Shown here: piece by piece, positions 1-64,000 of the stretch
How positions within the stretch are numbered: the stretch's first letter is position 1
Layout of the letters: every line of letters starts with the position of its first letter
Assembly: GCA_949152475.1 (NCBI GenBank)
Contig: OX424555.1
Span: 61,299,977-61,363,976, forward strand
Reading direction: 5' to 3'
DNA length: 64,000 nt
Source of the DNA: Terebella lapidaria
Taxonomy: Eukaryota; Annelida; Polychaeta; Terebellida; Terebellidae
Notes under the pieces: generated by a model
Database searches by the model: none
What the model was told of the DNA's origin: nothing
The model's input: only the letters and a program-made list of their open reading frames with translations
Made by a program: the position numbers and the translations under genes

Positions 1-3000
1 CACCACACCCTTGACACTCCAGGTTTCCTGTACCTCATCACCACACCCTTGACACTCAAGGTTCCCTGTACCTCATCACCACACCCTTGACACTCCAGGT
101 TTCCTGTACCTCATCACCACAGCCTTGACACTCCAGGTTTCCTGTGCCTCATCACCACACCCTTGACACTATGTTTTCTGTACCTCATCACCACACCCTT
201 GACACTTCAGGTTTCCTGCACCTCATCACCACAGCCTTGTCACTCCAGGTTTCCTGTGCCTCATCACCACACCCTTGACACTCCAGGTTCCTTGTACCTC
301 ATCACCACAGCCTTGACACTCCAGGTTTCCTGTGCCTCATCACCACACCCTTGACACTCCAGGTTTCCTGTACCTCATCACCACAGCCTTGACACTCCAG
401 GTTTCCTGTGCCTCATCACCACACCCTTGACACTCCAGGTTTCCTGTACCTCATCACCACAGCGTTGACACTCCAGGTTTCCTGTGCCTCATCACCACAC
501 CCTTGACACTAGGTTTTCTGTACCTCATCACCACACGCTTGACACACCAGGTGTCCTGTACCTCATCACCACAGCCTTGACACTCCAGGTTTCTGTACCT
601 CATCACCACAGCCTTGACACTCCATGTTTCCTGTACCTCATCACCACAGCCTTGACACTCCAGGTTTGCTGTACCTCATCACCACACCCTTGACACTCCA
701 GGTTTGCTGTACCTCATCACCACACCCTTGACACTCCAGGTTTGCTCTACCTCATCACCACACCCTTGACACTCCAGGTTTCCTGTACCTCATCACCACA
801 GCCTTGACACTCCAGGTTTCCTGTGCCTCATCACCACACCCTTGACACTAGGTTTTCTGTACCTCATCACCACACGCTTGACACACCAGGTGTCCTGTAC
901 CTCATCACCACAGCCTTGACACTCCAGGTTTCCTGTACCTCATCACCACAGCCTTGACACTCCATGTTTCCTGTACCTCATCACCACACCCTTGACACTC
1001 CAGGTTTCCTGTACCTCATCACCAGAGCCTTGACACTCCAGGTTTCCTGTGCCTCATCACCACACCCTTGACACTGTTTTCTGTACCTCATCACCACACG
1101 CTTGACACACCAGGTGTCCTGTACCTCATCACCACACCCTTGACACTATGTTTTCTGTACCTCATCACCACACGCTTGACACACCAGGTTTCCTGTACCT
1201 CATCACCACACCCTTGACACTCCAGGTTTCCTGCACCTCATCACCACACCCTTGACACTAGTGTTCCTATACCTCATCACCACACCCTTGACACTCAAGG
1301 TTTCCTGTACCTCATCACCACACTCTTGACACTCCAGGTTTCCTGTACCTCATCACACCCTTGACACTCCAGGTTTCCTGTACCTCATCACCACACCCTT
1401 GATACTCCAGGTTTCCTGTACCTCATCACCACACCCTTGACACACCAGGTTTCTTTACCTCATCACCACACCCTTGACACCAGGTTTCCGTACCTCATCA
1501 CCACAGCCTTGACACTCCAGGTTTCCTGTACCTCATCACCACAGCCTTGACACTCCAGGTTTCCTGTACCTCATCACCACAGCCTTGACACTCCAGGTTT
1601 CCTGTGCCTCATCACCACACCCTTGACACTCCAGGTTTCCTGTACCTCATCACCACAGCCTTGACACTCCAGGTTTCCTGTACCTCATCACCACAGCCTT
1701 GACACTCCAGGTTTCCTGTACCTCATCACCACACCCTTGACACTCCAGGTTTGCTGTACCTCATCACCACACCCTTGACACTATGTTTTCTGTACCTCAT
1801 CACCACACGCTTGACACACCAGGTTTCCTGTACCTCATCACCACACCCTTGACACTCCAGGTTTCCTGCACCTCATCACCACACCCTTGACACTAGTGTT
1901 CCTATACCTCATCACCACACCCTTGACACTCAAGGTTTCCTGTACCTCATCACCACACTCTTGACACTCCAGGTTTCCTGTACCTCATCACACCCTTGAC
2001 ACTCCAGGTTTCCTGTACCTCATCACCACACCCTTGATACTCCAGGTTTCCTGTACCTCATCACCACACCCTTGACACTCCAGGTTTCTTTACCTCATCA
2101 CCACACCCTTGACACCAGGTTTCCGTACCTCATCACCACAGCCTTGACACTCCAGGTTTCCTGTACCTCATCACCACAGCCTTGACACTCCAGGTTTCCT
2201 GTACCTCATCACCACAGCCTTGACACTCCAGGTTTCCTGTACCTCATCACCACAGCCTTGGCACTCCAGGTTTGCTGTACCTCATCACCACATCCTTGAC
2301 ACTCCAGGTTTGCTGTACCTCATCACCACACCCTTGACACTCCAGGTTTGCTGTACCTCATCACCACACCCTTGACACTCCAGGTTTCCTGTACCTCATC
2401 ACCACACCCTTGACACTCCAGGTTTGCTGTACCTCATCACCACACCCTTGACACTCCAGGTTCCCTGTACCTCATCACCACACCCTTGACACTCCAGGTT
2501 TCCTGTACCTCATCACCACACCCTTGACACTCCAGGTTTCCTGTACCTCATCACCACAGCCTTGACACTCCAGGTTTCCTGCGCCTCATCACCACACCCT
2601 TGACACTAGGTTTTCTGTACCTCATCACCACACGCTTGACACACCAGGTGTCCTGTACCTCATCACCACAGCCTTGACACTCCAGGTTTCCTGTACCTCA
2701 TCACCACAGCCTTGACACTCCATGTTTCCTGTACCTCATCACTACAGCCTTGACACTCCAGGTTTGCTGTACCTCATCACCACACCCTTGACACTCCAGG
2801 TTTCCTGTACCTCATCACCACACCCTTGACACTCAAGGTTCCCTGTACCTCATCACCACACCCTTGACACTCCAGGTTTCCTGTACCTCATCACCACAGC
2901 CTTGACACTCCAGGTTTCCTGTGCCTCATCACCACACCCTTGACACTATGTTTTCTGTACCTCATCACCACACCCTTGACACTTCAGGTTTCCTGCACCT

Positions 3001-5184
3001 CATCACCACAGCCTTGTCACTCCAGGTTTCCTGTGCCTCATCACCACACCCTTGACACTCCAGGTTCCTTGTACCTCATCACCACAGCCTTGACACTCCA
3101 GGTTTCCTGTGCCTCATCACCACACCCTTGACACTCCAGGTTTCCTGTACCTCATCACCACAGCCTTGACACTCCAGGTTTCCTGTGCCTCATCATCACA
3201 CCCTTGACACTCCAGGTTTCCTGTACCTCATCACCACAGCGTTGACACTCCAGGTTTCCTGTGCCTCATCACCACACCCTTGACACTAGGTTTTCTGTAC
3301 CTCATCACCACACGCTTGACACGCCAGGTGTCCTGTACCTCATCACCACAGCCTTGACACTCCAGGTTTCTGTACCTCATCACCACAGCCTTGACACTCC
3401 ATGTTTCCTGTACCTCATCACCACAGCCTTGACACTCCAGGTTTGCTGTACCTCAACACCACACCCTTGACACTCCAGGTTTGCTGTACCTCATCACCAC
3501 ACCCTTGACACTCCAGGTTTGCTCTACCTCATCACCACACCCTTGACACTCCAGGTTTCCTGTACCTCATCACCACAGCCTTGACACTCCAGGTTTCCTG
3601 TGCCTCATCACCACACCCTTGACACTAGGTTTTCTGTACCTCATCACCACACGCTTGACACACCAGGTGTCCTGTACCTCATCACCACAGCCTTGACACT
3701 CCAGGTTTCCTGTACCTCATCACCACAGCCTTGACACTCCATGTTTCCTGTACCTCATCACCACACCCTTGACACTCCAGGTTTCCTGTACCTCATCACC
3801 ACAGCCTTGACACTCCAGGTTTCCTGTGCCTCATCACCACACCCTTGACACTATGTTTTCTGTACCTCATCACCACACGCTTGACACACCAGGTTTCCTG
3901 TACCTCATCCCACACCCTTGACACACCAGGTTTCCTGTACCTCATCACCACACCCTTGACATTCAAGGTTTCCTGTACCTCATCACCACAGCCTTGATAC
4001 TCCAGGTTTCCTGTACCTCATCACCACACATCTGACACTCCAGGTTCCCTGTACCTCATCACCACACCCTTGACACTCCAGGTTTCCTGCACCTCATCAC
4101 CACACCCTTGACACTAGTGTTCCTATACCTCATCACCAAACCCTTGACACTCAAGGTTTCCTGTACCTCATCACCACACTCTTGACACTCCAGGTTTCCT
4201 GTACCTCATCACACCCTTGACACTCCAGGTTTCCTGTACCTCATCACCACACCCTTGATACTCCAGGTTTCCTGTACCTCATCACCACACCCTTGACACT
4301 CCAGGTTTCTTTACCTCATCACCACACCCTTGACACCAGGTTTCCGTACCTCATCACCACAGCCTTGACACTCCAGGTTTCCTGTACCTCATCACCACAG
4401 CCTTGACACTCCAGGTTTCCTGTACCTCATCACCACAGCCTTGACACTCCAGGTTTCCTGTACCTCATCACCACAGCCTTGGCACTCCAGGTTTGCTGTA
4501 CCTCATCACCACATCCTTGACACTCCAGGTTTGCTGTACCTCATCACCACACCCTTGACACTCCAGGTTTCTGTACCTCATCACCACACCCTTGACACTC
4601 CAGATTTCCTGTACCTCGTCACCACAGCCTTGACACTCCAGGTTTCCTGTACCTCATCACCACAGCCTTGACACTCCAGGTTTCCTGTACCTCATCACCA
4701 CACCCTTGACACTCCAGGTTTGCTGTACCTCATCACCACACCCTTGACACTATGTTTTCTGTACCTCATCACCACACGCTTGACACACCAGGTTTCCTGT
4801 ACCTCATCACCACACCCTTGACACTCCAGGTTTCCTGCACCTCATCACCACACCCTTGACACTAGTGTTCCTATACCTCATCACCACACCCTTGACACTC
4901 AAGGTTTCCTGTACCTCATCACCACACTCTTGACACTCCAGGTTTCCTGTACCTCATCACACCCTTGACACTCCAGGTTTCCTGTACCTCATCACCACAC
5001 CCTTGATACTCCAGGTTTCCTGTACCTCATCACCACACCCTTGACACTCCAGGTTTCTTTACCTCATCACCACACCCTTGACACCAGGTTTCCGTACCTC
5101 ATCACCACAGCCTTGACACTCCAGGTTTCCTGTACCTCATCACCACAGCCTTGACACTCCAGGTTTCCTGTACCTCATCACCAC

Positions 5185-8100
5185 AGCCTTGACACTCCAG
5201 GTTTCCTGTACCTCATCACCACAGCCTTGGCACTCCAGGTTTGCTGTACCTCATCACCACATCCTTGACACTCCAGGTTTGCTGTACCTCATCACCACAC
5301 CCTTGACACTCCAGGTTTCTGTACCTCATCACCACACCCTTGACACTCCAGATTTCCTGTACCTCGTCACCACAGCCTTGACACTCCAGGTTTCCTGTAC
5401 CTCATCACCACAGCCTTGACACTCCAGGTTTCCTGTACCTCATCACCACACCCTTGACACTCCAGGTTTGCTGTACCTCATCACCACACCCTTGACACTC
5501 CAGGTTCCCTGTACCTCATCACCACACCCTTGACACTCCAGGTTTCCTGTACCTCATCACCACACCCTTGACACTCCAGGTTTCCTGTACCTCATCACCA
5601 CAGCCTTGACACTCCAGGTTTCCTGCGCCTCATCACCACACCCTTGACACTAGGTTTTCTGTACCTCATCACCACACGCTTGACACACCAGGTGTCCTGT
5701 ACCTCATCACCACAGCCTTGACACTCCAGGTTTCCTGTACCTCATCACCACACCCTTGACACTCCAGATTTCCTGTACCTCGTCACCACAGCCTTGACAC
5801 TCCAGGTTTCCTGTACCTCATCACCACACCCTTGACACTCCAGGTTTGCTGTACCTCATCACCACACCCTTGACACTCCAGGTTTGCTGTACCTCATCAC
5901 CACACCCTTGACACTCCAGGTTTGCTGTACCTCATCACCACACCCTTGACACTCCAGGTTTCCTGTACCTCATCACCACAGCCTTGACACTCCAGGTTTC
6001 CTGTACCTCATCACCACAGCCTTGACACTCCAGGTTTCCTGTGCCTCATCACCACACCCTTGACACTAGGTTTTCTGTACCTCATCACCACACCCTTGAC
6101 ACTCCAGGTTTGCTGTACCTCATCACCACACCCTTGACACTCCAGGTTTGCTCTACCTCATCACCACACCCTTGACACTCCAGGTTTCCTGTACCTCATC
6201 ACCACAGCCTTGACACTCCAGGTTTCCTGTGCCTCATCACCACACCCTTGACACTAGGTTTTCTGTACCTCATCACCACACGCTTGACACACCAGGTGTC
6301 CTGTACCTCATCACCACAGCCTTGACACTCCAGGTTTCCTGTACCTCATCACCACAGCCTTGCCACTCCATGTTTCCTGTACCTCATCACCACACCCTTG
6401 ACACTCCAGGTTTCCTGTACCTCATCACCAGAGCCTTGACACTCCAGGTTTCCTGTGCCTCATCACCACACCCTTGACACTGTTTTCTGTACCTCATCAC
6501 CACACGCTTGACACACCAGGTTTCCTGTACCTCATCACCACACCCTTGACACTATGTTTTCTGTACCTCATCACCACACGCTTGACACACCAGGTTTCCT
6601 GTACCTCATCACCACACCCTTGACACTCCAGGTTTCCTGCACCTCATCACCACACCGTTGACACTAGTGTTCCTATACCTCATCACCACACCCTTGACAC
6701 TCAAGGTTTCCTGTACCTCATCACCACACTCTTGACACTCCAGGTTTCCTGTACCTCATCACACCCTTGACACTCCAGGTTTCCTGTACCTCATCACCAC
6801 ACCCTTGATACTCCAGGTTTCCTGTACCTCATCACCACACCCTTGACACTCCAGGTTTCTTTACCTCATCACCACACCCTTGACACCAGGTTTCCGTACC
6901 TCATCACCACAGCCTTGACACTCCAGGTTTCCTGTACCTCATCACCACAGCCTTGACACTCCAGGTTTCCTGTACCTCATCACCACAGCCTTGACACTCC
7001 AGGTTTCCTGTGCCTCATCACCACACCCTTGACACTCCAGGTTTCCTGTACCTCATCACCACAGCCTTGACACTCCAGGTTTCCTGTACCTCATCACCAC
7101 AGCCTTGACACTCCAGGTTTCCTGTACCTCATCACCACACCCTTGACACTCCAGGTTTGCTGTACCTCATCACCACACCCTTGACACTATGTTTTCTGTA
7201 CCTCATCACCACACGCTTGACACACCAGGTTTCCTGTACCTCATCACCACACCCTTGACACTCCAGGTTTCCTGCACCTCATCACCACACCCTTGACACT
7301 AGTGTTCCTATACCTCATCACCACACCCTTGACACTCAAGGTTTCCTGTACCTCATCACCACACTCTTGACACTCCAGGTTTCCTGTACCTCATCACACC
7401 CTTGACACTCCAGGTTTCCTGTACCTCATCACCACACCCTTGATACTCCAGGTTTCCTGTACCTCATCACCACACCCTTGACACTCCAGGTTTCTTTACC
7501 TCATCACCACACCCTTGACACCAGGTTTCCGTACCTCATCACCACAGCCTTGACACTCCAGGTTTCCTGTACCTCATCACCACAACCTTGACACTCCAGG
7601 TTTCCTGTACCTCATCACCACAGCCTTGACACTCCAGGTTTCCTGTACCTCATCACCACAGCCTTGGCACTCCAGGTTTGCTGTACCTCATCACCACATC
7701 CTTGACACTCCAGGTTTGCTGTACCTCATCACCACACCCTTGACACTCCAGGTTTGCTGTACCTCATCACCACACCCTTGGCACTCCAGGTTTCCTGTAC
7801 CTCATCACCACACCCTTGACACTCCAGGTTTGCTGTACCTCATCACCACACCCTTGACACTCCAGGTTCCCTGTACCTCATCACCACACCCTTGACACTC
7901 CAGGTTCCCTGTACCTCATCACCACACCCTTGACACTCCAGGTTTCCTGTACCTCATCACCACACCCTTGACACTCCAGGTTTCCTGTACCTCATCACCA
8001 CAGCCTTGACACTCCAGGTTTCCTGCGCCTCATCACCACACCCTTGACACTAGGTTTTCTGTACCTCATCACCACACGCTTGACACACCAGGTGTCCTGT

Positions 8101-11100
8101 ACCTCATCACCACAGCCTTGACACTCCAGGTTTCCTGTACCTCATCACCACAGCCTTGACACTCCATGTTTCCTGTACCTCATCACTACAGCCTTGACAC
8201 TCCAGGTTTGCTGTACCTCATCACCACACCCTTGACACTCCAGGTTTCTTGTACCTCATCACCACACCCTTGACACTCAAGGTTCCCTGTACCTCATCAC
8301 CACACCCTTGACACTCCAGGTTTCCTGTACCTCATCACCACAGCCTTGACACTCCAGGTTTCCTGTGCCTCATCACCACACCCTTGACACTATGTTTTCT
8401 GTACCTCATCACCACACCCTTGACACTTCAGGTTTCCTGCACCTCATCACCACAGCCTTGTCACTCCAGGTTTCCTGTGCCTCATCACCACACCCTTGAC
8501 ACTCCAGGTTCCTTGTACCTCATCACCACAGCCTTGACACTCCAGGTTTCCTGTGCCTCATCACCACACCCTTGACACTCCAGGTTTCCTGTACCTCATC
8601 ACCACAGCCTTGACACTCCAGGTTTCCTGTGCCTCATCACCACACCCTTGACACTCCAGGTTTCCTGTACCTCATCACCACAGCGTTGACACTCCAGGTT
8701 TCCTGTGCCTCATCACCACACCCTTGACACTAGGTTTTCTGTACCTCATCACCACACGCTTGACACGCCAGGTGTCCTGTACCTCATCACCACAGCCTTG
8801 ACACTCCAGGTTTCTGTACCTCATCACCACAGCCTTGACACTCCATGTTTCCTGTACCTCATCACCACAGCCTTGACACTCCAGGTTTGCTGTACCTCAT
8901 CACCACACCCTTGACACTCCAGGTTTGCTGTACCTCATCACCACACCCTTGACACTCCAGGTTTGCTGTACCTCATCACCACACCCTTGACACTCCAGGT
9001 TTCTTTACCTCATCACCACACCCTTGACACCAGGTTTCCGTACCTCATCACCACAGCCTTGACACTCCAGGTTTCCTGTACCTCATCACCACAGCCTTGA
9101 CACTCCAGGTTTCCTGTACCTCATCACCACAGCCTTGACACCAGGTTTCCTGTACCTCATCACCACAGCCTTGGCACTCCAGGTTTGCTGTACCTCATCA
9201 CCACATCCTTGACACTCCAGGTTTGCTGTACCTCATCACCACACCCTTGACACTCCAGGTTTCTGTACCTCATCACCACACCCTTGACACTCCAGATTTC
9301 CTGTACCTCGTCACCACAGCCTTGACACTCCAGGTTTCCTGTACCTCATCACCACAGCCTTGACACTCCAGGTTTCCTGTACCTCATCACCACACCCTTG
9401 ACACTCCAGGTTTGCTGTACCTCATCACCACACCCTTGACACTCCAGGTTCCCTGTACCTCATCACCACACCCTTGACACTCCAGGTTTCCTGTACCTCA
9501 TCACCACACCCTTGACACTCCAGGTTTCCTGTACCTCATCACCACAGCCTTGACACTCCAGGTTTCCTGCGCCTCATCACCACACCCTTGACACTCCAGG
9601 TTTGCTGTACCTCATCACCACACCCTTGACACTCCAGGTTTCTGTACCTCATCACCACACCCTTGACACTCCAGATTTCCTGTACCTCATCACCACAGCC
9701 TTGACACTCCAGGTTTCCTGTACCTCATCACCACAGCCTTGGCACTCCAGGTTTGCTGTACCTCATCACCACATCCTTGACACTCCAGGTTTGCTGTACC
9801 TCATCACCACACCCTTGACACTCCAGGTTTCTGTACCTCATCACCACACCCTTGACACTCCAGATTTCCTGTACCTCGTCACCACAGCCTTGACACTCCA
9901 GGTTTCCTGTACCTCATCACCACAGCCTTGACACTCCAGGTTTCCTGTACCTCATCACCACACCCTTGACACTCCAGGTTTGCTGTACCTCATCACCACA
10001 CCCTTGACACTCCAGGTTCCCTGTACCTCATCACCACACCCTTGACACTCCAGGTTTCCTGTACCTCATCACCACACCCTTGACACTCCAGGTTTCCTGT
10101 ACCTCATCACCACAGCCTTGACACTCCAGGTTTCCTGCGCCTCATCACCACACCCTTGACACTAGGTTTTCTGTACCTCATCACCACACGCTTGACACAC
10201 CAGGTGTCCTGTACCTCATCACCACAGCCTTGACACTCCAGGTTTCCTGTACCTCATCACCACACCCTTGACACTCCAGATTTCCTGTACCTCGTCACCA
10301 CAGCCTTGACACTCCAGGTTTCCTGTACCTCATCACCACAGCCTTGACACTCCAGGTTTCCTGTACCTCATCACCACACCCTTGACACTCCAGGTTTGCT
10401 GTACCTCATCACCACACCCTTGACACTCCAGGTTTGCTGTACCTCATCACCACACCCTTGACACTCCAGGTTTGCTCTACCTCATCACCACACCCTTGAC
10501 ACTCCAGGTTTCCTGTACCTCATCACCACAGCCTTGACACTCCAGGTTTCCTGTGCCTCATCACCACACCCTTGACACTAGGTTTTCTGTACCTCATCAC
10601 CACACCCTTGACACTCCAGGTTTGCTGTACCTCATCACCACACCCTTGACACTCCAGGTTTGCTCTACCTCATCACCACACCCTTGACACTCCAGGTTTC
10701 CTGTACCTCATCACCACAGCCTTGACACTCCAGGTTTCCTGTGCCTCATCACCACACCCTTGACACTAGGTTTTCTGTACCTCATCACCACACGCTTGAC
10801 ACACCAGGTGTCCTGTACCTCATCACCACAGCCTTGACACTCCAGGTTTCCTGTACCTCATCACCACAGCCTTGCCACTCCATGTTTCCTGTACCTCATC
10901 ACCACACCCTTGACACTCCAGGTTTCCTGTACCTCATCACCAGAGCCTTGACACTCCAGGTTTCCTGTGCCTCATCACCACACCCTTGACACTGTTTTCT
11001 GTACCTCATCACCACACGCTTGACACACCAGGTTTCCTGTACCTCATCACCACACCCTTGACACTATGTTTTCTGTACCTCATCACCACACGCTTGACAC

Positions 11101-14100
11101 ACCAGGTTTCCTGTACCTCATCACCACACCCTTGACACTCCAGGTTTCCTGCACCTCATCACCACACCGTTGACACTAGTGTTCCTATACCTCATCACCA
11201 CACCCTTGACACTCAAGGTTTCCTGTACCTCATCACCACACTCTTGACACTCCAGGTTTCCTGTACCTCATCACACCCTTGACACTCCAGGTTTCCTGTA
11301 CCTCATCACCACACCCTTGATACTCCAGGTTTCCTGTACCTCATCACCACACCCTTGACACTCCAGGTTTCTTTACCTCATCACCACACCCTTGACACCA
11401 GGTTTCCGTACCTCATCACCACAGCCTTGACACTCCAGGTTTCCTGTACCTCATCACCACAGCCTTGACACTCCAGGTTTCCTGTACCTCATCACCACAG
11501 CCTTGACACTCCAGGTTTCCTGTGCCTCATCACCACACCCTTGACACTCCAGGTTTCCTGTACCTCATCACCACAGCCTTGACACTCCAGGTTTCCTGTA
11601 CCTCATCACCACAGCCTTGACACTCCAGGTTTCCTGTACCTCATCACCACACCCTTGACACTCCAGGTTTGCTGTACCTCATCACCACACCCTTGACACT
11701 ATGTTTTCTGTACCTCATCACCACACGCTTGACACACCAGGTTTCCTGTACCTCATCACCACACCCTTGACACTCCAGGTTTCCTGCACCTCATCACCAC
11801 ACCCTTGACACTAGTGTTCCTATACCTCATCACCACACCCTTGACACTCAAGGTTTCCTGTACCTCATCACCACACTCTTGACACTCCAGGTTTCCTGTA
11901 CCTCATCACACCCTTGACACTCCAGGTTTCCTGTACCTCATCACCACACCCTTGATACTCCAGGTTTCCTGTACCTCATCACCACACCCTTGACACTCCA
12001 GGTTTCTTTACCTCATCACCACACCCTTGACACCAGGTTTCCGTACCTCATCACCACAGCCTTGACACTCCAGGTTTCCTGTACCTCATCACCACAACCT
12101 TGACACTCCAGGTTTCCTGTACCTCATCACCACAGCCTTGACACTCCAGGTTTCCTGTACCTCATCACCACAGCCTTGGCACTCCAGGTTTGCTGTACCT
12201 CATCACCACATCCTTGACACTCCAGGTTTGCTGTACCTCATCACCACACCCTTGACACTCCAGGTTTGCTGTACCTCATCACCACACCCTTGGCACTCCA
12301 GGTTTCCTGTACCTCATCACCACACCCTTGACACTCCAGGTTTGCTGTACCTCATCACCACACCCTTGACACTCCAGGTTCCCTGTACCTCATCACCACA
12401 CCCTTGACACTCCAGGTTCCCTGTACCTCATCACCACACCCTTGACACTCCAGGTTTCCTGTACCTCATCACCACACCCTTGACACTCCAGGTTTCCTGT
12501 ACCTCATCACCACAGCCTTGACACTCCAGGTTTCCTGCGCCTCATCACCACACCCTTGACACTAGGTTTTCTGTACCTCATCACCACACGCTTGACACAC
12601 CAGGTGTCCTGTACCTCATCACCACAGCCTTGACACTCCAGGTTTCCTGTACCTCATCACCACAGCCTTGACACTCCATGTTTCCTGTACCTCATCACTA
12701 CAGCCTTGACACTCCAGGTTTGCTGTACCTCATCACCACACCCTTGACACTCCAGGTTTCTTGTACCTCATCACCACACCCTTGACACTCAAGGTTCCCT
12801 GTACCTCATCACCACACCCTTGACACTCCAGGTTTCCTGTACCTCATCACCACAGCCTTGACACTCCAGGTTTCCTGTGCCTCATCACCACACCCTTGAC
12901 ACTATGTTTTCTGTACCTCATCACCACACCCTTGACACTTCAGGTTTCCTGCACCTCATCACCACAGCCTTGTCACTCCAGGTTTCCTGTGCCTCATCAC
13001 CACACCCTTGACACTCCAGGTTCCTTGTACCTCATCACCACAGCCTTGACACTCCAGGTTTCCTGTGCCTCATCACCACACCCTTGACACTCCAGGTTTC
13101 CTGTACCTCATCACCACAGCCTTGACACTCCAGGTTTCCTGTGCCTCATCACCACACCCTTGACACTCCAGGTTTCCTGTACCTCATCACCACAGCGTTG
13201 ACACTCCAGGTTTCCTGTGCCTCATCACCACACCCTTGACACTAGGTTTTCTGTACCTCATCACCACACGCTTGACACGCCAGGTGTCCTGTACCTCATC
13301 ACCACAGCCTTGACACTCCAGGTTTCTGTACCTCATCACCACAGCCTTGACACTCCATGTTCCCTGTACCTCATCACCACAGCCTTGACACTCCAGGTTT
13401 GCTGTACCTCATCACCACACCCTTGACACTCCAGGTTTGCTGTACCTCATCACCACACCCTTGACACTCCAGGTTTGCTGTACCTCATCACCACACCCTT
13501 GACACTCCAGGTTTCTTTACCTCATCACCACACCCTTGACACCAGGTTTCCGTACCTCATCACCACAGCCTTGACACTCCAGGTTTCCTGTACCTCATCA
13601 CCACAGCCTTGACACTCCAGGTTTCCTGTACCTCATCACCACAGCCTTGACACCAGGTTTCCTGTACCTCATCACCACAGCCTTGGCACTCCAGGTTTGC
13701 TGTACCTCATCACCACATCCTTGACACTCCAGGTTTGCTGTACCTCATCACCACACCCTTGACACTCCAGGTTTCTGTACCTCATCACCACACCCTTGAC
13801 ACTCCAGATTTCCTGTACCTCGTCACCACAGCCTTGACACTCCAGGTTTCCTGTACCTCATCACCACAGCCTTGACACTCCAGGTTTCCTGTACCTCATC
13901 ACCACACCCTTGACACTCCAGGTTTGCTGTACCTCATCACCACACCCTTGACACTCCAGGTTCCCTGTACCTCATCACCACACCCTTGACACTCCAGGTT
14001 TCCTGTACCTCATCACCACACCCTTGACACTCCAGGTTTCCTGTACCTCATCACCACAGCCTTGACACTCCAGGTTTCCTGCGCCTCATCACCACACCCT
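5185..14100. repeat. Two tandem copies of a 4,512-bp higher-order satellite unit
   Basis: Variant monomers at about 5185-9590 reappear in the same order exactly 4,512 bp downstream. Landmarks pair at 6229/10741, 7626/12138, 8384/12896 and 8705/13217. The rare forms GACACCAGGTTTCC (9137/13649) and TTTCTTTACC also pair. Correspondence fails near 9590/14102, where the first copy continues with CACTCCAGG and the second with CACTAGG, and upstream of about 5180/9692. The near-perfect match over more than 4 kb implies a recent unequal exchange, or an assembly duplication. Confidence 0.85.
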
Positions 14101-15248
14101 TGACACTAGGTTTTCTGTACCTCATCACCACACGCTTGACACACCAGGTGTCCTGTACCTCATCACCACAGCCTTGACACTCCAGGTTTCCTGTACCTCA
14201 TCACCACAGCCTTGACACTAGTGTTCCTATACCTCATCACCACACCCTTGACACTCCAGGTTTCTTTACCTCATCACCACACCCTTGACACTCCAGGTTT
14301 CCTGCACCTCATCACCACACCCTTGACACTAGTGTTCCTATACCTCATCACCACAGCCTTGACACTCCAGGTTTCCTGTACCTCATCACACCCTTGACAC
14401 TCCAGGTTTCCTGTACCTCATCACCACACCCTTGACACTCCAGGTTTCCTGTACCTCATCACCACACCCTTGACACTCCAGGTTTCTTTACCTCATCACC
14501 ACACCCTTGACACCAGGTTTCCGTACCTCATCACCACAGCCTTGACACTCCAGGTTTCCTGTACCTCATCACCACAGCCTTGACACTCCAGGTTTCCTGT
14601 ACCTCATCACCACAGCCTTGACACCAGGTTTCCTGTACCTCATCACCACAGCCTTGGCACTCCAGGTTTGCTGTACCTCATCACCACATCCTTGACACTC
14701 CAGGTTTGCTGTACCTCATCACCACACCCTTGACACTCCAGGTTTCTGTACCTCATCACCACACCCTTGACACTCCAGATTTCCTGTACCTCGTCACCAC
14801 AGTCTTGACACTCCAGGTTTCCTGTACCTCATCACCACAGCCTTGACACTCCAGGTTTCCTGTACCTCATCACCACACCCTTGACACTCCAGGTTTGCTG
14901 TACCTCATCACCACACCCTTGACACTCCAGGTTCCCTGTACCTCATCACCACACCCTTGACACTCCAGGTTTCCTGTACCTCATCACCACACCCTTGACA
15001 CTCCAGGTTTCCTGTACCTCATCACCACAGCCTTGACACTCCAGGTTTCCTGCGCCTCATCACCACACCCTTGACACTAGGTTTTCTGTACCTCATCACC
15101 ACACGCTTGACACACCAGGTGTCCTGTACCTCATCACCACAGCCTTGACACTCCAGGTTTCCTGTACCTCATCACCACAGCCTTGACACTCCATGTTTCC
15201 TGTACCTCATCACTACAGCCTTGACACTCCAGGTTTGCTGTACCTCAT

Positions 15249-18200
15249 CACCACACCCTTGACACTCCAGGTTTCCTGTACCTCATCACCACACCCTTGA
15301 CACTCAAGGTTCCCTGTACCTCATCACCACACCCTTGACACTCCAGGTTTCCTGTACCTCATCACCACAGCCTTGACACTCCAGGTTTCCTGTGCCTCAT
15401 CACCACACCCTTGACACTATGTTTTCTGTACCTCATCACCACACCCTTGACACTTCAGGTTTCCTGCACCTCATCACCACAGCCTTGTCACTCCAGGTTT
15501 CCTGTGCCTCATCACCACACCCTTGACACTCCAGGTTCCTTGTACCTCATCACCACAGCCTTGACACTCCAGGTTTCCTGTGCCTCATCACCACACCCTT
15601 GACACTCCAGGTTTCCTGTACCTCATCACCACAGCCTTGACACTCCAGGTTTCCTGTGCCTCATCACCACACCCTTGACACTCCAGGTTTCCTGTACCTC
15701 ATCACCACAGCGTTGACACTCCAGGTTTCCTGTGCCTCATCACCACACCCTTGACACTAGGTTTTCTGTACCTCATCACCACACGCTTGACACACCAGGT
15801 GTCCTGTACCTCATCACCACAGCCTTGACACTCCAGGTTTCTGTACCTCATCACCACAGCCTTGACACTCCATGTTTCCTGTACCTCATCACCACAGCCT
15901 TGACACTCCAGGTTTGCTGTACCTCATCACCACACCCTTGACACTCCAGGTTTGCTGTACCTCATCACCACACCCTTGACACTCCAGGTTTGCTCTACCT
16001 CATCACCACACCCTTGACACTCCAGGTTTCCTGTACCTCATCACCACAGCCTTGACACTCCAGGTTTCCTGTGCCTCATCACCACACCCTTGACACTAGG
16101 TTTTCTGTACCTCATCACCACACGCTTGACACACCAGGTGTCCTGTACCTCATCACCACAGCCTTGACACTCCAGGTTTCCTGTACCTCATCACCACAGC
16201 CTTGACACTCCATGTTTCCTGTACCTCATCACCACACCCTTGACACTCCAGGTTTCCTGTACCTCATCACCAGAGCCTTGACACTCCAGGTTTCCTGTGC
16301 CTCATCACCACACCCTTGACACTGTTTTCTGTACCTCATCACCACACGCTTGACACACCAGGTGTCCTGTACCTCATCACCACACCCTTGACACTATGTT
16401 TTCTGTACCTCATCACCACACGCTTGACACACCAGGTTTCCTGTACCTCATCACCACACCCTTGACACTCCAGGTTTCCTGCACCTCATCACCACACCCT
16501 TGACACTAGTGTTCCTATACCTCATCACCACACCCTTGACACTCAAGGTTTCCTGTACCTCATCACCACACTCTTGACACTCCAGGTTTCCTGTACCTCA
16601 TCACACCCTTGACACTCCAGGTTTCCTGTACCTCATCACCACACCCTTGATACTCCAGGTTTCCTGTACCTCATCACCACACCCTTGACACACCAGGTTT
16701 CTTTACCTCATCACCACACCCTTGACACCAGGTTTCCGTACCTCATCACCACAGCCTTGACACTCCAGGTTTCCTGTACCTCATCACCACAGCCTTGACA
16801 CTCCTGGTTTCCTGTACCTCATCACCACAGCCTTGACACTCCAGGTTTCCTGTGCCTCATCACCACACCCTTGACACTCCAGGTTTCCTGTACCTCATCA
16901 CCACAGCCTTGACACTCCAGGTTTCCTGTACCTCATCACCACAGCCTTGACACTCCAGGTTTCCTGTACCTCATCACCACACCCTTGACACTCCAGGTTT
17001 GCTGTACCTCATCACCACACCCTTGACACTATGTTTTCTGTACCTCATCACCACACGCTTGACACACCAGGTTTCCTGTACCTCATCACCACACCCTTGA
17101 CACTCCAGGTTTCCTGCACCTCATCACCACACCCTTGACACTAGTGTTCCTATACCTCATCACCACACCCTTGACACTCAAGGTTTCCTGTACCTCATCA
17201 CCACAGCCTTGACACTCCAGGTTTCCTGTACCTCATCACCACAGCCTTGACACTCCAGGTTTCCTGTACCTCATCACCACACCCTTGACACTCCAGGTTT
17301 CTTTACCTCATCACCACACCCTTGACACCAGGTTTCCGTACCTCATCACCACAGCCTTGACACTCCAGGTTTCCTGTACCTCATCACCACAGCCTTGACA
17401 CTCCAGGTTTCCTGTACCTCATCACCACAGCCTTGACACTCCAGGTTTCCTGTACCTCATCACCACAGCCTTGGCACTCCAGGTTTGCTGTACCTCATCA
17501 CCACATCCTTGACACTCCAGGTTTGCTGTACCTCATCACCACACCCTTGACACTCCAGGTTTGCTGTACCTCATCACCACACCCTTGACACTCCAGGTTT
17601 CCTGTACCTCATCACCACACCCTTGACACTCCAGGTTTGCTGTACCTCATCACCACACCCTTGACACTCCAGGTTCCCTGTACCTCATCACCACACCCTT
17701 GACACTCCAGGTTTCCTGTACCTCATCACCACACCCTTGACACTCCAGGTTTCCTGTACCTCATCACCACAGCCTTGACACTCCAGGTTTCCTGCGCCTC
17801 ATCACCACACCCTTGACACTAGGTTTTCTGTACCTCATCACCACACGCTTGACACACCAGGTGTCCTGTACCTCATCACCACAGCCTTGACACTCCAGGT
17901 TTCCTGTACCTCATCACCACAGCCTTGACACTCCATGTTTCCTGTACCTCATCACTACAGCCTTGACACTCCAGGTTTGCTGTACCTCATCACCACACCC
18001 TTGACACTCCAGGTTTCCTGTACCTCATCACCACACCCTTGACACTCAAGGTTCCCTGTACCTCATCACCACACCCTTGACACTCCAGGTTTCCTGTACC
18101 TCATCACCACAGCCTTGACACTCCAGGTTTCCTGTGCCTCATCACCACACCCTTGACACTATGTTTTCTGTACCTCATCACCACACCCTTGACACTTCAG

Positions 18201-20850
18201 GTTTCCTGCACCTCATCACCACAGCCTTGTCACTCCAGGTTTCCTGTGCCTCATCACCACACCCTTGACACTCCAGGTTCCTTGTACCTCATCACCACAG
18301 CCTTGACACTCCAGGTTTCCTGTGCCTCATCACCACACCCTTGACACTCCAGGTTTCCTGTACCTCATCACCACAGCCTTGACACTCCAGGTTTCCTGTG
18401 CCTCATCACCACACCCTTGACACTCCAGGTTTCCTGTACCTCATCACCACAGCGTTGACACTCCAGGTTTCCTGTGCCTCATCACCACACCCTTGACACT
18501 AGGTTTTCTGTACCTCATCACCACACGCTTGACACGCCAGGTGTCCTGTACCTCATCACCACAGCCTTGACACTCCAGGTTTCTGTACCTCATCACCACA
18601 GCCTTGACACTCCATGTTTCCTGTACCTCATCACCACAGCCTTGACACTCCAGGTTTGCTGTACCTCATCACCACACCCTTGACACTCCAGGTTTGCTGT
18701 ACCTCATCACCACACCCTTGACACTCCAGGTTTGCTCTACCTCATCACCACACCCTTGACACTCCAGGTTTCCTGTACCTCATCACCACAGCCTTGACAC
18801 TCCAGGTTTCCTGTGCCTCATCACCACACCCTTGACACTAGGTTTTCTGTACCTCATCACCACACGCTTGACACACCAGGTGTCCTGTACCTCATCACCA
18901 CAGCCTTGACACTCCAGGTTTCCTGTACCTCATCACCACAGCCTTGACACTCCATGTTTCCTGTACCTCATCACCACACCCTTGACACTCCAGGTTTCCT
19001 GTACCTCATCACCACAGCCTTGACACTCCAGGTTTCCTGTGCCTCATCACCACACCCTTGACACTATGTTTTCTGTACCTCATCACCACACGCTTGACAC
19101 ACCAGGTTTCCTGTACCTCATCCCACACCCTTGACACACCAGGTTTCCTGTACCTCATCACCACACCCTTGACATTCAAGGTTTCCTGTACCTCATCACC
19201 ACAGCCTTGATACTCCAGGTTTCCTGTACCTCATCACCACACATCTGACACTCCAGGTTCCCTGTACCTCATCACCACACCCTTGACACTCCAGGTTTCC
19301 TGCACCTCATCACCACACCCTTGACACTAGTGTTCCTATACCTCATCACCAAACCCTTGACACTCAAGGTTTCCTGTACCTCATCACCACACTCTTGACA
19401 CTCCAGGTTTCCTGTACCTCATCACACCCTTGACACTCCAGGTTTCCTGTACCTCATCACCACACCCTTGATACTCCAGGTTTCCTGTACCTCATCACCA
19501 CACCCTTGACACTCCAGGTTTCTTTACCTCATCACCACACCCTTGACACCAGGTTTCCGTACCTCATCACCACAGCCTTGACACTCCAGGTTTCCTGTAC
19601 CTCATCACCACAGCCTTGACACTCCAGGTTTCCTGTACCTCATCACCACAGCCTTGACACTCCAGGTTTCCTGTACCTCATCACCACAGCCTTGGCACTC
19701 CAGGTTTGCTGTACCTCATCACCACATCCTTGACACTCCAGGTTTGCTGTACCTCATCACCACACCCTTGACACTCCAGGTTTCTGTACCTCATCACCAC
19801 ACCCTTGACACTCCAGATTTCCTGTACCTCGTCACCACAGCCTTGACACTCCAGGTTTCCTGTACCTCATCACCACAGCCTTGACACTCCAGGTTTCCTG
19901 TACCTCATCACCACACCCTTGACACTCCAGGTTTGCTGTACCTCATCACCACACCCTTGACACTATGTTTTCTGTACCTCATCACCACACGCTTGACACA
20001 CCAGGTTTCCTGTACCTCATCACCACACCCTTGACACTCCAGGTTTCCTGCACCTCATCACCACACCCTTGACACTAGTGTTCCTATACCTCATCACCAC
20101 ACCCTTGACACTCAAGGTTTCCTGTACCTCATCACCACACTCTTGACACTCCAGGTTTCCTGTACCTCATCACACCCTTGACACTCCAGGTTTCCTGTAC
20201 CTCATCACCACACCCTTGATACTCCAGGTTTCCTGTACCTCATCACCACACCCTTGACACTCCAGGTTTCTTTACCTCATCACCACACCCTTGACACCAG
20301 GTTTCCGTACCTCATCACCACAGCCTTGACACTCCAGGTTTCCTGTACCTCATCACCACAGCCTTGACACTCCAGGTTTCCTGTACCTCATCACCACAGC
20401 CTTGACACTCCAGGTTTCCTGTACCTCATCACCACAGCTTTGGCACTCCAGGTTTGCTGTACCTCATCACCACATCCTTGACACTCCAGGTTTGCTGTAC
20501 CTCATCACCACACCCTTGACACTCCAGGTTTCTGTACCTCATCACCACACCCTTGACACTCCAGATTTCCTGTACCTCGTCACCACAGCCTTGACACTCC
20601 AGGTTTCCTGTACCTCATCACCACAGCCTTGACACTCCAGGTTTCCTGTACCTCATCACCACACCCTTGACACTCCAGGTTTGCTGTACCTCATCACCAC
20701 ACCCTTGACACTCCAGGTTCCCTGTACCTCATCACCACACCCTTGACACTCCAGGTTTCCTGTACCTCATCACCACACCCTTGACACTCCAGGTTTCCTG
20801 TACCTCATCACCACAGCCTTGACACTCCAGGTTTCCTGCGCCTCATCACC
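15249..20850. repeat. Second copy of the first 5.6 kb of the satellite (15.2-kb higher-order period)
   Basis: The order of variant monomers in about 1-5640 is repeated here. The offset is 15,248 bp in the first part (163/15411, 484/15732). It is 15,213 bp in the second (2940/18153, 3261/18474, 4441/19654, 5189/20402). The 35-bp change in offset suggests a monomer-scale indel between the copies. Within each copy a 748-bp sub-unit is duplicated (4441/5189 and 19654/20402). A further 3,044-bp offset links 18153 with 21197 and 18474 with 21518. Confidence 0.8.
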
Positions 20851-22207
20851 ACACCCTTGACACTAGGTTTTCTGTACCTCATCACCACACGCTTGACACA
20901 CCAGGTGTCCTGTACCTCATCACCACAGCCTTGACACTCCAGGTTTCCTGTACCTCATCACCACAGCCTTGACACTCCATGTTTCCTGTACCTCATCACT
21001 ACAGCCTTGACACTCCAGGTTTGCTGTACCTCATCACCACACCTTTGACACTCCAGGTTTCCTGTACCTCATCACCACACCCTTGACACTCAAGGTTCCC
21101 TGTACCTCATCACCACACCCTTGACACTCCAGGTTTCCTGTACCTCATCACCACAGCCTTGACACTCCAGGTTTCCTGTGCCTCATCACCACACCCTTGA
21201 CACTATGTTTTCTGTACCTCATCACCACACCCTTGACACTTCAGGTTTCCTGCACCTCATCACCACAGCCTTGTCACTCCAGGTTTCCTGTGCCTCATCA
21301 CCACACCCTTGACACTCCAGGTTCCTTGTACCTCATCACCACAGCCTTGACACTCCAGGTTTCCTGTGCCTCATCACCACACCCTTGACACTCCAGGTTT
21401 CCTGTACCTCATCACCACAGCCTTGACACTCCAGGTTTCCTGTGCCTCATCACCACACCCTTGACACTCCAGGTTTCCTGTACCTCATCACCACAGCGTT
21501 GACACTCCAGGTTTCCTGTGCCTCATCACCACACCCTTGACACTAGGTTTTCTGTACCTCATCACCACACGCTTGACACACCAGGTGTCCTGTACCTCAT
21601 CACCACAGCCTTGACACTCCAGGTTTCTGTACCTCATCACCACAGCCTTGACACTCCATGTTTCCTGTACCTCATCACCACAGCCTTGACACTCCAGGTT
21701 TGCTGTACCTCATCACCACACCCTTGACACTCCAGGTTTGCTGTACCTCATCACCACACCCTTGACACTCCAGGTTTGCTCTACCTCATCACCACACCCT
21801 TGACACTCCAGGTTTCCTGTACCTCATCACCACAGCCTTGACACTCCAGGTTTCCTGTGCCTCATCACCACACCCTTGACACTAGGTTTTCTGTACCTCA
21901 TCACCACACGCTTGACACACCAGGTGTCCTGTACCTCATCACCACAGCCTTGACACTCCAGGTTTCCTGTACCTCATCACCACAGCCTTGACACTCCATG
22001 TTTCCTGTACCTCATCACCACACCCTTGACACTCCAGGTTTCCTGTACCTCATCACCACAGCCTTGACACTCCAGGTTTCCTGTGCCTCATCACCACACC
22101 CTTGACACTATGTTTTCTGTACCTCATCACCACACGCTTGACACACCAGGTTTCCTGTACCTCATCACCACACCCTTGACACTCCAGGTTTCCTGTACCT
22201 CATCACC

Positions 22208-23491
22208 ACACCCTTGACACTTCAGGTTTCCTGTACCTCATCACCACAGCCTTGACACTCCAGGTTTCCTGTGCCTCATCACCACACCCTTGACACTCCA
22301 GGTTTCCTGTACCTCATCACCACAGCCTTGACACTCCAGGTTTCCTGTGCCTCATCACCACACCCTTGACACTAGGTTTTCTGTACCTCATCCCCACACG
22401 CTTGACACACCAGGTGTCCTGTACCTCATCACCACAGCCTTGACACTCCAGGTTTCTGTACCTCATCACCACAGCCTTGACACTCCATGTTTTCCTGTAC
22501 CTCGTCACCACAGCCTTGACACTCCAGGTTTGCTGTACCTCATCACCACACCCTTGACATTCCAGGTTTCCTGTACCTCATCACCACACCCTTGACACTC
22601 CAGGTTCCCTGTACCTCATCACCACACTCTTGACACTCCAGGTTTCCTGTACCTTATCACCAGAGCCTTGACACTCCAGGTTTCCTGTGCCTCATCACTA
22701 CACCCTTGACACTATGTTTTCTGTACCTCATCACCACACCCTTGACACATCAGGTGTCCTGTACCTCATCACCACACCATTGACACTCCAGGTTCCCTGT
22801 ACCTCATCACCACACCCTTGACACTCCAGGTTTCCTGTACCTCATCACCACACCCTTGACACTTCAGGTTTCCTGTACCTCATCACCACAGCCTTGACAC
22901 TCCAGGTTTCCTGTGCCTCATCACCACACCCTTGACACTCCAGGTTTCCTGTACCTCATCACCACAGCCTTGACACTCCAGGTTTCCTGTGCCTCATCAC
23001 CACACCCTTGACACTAGGTTTTCTGTACCTCATCCCCACACGCTTGACACACCAGGTGTCCTGTACCTCATCACCACAGCCTTGACACTCCAGGTTTCTG
23101 TACCTCATCACCACAGCCTTGACACTCCATGTTTTCCTGTACCTCGTCACCACAGCCTTGACACTCCAGGTTTGCTGTACCTCATCACCACACCCTTGAC
23201 ATTCCAGGTTTCCTGTACCTCATCACCACACCCTTGACACTCCAGGTTCCCTGTACCTCATCACCACACTCTTGACACTCCAGGTTTCCTGTACCTTATC
23301 ACCAGAGCCTTGACACTCCAGGTTTCCTGTGCCTCATCACTACACCCTTGACACTATGTTTTCTGTACCTCATCACCACACCCTTGACACATCAGGTGTC
23401 CTGTACCTCATCACCACACCATTGACACTCCAGGTTCCCTGTACCTCATCACCACACCCTTGACACTCCAGGTTTCCTGTACCTCATCACC
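22208..23491. repeat. 642-bp tandem duplication inside the satellite
   Basis: Two adjacent 642-bp blocks (about 22208-22849 and 22850-23491) share the same unusual variants in the same order. These include CATCCCCACACG, CATGTTTTCCTG, CTCGTCACC, TACCTTATCACCAGAG and CACCATTGACACT. 642 bp is about 17 monomers. I saw no difference between the copies by eye, so this is probably the youngest exchange in the array. It lies close to the right edge. Confidence 0.88.
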
Positions 23492-23965
23492 ACAGCCTTG
23501 ACACTCCAGGTTTCCTGTGCCTCATCACCACACCCTTGACACTCCAGGTTTCCTGTACCTCATCACCACAACCTTGACACTCCAGGTTTCCTGTACCTCA
23601 TCACCACACCCTTGACACTAGGTTTTCTGTACCTGATCACCACACCCTTGACACTCCAGGTTTTCTGTACCTCATCACCACACCTTTGACACACCAGGTG
23701 TCCTGTACCTCATCACCACACCCTTGACACTCCAAGTTTCCTGTACCTCATCACCACAGCCTTGACACTCCAGGTTTCCTGTGCCTCATCACCACACCCT
23801 TGACACTAGGTTTTCTGTACCTCATCACCACACGCTTGACACACCAGGTGTCCTGTACCTCATCACCACAGCCTTGACACTCCAGGTTTCTGTACCTCAT
23901 CACCACACCCTTGACACACCAGGTTTCCTCTATCTCATCACCACAGTTTTGACACTCCAGGTTTT

Positions 23966-24810
23966 CTTTATATACCTTTGTGAGTTTTGTTGCCCTTGAA
24001 TCGCCGGTCTCTGTGTGGCAGCCGTTTTGAATTTTTTTTGCCCCAAATCACATTACAGTCCATTTTGGGCCATTTCTAGGCCAAAGAAATATTTCACCCT
24101 TTGAAAAAATAATTTCGGCATTTTTTTCCTTCATAATGTAAGCTGCCAGGACTGTAATCATAAAACGCTTGAAGATAGAGCCTAAATATTGACACTTTCA
24201 AATAGGAAGTCATATATGGCGATTTGTGAGGTGACCTTGAATTTTACCTTTGATGACCTTGAAAGGTCAAAATAGCCATTTTTGGGTTTAAAAAATGCCC
24301 AAATTTGCCTCTACAGATGAAATGCACGTAGATAGAGCCTAAGTTAACATTATGAACATACAGGAAGTCGTATATATGAAACAACTAATGATGACCTTGA
24401 ACTTGACATCGGATGACCTTGAGTGCTAAGTGACGGACGTGAAATCTGTAAAGTGGCCTCTGAGGCTTAAACTCTTGCACATACAGGTTAGGATTGTGTA
24501 TAAGCCTTTAAAAAGTCATGAGTATATGGCACATCTTTTGGTGGCCTTGAACATGACCATAAACGACCTTGAAGGCCAAATCTCAAAATCTTGCCTGGCC
24601 TGACATGTGTAAATTGGACTCTACTGACAAAATACTTGTTGATAGAACTTATGTATGTATTATGAACATATATGAAGTCATATACAGCACACCTAGTGGG
24701 GACATTGAAGTTCACAAAGATTACCTTGACTGGTAAGTCTCAAAGTCCTATGTCACCTACAATGCTTAAAATCAAAATTGTCCGATATCCTACCTTCATC
24801 CTGGGGCTAA
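23966..24810 (+). mobile_element. Dispersed repeat, left-truncated copy of the TTTT-inserting hairpin family, inside the satellite
   Basis: From TTCTTTATATACC onward the sequence matches 50388-51140 in DAPP1 intron 6. Shared parts include GTTTTGTTGCCCTTGAATCG, the CATTTTGGGCCATTTCTAGG segment, GACCTTGAA runs and the closing TCC...GGGGCTAA. It lacks the left part of the family (GGTTACCGGACC hairpin and GTCC microsatellite). The satellite before it ends in CCAGGTTTT and the satellite after it resumes with TTTTCCTGTACC. One monomer was therefore opened at a TTTT run, with an apparent 4-bp duplication. No open reading frame for a transposase or reverse transcriptase is visible. It contains four perfect TGACCTTGA words. 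Confidence 0.75.
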
Positions 24811-24925
24811 TTTTCCTGTACCCCATCACCACACTCTCGACACTCCAGGGTTTCTGTACCTCATCACGATACCCTTTTACGACATGGACCTAATACGCTA
24901 TCGTACCCGTGACACTCCAGGGAAG
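24811..24925. repeat. Decayed satellite monomers at the array edge
   Basis: About three 38-bp monomers remain recognisable (CCTGTACCCCATCACCACAC, TCGACACTCCAGGG, CTGTACCTCATCACGATACC, CCCGTGACACTCCAGGG). They become more diverged with distance from the array. They form the right flank of the inserted repeat and mark the original edge of the satellite. Confidence 0.75.
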
Positions 24926-25681
24926 AATATATACCCCCGAGGTTCTCGGAAATTCACACCCGATCTTTCATCATGGATACGTTTAATGATATAGCTTAGT
25001 AGATATAGCCTAGTATCACCAATTAATGTAATTATCGCTTAAAAATAAGCTTTCAATAATCTTAGCCTGTTTCGTTGAATACATGCTGATTATCACTGTA
25101 CTGTACGTGTAGTATACAGAAGATTTGGTGAGCTTGGCATCTTGTCGTAAGAATTGGCAAATTATTTGGATATTGGTGAAGTTGAACTGCATCTCCAAAA
25201 GTAAGTCTATGAGTTCCAAGATGTCTTCGGACAGTTGGACTTGACATTTCATTTTTACTTCAATATATCTCAGATCTACATGTCTGAATTGGCAGATGGA
25301 AATTTTTCCTGGATCTGGTGGATATTGTCAAATATATCAAATGGTGACTTTGATTTGCGCGTGAATATGACCTTGATATAAATTGGTAAACATATAGGGC
25401 TATAGGTTTATCTCAAAATGCACTGATTCGCCTTGATGCAAATGGCGTGGAGACAAAAATTGGTTTCGTTTGCTATTTGGAGCATACATGTATGTTATAT
25501 AGGCTAAGCATATGGTGTTTCAATACAGAAATTCATATGAGGATCATCTTGTGACTTCCTGCAGGTGGTGAACATTCGACTAGTTTTACTCTAAGCGAAA
25601 ACATTATGAAACATAGAGTGCCGAAGTTGTCCAGTGGCTAGATAAATAGACTAAATCTATCTGTATACCTGTGCGTACATG
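24926..25681. other. Intergenic, no gene seen
   Basis: AT-rich unique-looking sequence. The longest minus frames (25016-25252) show no family signature. No RNA gene or obvious repeat was recognised. Confidence 0.5.
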
Positions 25682-26444
25682 TAGGGCGGATCCAGGATAT
25701 TTTGTGTTAGGGGGGGGGGGGGGGGGCGGGGGTCAGTTGGGCGCAAAATTTTGCTAAGTGTGACTTGAGTAGAGCGAAGCAAGTCGAGCATGGACGGTCC
25801 CGGGGTGGAGGGGGCGGGTTGGGCGCCGCAAACCTCGGAAGGAAATTGTGAAAATTGAAGTCTTTCAGATCACTTCTGAGGTGTACCAGGAGACACTTTT
25901 ACGTACACTTAATTGTATATTTTGAGGGATAACTTTGTTAACTCATCTCAATTTACCGTGACGAAAGCAGTACGATACTTCATGAAAATATTTGCACAGA
26001 CAGAGCACATCATTGAAATTGTAGATGAGCATGGCTGGTCAAATCAGCAAAATTGAGGTCTCAGATCGAGCACTTTTCAGGTGTAGGCCTACAATTGAGC
26101 GTCGGGCCATTACGCCCCTCTGTCTCTCTCGCCGATTTTAGAAGGGATCAGTGTAAATGGAATATAGATCTATGTCCCATGTTTTTTAGGCCCTCCGGAC
26201 ACATATTCCTAGGGGAATAGTCTGCCTGGACATGAGTGCCAGGGAAATATGTCCCCGTACATGTTTTCCCAGGGAATTAGATCCGTGGGACATATATATA
26301 TTACTGAGAATATTGTCCTATTGGACAACATTTCCTAGGAATATTTGTCTGTAGGACCTATTTTACTTAGGACGTAAATTTCTTCTACACCGGATTTTTT
26401 TTTTAGGGGGTGGGGGGAGTCGGGTGCCCCCCTGGATCCGCCTA
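25682..26444. mobile_element. Candidate inverted-repeat element with poly-G-adjacent ends
   Basis: The left end TAGGGCGGATCCAGG (25682) is followed by a 17-G run (25710-25726). It is mirrored by CCTGGATCCGCCTA (26431-26444), preceded by GGGGTGGGGGGAGT. One-ended copies of the same motif lie at about 26478 (GGGGCGGATCCAGTATTT) and 27524 (GGGGCGAATCCAGGATTT, then 20 G at 27541-27560). No coding capacity is seen. The alternative is a chance pair of one-ended fragments of a dispersed family. Confidence 0.4.
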
Positions 26445-27009
26445 TGGGTACTGAGGTAGGCCCACCTGTGCATTTCGGGGCGGATCCAGTATTTAAAGAT
26501 GGATGGTTGAGATAGCGGGAGGCCTTAATTAACTTTCGGTTTGTCTTCACCATTCTTGCATAAATCCCACAGAATGCATACACCAGATTGGAAGTCTGGG
26601 AGAAAGAATGCATGATTTGATTGGATTGTCAATTAAATGACCCATTGCATTTGTCTCCAAAATGCCATGTTTGTTAGGATAAAAGCAGGCCTATTGCTAT
26701 GAGAAAATACCGGTATGCATTGTACTTAATGAGATGTGCCTTGAAATATGAATGAGCTAGCCTACTTCAGCTATTAAGATTTCCTGATTTGTATCCGTGA
26801 GACAATTCACGATCATAATAATTCTCCTATTCTTTTATTTACAGGCATATTATCTTACATCTGACCATTTGCATCCGGAAATATTATTGATTAGGCCCAT
26901 TACCATGAATAAGTATACTCTGAATGAAATTCTCGGGGCCATTCTTCAAATTTTGATGGGGCGAATGTCTGGTGGCCGGGCCCTGGTCTGGTGGCTGTGG
27001 GCATTTAAC
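26445..27009. other. Intergenic, no gene seen
   Basis: It holds one further GGGGCGGATCCAG fragment near 26478. The 96-codon frame from 26797 has no recognisable domain. Its first part looks like a hydrophobic stretch by chance composition. Confidence 0.4.
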
Positions 27010-27424
27010 GTAGTCCGCTACAAACATGGAGGTAACGGAGAGTCAAAATTTAAAAGTCATTTCTTGAATATTATCTCTTCAAAATGACATATTTTATAGA
27101 GTAAATGATGAGCATCCTAATACTGAAAAGAAAACAGGGGGTCACCGTGCTCGTTTCTTCTACATATTCGATCAAAATCACACATATTTACCTAAAATGA
27201 CATAAATTCTGGTATTTTTGCACATTTTTTCATCCATATTCACATCTTGCATCGTGTTTTCCATGAGAACGGATACGGTGACCCCCTATTTTCTTTTCAG
27301 TTTTAGGATGCTGAACAGTTACTCTACAACATATATCATTTTGAAGCTCTAGATTATGTTGACACAGTTATTTATTTTAAAAAACTCTTTGACCCCCTCC
27401 CCTCACTGTTTGGAACGGACTACC
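27010..27424. mobile_element. Foldback (long terminal inverted repeat) element
   Basis: The left arm starts GTAGTCCGCTACAAACATGG. The right arm ends CTGTTTGGAACGGACTAC. The inner arms pair closely: CTTCAAAATGACATATTTTA, then AGCATCCTAATACTG and GGGGGTCACCG at about 27075-27150, against their complements at about 27270-27350 (CGGTGACCCCC, TTTTCTTTTCAGTTTTAGG). The centre is about 110 bp and non-coding. The right-arm terminus (ACTCTTTGACCCCCTCCCC, CACTGTTTGGAACGG) has a second copy, inverted, at 61681-61760. This looks like a non-autonomous DNA transposon. Its superfamily is not determined. Confidence 0.65.
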
Positions 27425-28322
27425 TTAAGTATGGAAAGCGGAGTACGACATGCAATGTTGCTCTGTGTATATCGCGTAGGCATACCGCTTGAACCATATT
27501 TCCCTTGGCTTGAACTTTCTGGGGCGAATCCAGGATTTGCGGGGGGGGGGGGGGGGGGGGTTGAGAACATTTCAGAACATCAAATAAGATGTGTGTTTTT
27601 TCTTACACTGAGGATGAAATGAGCCTTCAACCGACTCGCAAGATGCTTGCCCCTGATTATCAAGTTGGTTTGAAATAATTATTACCTTTTTATGGCGCCG
27701 GGTCCGGCTGACAGACTCTCGATGCTTACGCCACAGCAAACAATTCCCCAATACTCAAGAAGCGGCCTATCCCAAGTGTCAAGACAGGGTAATTCTAGGG
27801 TGAGTCTAGGGTGATGATTCCGAGAATAACACCCTTTCTTCTCGTGTGGTCATAGATCTAATTTGGTGGAATTTTACAGTTAGGCTAGGTCCTGGGGGAA
27901 GCCACAAACCTCTAGATAAGCTTCAATGTCTAGGCCTATAGTTAGATTATATGCAGCGAACATATTTTCCTAAATGTTCAATATTTAACAACCCAACTGA
28001 CAACTGAACACACAAATCACATTAGACGTCTTGCATTCAGCGAATCGTCACACATTCCTGGCGGTCACAATGCGCGTCTCAAGTTTCCCGCCAAAATTTC
28101 AATATGGTATTCTGCCAGTAGAGGCGCAGTGAAGTGTTTGGTAGGCCTATGTGTTTTTGATATTGTTCGTTGTTTGGGAAAGTTTTATTATATTTCGGGT
28201 TATCAAAGTGTCGAGAGAATCTAAATAAGCCGAATTCATGATATGGTCAGCTTATATCATTGGGCAGGAGTGCTGACATTCTGGTAGATCTACTTGAAGT
28301 TTTCACCACCACATGTGCACAA
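27425..28322. other. Intergenic, contains a poly-G tract
   Basis: A 20-G run occupies 27541-27560, directly after GGGGCGAATCCAGGATTTGC. This fits a one-ended copy of the GGCGGATCCAGG family. No gene is recognised in the rest. Confidence 0.4.
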
Positions 28323-28395
28323 GGGGGATTAGCTCAAATGGTAGAGCGCTCGCTTAGCATGCGAGAGGCACCGGGATCGATACCCGGATTCTCCA
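28323..28395 (+). tRNA. tRNA-Ala (anticodon AGC)
   Basis: A complete 73-nt cloverleaf. The acceptor stem is GGGGGAT with ATTCTCC and discriminator A. The D stem is GCTC/GAGC. The anticodon stem is CTCGC/GCGAG around TTAGCAT, so the anticodon is AGC. The T stem is CCGGG/CCCGG. Acceptor pair 3-70 is G:U, the identity element of alanyl-tRNA synthetase. No CCA is encoded and no intron is present, as expected for a nuclear gene. A T-rich run from 28399 (TTATTTTTTTTTC) can act as the RNA polymerase III terminator. The A and B boxes are the D- and T-arm sequences themselves. Confidence 0.97.
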
Positions 28396-28398
28396 AAT

Positions 28399-28416
28399 TA
28401 TTTTTTTTTCAATTTT
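28399..28416 (+). terminator. RNA polymerase III terminator of tRNA-Ala(AGC)
   Basis: A run of nine T begins about six bases after the tRNA 3' end, followed by another T stretch. T runs of four or more stop RNA polymerase III. Confidence 0.7.
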
Positions 28417-28451
28417 TTTTCTGAATGCTACACACGCATTTTTTTAAAAGC

Positions 28452-28471
28452 ATATATATATATATATATAA
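28452..28471. repeat. (TA)n microsatellite
   Basis: Twenty bases of perfect AT alternation. Confidence 0.9.
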
Positions 28472-30426
28472 ATAAGGATTAGATCTACCATATTTCCTTT
28501 ACAAGATATAATTAATTGCTAAACAACTGTTTTGTGTAAACCTGCAGCATTGCTGTATTTAGTGTAGGCCTAAGGGCTTAAGCTGTATGTTGAATATGCG
28601 TTGATTTTCCACAGAATACCCAAATTAGGCATATGACCGGCAGTTAAATGTTCATTAATTATGCAAATAGTTTTCATGCATGCTTCTATCACCAACTGCA
28701 ATCGCGAACAAGCTTCACAAGAAAATTGTCAAGCCTACTGACAATGAGCAATTGAGTTTAGAGGGGGCCTAACCCTACTGGGCTATAGGCCGGCCTATAC
28801 GCCCTGGCATAAGGTATATGCCTATATATACATGTAGATCTACCAATAATGTATAGCGGCATAAGCCAATAATGAGTGTGTCATGAATAAGATAATAAAT
28901 TACAAGTATAATAAGCGTAGGCTACATATATTAATTGTTGAGCAAATTGTACTTGTATATAAAGGTCCAATAAACCCCTATAGCCTATTCCTATTTAATT
29001 CTATCCCAGAAACTAATTTACACATTTTTTGACGGGTATAATAATTTGAATTTGATCACTTAAAGCCAGTCAAGGTCCCACATATTATTGTGTCAAATTC
29101 AAGATCACCAAATACATAATTAGGCCTAACATATAGGCCTAATTATGCCTATGCCTATAGCTGTTCAGCTTTAGGTAAGCTGTATATTCAACATACAGCT
29201 TACCTAACACCAACGTATATTCAAGACTTTCGTCTCACATATTTTGAGGTGGATATATGAAGTTGAGTTCTCAATGTAGGCCTAATTGTTACTCCTTATG
29301 TGCATATGAACCCGATTATAATATATATGTCTTAATATGGCTTCCTTTACGCCATGTTGTTCATGAATTAGCTACAGTCACACCAAAGCCGGATCCTATA
29401 CGGATTACCCGCACCACCTATGCAGGATCATCCAGGACTAAGATATGTCTAAATCTGCGGCGTGGTCAGGGGTGGGTGCAAAAGGGGTCGACGACCCCTG
29501 ACCCTGCATTGATCACATCGATCATCCCAGACCCAACGCGGGAGTAGCCTATACTGTACGTACGGATGAACACGGATCCAAACACGGCAACTCCACGGAT
29601 CAGCTTGGACCACCTCGGATCCAACATTACAGTGTCATCAGGGATGCATGGTCCGGAACGCCCAGGATCCATCTAAATCCGCTACTCTTATAGTAGTTTC
29701 AACAGTTTCCATCAAAGAAGCGGTCTCGTAGCTATGCTCAGAGAAGAACGCGCGAAGATATAAGAACAAGCATAAAGACGAACGGCCTCTGGTCGGTGAG
29801 CTAAAAAAAAACCAGTTCTCTGAATTCTGATTGGCCATTCTCATTTTCTCAATTTGAGGGGATTGAAATACGCTGATTGGCATGATTGTTCATCAATTTT
29901 ACAGAGTTTCTATAATTAGGCATATATATGAGACTAGTTATCTAGTTGTAGGCCTATTACTCGAGCCCGGCACTCTGGGAATTTACCGGGGATTAAACCT
30001 ATTATTATATATCAGAAATAAATAGTATATATCATAAATTAATAACTCTAATGACTTTCTGATGCTGATATTATTTATTGCCGATCCGTTTGGCTGCTGG
30101 ATTATGTAGCATCATGATGCATGCAGTTTCCACCGATCAACTCTCTTTCTCCCCTCGACAGCTTGGACATACGGAATCAAACAGCTTCTCACTACACCCG
30201 CCATAAACCAGGCAATTCCTATGATTAGGCCTACTAATCATTGGGCCTAGATATATGCCCATATTGTTCACGTACGTATTTATATATGCCTACTATCAAT
30301 ACTATGTATAGGCCCTACTGCGGAATTATTCGTCCATAGAGTATGGCATACCATTTAATCCATCTCTGTCTGACACAGCAGGCTATAGAAGAACAAATAG
30401 CATATATAAAGTAATAAAAATTAATG
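28472..30426. other. Intergenic, no protein gene seen; one short perfect hairpin
   Basis: AT-rich sequence with many AGGCCTA words. At 29172-29206 TAGGTAAGCTGTAT and its exact complement ATACAGCTTACCTA flank a 7-base loop. This hairpin is too short for a typical microRNA precursor. The 96-codon frame at 29257 and its opposite-strand overlaps show no domain. The stretch 29390-29660 repeats the word GGATCC but has no other structure I can name. Confidence 0.4.
30416..30420 (-). terminator. RNA polymerase III terminator of tRNA-Ala(TGC)
   Basis: On the minus strand a TTTTT run lies six bases beyond the 3' end of the tRNA gene. Confidence 0.65.
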
Positions 30427-30498
30427 TGGAGATGCCGGGGATCGAACCCGGGACCTTTCACATGCAAAGCGAACGCTCTACCGCTGAGCTACATCCCC
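30427..30498 (-). tRNA. tRNA-Ala (anticodon TGC)
   Basis: A 72-nt cloverleaf read on the minus strand. The acceptor stem is GGGGATG with CATCTCC and discriminator A. The D stem is GCTC/GAGC. The anticodon stem is TTCGC/GTGAA with one G:U pair around TTTGCAT, so the anticodon is TGC. The T arm is CCGGG-TTCGATC-CCCGG. The 3-70 pair is G:U, the alanine identity element. No intron and no encoded CCA. It lies 2.03 kb from the AGC isoacceptor and points the opposite way. Confidence 0.97.
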
Positions 30499-31019
30499 AC
30501 TTTGTGCGCTAAAGTCACGAACGGTTATGTGGTTATATGCAAGGTTGATGTCTTGCATTTAAACGTCAATAACTGTCGTTTCATCATCCAATATATATGT
30601 TACTGATAATGGTTCATCTTTCATTAAATTCTATACGGTTTACGACATTATGTATAGGCATATATGGGTCTGTCTACAGGATATGCTGCTTATAGGCCTA
30701 ATTGCCAAGTTGAATAATGCCATGAGATGTAGCATATTTAAATATATAGGCCTATGGTACGTACAAGTATTCATATAGGGCTACTGTTTAAGCCATAACC
30801 CCAACATATAGCCAGGCTCTTGAGCAAATGATATACACAATTTCGGGGGAAGTGGGTGCATATGTTCAGTTTGCAGGACATAATTGGATCGACGTAGATC
30901 TATCAGTTAAATATTGACAACCTGAAGCTATAGATAAATAGATATAGGCCTACGACGAGCCGTTTCACCGCGGTGTGTGATGAGGATCGAGACGTCTGGA
31001 ATGTCGGAATCTCGAGCAT
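30499..31019. other. Intergenic, no gene seen
   Basis: AT-rich, with several AGGCCTA words. The minus-strand frame 30903-31289 overlaps the proposed BTAF1 promoter and shows no family signature. Confidence 0.4.
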
Positions 31020-31509
31020 ACTGGTCAGGTTAATGGTACACTTCCGCCAGTTAGTCGTACAACATTTTTCTGAAATTGTTCGTCTTTTTCCGGCGAGGTC
31101 GCTGATTGGATGAAAGTTCACAACGGACCAATCAGAATGCGAATGCCTTGTATTTCCTTGCGAAGACGACGGCATGGCTGTCATTATAAATACTGCAGTC
31201 GTCGGGGGCACTTCGCGAACGATATTCACTAATTTTGTGGAATGGTTTCTCACAAATTTCAGTGATATTAGAAAGCGCTTGACGTGCAAAACGGAGTGTC
31301 CCCGACAACGAAGCGTGCCAGTTTCCTGTTCACGAGGACTTTTTGTCCGATGGTGGAGTTCTGACTGGATTTTTTTCAGTAAACTCGCACTCTAGAGCCG
31401 AGTGAACGAACGACAAGGCACCCTGTTATTGATGGTGGTTGGCCTCCCGCCTTGACCATTGTACTCATCGCTGTTACTCAGTGGGCTCTATCCAGATGAG
31501 GAATCATCA
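31020..31509 (+). promoter_or_regulatory. Probable BTAF1 promoter and 5' UTR
   Basis: The 490 bases before the BTAF1 start codon are richer in CpG than their surroundings. They carry an ETS-like ACTTCCGCC (about 31040), an inverted CCAAT box (ATTGG, 31105-31109) and a forward CCAAT box in CCAATCAG (31128-31135). The two CCAAT boxes are about 23 bp apart, a common NF-Y arrangement. A TTATAAAT lies near 31184. The transcription start is not visible and at least one upstream ATG lies in the region. Placement is inferred from the exon-1 start. Confidence 0.4.
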
Positions 31510-34500
31510 ATGGCCACTCGGTATTGATTCATATACATTATTAAGCCGAATGTGCTAGATCTAGTATTTTATGATTAATCCTAAAATAATGATCCATCAT
31601 ACAGTATTTTACAGCTGTAGTTAGACTATCCTACTCCGTACAGTATACCGTACAGTATTGATCCTAATAGTAGCATGCCCCCCTCTTTTCTTCGAAAATC
31701 TATTTCACTTCATATCTTTCTAATAAACTTTTGGAGTGTTTCAAATTGAAACACACAAGAGTTTATCAGGAAGATATGTGGATTGAAATTCAATTCAAAT
31801 ACATTCGGTATTGGCTCTAATAGTGGCACGCGCCCTAATAGTAGAGCGCTCGATCCCCTCTTTTTCCCCCAAAATGTTCGATTTTTGTACCTTGTAATTC
31901 ACTTCATATCTTTCTAATAAAATTTTGGAGTGTTCAATCCACATATTTATGTTATTTGAATCATAACAAAGGGGACTGAATTAAGACTATAGGTATAATA
32001 AGGTATATTATTAATTGATTTTCTTAAATTTGACTTAAAGTTTAACTTTATTTTTGCACGCACTGCTGCAGGAGGTCTTGCTTTGGTTCCCCGTGCTACT
32101 ATTAGGACCAATACGGTATGCTATTTGAATCATAATCAAGGGGATTGAAGGGTATAGGTATATTATTCAGTGAGTTTCTTAAATTTGACCTAAAGTTTGA
32201 CCTCATTTTTGCGAGCCCTACTGCAGGATGTCTTGCTTTGGCACGTCGTGCAACTATTAGGACTAATAAGGTATGCTCAATTTTCCTTAAAACTGCTGAG
32301 TCTGCTGGCCCCAGAACATGGAATTCACTCCCACAACAATGCAAGATGGCCAAGTCATTTACATTCAAAAGGTTAAATATCTCATCGAGCGCTGATCCAA
32401 ATTTGATGTCAAATCTCCAAACAATATTATACATGTAACAATATTGAAAAAAATGTCTACATGTACATGGTATTCAGAATTACAATACATATTTGGTATA
32501 CATGCTCTTGCGTACAAGAGATTAAATTTGTGTTGTTCAACTATTTGTTTGTAGAATTTCAGTGATGCCTTTGTAAATATATTGCAGTGGTATACAAGTT
32601 TCGTCATTGTGCTAAAATAAATTGAAAAAAATTGAAATATATATGTATAATTTAGGTAAATCTATCATCTAGATTTCTGTTTAGATAGGAATCCATAAAC
32701 ATGACCAATCTTGTTGCATCTACGAGCTATTTATAATTACGATAACCGCGGAAAAAAGGAGAAAAAACAAACAAACCTTTGATTGGCTAAAAATATGGAA
32801 GTGTCCGGATATTACAAATCGTCAGAACGATGAATACAGCATAATTAATCCATATTTCGGATAGTAAACCCTGGCAATATAGTATCATCTTTCTGATCCT
32901 GATATATCTGGTGAAACATGCATACAGTGGAAGCTAGATATTGCTAGAGAAATTGTACATGTACTTTTATGCGTCAACGCATGTCATGATTCAGGCAGTT
33001 TCCTAAAACTAACGAAGTGAACATATATTTTTAGACTATTTGTAGAAGTATTATTTCATCCAAATGTGAGGTCAGAATATAGTATGTTCACTTGAATTCT
33101 TTACTTCCAGACTGGATCGCCTTTTCCTTCTCCTGGACACAGGATCCACACCATTCATCCGCAAGTCTGCAGCAGAACAACTCGGAGATGTGCAAAAGCT
33201 CCACCCACATGAACTCAATAATCTGCTCTCTAAGGTTTTAAAAATAATGCATTTGATGTATGCAAAAAGGGCAAATACCATGAAAATTGTCGTGCATGTC
33301 ATCATTGAGTTGTGTATATAAGCAATTATTTAATTATAGATTAAATTTTTGCTCAGAAAAAGACACACGCAGTGCATTCTATCCTTACTTAGTATCTTTA
33401 TTTACTGTATGATAAGCTTGTTTTCTCAGGTGCACACATACCTGTGCAGTAACACCTGGGAGACGCGAATAGCAGCCGGACAGGCCGTGGATGCAATCTG
33501 CAGAAATGTTCCCGTCTGGGACCCGAAACCTGTTCTCAAAAAAGGTTCAGTTTTATCACTGAAATCGTTTGACATATAGCCTTGTTAATGAAGTGCTGGG
33601 AAGATGTATCCTTTTTAGCTTTTGTACTACTATGCTACCAGTTGAACGAATATGCTGACTACTAATATGTATGAATATATACAATATTACACTCAAAATT
33701 CGTGGAGATTAATTAGTGAAATGCATGAACTGTTTACATGATTGTCATAAAGGATTTATGTTTATCATGTTTATGGCTATGATTATAGTTGATAATGAGC
33801 CTATGGTTGGGATTTATTTTTGTAGATGACTCGCCTCTGCCAATAGGCGGACAGTTGTTCCTGTCACAGTTTGACATCCGACGAGTGCTGACAAATGGAG
33901 CCTCTCTCTTGGCATCAGAGGGCAGAGAATTTGAGGAGGAAGAAATTGGTATTCACCAAAATTATCCACCATTATAGCAGGAATAATGTAGCAAATGTTT
34001 ACTTTCCAATCCCAGTGGAATCCAGGTTATTTCAGATAAACACCAAATGAGAACTCTTGCTGTTGGATCGATTTATCCTAGGCCTGGAAGACCGTGAGAA
34101 GCTGACTCGACAAAAGCAGCAGTTGAACAAGCGTCTGGGACTGGATGTTGCTGGGGGTATGGGCATCAATACAGATGATCTCTTTAAGGAGGAGGATCTA
34201 CTTACTCAGAGGTCTGGAGTCACCCCCATGGATCACCAGGTACACAGCTGTTCTGTGAATCTGTGGGGTTTATAAGACTACAAAACTGTTTTGTATGGCC
34301 TTCACAAGTGGCAAGTGTTTGCTTTCCCCTGACAGAGTTCTGTTCATGACATCCTTCACCAACAAGTACAGTCAGGGACTAATCAGCTCAGTGCCAGAGA
34401 GAGAAATAGGGCCAAGCGGAAAGCCAAGATGCTCGCCAAGCAGACATCGAAGGATGGAGAACAACGAAATGGGTTTGTGAAGACAAATACATGTAGTATC

Positions 34501-37500
34501 CCATGTAGTAATAGATTATTCACTAGTACTACAGTTGTTATGATATTTGTATTGGCCTATAATTTCCTGAACTTGTGGGATAATCAGTCTTTTTCCAAAT
34601 ATATATTTCCAGAGACAGTGAAGGTGAGACTGTCCCAAAGCTTCGGAAAACATCGAGTGTAGTCGTTGAGCAGCCAAATGATAACAAAATTGTTCTGGAC
34701 AGTGTGCCTGATCAGGCATTGAATATGGAAGAAGTAAGTGTAGCATTGATATTGATGATGTGATAAAGTGCTACTGAAGAAACTCAGCCAATATTCGTCC
34801 TATTATCACTGATAGATTCGTTGACATGACATATATTTTGACAGTTGGACGAGTGGCCATTTGAAAGCTTCTGTGAGGTCCTGATGAATGACCTGTTCCA
34901 CTCGTCATGGGAGAGACGTCACGGGGCGGCAGTCGGTCTGCGTGAGGTCCTGAAACAGCATGGGGACGGGGCAGGCAAGGCTCTCGACTACAGCGTTGAC
35001 CAGGTATGGAGAGGTCCTCAAACAGCATGGGGACGGGGCGGGCAAGGCTCTTGACTACAGCGTCGACCAGGTATGGAGAGGTCCTAAACAGCATGGGGAC
35101 GGGGCGGGCAAGGCTCTTGACTACAGCGTCGACCAGGTATGGAGAGGTCCTCAAACAGCATGGGTACGGGGCGGGCAAGGCTCCTGACTACAGCGTCGAC
35201 CAGGTATGGAGAGGTCCTAAACAGCATGGGGACGGGGCGGGCAAGGCTCTAGACTACAGCGTCGACCAGGTATGGAGAGGTCCTCAAACAGCATGGGTAC
35301 GGGGCGGGCAAGGCTCTTGACTACAGCGTCGACCAGGTATGGAGAGGTCCTCAAACAGCATGGGGACGGGGCGGGCAAGGCTCTTGACTACAGCGTCGAC
35401 CAGGTATGGAGAGGTCCTCAAACAGCATGGGTATGCGGCGGGCAAGGCTCCTGACTACAGCGTCGACCAGGTATGGAGAGGTCCTAAACAGCATGGGGAC
35501 GGGGCGGGCAAGGCTCCTGACTACAGCGTCGACCAGGTATGGAGAGGTCCTAAACAGCATGGGGACGGGGCGGGCAAGGCTCTTGACTAAAGCGTTGACC
35601 AGGTATGGAGAGGTCCTAAAACAGCATGGGGACGGGGCGGGCAAGGCTCTTGACTACAGCGTCGACCAGGTATGGAGAGGTCCTAAAACAGCATGGGGCG
35701 GGGCGGGCAAGGCTCTAGACTACAGCGTTGACCAGGTATGGAGAGGTCCTAAAACAGCATGGGGACGGGCGGGCAAGGCTCTAGACTACAGGGTCGACCA
35801 GGTATGGCGTGGACCTTTGACAGCATGGGGACAGGGGCGGGTGGGGCTCTCGACTACAGCGTCGACCAGGTATGGAGAGGTCCTAAAACAGCATGGGGAC
35901 GGGGCGGGCAAGGCTCTTGACCAAAGCGTTGACCAGGTATGGAGAGTTCTTGAAACAGCATGGGGACGGGACGTGAAAGGCTCTCGACTACAGCGTCGAC
36001 CAGGTATGGAGAGGTCCTCAAACAGCATGGGGACGGGGTGGGCAAGGCGCTTGACTAAAGCGTCGACCAGGTATGGAGAGTTCTTGAAACAGCATGGGGA
36101 CGGGGCGGGCGAGGCTCTAGACTACAGCGTCGACCAGGTATGGAGAGGTCCTCAAACAGCATGGGGACGGGGCGGGCAAGGCTCTTGACTAAAGCGTCGA
36201 CCAGGTATGGAGAGTTCTTGAAACAGCATGGGGACGGGACGGGAAAGGCTCTCGACTACAGCGTCGACCAGGTATGGAGAGGTCCTCAAACAGCATGGGG
36301 AGTGTACGAGCAAGGATCTAGTATGGATGTAACTAAATTCAATGCAGTAGCACTGCAGTAACTGGGAGTCACTATCAATTCTTGCTTTTCCAGATGAATG
36401 CGGTTCATCAGCTGTACCTGGAAGATTTGGCAGTCCGTCTGATCTCAGTCCTGGCTCTTGATCGATTCGGAGACTATGTTTCTGATGAGGTGTGTTTTGT
36501 TCAAATAAATACACCCAGTTTTCAGAGAATACTACACAATTAAAAACAATGGCAAAAACGTTAACTCGAAATTCACATTTCTGTGTCAATATTTATTCTA
36601 CATCAGGTAGTAGCACCAGTTCGGGAGTCGTGTGCGCAGACACTTGGTGTCACTGTACAACACATGATGAGTCATGGGGTCGCTACTTCAGTACAGGTGC
36701 TAATACAACTGCTAAGTCAGCCCCAGTGGGAGGTCCGACACGGAGGCCTGCTTGGGCTCAAGTACCTCTTAGCAGTCAGAAAGGTGGGGTGTACTTGGGA
36801 GCAGTTCGATGTTTGAGAATTGAAGCTTTTGTCTAGTTTCTTACTGAAAAATTTTAATTATACACCTCCAGTATATTTCATTGTAAACCTTGTTTTCAAG
36901 GACCAGACAGTACGATTGTTGCCGGTGGTTTTACCTGTGGTGTTCAGTGGTCTCCAGGATAGAGACGATGATGTGAGGGCCGTGGCAGCCGCGGCGTTGC
37001 TACCGGTTACTGAGGAACTCATCACCTCCCAGCCACTGCTCGTCAGTATCAGGATTGTAACACCTTCGTAGTTGGGATTTCTATGTCTGCAATATGTATC
37101 ACGGAGCATTATATAATGAGTAAAGTTTATAACATTATGATGTTTTCCAGGTTCCACAGATTACGCTGTGTCTGTGGCACACGTTACTGGATTTAGACGA
37201 CCTGACTGCGTCCACCAATAGCATCATGACTCTGTTGTCTTCCCTTCTATCCCACCCCAGTGTAGCAAGTAACAGGTATGACAACAGGCTCATGTGCTGT
37301 TTCTATGTGCCATTATTTCTTTGATTTCACATTGATTATATGGTGAAATCTTTGATTGAATGTAATGCCTCAATCGTATTGCTCTTGCAGTGTTATTACT
37401 CAGTCACTGACTGAATTTGTGCCAAGACTGTGGCCTTTTCTTAGTCACAACATTCCGTCCGTCCGGAAAGCCGCATTAGAAACCGTTCAAGCTCTACTCA

Positions 37501-40500
37501 CCAGGTGTCACTCCGGTGTAAGTTGAAATGGTCTTCAAATATTGTGTGACTGATGAAAATTTCATCAAGAGTGATGCTGATTGCTGAATATGCACATGTT
37601 TCATTTACAGACAGAAGGGCCGGTTTGGTTATATCCTATTCTACAGGACGCTTTCCGTCATCTGTACCAGCGAGCTCTACTTGAGCAAAAAGAAGAGATA
37701 TTGGAGCTTCTCTACAATGTATGTACAAGATTTACATGTACAATGTACATACATTTGAAACAATGTATTTATAAATGCACTCACTATTTTTCTGCCCCCA
37801 GGTGTGGTCCATGCTGCTGTCCTGTTGCCCCACAGAGCCCCTGGTAGCCTCTGCCACCCCCTGGGCCAGTGTATGGGTCTGTCTGATGATGCAGCCCCCC
37901 ACCGTCCCCTTCGACCAGAGCCTGCTCATCCAAGCCAAACATTCACCCAAGGTAACACTCAACATCTCCTGAAGTTTGACGTTTCCGTTATTCTAGTACA
38001 TACATGTTTTGACTTGTGCGAAAAGTTCAAATATTGGACACTTTTTTGGGAGGCAACAGACCAGTTTATACATTCAATTTGCATGTATGTTCCATACAGT
38101 GTGGCAATTGAGCCCACTAATCAATAATGTGCTTGTAGTTTGCTTATATTTTCCCTCGCCATTCTTCTTCAGGAGCTGACACCATCGAGACAGCGCCATG
38201 CGGCTGACCCACAGAACCAGGGCCCTGCCAAGGATGAGCGTCTCTACCTGGCCGGAGCTGGCTGCATGAGTCAGTCGTCCAGCTCCAGGGATTCGGCAAT
38301 CATTCGGGCCAGAAAAGTCGCTGGAAGGTGGGAAATAGTTGATTTAGCTACAAATTTCTTCTAGTAATCCTTCTAGTAAGATTTCACTATAGCATACATT
38401 TCTTAAGCTCCAAAAGTTTGAATATTTTAGTACACCAGTAATCCACTTTTGAATATCAGGGTGAGATTACTAGAAATATGTTTATTATAGAGGTAGGTAT
38501 GTGATAAATAATGGTTGAAACTTGTGATTTGTCAGGTTGCTAGGCAAACTTTGCTGTCACATCACGAGTCCACCCCCTGCCACGCCTGCGGGTATGGAGA
38601 CTCCAGCCGAGGCTCTCGCTAAACTTCTCATCTTCCATCTGAGTTCAAACTCAGCCATCCAAAGGATCTGCATCGCATTGATCATCACAGAATGGGCAAA
38701 GGCTACTCAGGTGAGAGACTTTAGACTACAAACATCAAAATTTCTTCTTGATGTAAATTGATATGTAATCAAATTGATATATAGTCAAGCCACAGAGTAC
38801 TTGGCTCTGTGGTTGAGCAAATGAGGTATCGGGTTTGATCTCGTCTCCCTCATTGATTAATTTCACACCTGATATAATGTGTCGCTCTTTGACCTCGGAA
38901 GGACATTCTACTCAGTGCCAGATGAGGATAAAGGTCGAAGCTAATGTACCCTGATCTGCTTCAGACCACTGTATAAATTCTGACAAAACAGTACACAGAC
39001 CACACAAACACGGAACGCTACTGGGAACTAGTGTCAATCCAATGCATAGAAAGTTTAACACTGGATTCACATCGTAGAATTTTCTCTCACAGAGTTGCAA
39101 CTGCCCCAGTAACATTCTTGAGAGGCTTCACCAGTCACTGTCTGAACCCATCTACTTTGATGAAATAGCCATATCATTCACAAAGCTGCAGACTGAATGC
39201 AAGGATTTTCTGGCGAGCCTCAAGCAACAGAATATCGAAGTTGACAGCGTTTTTCAGCCTGGGTATGTGGAGAAAAGGACATTCATAAGCAAATTATGAT
39301 ACATGTGACAAACTTGATACAGTCTAGATTTTTCTCTTTGATTTTTCCTTGTATATTGTGGCATTTACTAAAGCACATCAGTTGTCAATTTACAGGAGCA
39401 TACTAACACTGGATCAAGCCCAGGCTCTGTGCACCACATTCTTTGAGTCAGTCAGCTCCAAACTGAAGCCAAAGTTCCTCAAACAGTTCGATGAAAGAAA
39501 GTCACAGCTACTCTCAATAGTGGAGCAAACCAACCAGGAACAGCTGCTTCTGAGCACAAGGTGATCAGGATGTAGGAACTTCTGAGAATTGTACTTCTAA
39601 TAACTCAATGGTTTGGCAGTTTCAGAGAATTACGCTTCTGTGCTTTATAAATTTAATTTGAGCAATGTTTCAAGTACATAGAAATATATAAAATATGAAT
39701 AGGTGTTTACAAAGTTTAGAATTCTCATGTTTTCATTTTCCAGGGTACAATCAGGACTTGCCGGTGCTGCCACCTGGTTGAAAATTTTACCTGAAAAAAT
39801 GAATCCTGTTGTTCGACCGTTGATGGATGTTCTGAAAAAGGAACAAAATCTACAGTTACAGGTACAGATTTTGGCATGTAAATAAATAACAATATTTTAT
39901 CAACTTGTCTTGGGTTTGATGTTGCATCCCTATGTTTGCAGCAACAAGCGGCAGAGGACATATCACACCTTGTACACATCTGCGTCGATCGCACTCCAAA
40001 CCCGGCCCCGAAAATCATCAAAAACCTGTGTTCATTTTTGTGTTCAGACCCCAGCTTCACCCCAGTCGTTGGTCAGGAGTCACAAGTATTCAGTAACTCA
40101 GGTTTGTCACTTTCCATTGGTCAGTTTTTCGGTAAAATTATGAGCGCTGAATTATCATTCCAAGTGTTCCCAGTCTAAGAGCTGCATGTTCATTTTCAGA
40201 CTTGCCACCGGAAGCAAACTGTGATAAACACTCAGGAATACTCACGTTATATGCTCAACATGTTGTAAGTAAATCTCTGAGGCAGGTGTACAAATCTTGT
40301 TTCAATGAATCAATGAATATCAATGAATCCATTCAACCCTACAGACTCTGGAAGCAAGTCGAGGACGAAAGTCAGCTGTGATAAAGAAACCTCACGGTTT
40401 AGTCAAAGAAATCTCAGTAGAAAACATAGCGACAGAAGGAGATGAGGTACGACATTTTCTCCTTCATATCTTTCAATTTTCCAGGAAAATATTAGTTCCA

Positions 40501-43500
40501 TATGTAAATATATTTTCATAAATATGCAGACGAAGAAGCAGTTGTTGGTACAGCGTCGTGGTGCGACCTTGGCACTGAAGACGATGGTGAAGGAGAGTGG
40601 AGCTTCACTGCTGGAGAACCTGCCTCATCTCTGGGAGTCCATGTCTGAAAACGTCGCAAAAGTTGGAGACCTAGGTGACTGTTTGTCCACATGTTTTACA
40701 CGGCTTCCAAAAAATCATGCTGATTTTGAATGGTATGTTGCTCAAATTTGCTCACAGATTTGGAAGGCCAAGAAGTTAAGGATGATGTCGATGGTGCCCA
40801 ATCTTTGGTTCATTCCTTGCAAATTCTTGAAATTGTGGGGCCTTCATTGCATGAAGCAGTTCAAGAACAGGTAATGTATGAGAAATAGTCATACATGTAA
40901 ATGTTTATGCTGACTATTTGAAATTGTTGTTGATGTCAAAAATTTTCACAGGTCACTTTGATATTTTTCAGCTTCATCACAAACTTGAGATGCTGTGTAG
41001 ATGCCTGGAGCACCCGTTCACATCAGTTCGGCACCTGGCGTCACGATGTCTGGGCATGCTCAGTAAGGTTCTCATGGAAGACACCATGAACTATGTGTTG
41101 GAACACGTGCTGCCAAACCTCAACGCCACGGAAAATGTCCGAAAACGAGAGGGTTCCATTGAAGCTCTTACAAGTATCCTTGGTGCTGAAGATAATAACT
41201 ATTTTGACTGGATTGGTATTTGAGTGTTTCATGTTGAGAATGCATTCAAAACCTTTGAAGATTCGATATGTCAAATTATGGTATCTTCGGAAGACAATTC
41301 AAACATATTTTGGTTTTGACAAAGTTATCACCATGTCTGCAGAGTTTATTCTCATTCATACCACTAACCTAAGCACTTTCCTTATCCTGCGTGCCAGATA
41401 TCATAGAACAGTTGGGTGTCAATGTCATAGCATACATTGTCTTGCTTGTGGTCCCAATCATGGGCAGGATGAGTGACCTCTGTATGTCTGTGCGCCTGAT
41501 GGCTACCAACTCATTTGCTTCACTTGTACGGCTCATGCCATTGGAGGTATGATACTTCTAGACCTAAACACATCTCTTTTACCAGAATGCAGTTAGACCA
41601 GAAATTAAAAATGTGAAAATAATTGTTACGCAATGGTTTATAATTTCCGTTTCAGGCCACAATTCCTGATCCACCGCTGATGAAGCCAGAACTCGTAAAG
41701 AAAAAGGAAGAAGAACGACAGTTCCTAGAACAGCTGCTAGATGGCACCAAGGTCAACAACTACAAGATTTCTGTACCCATCGATGCAGAGCTCAGGAAAT
41801 ACCAGCAGGTGTGTGTGGCTGGAATTGTTTGGTATGGCTCTCAATGAGTGCACATACTATCATGCTTTCCCATTCGTATAGACATAGTTAACATACCGGT
41901 AGGTTAGAATCTAGTATGGGCATAGCTATCTAGCTGTGTGCATGATCAAATGGTGCATTGTGAAATATGGTCCATTCTCAATAATTATGTCAATAAAGAG
42001 TGCCATCAAGGCACCAGACATTACAGTGTGTTTTTCTCCCAGGATGGTGTGAATTGGCTTAAGTTCTTGAACAAGTACAACTTGCACGGCATCTTGTGTG
42101 ACGATATGGGACTGGGCAAAACTCTTCAATCCATCTGTATCCTTGCCAGTGACCATCAAGACAGGCAGGAGAAATACAAAGCAAGTATACTGATATACCA
42201 GTATTTGTCTCCTGGTTCTCAGAATTCGAAAATTATTCATGAAAATATACATAAAATGAACAATATTGAGACTGGTGTTGACAGGAGACCAGTCATGCAA
42301 GCTACGCCCCGCTACCATCGATCGTGGTCTGTCCACCTACACTGACTGGCCACTGGGTCTACGAGGTGGAGAAGTTCATCAGCAAGAAGTACCTGAACCC
42401 CCTGCACTACCACGGCACTCCCTCCGAGCGACAACGGTTAATATCACAAGCTAGAATGCAAATATAGATGTGGTATTTCTCGTATAGACCGCTAGTGCGA
42501 TTGGTTGTGGATAGAATGAATATTATCAGGAATCTCTCTTCGTAAATTGATAGGTTACAACGACAAGCAAGCAAACACAATCTAGTTGTCGCATCCTACG
42601 ATGTTGTGCGCAATGACCTCGACTTCTTCGGGTGAGTATATATTTTATATATTACTTGTAGCTGAATCAGGCATACGTCGGAATATTCCATGTCCCATTT
42701 TCTTACAGGGAGATTGCATGGAATTACTGCATTCTCGATGAAGGACATATCATCAAAAACAGCAAAACAAAGGTTTGAGTTGAGCAAAAATTGTCAGTTT
42801 GTCATAAAATTCTTCTTCTTCTGTCAATCTCTATCCATCAAATCATTTAATGCACACAATTTCCATCATCACACAAGATCTCGAAGGCTGTCAAGCAGCT
42901 GAACTGCCGACACCGCCTGATCCTGTCTGGAACGCCGATCCAGAACAACGTGCTGGAGCTGTGGTCACTCTTTGACTTCCTGATTCCGGGGTTCCTCGGC
43001 TCAGAGAAGCAGTTCCAGGCGAGGTTCGGCAAACCCATTCTCCAGAGTCGGGATGCCAAGAGTTCGTCCAAGGAACAGGAGGCAGGTCAGTAGAGAGAGT
43101 TGGAGATTTCAAATACTGTTTGTCTAAAAGCTAACCTTTTTAGGTAACGATTGTCCCCTCGACAATTAGGTTTTTGCAAAAATAATGCTTTGAAGACAGA
43201 ATACAGTATATGATTGCCATGTTATGGTCATCAGCAACTCGAAGTGTAGGCCTATATCGATACTTCTTGCAGGGGCACTGGCGATGGAAGCCCTCCACAG
43301 ACAGGTTCTGCCTTTCCTATTACGTCGGCTAAAAGAAGACGTTCTCAAGGATCTACCACCTAAGATCATTCAGGACTACTACTGTGATCTCAGCCCTCTA
43401 CAGGTATACACACAAGAGAATGTTGGCTCAAGATTATACATGTACTTAGATCAGTATGATGTAATGGCTTGGTTATCAACTAGTATTCAATAGCAGGTCC

Positions 43501-45255
43501 AAAGGGTAATACTTGACTGTTTTGCAGGTCAAGCTCTATGAAGATTTTGCCAAGTCTCGTGCCAAGAAATCCCTGGATGACACCGTGCATGACGCTGAGA
43601 AACATGAGAAGAAAGTGGCACCTGCTGGAACCAGTCACATCTTCCAGGTACACTTGACCTCACCTAGTAACCTGATGTCACAACCAGACTACTGAATCTT
43701 ATCACTGCAGAGGATCAAGTAGTCCAAAGAGTTTTGGTCAAAAGTTTCAGTTGAAATCTTTGCTGTGTTATCAAAGGATGTTGAATCATGAAACCCTGGC
43801 TGTATCTCCCATCTGTAGGCGCTTCAGTACCTGCGCAAGGTCTGTGATCATCCAGCGTTGGTGCTGACTGCTCAACACCCTCAGTACGAGGAAATCATGG
43901 GGGACCTCAAGAAAGATGGCACCTCGCTCAGGGATATACACCACGCTCCCAAACTCATGGCATTGAAGTGAGGAACATGTAACTTATGTATACTAGTTGA
44001 CCAGAGCAAATATTGTAGCATTTTTGTTAGACTGCTTTCAACCCCTAACGTGTCACATTTTGATAACAATGTATATCAATATTTCCTGTATACTTGTAGG
44101 CAACTGCTGTTGGACTGTGGAATAGGCGTTTCAGCCAGTGACTCTCTCAACGTGCCAGTTGTCAACCAGCACCGAGTTCTCCTCTTCTGTCAGCTCAAGA
44201 GCATGTTAGACATTGTTGAGAAGGATATACTCAAGTATGTGCACGCTCCTGCAGAACAATTAGGCTGAAACAGTTTATAGTGTACGGTAATTTGCTATTG
44301 TAATGCAATCCTTTCTCAGATTACTGCCCTCTTCATAAACATGTCCGGATTCACGTTGCAGAGCCCAGATGCCGTCGGTGACGTACATGCGTCTAGACGG
44401 GAGTGTACCACCAGGGAATAGGCATTCCATAGTCAACAGGTCCGATATCATTGGTCTTGAATAGCTTCGATAGTCATCAACAGTGTTTATATGGAAGTCA
44501 GGCACATGTCTGTTAGAACCCTTCATGTAAGACGAATGTATATCATGTACTGCAGGTTCAACAACGACCCCTCCATAGACGTCCTGTTGCTGACGACACA
44601 CGTCGGAGGTCTCGGGCTGAATTTAGCCGGGGCTGACACGGTCATCTTTGTGGAGCATGACTGGAATCCCATGAAAGACCTTCAGGTTGGGAGCGAGTTG
44701 GAAACCTGTGGATGTATTATACTGATATAATCAAATGCTTTAAACATACTAAATTTTATCTTTCATGGTTACGCAGGCTATGGACCGTGCTCATCGCATT
44801 GGACAGAAGAAAGTAGTCAACGTATATCGACTGGTCACGAGAGGAACTTTGGAGGAGAAAATCATGGGGTTAGTGAACGAAATGCACATAGTTGACTTAT
44901 GTTAGAAATAGCTACCTGCCTGACAATGCGATCAGTTAAACTGTATCAAAATACCCTGCTCTATCCTTGCAGACTGCAGAAGTTCAAGCTGAAGATTGCC
45001 AACACTATCATCACTCAAGACAACTCAAGTCTCTCGTCCATGGGCACTGACCAGCTCCTAGACCTCTTCTCCCTGGAGGAATCCACCAAAGGAAAGGCGG
45101 TCGAGGCTAAAGGTGGACCGTCGGAGTCCGGCTCCCCACAGAAACAAACAATGAAATCTATCGTTGATAACCTGGAGGAACTCTGGGACGACCAACAATA
45201 CGAGTCAGAATACAACATGGATAACTTCATCAAGTCTTTGGAGAAACAGAAATAA
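31510..45255 (+). CDS. BTAF1: BTAF1 / TAF172 / Mot1, TBP-associated Swi2/Snf2 ATPase (41 coding exons)
   Basis: BTAF1 uses ATP to remove TATA-binding protein from DNA in the nucleus and so redistributes TBP between promoters. I joined 41 exons by hand at GT-AG sites (one GC-AG). All phases agree and give 5,502 nt, 1,833 residues plus stop, close to my recollection of about 1,850 for the human protein. The N-terminal two thirds follow the HEAT-repeat region, with recognisable blocks such as [26 protein letters not shown] and [18 protein letters not shown]. The C-terminal third is the Snf2 motor: Walker A DDMGLGKT at 1268-1275, DEGH at 1381-1384, SGTPIQNN at 1409-1416, GGLGLNL at 1683-1689 and the HRIGQ arginine-finger box at 1715-1719. 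Start: exon 1 is only ATGGCCACTCG, which joins exon 2 to read MATR-LDRLF, as in the human MAVSRLDRLF. The gene looks intact. Oddities are the minisatellite in intron 8 and the GC donor of intron 29. Confidence 0.97.
31648..32271. mobile_element. Nested copies of an inverted-repeat element (CCGTATTGGTCC ends) in BTAF1 intron 1
   Basis: A left-type end (CAGTATTGATCCTAATAGTA, about 31654) is followed by TTCACTTCATATCTTTCTAA segments twice. Two right-type ends follow: ACTATTAGGACCAATACGG (ending 32116) and ACTATTAGGACTAATAAGG (ending 32271), both flanked by TA. The segment from GAATCATAA to the right end is present twice in tandem, about 155 bp each. The same family is cleaner at 58520-58869. It is small and non-coding with TA flanks, like a Tc1/mariner-type MITE, but no transposase is present to confirm this. 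Confidence 0.65.
32280..32625 (+). mobile_element. 3' fragment of a non-LTR retrotransposon (LINE)
   Basis: The frame starting near 32280 reads [19 protein letters not shown] and continues KSFTFKRLN. This resembles the conserved C-terminus of LINE reverse transcriptase proteins (R-W-N-S-L-P, then an S-x-x-x-F-K block). A non-coding tail rich in A/T ends in AAATTGAAAAAAATTGAAAT. Only the last 50 or so residues remain, so the copy is a strongly 5'-truncated, dead insertion. It sits sense to BTAF1 inside intron 1. The clade (CR1, Jockey or L2-like) cannot be told from this piece. Confidence 0.6.
34944..36302 (+). repeat. 67-bp minisatellite grown from the end of BTAF1 exon 8 and its splice donor
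   Basis: The last 60 nt of exon 8 (GAGGTCCTGAAACAGC... to GACCAG, encoding [20 protein letters not shown]) plus the first 7 nt of the intron (GTATGGA) form the repeat unit. It is repeated about 20 times. The donor CAG ends at 35003, 35070, 35136, 35203, 35269, 35336, 35403, 35470, 35536, 35602, 35669, 35735, 35801, 35869, 35936, 36003, 36070, 36137, 36204 and 36271. All 20 copies keep CAG|GTATGG. Spacing is 66-68 bp. Only the first donor keeps the BTAF1 frame without meeting a stop: reading on into the second unit hits TGA at 35052. The last, partial unit ends near 36302. Long open frames across the array (for example 35406-36188) are by-products. Confidence 0.96.
38801..38950 (+). mobile_element. 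Possible tRNA-derived SINE in BTAF1 intron 17
   Basis: TTGGCTCTGTGGTTGAGCAA (38801) resembles an RNA polymerase III A box. GGGTTTGATCTCG (38831) resembles a B box at a typical distance. No cloverleaf is left. A tail of unclear origin follows. Ends and target duplication could not be found, so this is a weak call. Confidence 0.3.
42043..45255 (+). other. BTAF1: BTAF1 exons 29-41 (Snf2 ATPase motor): exon map
   Basis: Exons: 42043-42180, 42285-42436, 42554-42631, 42709-42772, 42878-43085, 43273-43403, 43528-43647, 43819-43967, 44100-44234, 44362-44439, 44556-44685, 44777-44868, 44973-45255. Exon 29 carries Walker A and ends AAA before GCAAGT, a GC-type donor. Exon 30 encodes [11 protein letters not shown] (motif Ia region), exon 32 DEGH, exon 33 SGTPIQNN, exon 38 [11 protein letters not shown] (motif IV), exon 39 motif V and exon 40 motif VI. 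The protein ends in an acidic tail with [13 protein letters not shown], as in other BTAF1 proteins, then TAA at 45253-45255. Confidence 0.93.
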
Positions 45256-45559
45256 CTGTCAGAGAAGTTATATAGTATCGTCTTTCATACTGGTGTATCT
45301 ATCGTATGTACAATGTTAGTGCTTGTTTTGAATGCATAGTACCTTTAGATCATCTATAAAATGTACATTCCAGGCCTATGAAATAACGGGTTTCCTCCCA
45401 ACAGTATGGAGGATGTAACAGTAAATTTCAACTGTTTGTCCAGAGCTTCGTGAATTTCACTCAGTTTGAAATTGTTTAAAAGCCAGGGTAATATACAAGT
45501 GCTTCATAGAGGGGCATTGGCCCAAGTGATTTGTGCTGCTTGTTCTATACTCAATAAGG

Positions 45560-45565
45560 ATTAAA
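45560..45565 (+). promoter_or_regulatory. Possible BTAF1 polyadenylation signal
   Basis: ATTAAA lies about 305 bases after the BTAF1 stop codon, preceded by AATAAG. It is the first good hexamer downstream. A second ATTAAA lies at 45903. No transcript evidence is available. Confidence 0.35.
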
Positions 45566-46571
45566 AAAGTGCAAGATGCATTGAATGGTATATTATCAGT
45601 GGATGGGTAGTATAGGGGAGCAGTACAAATTACTTGGGCTGAGACAATTAATCAGTTGCTTAGAAAAAGCTCAAATATTTGCATGCATCACTTTGCTCAA
45701 GATTTTCTGTTCATTGCTAGATGCATGTCCTACTCGATGCGTAACCCATTGTTGGTGCTTAGGTTAAGACTTTTGGAGATTTTGCTTGTACCCATACATT
45801 GGCAAGTGTATGACATGTCTGCATGTTACTGTAGTCAGTAAACAAAGGGGTATTGAAAACCTCTGTTGTTGTGTTGTACTTCATCATAGTGTTCATTAAT
45901 TCATTAAAAGAGCTGAATTACAAAAATGTTTGACTCAAAGCAACCCCCAGATTCCTTTGACTTGCGTGCAGAACTTCTAAACGTATTGGGGTTATCATTA
46001 TGTGGTTATATAACATAGTGCAAGAAAGCAACAATTATGGAAATAGGTTTTATTTGGTGATCTACAATATTTCAGTGAAAATACACAGACAAAAGAATCA
46101 AGTGCAAAAGTAACCTGTACAGGAATATACTTGACAGTTGCTACGTAATGAAAGACCAAGCAAAAGCCCCAAAGGATAGCCGACTATAAACAATGTACAA
46201 TGACTAAATTGTTGATCCTGTCTGTTGATCCCATCGTGTACATGCCAGAATTGACCTTACAATGATGTATGCTTTGAGTTGTTTGTCCGATGGGATTGCT
46301 GTTGTTCGGCAATATTTGTCCGAGGCGTACGCTTCACAGAAAAGGTGTTCAACCATGACAGTCGTAAGGTCAATTAGGCATCTGAGTAAAAACAAATTTT
46401 TTTGATCGCGGATATCTTCACTTGCTGGTACCGTAATCCTAGTCCATTCAATACTTGTAGATTATTTGTTGTTTCTCAAAAGTACAAAAATACAGAGCAT
46501 CAGAACCAAGATGAAAGCAACAGCAGACCAATGCAACCAAGATGAAAACAACAGCAGACGACAAATGAGGT
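45566..46571. other. Region between the convergent genes, no coding sequence seen
   Basis: Probable BTAF1 3' UTR remainder and intergenic DNA. The short frames at 45585-45841 have no recognisable content. Confidence 0.4.
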
Positions 46572-46867
46572 CTGTGGAAAGCCAGTGCGACATTCGTGAA
46601 ACATGCGAGAAATGACAAGCGACATGCGAGAAGTGCCAAGTGAGATGCGACCTGCGAGCAATGACTTAATCCATAGTAAACCATGGTTTAGTATGGAAAA
46701 TGTATTTACCAAATATTCAAATTGTATTTTGTTGCACGCAGGTTGCAGTTTTAAACATTAACCCGCATTTCGCAGTTTATAGCTAGCTCGCAGTTCTCAT
46801 GTCCGTATAAGCAATATTTCTCGCTTGTGACTTGTCACTTCCCACATGTCGCACCGACTTTCCATAG
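46572..46867. mobile_element. Small inverted-repeat element (about 300 bp)
   Basis: CTGTGGAAAGCCAGTGCGAC at the left is matched by GTCGCACCGACTTTCCATAG at the right (17 of 20 pair). The similarity runs further inward through GAGAAATGACAAGC and GCTTGTGACTTGTCACTTC. The element is non-coding. The family was not recognised. Confidence 0.55.
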
Positions 46868-47887
46868 TGGCCTGGGGTGATACAATTAAATTTTTGTTCA
46901 ACTGACAAAGTTACAACCATTTAAGTTATGATCTTGTTCAATTGACAAAATTAAAATTTGCTCATTGGTATCAGTAATACACACTCGTTCCACCAAATTT
47001 CTATGTACACAATGACTAGATAAGCAAGTTCTATTCACATTTATACACTTCACATATTGACAGCCAGGACATAAACAACACAGAGAGTTTATGAAAAATA
47101 ACATTTTCATACAAATCTACAACAAAATGAGGTCAATTATAACAAACATCATTCAGGCTGAGTAAATCTGTCGGGGGGGAAGAAATAGACCAGCACCATT
47201 TACTGCCAGTGCAGTGGAAATTTATGCTCCTACTGGTGGTAAGAAAAGTAAATCAAATCCACTAATAGGTTTCTTCAAATTACATCGGTAAATAGGAACC
47301 CCTTTACTAAAATACTGTAAAGACTGTACATCCATATTTTACATACATCGCTAAGAAATACCTTTCTCCCTGGAGATATAAACAACAAATATATATTCAG
47401 GCAACTGAGGCATTTTGTTGAGACTTCCCAGAATATCGATAGTTTTCCAATGAGCTTAAACTTTTACCCTGTGGCTTACAAGCACTTGTGTGGAGTCTCC
47501 GAGTTTTTAAATGCCACAAAACCTAAGACAATACCCATTCGAAGAACCCAATGTGCTGACGACAACAGGGCACGAGTTGTGCTGTCATGCATAATGTTGT
47601 GCAATAACGAATTACCACTAGCAGTGAATGGTCTGATATATAGAAAAATATATTCCATATGTAACTCGCCCACAAAAATAGCATCTACGATTGCTCTACC
47701 AATCTGACTATAGCAGGGAGTGCCGACATCATTTCAATACTAGATACCATGAGCATTCAAAACATGGCACTATATTTAACACCGTGATGCTACTTTGTGC
47801 TAAGAAACCTGGTTGAAGGGACCTTATCATCGTGCTTCTGCATGGATTCTCAAGATATTGAGACACAAAACCAGGATGGTATTACAG
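46868..47887. other. Probable intergenic or distal 3' region, no gene seen
   Basis: AT-rich. Open frames on both strands (46898-47110, 47450-47707) lack any family signature. Confidence 0.35.
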
Positions 47888-48054
47888 TGGTTCCTGTAAG
47901 ATAAGACCTCACCTTTTGCAGGAAAAATGAGGTCTTATCTTACAGGGTCTTATTTCACAGGTTCATTTACATGTTAAATTGATCTTTGGGGAATACAAAA
48001 AAGTCTACAGACAGGGAAGTCTTATTTCCGAGGGGTCTTATCTTACAGGGACCA
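47888..48054. mobile_element. Small inverted-repeat element (about 167 bp)
   Basis: TGGTTCCTGTAAGATAAGAC at the left is matched by GTCTTATCTTACAGGGACCA at the right (19 of 20 pair). Internally the end motif recurs: TGAGGTCTTATCTTACAGGG at 47929 lies inverted to the left end, and AAGTCTTATTTCC lies near 48019. The element is non-coding. Confidence 0.6.
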
Positions 48055-48578
48055 ATGTACTTACATCAACACAAGTGAACCGAAAAGTGGCAAGAATACA
48101 GTGGACATTGGCAACTGTTGTTGGAGACCGTTGATTAGGTTTTGGAGACCGCTAATTTGAGTAATGTAATCAATAGTGATAATACTGAACCATGAATTAC
48201 TTTGGGCAAGATGGGTTACATTACAGAATGTCAGATGTGATGAAGTATTGAGGCATGAACAGAGACGACCTCAGGTAGGTTTTTTTTTTGAGGGTATAAT
48301 ATTAGTCATATTCATAATGGCATATATTCTGTATCATCGCTAACTCAATTCCTTGATATGATACAAACCAAACATTCAAATACTTGGTGTAACATACATT
48401 CTTGTCACATCGTTCAATCGTAACATATATCCAGATTATAGTTTGAAATCTCAACTCCCCATACAACGGTAATTACAATGGTTACACAAGTATCTTACAG
48501 TAAACATGAGATTCGCCAAGGACATAAATAGACACGCTGTAGTATTTGACAGTCGGGTTTCAATTACATTTATGTAAA

Positions 48579-48584
48579 TTTATT
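48579..48584 (-). promoter_or_regulatory. Possible DAPP1 polyadenylation signal
   Basis: AATAAA on the minus strand, about 450 bases past the DAPP1 stop codon, is the first canonical hexamer in that direction. This is inference only. Confidence 0.35.
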
Positions 48585-49030
48585 CAGAGAATGTACAGTA
48601 AAATTGATACATGATTCGAAAACTGGGAAAAAAGTGTGCTGTTGATATTCAGCAAAGTCCTAATTAAGGGAATTCTATGGGTAAAACACCTGTAGTTTGA
48701 CACAGGTATTATAAATTATAATATATGCATACCTAATATTTCTTTATCAAGTTTCAACAGTAACAAATTGTAATACTCAACAAAACTAAACATTCCATCC
48801 CAGTAACAATTCAAATATAAAACAAAATTTTGAAATATTTTCAACAATATTGACTTAACGGAACATTGAGAGCCAACAAGACATAACAAAACATAAGGAT
48901 ACGCTGACGCTCTGCCAGCAAGAATCACATGACATGTAAAACACAAGCTGTACAGCATATCATCAAGTTCCTCGTATAACTAACTCAAGATCGATGTCAA
49001 ACAAATGAGGAGGGCTGCCAGACGTTGATG
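48585..49030 (-). other. Probable DAPP1 3' UTR
   Basis: AT-rich sequence between the DAPP1 stop codon and the first AATAAA. No conserved motif was recognised. Confidence 0.4.
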
Positions 49031-52000
49031 TCATTTTGCAACAGAGAGAGGTCTTTCTTTTTGCAACTGTGCCTGAAACAGACAAAAGGAAATTTGGATC
49101 AATGAAGCCACACAAGAACCCATAAATATGTTCCGATTGTCCTTGCAAATCCCTACATATGTTAGAACAGTGATATTCCTTCATACCATTTTCCAGCGGA
49201 TGAGACGGACCCAGTGTCGAGTTTCATCATCTGTGGCAGCATAAATCAGGAAAGTCCGCCAGGGAAATACCAACCTGGAATAAAGATGCCAAATACTAGT
49301 GGCTAGAAAAATTTATAATCCCAGTCACAGTTCTCCATAACCCATACTGTAAAGCCATTTAAGTTCGCTGGCACAAATTTTCGTGTTTTTTGCGATTAGG
49401 CCATGTTCGCGGTCGTTTAATTTCCGTCTTGAACAATTTCTTCATAGCAATGTGGGTTGTCATCAGAAATGTTTCGCGTCCATTTAATTTCGCGATTTTT
49501 AGGTTACCGGACCTTTGGTCCGATAACCTATTGCCATGGCGTTGCGTCCGGCGTCCGTCGTCCGTCCGTCCGTTCACATTTTAGGTTACCGGACCTTTGG
49601 TCCGATAACCTATTGGCATGGCGTTGCGTCCGTCGTCCGTCCGTCCGTCCGTCCGTCCGTCCGTCCGTCCGTCCGTCCGTCCGTCCGTCCGTCCGTCCGG
49701 CGTTAACATTTTTATCTTTAAAGTTAACGATCGAATCTTTCTGAAATTTTGCACAAAAATGCCTAAAAATATTTTGAGAAGGAGGTATTTTTTTGTTTTT
49801 TGATTTTCGCATTTTTTTCAAAATGGCGGCCGTTTTTGTCGAAAAACGCTCAATTTTGGACTTTGACGGCCATTTTCTCAAAAACTGTCTGATCAGTTTT
49901 GAGTTTTTGGTTTCAAAAGATTCCCCTCATATACCTCTGTGATATGTATAAGTTTGGTTGCCCTAAATCTGCCGGTTTCCGTGTGGCGGCCATTTTGAAT
50001 TTTTGGCGGGTCGGCGAAAAAAAAATTTTTCGCCCCAAATCGCATTACTATCCATTTTGGGCCATTTCTAGGGCAAAAAAAATTTTTCACCCTTTGAAAA
50101 AAATTTTACACTTAGAAAATTTTCGGCACTTTTTCCCTTCATAATGGGAGCTGTCCGGACTGTACTCATAGAACGCTTGAAGATAGAGCTTAGAAATTGG
50201 CACTTTCAAATGGGAAGTCATATATGGCGACTTGTGTGGTGACCTTGAATTTGACCTTGGATGACCTTGAAAGGTCAAAACAGCCATTTTTGGGTCGAAA
50301 AACGCTCAAATTTGCACCTGGTCTGTATTTTCTCAAAAACTCTCTGATCAGTTTTGAGATTTTTGCTTAGAAAGATTCCTCTTATATACCTCTGTGACGT
50401 GTATAAGTTTTGTTGCCCTTGAATCGCCGATCTCAGTGTGGCGGCCATTTTCAATTTTTGATGAGTCGGCGAAAAAAAATTTTTTCGCCCCAAATAACAT
50501 CACTATCCATTTTGGGCCATTTCTAGGCAAAAAAAAATGTTCACCCTTTGAAAAAAATTTTGGACTTGGAAAATTTTCGGCACTTTTTTCCTTCATAATG
50601 GGAGCTGTCAGGACTGTACTCATAGAACGCTTGAAGATGGAGCTTAGAAATTGGCACTTTCAAATGGGAAGTCATATATGGCGACTTGTGTGGTGACCTT
50701 GAATTTGACCTTGGATGACCTTGAAAGGTCAAAACAGCCATTTTGGGGTCAAAAAATGCCCAGATTTGCCTTTGTAGATGAAATGCTTGCAGATAGAGCT
50801 CATGTTTGCATTATGAACATATAGGAAGACATATATGGCACAACTAATGATGACCTTGAACTTGACGTCAGATGACCTTGAGTGCCAAATGTCTGACTTG
50901 GAATGTGTAAATTGACCTGAGCGGCCTAAACGGTTCCACCCAACATATAGAATATCAAATGCCGCACACATACATGTAATGGTTACATCGAAGTTCATAC
51001 GGATGACCTTGATTGGTAAATCCCAAGGTCATATGTTTACACTGCGAACCTTGATTGGTAAATCTCAAGGTCTGTTACCTGCCAATGCTGCCATGGCCAA
51101 ACCAAAATTGTCCGGTAACCTATCTTAGCCTTTGGGCTAATTTTTATCTTTAAAGTTTATGATGGAATATTTCTGAAATTTTGCACAAAAATACCTAAAA
51201 ATATTTCCAGGGAAGGTTTTTTTTAGTTTTCTGATTTTCCAATTTTTTTCAAAATGGCGGCCGTTTTCGTCGAAAAATGGCCAATTTTGGAGTTTGACAG
51301 TCATTTTCTCAAAATCTTATCAGTAACTTTTTTTCTTATTGATGCATAACACTCCTCTTATGTGCCCCTGTGACATGTATAAATTTTGTTGCCCTTGAAT
51401 CGCTCGAAGTGGGCCATTTTGGGCCCAAACTCGGCCCAAATGGGACTCTCCCATGTTAAATTCTCCTATGCTTTATAATGGGACAAAATTAAGCCTAATA
51501 TCTCACTTAATATTGAGATTAGAGACTAGGAATCACTTGTGCACATATAGGAAATGATATATCCTGAATATTCTGGTGACCTTGAATTTGACCTCTGACC
51601 TCGGTTTCAAGGTCAGAGGGCCATTTTCGTCGAAAAATGGCCAATTTTGGACTTTGACGGTCGTTTTCTCAGAATCCGTTCAGTAACTATTTTTCTTATC
51701 AATGCATAACACTCCTCATATGTACCACTGTGACACGTATAAATTTCGTTGCCCTTGAATCGCTCGAAGTAGGCCATTTTGGGCCCAAACTCGGCCCAAA
51801 TGGGACTTTCCCATGTTAAATTCTCCTATGCTTTACAATGGGACACATTAAGCCTAATATCTCACTTAATATTGAGATTAGAGACTAAGAATCAATTGTG
51901 CACATATAGTAAATGATATATGCTGAATATTCTCAGGGTCTTGAATTTGACCTCTGACCTCGGTTTCAAGGTCAGAGCACAAAATGTCTAATATCTTGCT

Positions 52001-54666
52001 TATTAACGACTTTACAGCTTAGGAACCAATTGTGGACATATAGGAAATGATATATGCCGAATATTCTGATGACCTTGAATTTGACCTTTGACCTCATTTT
52101 CAAGGTCACACCACAGAATGGCTAATATCTACCTTATTATCGATTTTACAGCTTAGGGATCAATTGTGGACATATAGGAAATGATATATGCTGAATATTC
52201 ATGTGACCTTGAATTTGACTTCTGACCTCAGTTTCAAGGTCAGAGCACAAAATGGCTAATATCTTGCTTATTATTGACTTTACAGTGTAGGAATCAATTA
52301 TGAACTTATAGGAAATGATATATGCAGATTATTGTCATGACCTTGAATTTGACCTTTGACCTCCTTTTCAAGGTCGCAGGACAAAATAGCTAATATCTCG
52401 CTTATTATCGATTTTACAGCTTAGGAATCAATTATGAACATATAGGAAATGATATATGCTGAATATTGCTATGACCTTGAATTTGACCTTTGACCTCATT
52501 TTCAAGGTCAGAGAACGAAATGGGTAATATCTCGCTTTTTATCGACTTTACAGCTTAGCAATCAATTGGGGACATATAGAAAATGATATATTCTGAACAT
52601 TGTCATGACCTTGAACTTCACCTTTGACCTAATTTCCAAGGTCACAGGACAAAATGGCTAATGGCTTGCTCATTATGGACTTTACAGCTTAGGAATCAAT
52701 TATGAACATATAGGAAATGATATATGCTGAATATTGCTATGACCTTGAATTCGACCTTTGACGTCATTTTCAAGGTCACAGGACATAATGGCTAATATCT
52801 CGCTTATTATTGACTTCACAGCTTAGGAATTAATTGTGGACATACTAGAAATGACATATGCCGAATATTATCGTGTCCTTGAATTGACCAATGACGTTTT
52901 TTAAAGGTCACGGGAAAAAATACTAATATCTAAAATATATATTGTCCGGTAACCTTTCTTAGCCCTTGGGCTAATTTTTTGATTTGCGAAATTCGCGAAA
53001 ATAAAAGGTCGTGAATAATTCGTGGCTTTACAGTACTGCACGGGATTATAAATGTTTGAAAAACCTGAATTTACGTCAAGTACATAATTATAGACATGGC
53101 TGCTGACTTGAAGCAGTTGTCCCGGTCGTTCTCCTCGCAGGGTGTACACTCCTTACACTCCCGCAAGTCCAAGATACGAATCGGATCGTTGGCACTCTGG
53201 TCCCGGAAATACTTCAACTCATTCTTGACTAGGACGAACCATCGCGTCTTCCACGACTGCTAAACATAATCAGTACATGTAATCAGATGAAATGTTTGCA
53301 GACCATATAGATATCATTGTGATGACTAGCAAGTCAGTAAAAAATACAGGTTCAAATTCATATGATATTGACCTTAATTTTCCCTCCTTGTTTGGTCAAG
53401 TAGCCAGATTTGGATCCAACCTGAAAATTGAGAAAATTTACAACCTAAAACTAGGTTATGATATGTGAAATGACAGTGACTGTCAAATCAGTGATATCAA
53501 TTTTTGAGTCAACCAAATGTCTAAAATCTCACCTCTAAATGTGGAGATCCCTCTTCACTGTGAGTGTCTTTGCCAAACTCCTGATGTATTTTCACATGGT
53601 CATAATGCCCATGTTCCTTGACATGTCGAGGATATGGAAACTTCAATACTGTTAATACCCCTGGAGTCAAAGAAGCAGATGACTTTCAACTAGAAATGGC
53701 ATGGGAAGTTTCAGTTTAGTCTAGAACGAGTAAGTAACTTTATTTCATACTGATTATCATATGTTGAGCTGGTGTGCACTGTTATGGGAACTAATGAGGG
53801 CTGCGAAAACAAATCCCAATTAAGGCTAGTCCTCTACTGTACCTACCTGACTTCCCTGTCACTACCATTACATTGGAATAGACCACATTTGCACCCACCT
53901 GACTCCCCTGCCACAAGTGGTCGATTCTCAAAGTGTTCTGTGAATTCCCTCAGGTTCTTGAATGTTGCCTTGCCGAACATGTAATGATGAGTATCCCATT
54001 GAATGTTGTAGTGCTTTACTGCATCCTTACACCTGCGTAAAGATGAACATTTTGAGGCAGTTCATTTTCATAATCACTTCCGACCCAATTTTCATGGTTT
54101 TGTTTTACGAACACTCATCAAACAGCATGGTTCTACGGTGAGTTTTCAACTAAAATTGTTAAATTCATACACATAGATTGCAAGATTCCGAACACATTTC
54201 AGTATCCACCCACCAGTCACCATATATCGTGCCATGGTTACAGACCTGATTGAGAGTGCGAACTCGCCCTGTTTGGAGCTGGGCCGCATCAGGTACGCAC
54301 CATCCTGTCCGTTCTGGATCAACAAGCTCTCCGCTATGTGACGATCGGCATTCGGGTGGTACCAGCTACATGGAAATACAATAGATGCCCAACAGTGATG
54401 TTTGCCACACACTGCCGGCTATTCTTATTTTGCTATGGCTGATATATGTCATCATCCATTCTGAGCATTGTGATTATGGTCACGAAAGACTGACTGCTAA
54501 AATTCCTGTATATTACACTAAAGAGTACTGTACAAAGCAGTTTTCATGAATCACAGAAGAGTATGGGGGTAGGGGTGGGTGGGGGAGGGTACTTATAGAT
54601 TGTACTCAACGTGTATCTCACGTACCTTAAAGCTTCAATCTCGGAGTTTCTTATTGCACCAGACAT
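49031..54666 (-). CDS. DAPP1: DAPP1/Bam32-like adaptor with SH2 and PH domains (8 coding exons)
   Basis: DAPP1 links PI3-kinase and tyrosine kinase signalling. Its PH domain brings it to the plasma membrane through 3-phosphoinositides and its SH2 domain binds phosphotyrosine. Exons, 5' to 3' on the minus strand: 54626-54666, 54246-54365, 53899-54032, 53533-53660, 53373-53420, 53108-53259, 49187-49274, 49031-49072. All phases fit and give 753 nt, 250 residues plus stop (my recollection for human is 280). The SH2 domain spans about residues 15-103: it starts WYH, has the phosphotyrosine-binding Arg41 in YLMRPSS, and continues FALSIR. The PH domain spans about 142-240: GYLTKQGG, then WKTRWF (Lys151, Lys161, Arg163 fit the K-Xn-K/R-x-R lipid-binding pattern), and it ends with a conserved Trp helix (HWVRLIRWK). 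Tyr118 sits where vertebrate DAPP1 has its phosphorylated Tyr139. The N-terminus is shorter than in vertebrates. Intron 6 is 3.8 kb and full of nested repeats. The gene is tail to tail with BTAF1. Confidence 0.93.
49583..51140 (+). mobile_element. Hairpin-ended TTTT-inserting repeat, inner copy (I)
   Basis: A complete 1.56-kb copy inserted in copy II at a T run, with TTTT before and TTTTT after. It has the left foldback AGGTTACCGGACC-TTT-GGTCCGATAACC, a (GTCC)n tract, then AAAATGGCGGCCGTTTTTGTC. Two related segments of about 450 bp follow (about 49890-50330 and 50340-50790), each with CATTTTGGGCCATTTCTAGG, TCATATATGGCGACTTGTGT and paired GACCTTGAA words. It ends GTCCGGTAACCT...TTAGCCTTTGGGCTAA. 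The part from 50388 matches the copy at 23966-24810. No coding potential. Confidence 0.75.
49627..49699. repeat. (GTCC)n microsatellite
   Basis: About 17 nearly perfect GTCC units inside the inner element copy. The outer copy has a shorter GTCC stretch at the same place, so the tract belongs to the family. It creates spurious frames of SVRP repeats. Confidence 0.9.
51935..52925 (+). repeat. 134-bp tandem repeat, about 7-8 units
   Basis: GACCTTGAA starts at 52071, 52205, 52339, 52473, 52607 and 52741, with degenerate forms near 51937 and 52874. The step is exactly 134 bp each time. Each unit reads GACCTTGAATTTGACC, then TTTCAAGGTCA, ATGGCTAATATCTCGCTTAT, TTTACAGCTTAGGAATCAAT and ACATATAGGAAATGATATAT. 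Two related longer segments precede it (51150-51600 and 51620-51935). Each unit carries an inverted pair of TGACCTTGA and TCAAGGTCA words. Confidence 0.92.
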
Positions 54667-57599
54667 GGTGACTGACTGTCATCGTAGTCAGTCCATAGGA
54701 CTATCACCATGTTACACCATCAGCAACGCCCGGCCAAACCTGCCGTAAAACAACACAGATCTTCAATATGATGATGTGAAATGACAATTTTGATACACTG
54801 GCGGTAATTAGTAAATATACATAGAGTTACTGGCATTAAATTATCCGGTAGACCTTGAAAACAATACAGTACACTGTTTTTGCATTTCAGACCTGTAAAA
54901 GAAGAACCTATTGTTGAGAACCTATTGTATGGAAAGCCGGCTTTCCATAAAACTGTGACCACTACCCAGCCAAATATTACACCCACACGGTTGTACCAGA
55001 ACATCCATTTAATATTAATACTCTGATGTGCCATCTGACAAGGTTCTCAACCAAACAAGCAAAACTGCAAAACATTGATTTTAAGAAGTACACTAGTAAG
55101 CAGTGTCATGTATTTGAGTGACAAGTGTAATACTTACAAGTATATATAGACAGCTGTATCCTCAATCAACATCTAACGGTAACATGTAATGAAGATGATG
55201 ATGATATAAGCCACTTTACCTGAGGTAAATACCACAAGTCTTTGACATTAACACACAGGGGCAATAATCAATTATGCCCTGGCATGGAATCAGTATTCAC
55301 AAGCACATCTATGTGGTTCCGTGGATGCTGGTTGCTCTTTCACCATATATACACGTATATGTCACTGCTGTTGAATGTCTCGCAAGCATTATACCGGCAT
55401 TCATTACTGACTGACAATCCACCTGCATAAATACATTAAAATTATTGTATTCGTTGTATATGCACATTTTATTCCAGGACAGAAGCTAATATACCGGTAA
55501 ACAGTTTCACCCCAACCCGATCTAACATGACCAAACATCAGCCTGATAATTATTGAAGGCACTTCACTTTGACATGAAGAATAGTAAAGAACCAGGAAGT
55601 CAAGTGTAACATTTTATCAGTATTTATGACATCACTAACTATTCCTAGTACCGGTAATAGCTACCATCACCGATTGTCACCTCTGCAAACAAATTTTTTA
55701 TATATATATGTACCTGTCTTAGTTGTATTGGTAGTACATTATTATATATACCGGTATGTACATTCATACATACATATCTATGTTATGACATATGAGGATC
55801 ACAAAAATCGTGACTTGTGTACATTGTACATGTATGTCACGAAACGTAAATGTAAGACTTGCAGACCCGTTGCAGATAATTTGACTAATATTCAGCACAC
55901 GACTCTGATTTTTCTAACTTGTTTACACTGCTTTTTGCTGATATTTTTGCAATGCTAAATGGTATTCTGTTATAACTTGGCATACCTCACCTGGGGACCA
56001 AACGGCATTTTTCTGCAAACTTTCAGATTTCTGCCCTTGAAACCGAAAAAGTTGGCAATCTACTGCAATGATAAATTCCTCCTGAAATCTTTTCGTGTTA
56101 GGAACGGGACCGTCCTAGCATGTAATTGGTACATACTCCAGAGTACGCCCCCATAGTACCTAACTTGAATTTGTCCACTTGAATTACGTAATGAACAAGG
56201 CAATATAATGGCAGCGCCCTACAGCAGTGAAAATCCTCGTTTAAATTGAAATTTTGTGTTTTGAAAAAAACAGATAGCCTTTCGGAAGCCAGGTAGGTGT
56301 GAATTTATTGCTGAAACAAAGGCAAAAAACTGTGTAAACGAACTAAAAAAAATCAGAGTATACCTAATATATTGAGGAGTATATTATTCCTTTAAAATAA
56401 ATTCCTCCTACACCCACATAAACCTACAGCAAAATTGTAATACTGTATACTACTACTAGATAAGCTGCATATAATATCCCACTAGTACAACTACATGGAC
56501 TGTCCAATACATATAGATACATGTACCGTATAACATTGTGGTACGTAAACACCAAGATTATGCCACAATTACATGCACATATACGTTGAATATGACTATA
56601 TGAACTATTCATAAGCATTATTGACATTGAATTACAGGCATACATGTATGTATACCGGTATGTAAAAGCCGAAATGCCACGGGTACCATGTCACAAACTC
56701 CCCAGTCTGCTCGTTGACAGGGCAACATTCTTGTCATACAGTTGCCATGGTTACTAATGTTTACAGACTACAACCAAATGACAGTGCAAACAAAGATATC
56801 CTTGGAATGGCCTAATGATATTGACAGAAATATGCAACTCCAATATGTCCACATTGGATGATATTGCTATTTGGACATTGGTACAATACAATTCCAAATC
56901 AGTTTTAGTGCTTATTTGAAGTTATTTCACATATACATGTTTTAGTGCATATTTGTTTTAGTGCATATACGACATAACATTAATAAATATCACATTGAGT
57001 AGGCTATTTACTATTTGTATAGACTATATAATGAATACTCCTTTTATGACAAACAATTTTGTCTTCCCCACACAACAAATATGTCAACGTAAGTTTATCC
57101 AAAGTGTTTATATAAAAGTAGAAGTATGCAGGGGTATATTAATGCTTTAATCACTGTATATTAAATAACAATAATGTTTTGAATTATTCAGTTGAAAAAA
57201 AAACCTATACATGTATGGTATTGGTTACTGGTCAGTATAGGTTCCTGGTCAGAACCTATACTACAAAAGTAGTATGTACAACATATCAGAAGACTATTAA
57301 CAGTAAATACATGTCAGAGATGTCACTTCAGTCTAATTCCTGAGGAAGATATGACTCTAACTAGGTTAACATACCAACAGTTATCCTAGTTACTAAAGAT
57401 TCAAAGATGTATTTGAATCATTTCAAACAAAGTCATCGATTACAGCCATCATCCTTTACAAAATTTCAGTATTGATTAATTTTGCGTGCGGTACTAGACT
57501 ACCTTACAAAATATAGGTCTAACCACCACCAATTTCCCTGTAAATACAGTAAAACGGGGGAAAATTTGTGCCATACCATGTTCTGATATGTACAGTGGT
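54667..57599. other. Upstream of DAPP1, no further gene seen
   Basis: AT-rich sequence with several ACCGGTAT words. At 54928-54949 TATGGAAAGCC and its complement GGCTTTCCATA form a perfect 22-bp palindrome. The DAPP1 5' UTR and promoter must lie near 54667 and above, but no clear element marks them. The frames at 54720-55034 and 55626-55958 show no domain. Confidence 0.4.
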
Positions 57600-58190
57600 A
57601 ATCTTGACTCGTTCATATTTGACATAATTTGTGAAGAAATAATGTTATTTCCACGTAAATAATGTTATTAACGCATATATAATATGCGGAAATAACGTTA
57701 TTTACCTCATCGACCAAGGGAAACATAAAAGCACATGCAGTATTTGGTTAGTATCTCACATACGGCAGAAGTAAATGTTTTTTTCTGTGTGAATAACATT
57801 ATTTATGTGTAAATAACATTATTTCCCCATGAAAAACTTTATTTCAGCATAAAAAAACTTTATTTACGTGAAAAAAACATTACTTACTCGTAATAACTTT
57901 ATTTACGCATAAATAACATTATTTATGCATAAATAACATTATTTATGCTGAATTAATGTTATTTACCCTGACCAAAAAAGAGATAAAAGCACGTGTAGGC
58001 AGTATTTGATCTCACACACGGCAAAAGTAAATAATGTTTTTTCCGTGTAAATAATATTATTTCCGCGTAAAAAACTTCTTTTACGCAGAAAAAATGTTAT
58101 GTGTAAATAATTTTATTTACGCATAAATAACATTATTTATGCAGAAATAACATTATTTACGCGCAAATTATGTTGATTATGTATCAGTCA
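57600..58190. repeat. AT-rich degenerate repeat of AAATAACATTATTTAYG
   Basis: Some twenty degenerate copies of AAATAACATTATTT or its complement AAATAATGTTATTT alternate, often separated by GCATAAAT or CGTAAAT, which makes many local palindromes. A spacer starting ATAAAAGCAC, then CAGTATTTG and ATCTCACAYACGGCA, occurs twice (about 57727 and 57973). This shows a larger duplicated unit of about 245 bp. No gene is present. Confidence 0.7.
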
Positions 58191-58519
58191 GGATTACTTC
58201 GAGAAATAAATAAGTTTTTTTCACGACGTCACTTATCAGCCACTGTAGATATGAGCAAATTCATATTAATTTGAATGAATCGTTATTTAGGCGTGGGTTT
58301 AATTGAGGTGGCAGACCACCTGTCAAATCTAGAACAGAAGTTATTTTTGTGATTTGATGATCAATGATCATTATGATAAGAGCAACAACATAAATGATAA
58401 ATGCAGATAAAAGAACGATTGATGAGCGATAAGAACCAATATCTTGTCATTTTGGATGCTGCATGAGGTAGTTGTTAATTTGTGATAAAATTCAATTTGA
58501 TCCTAATATTTTACATGTA
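58191..58519. other. Intergenic, no gene seen
   Basis: AT-rich sequence between two repeats. No motif was recognised. Confidence 0.4.
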
Positions 58520-58869
58520 CCGTATTGGTCCTAATAGTAGCACGGCGAGCCAAAGCAAGACCTCCTGCAGCAGCGGAGGACAAGATTAGAAATATATACC
58601 GTATTGGTCCTAATAGTGGCCAACTCTTTTGCCCAAAAATGTTTGATGTTTGTAACCAAATAATTCCCTTCATATCTTTCTAATAAGATCTTGGAATGTT
58701 CCAATCCATACATTCATGTTATTTGAATCATAATAAAGGAGATTAAAGGCTATAGGTATATCATTCAGTGATTTTCATTAATTTGACCTCAAGTTTGGCG
58801 CCAGTTTTGCGCGCGCTGCTGCATTTGGTCTTGCTTTTGCTCGCCGTGCTACTATTAGGACCAATACGG
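58520..58869. mobile_element. Inverted-repeat element with TA flanks (CCGTATTGGTCC ends)
   Basis: The left end CCGTATTGGTCCTAATAGTA (58520) continues GCACGGCGAGC. It pairs over about 55 bp with the right end ...GCTCGCCGTGC, TACTATTAGGACCAATACGG (ending 58869). TA dinucleotides flank both sides. A second left end starts inside, at 58599 (CCGTATTGGTCCTAATAGTG), also preceded by TA, so the left terminus is duplicated. The body (TTCATATCTTTCTAATAAG, GAATCATAATAAAGGAGATT) matches the BTAF1 intron-1 cluster. It is non-coding. Confidence 0.75.
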
Positions 58870-59090
58870 TATATTATTCACTCGGTGGTATTCTCATTGT
58901 AAGGACATTCCTGATTAGACAATTTGTACCACGTGACAATCCTTCATACTCAATGTTGGATGGCATAGTCCATATTGGACGGCAAAAATGTATATTGGAC
59001 GATCCAGTGCTTGTCAGCCAATCAGAGCGCGTGTTACATGTGCTTTTTCCCCACTCGGGGTTTCTCCTACATTCATTGGTAAATAATATA

Positions 59091-59233
59091 GCAAATGTTG
59101 GATGTTGAGAGTCGTCCAATATAAAGTTTACGGGATTTAGAAATGTCATATTGACCTCGGCTGACGCCTCGATCAATATAACATTTCTTCATCCCGTAAA
59201 CTGTATATTGGACTCCTCAACATCCAATATTTG
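59091..59233. mobile_element. Foldback element A
   Basis: The left arm begins GCAAATGTTGGATGTTGAGA. The right arm ends CTCAACATCCAATATTTG. The arms are about 70 bp, near-complementary, and meet at CCTCGG-CTGACG-CCTCG, leaving almost no loop. Related single-arm words (CATATTGGACGG, TATATTGGACGATCC) lie just left at 58970-59005. Confidence 0.7.
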
Positions 59234-59324
59234 TATAATATTACTCAGATTTAAGCAGTACACTGAGAGTTGCACGCGATGTCCGATCATCAACATATTG
59301 TATACCGCTTTCTATAATTATAGG

Positions 59325-59447
59325 TAATTGACTGGATACAGTGTTTGAGGCCCGAGGTCGTGTCTGGGTCGTAGCACGCACGAGCTTGCGAGTGCGTCCG
59401 CGACCCAGACACGACCGGGGGCCTCAAACACTGTATCCAGTCGATTA
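59325..59447. mobile_element. Foldback element B
   Basis: Arms of about 55 bp: TAATTGACTGGATACAGTGT, then TTGAGGCCC and GGTCGTGTCTGGGTCG. They pair with CGACCCAGACACGACC, GGGCCTCAAA and CACTGTATCCAGTCGATTA, with about six mismatches. The GC-rich centre is CACGCACGAGCTTGCGAGTG, itself partly palindromic. Confidence 0.75.
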
Positions 59448-59742
59448 ACTTGTTATTATATGCCGCATCAAGATATGCATACCCATCGGATGAGATATGA
59501 TCACAATTGCTGACATTTTCTACCCAATTTAGACCCTGAAAGCAAAGAACTTTATGAACCTTTTCGTGTACTACAAAACCAAAAACGTCATTTCACCAGC
59601 ACATGAATACGTAAACTTCAAAAGACCGCCAGTTGCTAAGCGCAACGCAGGTCGATATGAAGGAGGTCAATACCGCAATATATCGGACCGATTGTACTCT
59701 GTGTAATCCATTGTAGCATTTTCGTAGGCATATAATAATGTA

Positions 59743-59902
59743 TATAATTGACCTAGAGGAGTCTATCCCAAATCCAGTTTGTCCGAGTCTTTTTACTTCA
59801 TTTACGTCATTTTTGGCCAAACTAAAGACTAAAGAGAAGCTTTCTGACGTATTTTGTGAAACTCGGACAACTTTTGGGGGCATTCGGGATAGGTCAATTA
59901 TA
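59743..59902. mobile_element. Short inverted-repeat element
   Basis: TATAATTGACCTA at the left is matched by TAGGTCAATTATA at the right. Inner matches are ATCCCAAATCC with GGCATTCGGGAT and TTTGTCCGAGT with ACTCGGACAA. About 160 bp, non-coding. Confidence 0.6.
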
Positions 59903-60275
59903 GAATTGATCAGTTGAGTTGATGCCTGTGCCTGTCTTACTCAAGTCAAGTCACTGTCATTGTGACCGTGACTGTGACTGTCAGTTACTCAGTATGTGGT
60001 GATACAGCCACTGATCCAGTAATTGTTACGACTGTAGTGTAGATACTAGATCTAGAGCTACTCTACTTACAATTGATATTACTGATAGCCTATGTTTTAT
60101 TTGTTTCCTTTCTCTGCTCTCGTAATTTTATCTGATTGTTTTTTTTCTTCAATTTTTAGTACGAAACCCTAAACCTCCGTGATGTGGAAATCTGCTATCT
60201 GTGCAATGAAGAGAATTGAGTGTTGCATATCGAGTTAGTACTCAAGGCCACGGTTTCTTGTACTGCGTATTATAG
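59903..60275. other. Intergenic, no gene seen
   Basis: Short GTGACTGTGACTGTCA simple-repeat stretch near 59965. Nothing else was recognised. Confidence 0.4.
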
Positions 60276-60399
60276 GGTTATTGCACAATATGGGATTTTA
60301 TGCCCGAGGGCCAAGTCTTTGAGAAGCCCGACGCGAAGCGGGGGGCTTCTTGAAGACTTGGCCCGAGGGCATGAAAACCCATATTGTGCAATAATAACA
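60276..60399. mobile_element. Foldback element C
   Basis: The left arm (TATTGCACAATATGGG, ATGCCCGAGGGCCAAGTCTT, GAGAAGCCC) pairs with the right arm (GGGCTTCTTGAAGACTTGG, CCCGAGGGCAT, CCCATATTGTGCAATA) almost perfectly. The centre is GACGCGAAGCGG. Its architecture matches elements A and B although the arm sequences differ. Confidence 0.75.
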
Positions 60400-60413
60400 C
60401 GTTAATCATATAT

Positions 60414-60775
60414 CGTCAGGGTACCTAATCATCGACCCTGTCCTTAATCATCGACGCATATTTCTTTCAAATCGAATGTGATTCGGTCATTTGAAACATA
60501 ATGTCCCCCGACGGCCGACATCCACTGGCATAGCGTCAGAGTACCTAATCATCGACCCTCTCCCTAATCTTCGACCCCTGCAAACGGCTGGGCAAAACTT
60601 CAATAAACTACATTGTAAAATGTGAAACGTGCTGAAATGTGTATTAGAAGTACTTTCAATGTGGTTATTGTCAGATGTCTGTTTTGCACAGCTGTTTGGC
60701 AGTGTTTGCAGGGGTCGATGATTAAGGACAGGGTCGATGATTAAGGACAGGGTCGATGATTAGGTACTCTGACGC
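60414..60775. mobile_element. Inverted-repeat element with 42-bp ends and a duplicated left terminus
   Basis: The left end CGTCAGGGTACCTAATCATC continues GACCCTGTCCTTAATCATCGAC. It complements the last 42 bases (to CTCTGACG at 60775) with one mismatch. A second left-type end starts at 60534 (CGTCAGAGTACCTAATCATC). The right end carries three tandem GGGTCGATGATTA words. It is 362 bp and non-coding. Confidence 0.7.
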
Positions 60776-61680
60776 CCAGAACGGGACAGGAAGAGCATAT
60801 TCCCACTCCCATTCCCGTCGTTCTCAACCAAATCCAGACTGCCAAGATTATGGGGCCGGTTGGTGAGCCATCTTATTTTTAGAATGATTGAAACGTCATA
60901 AACATGCTAACAGTGTGACTGATTGACAAATAGAAAAGTGTCTCAGGAAACGTTTGTTTCGAACGTGAAAGGGCCAAAATATTGAAAAGAATTCTAGCTG
61001 AAATGGTTATCCTGATGCAACGTTTGACGCCCGCTACCTAGGGCATCGTGATTACTAAAACTACAGCCAGGTAACACTCCGTCCGGACGAATCCGGCCGT
61101 CACACATCACATCATAACACATCATAGACATACAAAATACATTATACATCAGTTATGGTAATGTAGCCGTATGCAGAGCCTGAGATGCCATGGCAGCGGC
61201 ACCCCAGAGCACGTGCACGTGGGCATATTGCTGGCCGGCCTCGCCGTCGGCACTGCCGCAGGAATAGAACCCTGGACAGCCCGACATTCTGCCAGAGCCT
61301 GTGTCGCATCCCAGGGCGAGAGACCGGTGATCACAGGGACTAGCCCCGAATCAGCACGGTCCTCCTCCTGGGCCCCCGATTGGAAATCGTCTCTGGGGCC
61401 TTATGGGCCCCCTAGCCGAAAAAGGGACAAGGAGCTCATGGCTGAGCTCAACCGTCTTCCTCTTGCTTTGCTAGCTCTGAGACAACTCCGAACATACAAA
61501 GCAGCTTGGGAGTATTTATAACCCCCAAAGCACGAGAGACAAGGGATGGCGTGAGACCATTGTTTCAGTATAGTGGAGCGAGAGGATTAGAACACGAAGT
61601 GGCCAGAACAAGAGTAGTGCCGCGATCTTTGGGCAAAATCGCCACACTGATCTAAAGGCATAATCGTCACATTACCCTTC
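60776..61680 (+). other. Unrecognised GC-richer tract with a 116-codon open frame (61171-61521)
   Basis: The frame starting at 61171 runs 116 codons and ends in an Arg/Lys- and Leu-rich helix-like tail (SRKRDKELMAELNRL, then RQLRTYKAAWEYL). I do not recognise the family. There is no splice-site continuity or homology I can point to. It may be a remnant of a mobile element or chance. Confidence 0.2.
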
Positions 61681-61760
61681 TTAAGGTAGTCCGCTCCAAA
61701 CAGTGAGGGGAGGGGGTCAAAGAGTTTTTTGGAATAAAAAACTGTATCAGCATGAAATAA
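61681..61760 (-). repeat. Second copy of the 27.4-kb foldback arm
   Basis: AAGGTAGTCCGCTCCAAACA, then GTGAGGGGAGGGGGTCAAAG and AGTTTTTT, is the inverted counterpart of 27355-27432. It identifies a dispersed family with GTAGTCCG-type ends. Confidence 0.7.
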
Positions 61761-64000
61761 CTTTAACGGGAGATTTGAAACCGGGTGGTTTAGTGGGTGG
61801 AGACTAATTAATGGCATGTTGCTGGCTGGAGATTTGAGTGACTGGAGTGGGATTTCAAAATAACCCAGCAGCCAGGCTGATAGTGAACAAGGCAGCTCTG
61901 CCCACAGCTGGATCTGCTACTGCCTGGCAGCTTATACAGTGTGTATTCTCCCTCTCACATACTAGTCGAAATACAGCCAGCACCGATTGCATTCATAGCA
62001 TGTGGTTCTGTTCACAAACAAGTTTCGACTGGGCTGACTGATGCCTTGTAGCAATCTGATTGGTGGAGCGTTTATAAACATCATCAGGTACCGGGTTTGA
62101 ATTAAATGCAGACTTAAAATTTTTATGGTCTATTTTCCTCACAAATACAGTGGATTTTCTGAAAAAATTGAAATTGTTCACCTAAAATGAGATACCCATG
62201 AATATGAACTATGGAAAGAGTTATTTGCCAAACATTGTTCTGCCTGTTCACTGCATCTCTGAGCCACTGAGTGCACACTACTGCCTTCTGCCTTTATACC
62301 GGAACTCCCCATAAAACGTTGGTCTCCACCATGTTCCATCTTAGCCCAAAACTGGTAAACACATCCCAAGTATCACAAACTAAGACACAAAAGTCAGACC
62401 ATAAGGGTCTGTTTCGAAAGAATGGGTCAAAGTATCCATGTGCTTAACTGGGTGACACTACCTCCCAACAATTTGGAAAGTACTAATGAAGAAGCTAAAA
62501 TTTTGAACAAGGTATTTCGGAAAGGCTGATGACCTTGGAAGGTTTAGATGTTGTAAAATGACATACCAGTGATCAGAAGTGGTAGTACTTCTAAAAGTAT
62601 TCCGGCTGCCCTCCTGGCGGGTGCCAGCAGGTCCACAGATAAGTAGTCATTGCAAATGCATCCATGGACAGACGATCATGGAAGATGAAATCGTCTTTTT
62701 GGCATGATCCAGCATGCTCCTTCCACCATCTTCGCATGAAGGGAGTAAATGGCATGTTCCAGATTGGCCTTGAATGCGCTGACGTCAGTCGTCATATTCC
62801 TTGAGGAGCTGGCCCTTGAGCTGCAGCTCAGCAACTTCTATGCACAAATGACAGAGATCCTCCTGCGTCTGAGGCGTAATGGGCGATGTGTTAGTCGTAT
62901 GCAGTGGCCATTCCCTTGCAAAATAATTCCTGCTCACGAACAGTGGTGAGGCTGACATGGCTCACCACTGACGAGTACAAGGGCTACTGTGGGAGTGATG
63001 GCTGGGGCTGGGGACGTCGTGGTCTCAGCTTGCACCACGGACGCCTCCACCATCAACGTTGTTGGTGCTGGAAGGCAGGATGACAGCCCGCCAGCGTCTT
63101 AGCAGTCGGGCCAGAGGTCGTTGCGATCACTTGGGTCGGCCTCAGCCTCAGCATTGCCAGAGCGCTGTGGGAGAACTATACGGGTTCGGGATACTATATT
63201 CAGTGTCTCGGACACCACGACGAACATCCTCTTATTTGGGTGGGGCTGCTAGGCCAGACCAACATGCTGCATGTTCTCTGCCATGATGGAATACTGACGC
63301 AGGGTCTGGTCCATAGTGGTCGACAAGCGAACTCCAAAACTCGAGCCTGCCGTCACCAGCATGCCAGATTCTTTTCAGCAGTTGTCCATACAGCACTGAG
63401 CAAAGCACTATGGTTTGTAAACCCAGCGGGTATTGCGCCACAAGGATACACATAATTAAAGGTAGGCTTTGTAAAATTTCTGCCCTATCCGGTACACATA
63501 CGAAGCCCTCTGTGGGTTGTTGACCGGTGATCTTTCAGAGCAGCTGAATCATAAAACTTTGCAGGTGCTAGCATGTAGCACTTCTGGCATTGAAACAGTT
63601 CAATGAAGGTTTGGTGGTATCCTACAATGTGACGATTCAGGTGTACCGCGGTTGGCTACCAAACGGTCATGACGTAGTGCCCTGTGCGGGTCCACATACT
63701 CTGAGGGACTGGAGATAAAACGGGCACATATAGCCTCGCTCATGAGGGGTGGCAGCATGCTCACCTACACCTCTGAGATGTCAGGTTCCTGTCAGATGAA
63801 TGGAATATAAGTCGTAATCCCGGCTTCTGCCATATGGCGAGCCACCCCATACGCACTCTAACCTTCCACACACCCGGAAGCTTGGGGCCCAATTCAAACT
63901 GCTGCCATTTGGTCAGTGACTGCTCGAATGCAGACTGCATGTAGAGGTCCGGTCGAACCACACTGGGGTCGGGCATGTGCTGGTGCACTGCTCGTATGCA
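61761..64000. other. No gene recognised
   Basis: The stretch 62600-63990 is GC-richer than its surroundings and has several frames of 60-80 codons on both strands. None has a motif or intron-exon continuity I can support. It could be a decayed mobile element or part of a gene extending past the right edge. Confidence 0.3.

What the first reader, a model, noticed from the sequence alone, without database searches (positions are those of the whole stretch)
34944..36302. A host exon end plus its splice donor has become a 20-copy minisatellite
The repeat unit is exactly the last 60 coding bases of BTAF1 exon 8 plus 7 intron bases. Intron 8 therefore starts with 19 further intact CAG|GTATGG donors at 66-68 bp steps, all matching the true one. 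Only the first donor keeps the protein open: reading into the next unit meets a stop. Every later donor is a potential decoy that would send the transcript to decay. Copy number could thus tune BTAF1 output, or the splicing machinery must strictly choose the first donor.
Basis: partly seen in the sequence, partly recalled or inferred. Interest (0 to 1): 0.88.

Follow-up and report, generated by a model that had tools for sequence, protein, structure and literature searches.

The report
Repeated splice-donor array in BTAF1 intron
In an unidentified genome, the end of one BTAF1 exon together with its splice-donor signal has been copied head to tail about twenty times into the following intron, leaving one correct donor and nineteen identical decoys; this resembles two known human cases and would be a good natural test of how cells choose between equal splice sites.

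Summary
Window 34944-36278 holds 20 units of 66-68 bp, each the last 60 coding bases of BTAF1 exon 8 plus 7 intron bases. All 20 keep CAG|GTATGG; a decayed 21st follows. Only donor 1 keeps the frame open: the 19 later donors all include the TGA at 35052. The coding copy differs from the intronic consensus at four sites, all synonymous, so unit 1 is the real exon. Intron 8 is 1390 bp; 23 other modelled introns are 80-382 bp. The last donor would give an ordinary 122-bp intron, the first an ordinary 159-bp exon, so intron and exon definition predict opposite choices. Most likely this is a by-product minisatellite: donor 1 is used and leaks are destroyed (inferred; no RNA data). Copy-number tuning is untested. 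Preservation of the decoys is not clearly beyond chance (6 of 68 equal windows as invariant). The kind is known: human ABCA7 intron 18 VNTR and IFI6 minisatellite.

The parts
34845..35003 (+). BTAF1 exon 8 (53 codons, phase 0 at both ends); its last 60 bases are the coding part of unit 1
   Evidence: gene model by anchors and frame; Mot1 homology of joined exon 7-10 peptides, E 5.6e-36 to PDB 7zb5
34944..35010 (+). unit 1: coding copy, 60 exon bases + 7 intron bases; true donor after 35003
   Evidence: 4 of 4 differences from the intronic consensus synonymous
35011..36278 (+). units 2-20: intronic copies, each with an intact CAG|GTATGG (last exon-like base 35070 ... 36271)
36279..36327 (+). 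unit 21: decayed remnant, first 23 bases match, exon tail deleted, ends in CTA|GTATGGA (GT at 36321); may mark the start of the pre-expansion intron
   Evidence: sequence; U1 duplex -2.8 kcal/mol
35052..35054 (+). TGA met in frame after any donor later than donor 1, or if the intron is retained
   Evidence: 19 of 19 later donors; retention follows from the same reading
35004..36393 (+). intron 8 (1390 bp); from donor 20 it would be 122 bp, from the remnant donor 73 bp
36394..36489 (+). BTAF1 exon 9; its acceptor TTTTCCAG (36386-36393) lies outside the array

Best explanation
A minisatellite born when the end of exon 8 and its donor were tandemly duplicated, then expanded in intron 8 by unequal exchange or replication slippage. 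SHOWN from sequence: the array, 20 intact donors, a single productive donor, coding constraint on unit 1, and an intron 8 longer than 23 other modelled introns. INFERRED: the spliceosome mostly uses donor 1, because the acceptor of exon 8 pairs across a normal-sized exon (159 bp) with the first donor it meets and because that donor is transcribed first; occasional use of donors 2-20 gives transcripts with a stop in unit 2 that are degraded. The array is then a tolerated by-product with a small cost, not an evolved regulator.
For: Donors are identical in sequence and U1 pairing, sixth of 24 in the gene by U1 energy and third of 24 by a donor matrix, so donor 1 is good but not intrinsically favoured over the decoys. 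Exon 8 with donor 1 is 159 bp; 19 of 23 modelled exon spans are 86-177 bp (the other four contain unmodelled introns and were dropped), and donor 2 already gives 226 bp. Four of four unit-1 differences are synonymous (39 of 180 random single changes are; about 0.002 for four) while intronic copies carry one-base length changes and stops. A fold of units 2-3 is no stronger than shuffles (z = 0.27). Diverged 3' units, more alike 5' units and a two-unit pattern at the 3' end are usual minisatellite turnover. In human ABCA7 the donor of the second unit was used in about 2% of isoforms (PMC5954066 passages).
Against: The other 23 modelled introns are 80-382 bp, so this gene could be spliced by intron definition, which would favour donor 20 (122-bp intron). 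SRSF1 is reported to promote, and hnRNP A1 to oppose, intron-proximal donors (PMC5585400 passages), so the choice may be regulated. Use of donor 1 is inferred from the reading frame only. Nine invariant donor columns could mean selection (0.007 by column shuffle). In ABCA7 abnormal isoforms together, mostly exon 19 skipping, exceeded the canonical one in 90% of cortex BA10 cases, so such an array need not be harmless.
Confidence: 0.62

Rival explanations
1. Copy-number dial: decoy donors compete for the acceptor, so more copies mean more unproductive splicing and less BTAF1.
For: All 19 decoys equal the true donor in U1 pairing and all are unproductive; donors 17-20 would give introns of 323-122 bp, the size usual in this gene; ABCA7 expression falls as its donor-bearing array lengthens.
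Against: No RNA or population data; in ABCA7 the second-unit donor was used independently of array length; donor conservation is not clearly beyond chance.
Confidence: 0.18
2. Recursive or re-splicing ladder: each intronic unit runs from GT to CAG, so donor 1 could be spliced to a later CAG|GT and regenerate the donor, or an extended exon could be re-spliced to the normal product, making the array harmless.
For: Every full unit boundary reads CAG|GT; unit 2 holds one YTNAY motif at 35051 (only unit 2 was scanned); acceptor scores of CAG|GT (-2.0 to 0.0) overlap the weakest acceptors of the gene, exon 8's own being -0.8; multi-copy AGGT duplications spliced as introns are reported in fission yeasts (passage in PMC4974935).
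Against: No pyrimidine tract; 21 of 24 modelled gene acceptors score above -0.3; a 67-base intron is shorter than the shortest modelled here (80); the motif's A sits only 16 bases before the end of the AG.
Confidence: 0.05
3. Assembly artefact: array inflated or misplaced by the assembler.
For: No reads and no second assembly available.
Against: 19 distinct sequences among 20 units, with graded divergence and a decayed edge; no unit found elsewhere in the window.
Confidence: 0.07
4. A recent intron gain by duplication of an AGGT-containing exon segment (Rogers/Hellsten model).
For: The duplicated segment contains CAGGT.
Against: The likely acceptor (TTTTCCAG, 36386-36393) lies outside the repeat, so the intron is not bounded by two copies.
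Confidence: 0.03

Closest known systems
ABCA7 intron 18 VNTR (human, 25-bp unit; PMC5954066, passages read)
   Same: The array begins at an exon's donor and the unit's first two bases are the donor GT; use of the next unit's donor retains one unit, shifts the frame and gives a premature stop subject to NMD.
   Different: There the unit is 25 bp and described as lying in the intron; here it carries 60 coding bases plus the donor, so each decoy has nearly the whole exon-end context. RNA use and length polymorphism are shown there and unknown here.
IFI6 (G1P3, 6-16) minisatellite (human; Turri 1995 seen only as a citation, plus one sentence in PMC4526556)
   Same: A minisatellite provides several splice donors for one exon.
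   Different: By the citing paper, two downstream repeat units serve as donors for protein isoforms; here every later donor meets a stop. The 12-bp unit size of IFI6 is recalled, not read.
Intron gain by AGGT tandem duplication (ATP2A1/2, fission yeast genes, potato RdRp; passages of PMC4974935)
   Same: Tandem duplication of a segment holding AGGT; in fission yeast several copies of a 24-bp segment.
   Different: Here an intron with its own acceptor lies downstream of the array; the array lengthens that intron rather than creating it.

Membership tests
Donor-spanning minisatellite/VNTR (ABCA7, IFI6 kind) | tandem array that starts at or spans an exon's 5' splice site | tested here: met
Donor-spanning minisatellite/VNTR (ABCA7, IFI6 kind) | repeat units carry copies of the donor | tested here: met
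   20 of 20 full units; remnant unit 21 weak
Donor-spanning minisatellite/VNTR (ABCA7, IFI6 kind) | downstream donors used in RNA | not testable with these tools
   no RNA data
Donor-spanning minisatellite/VNTR (ABCA7, IFI6 kind) | length polymorphism | not testable with these tools
   one sequence only; no genome held
AGGT tandem-duplication intron gain | intron bounded by GT of one copy and AG of another | tested here: not met
   modelled acceptor TTTTCCAG lies outside the array
AGGT tandem-duplication intron gain | intron absent in relatives | not testable with these tools
   no relative obtained: 94 fetched loci give only three weak hits (E 0.85-0.88) to exons 8-10
Regulatory (dosage-tuning) VNTR | array length correlates with expression | not testable with these tools
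   no population or RNA data

The most novel reading that the evidence does not exclude
The array is a live dosage device for BTAF1, the remodeller that strips TBP from DNA (function recalled): identical decoys tip a donor choice between exon definition (donor 1, protein) and intron definition (donors near 20, decay), so allele length and the SR/hnRNP balance set BTAF1 output.
Probability: 0.12. Interest if true: 0.8.

Novelty: new member of a known kind. Interest (0 to 1): 0.45.

Why it matters
Twenty donors with identical core sequence and nearly identical 60-base exon context, one acceptor, and only one productive choice: a natural experiment on how competing equal 5' splice sites are resolved. 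Exon definition predicts the first donor; intron definition predicts one of the last. Ordinary junction counting would separate them. The two donor-bearing minisatellites that my searches turned up are in human genes; this one lies in a genome that I could not identify.

Tried and rejected
RNA structure hiding decoys: the fold of units 2-3 has z = 0.27; no inverted repeat of 14 or more with a 9-base seed in 34600-36700; openness of donor 1 ranks 2, 7 and 7 of 20 under three settings, all values low (0.001-0.062). No consistent advantage; rejected as the main explanation.

Selection on decoy donors: column shuffle 0.007, but with neighbouring columns kept together 6 of 68 windows are equally invariant. 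Left inconclusive. Third-position excess of unit-1 differences (4 of 4) against the intronic copies (13 of 29 distinct substitutions): Fisher one-sided 0.058.

The pattern for the unit end found 0 stretches in viral contigs. These collections are viral and prokaryotic, so this says nothing on conservation. The session allowed no first metagenome scan and none was tried. The organism was not identified.

Intron models: 30 anchor gaps examined; 6 dropped (gaps 12, 22, 23, 25, 26, 29) for no or doubtful model, leaving 24 introns; in three (gaps 2, 6, 21) I took the second or third best score by judgement, and some others (for example gap 11) have near-tied alternatives. A first U1 test of the remnant donor was placed one base off; repeated correctly with the same value, -2.8.

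Literature: 10 searches (two searches found nothing). Only open-licence PMC papers were held; Turri 1995 (PMC306954) was not. No paper was read whole: passages of PMC5954066, PMC4974935 and PMC5585400; one sentence and a citation in PMC4526556; one citation each in PMC2572611 and PMC8724738. For BTAF1 with alternative splicing and intron, 12 of 17 papers were listed and no title or abstract start named such an array.

Full report
WHAT IS THERE. The window holds a BTAF1/Mot1 gene on the + strand. Joined peptides of exons 7-10 match six PDB sequences (best 7zb5, 'Helicase-like protein', E 5.6e-36; also 3oc3, 'HELICASE MOT1', E 1.3e-8), N-terminal peptides match HEAT-repeat families and the ATPase exons match Pfam SNF2-rel_dom, E 1.5e-48. 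Exon 8 is 34845-35003, intron 8 is 35004-36393, exon 9 is 36394-36489, phase 0. Calling it exon 8 assumes one upstream first exon that I did not locate. The organism is not identified.

THE ARRAY. TRF reports period 67, 20.3 copies, 34944-36301. Splitting at donors gives 20 units of 66-68 bases and a remnant. Each full unit corresponds to the last 60 coding bases of exon 8 plus GTATGGA (GTATGGC in unit 13). The window has 20 CAGGTATGG on + and 0 on -, all 20 in the array. A blastn of unit 2 found no match outside the array. The 3' edge is unit 21, matching for 23 bases, then diverged and with the exon tail deleted, ending in CTA|GTATGGA, a weak donor (-2.8 kcal/mol). If that GT is the old intron start, the pre-expansion intron was 73 bp; from donor 20 it is 122 bp.

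WHICH COPY IS REAL. Unit 1 differs from the consensus of units 2-20 at unit positions 9, 30, 42 and 54, all third codon positions and all synonymous; 39 of 180 possible single changes are synonymous, so four of four has a chance of about 0.002. The intronic copies have 33 alternative states over 68 columns, with unit lengths of 66-68, in-frame TAA in units 10, 17 and 19, and 13 of 29 distinct substitutions at third positions (against 4 of 4, Fisher 0.058). So unit 1 looks as if it evolved as coding sequence and the others did not.

TURNOVER. The 20 units have 19 distinct sequences. Units 2-13 differ from neighbours by 3.3 positions on average and units 14-20 by 9.0, but 14-20 differ from their second neighbours by only 5.8: in units 15-20, units beginning GAGGTCCT alternate with units beginning GAGTTCTT. 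A more uniform 5' side and a diverged 3' side fit unequal exchange.

SPLICING CONSEQUENCE. All 20 donors have the same U1 pairing energy, -7.7 kcal/mol, sixth best of 24 modelled donors in the gene, third of 24 by matrix. Every donor after the first adds unit 2, where the frame meets TGA at 35052; 19 of 19. The distance from that stop to the exon 8-9 junction is 16 bases for donor 2 and 82-1217 for donors 3-20; further junctions follow in all cases, so decay is expected from general knowledge of NMD, not shown.

THE CONFLICT. Intron 8 is 1390 bp; 23 other modelled introns are 80-382 bp, median 140 (6 of 30 gaps left out). Donor 20 would give a 122-bp intron but a 1427-bp exon; donor 1 gives a 159-bp exon, within the 86-177 bp of 19 of 23 modelled exon spans (the other four contain unmodelled introns). 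Intron definition and exon definition therefore point to opposite ends of the array. PMC5585400 (passages) cites SRSF1 as favouring the intron-proximal and hnRNP A1 the intron-distal donor. Productive BTAF1 needs the most distal of twenty.

WHAT WAS TESTED AND NOT FOUND. No RNA fold that sets donor 1 apart. Donor invariance is 0.007 under column shuffling, but 6 of 68 windows of equal size are invariant, four around the donor and two around CAGCATGGGG; so selection to keep the decoys is not established. The recursive-ladder reading is weak: CAG|GT acceptor scores are -2.0 to 0.0 (an inner CTACAG scores -1.7 to 0.5), while 21 of 24 modelled gene acceptors exceed -0.3; exon 8's own, however, is only -0.8.

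COMPARISON. ABCA7 intron 18 has a 25-bp VNTR whose first two bases are the donor of exon 18; use of a cryptic donor one unit on retains 25 bp and shifts the frame. The two frame-shifting isoforms (exon 18 cryptic acceptor; unit retention) were about 14% and 2%, rose when NMD was blocked with cycloheximide, and did not depend on VNTR size; exon 19 skipping did, and expression fell with length; in 90% of BA10 cases the alternative isoforms together exceeded the canonical one (PMC5954066 passages). IFI6 has a minisatellite with several donors (citation title and one sentence). AGGT duplications can create introns, in fission yeast across several copies (PMC4974935 passages). The present array belongs with the first two; it fails a defining test of the third because the modelled acceptor is outside the repeat.

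VERDICT. Real, correctly described, and of a known kind. The best reading is a tolerated minisatellite with donor 1 used and leak destroyed. Its value is the clean design: one acceptor, twenty equal donors, one productive answer.

Noticed in passing
window 1-23964: A 24-kb satellite of about 638 copies of a 38-bp unit (91% matches), reaching the window start.
   Followed up: no
window 51854-52931; 49838-50769; 49627-49699: About eight copies of a 134-bp tandem unit, a 2 x 454-bp duplication and a CGTC microsatellite.
   Followed up: no
window 53071-53259 and 54146-54418, - strand: A PH domain (E 6.4e-8) and an SH2 domain (E 3.1e-10) on the minus strand, perhaps a DAPP1-like adaptor gene (name recalled, not tested).
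   Followed up: partly
window 28323-28395 (+) and 30426-30498 (-): tRNA-Ala-like sequences (Rfam RF00005); genes or tRNA-derived repeats not decided.
   Followed up: no
window 35877-36278 (units 15-20): Two-unit higher-order pattern in the diverged 3' part of the array.
   Followed up: yes
L001:2151-2354 and L002:2492-2680: Two short IMG/VR contigs encode a BTAF1-like ATPase exon at 76% and 70% identity; they may be stray eukaryotic DNA in a viral collection.
   Followed up: no
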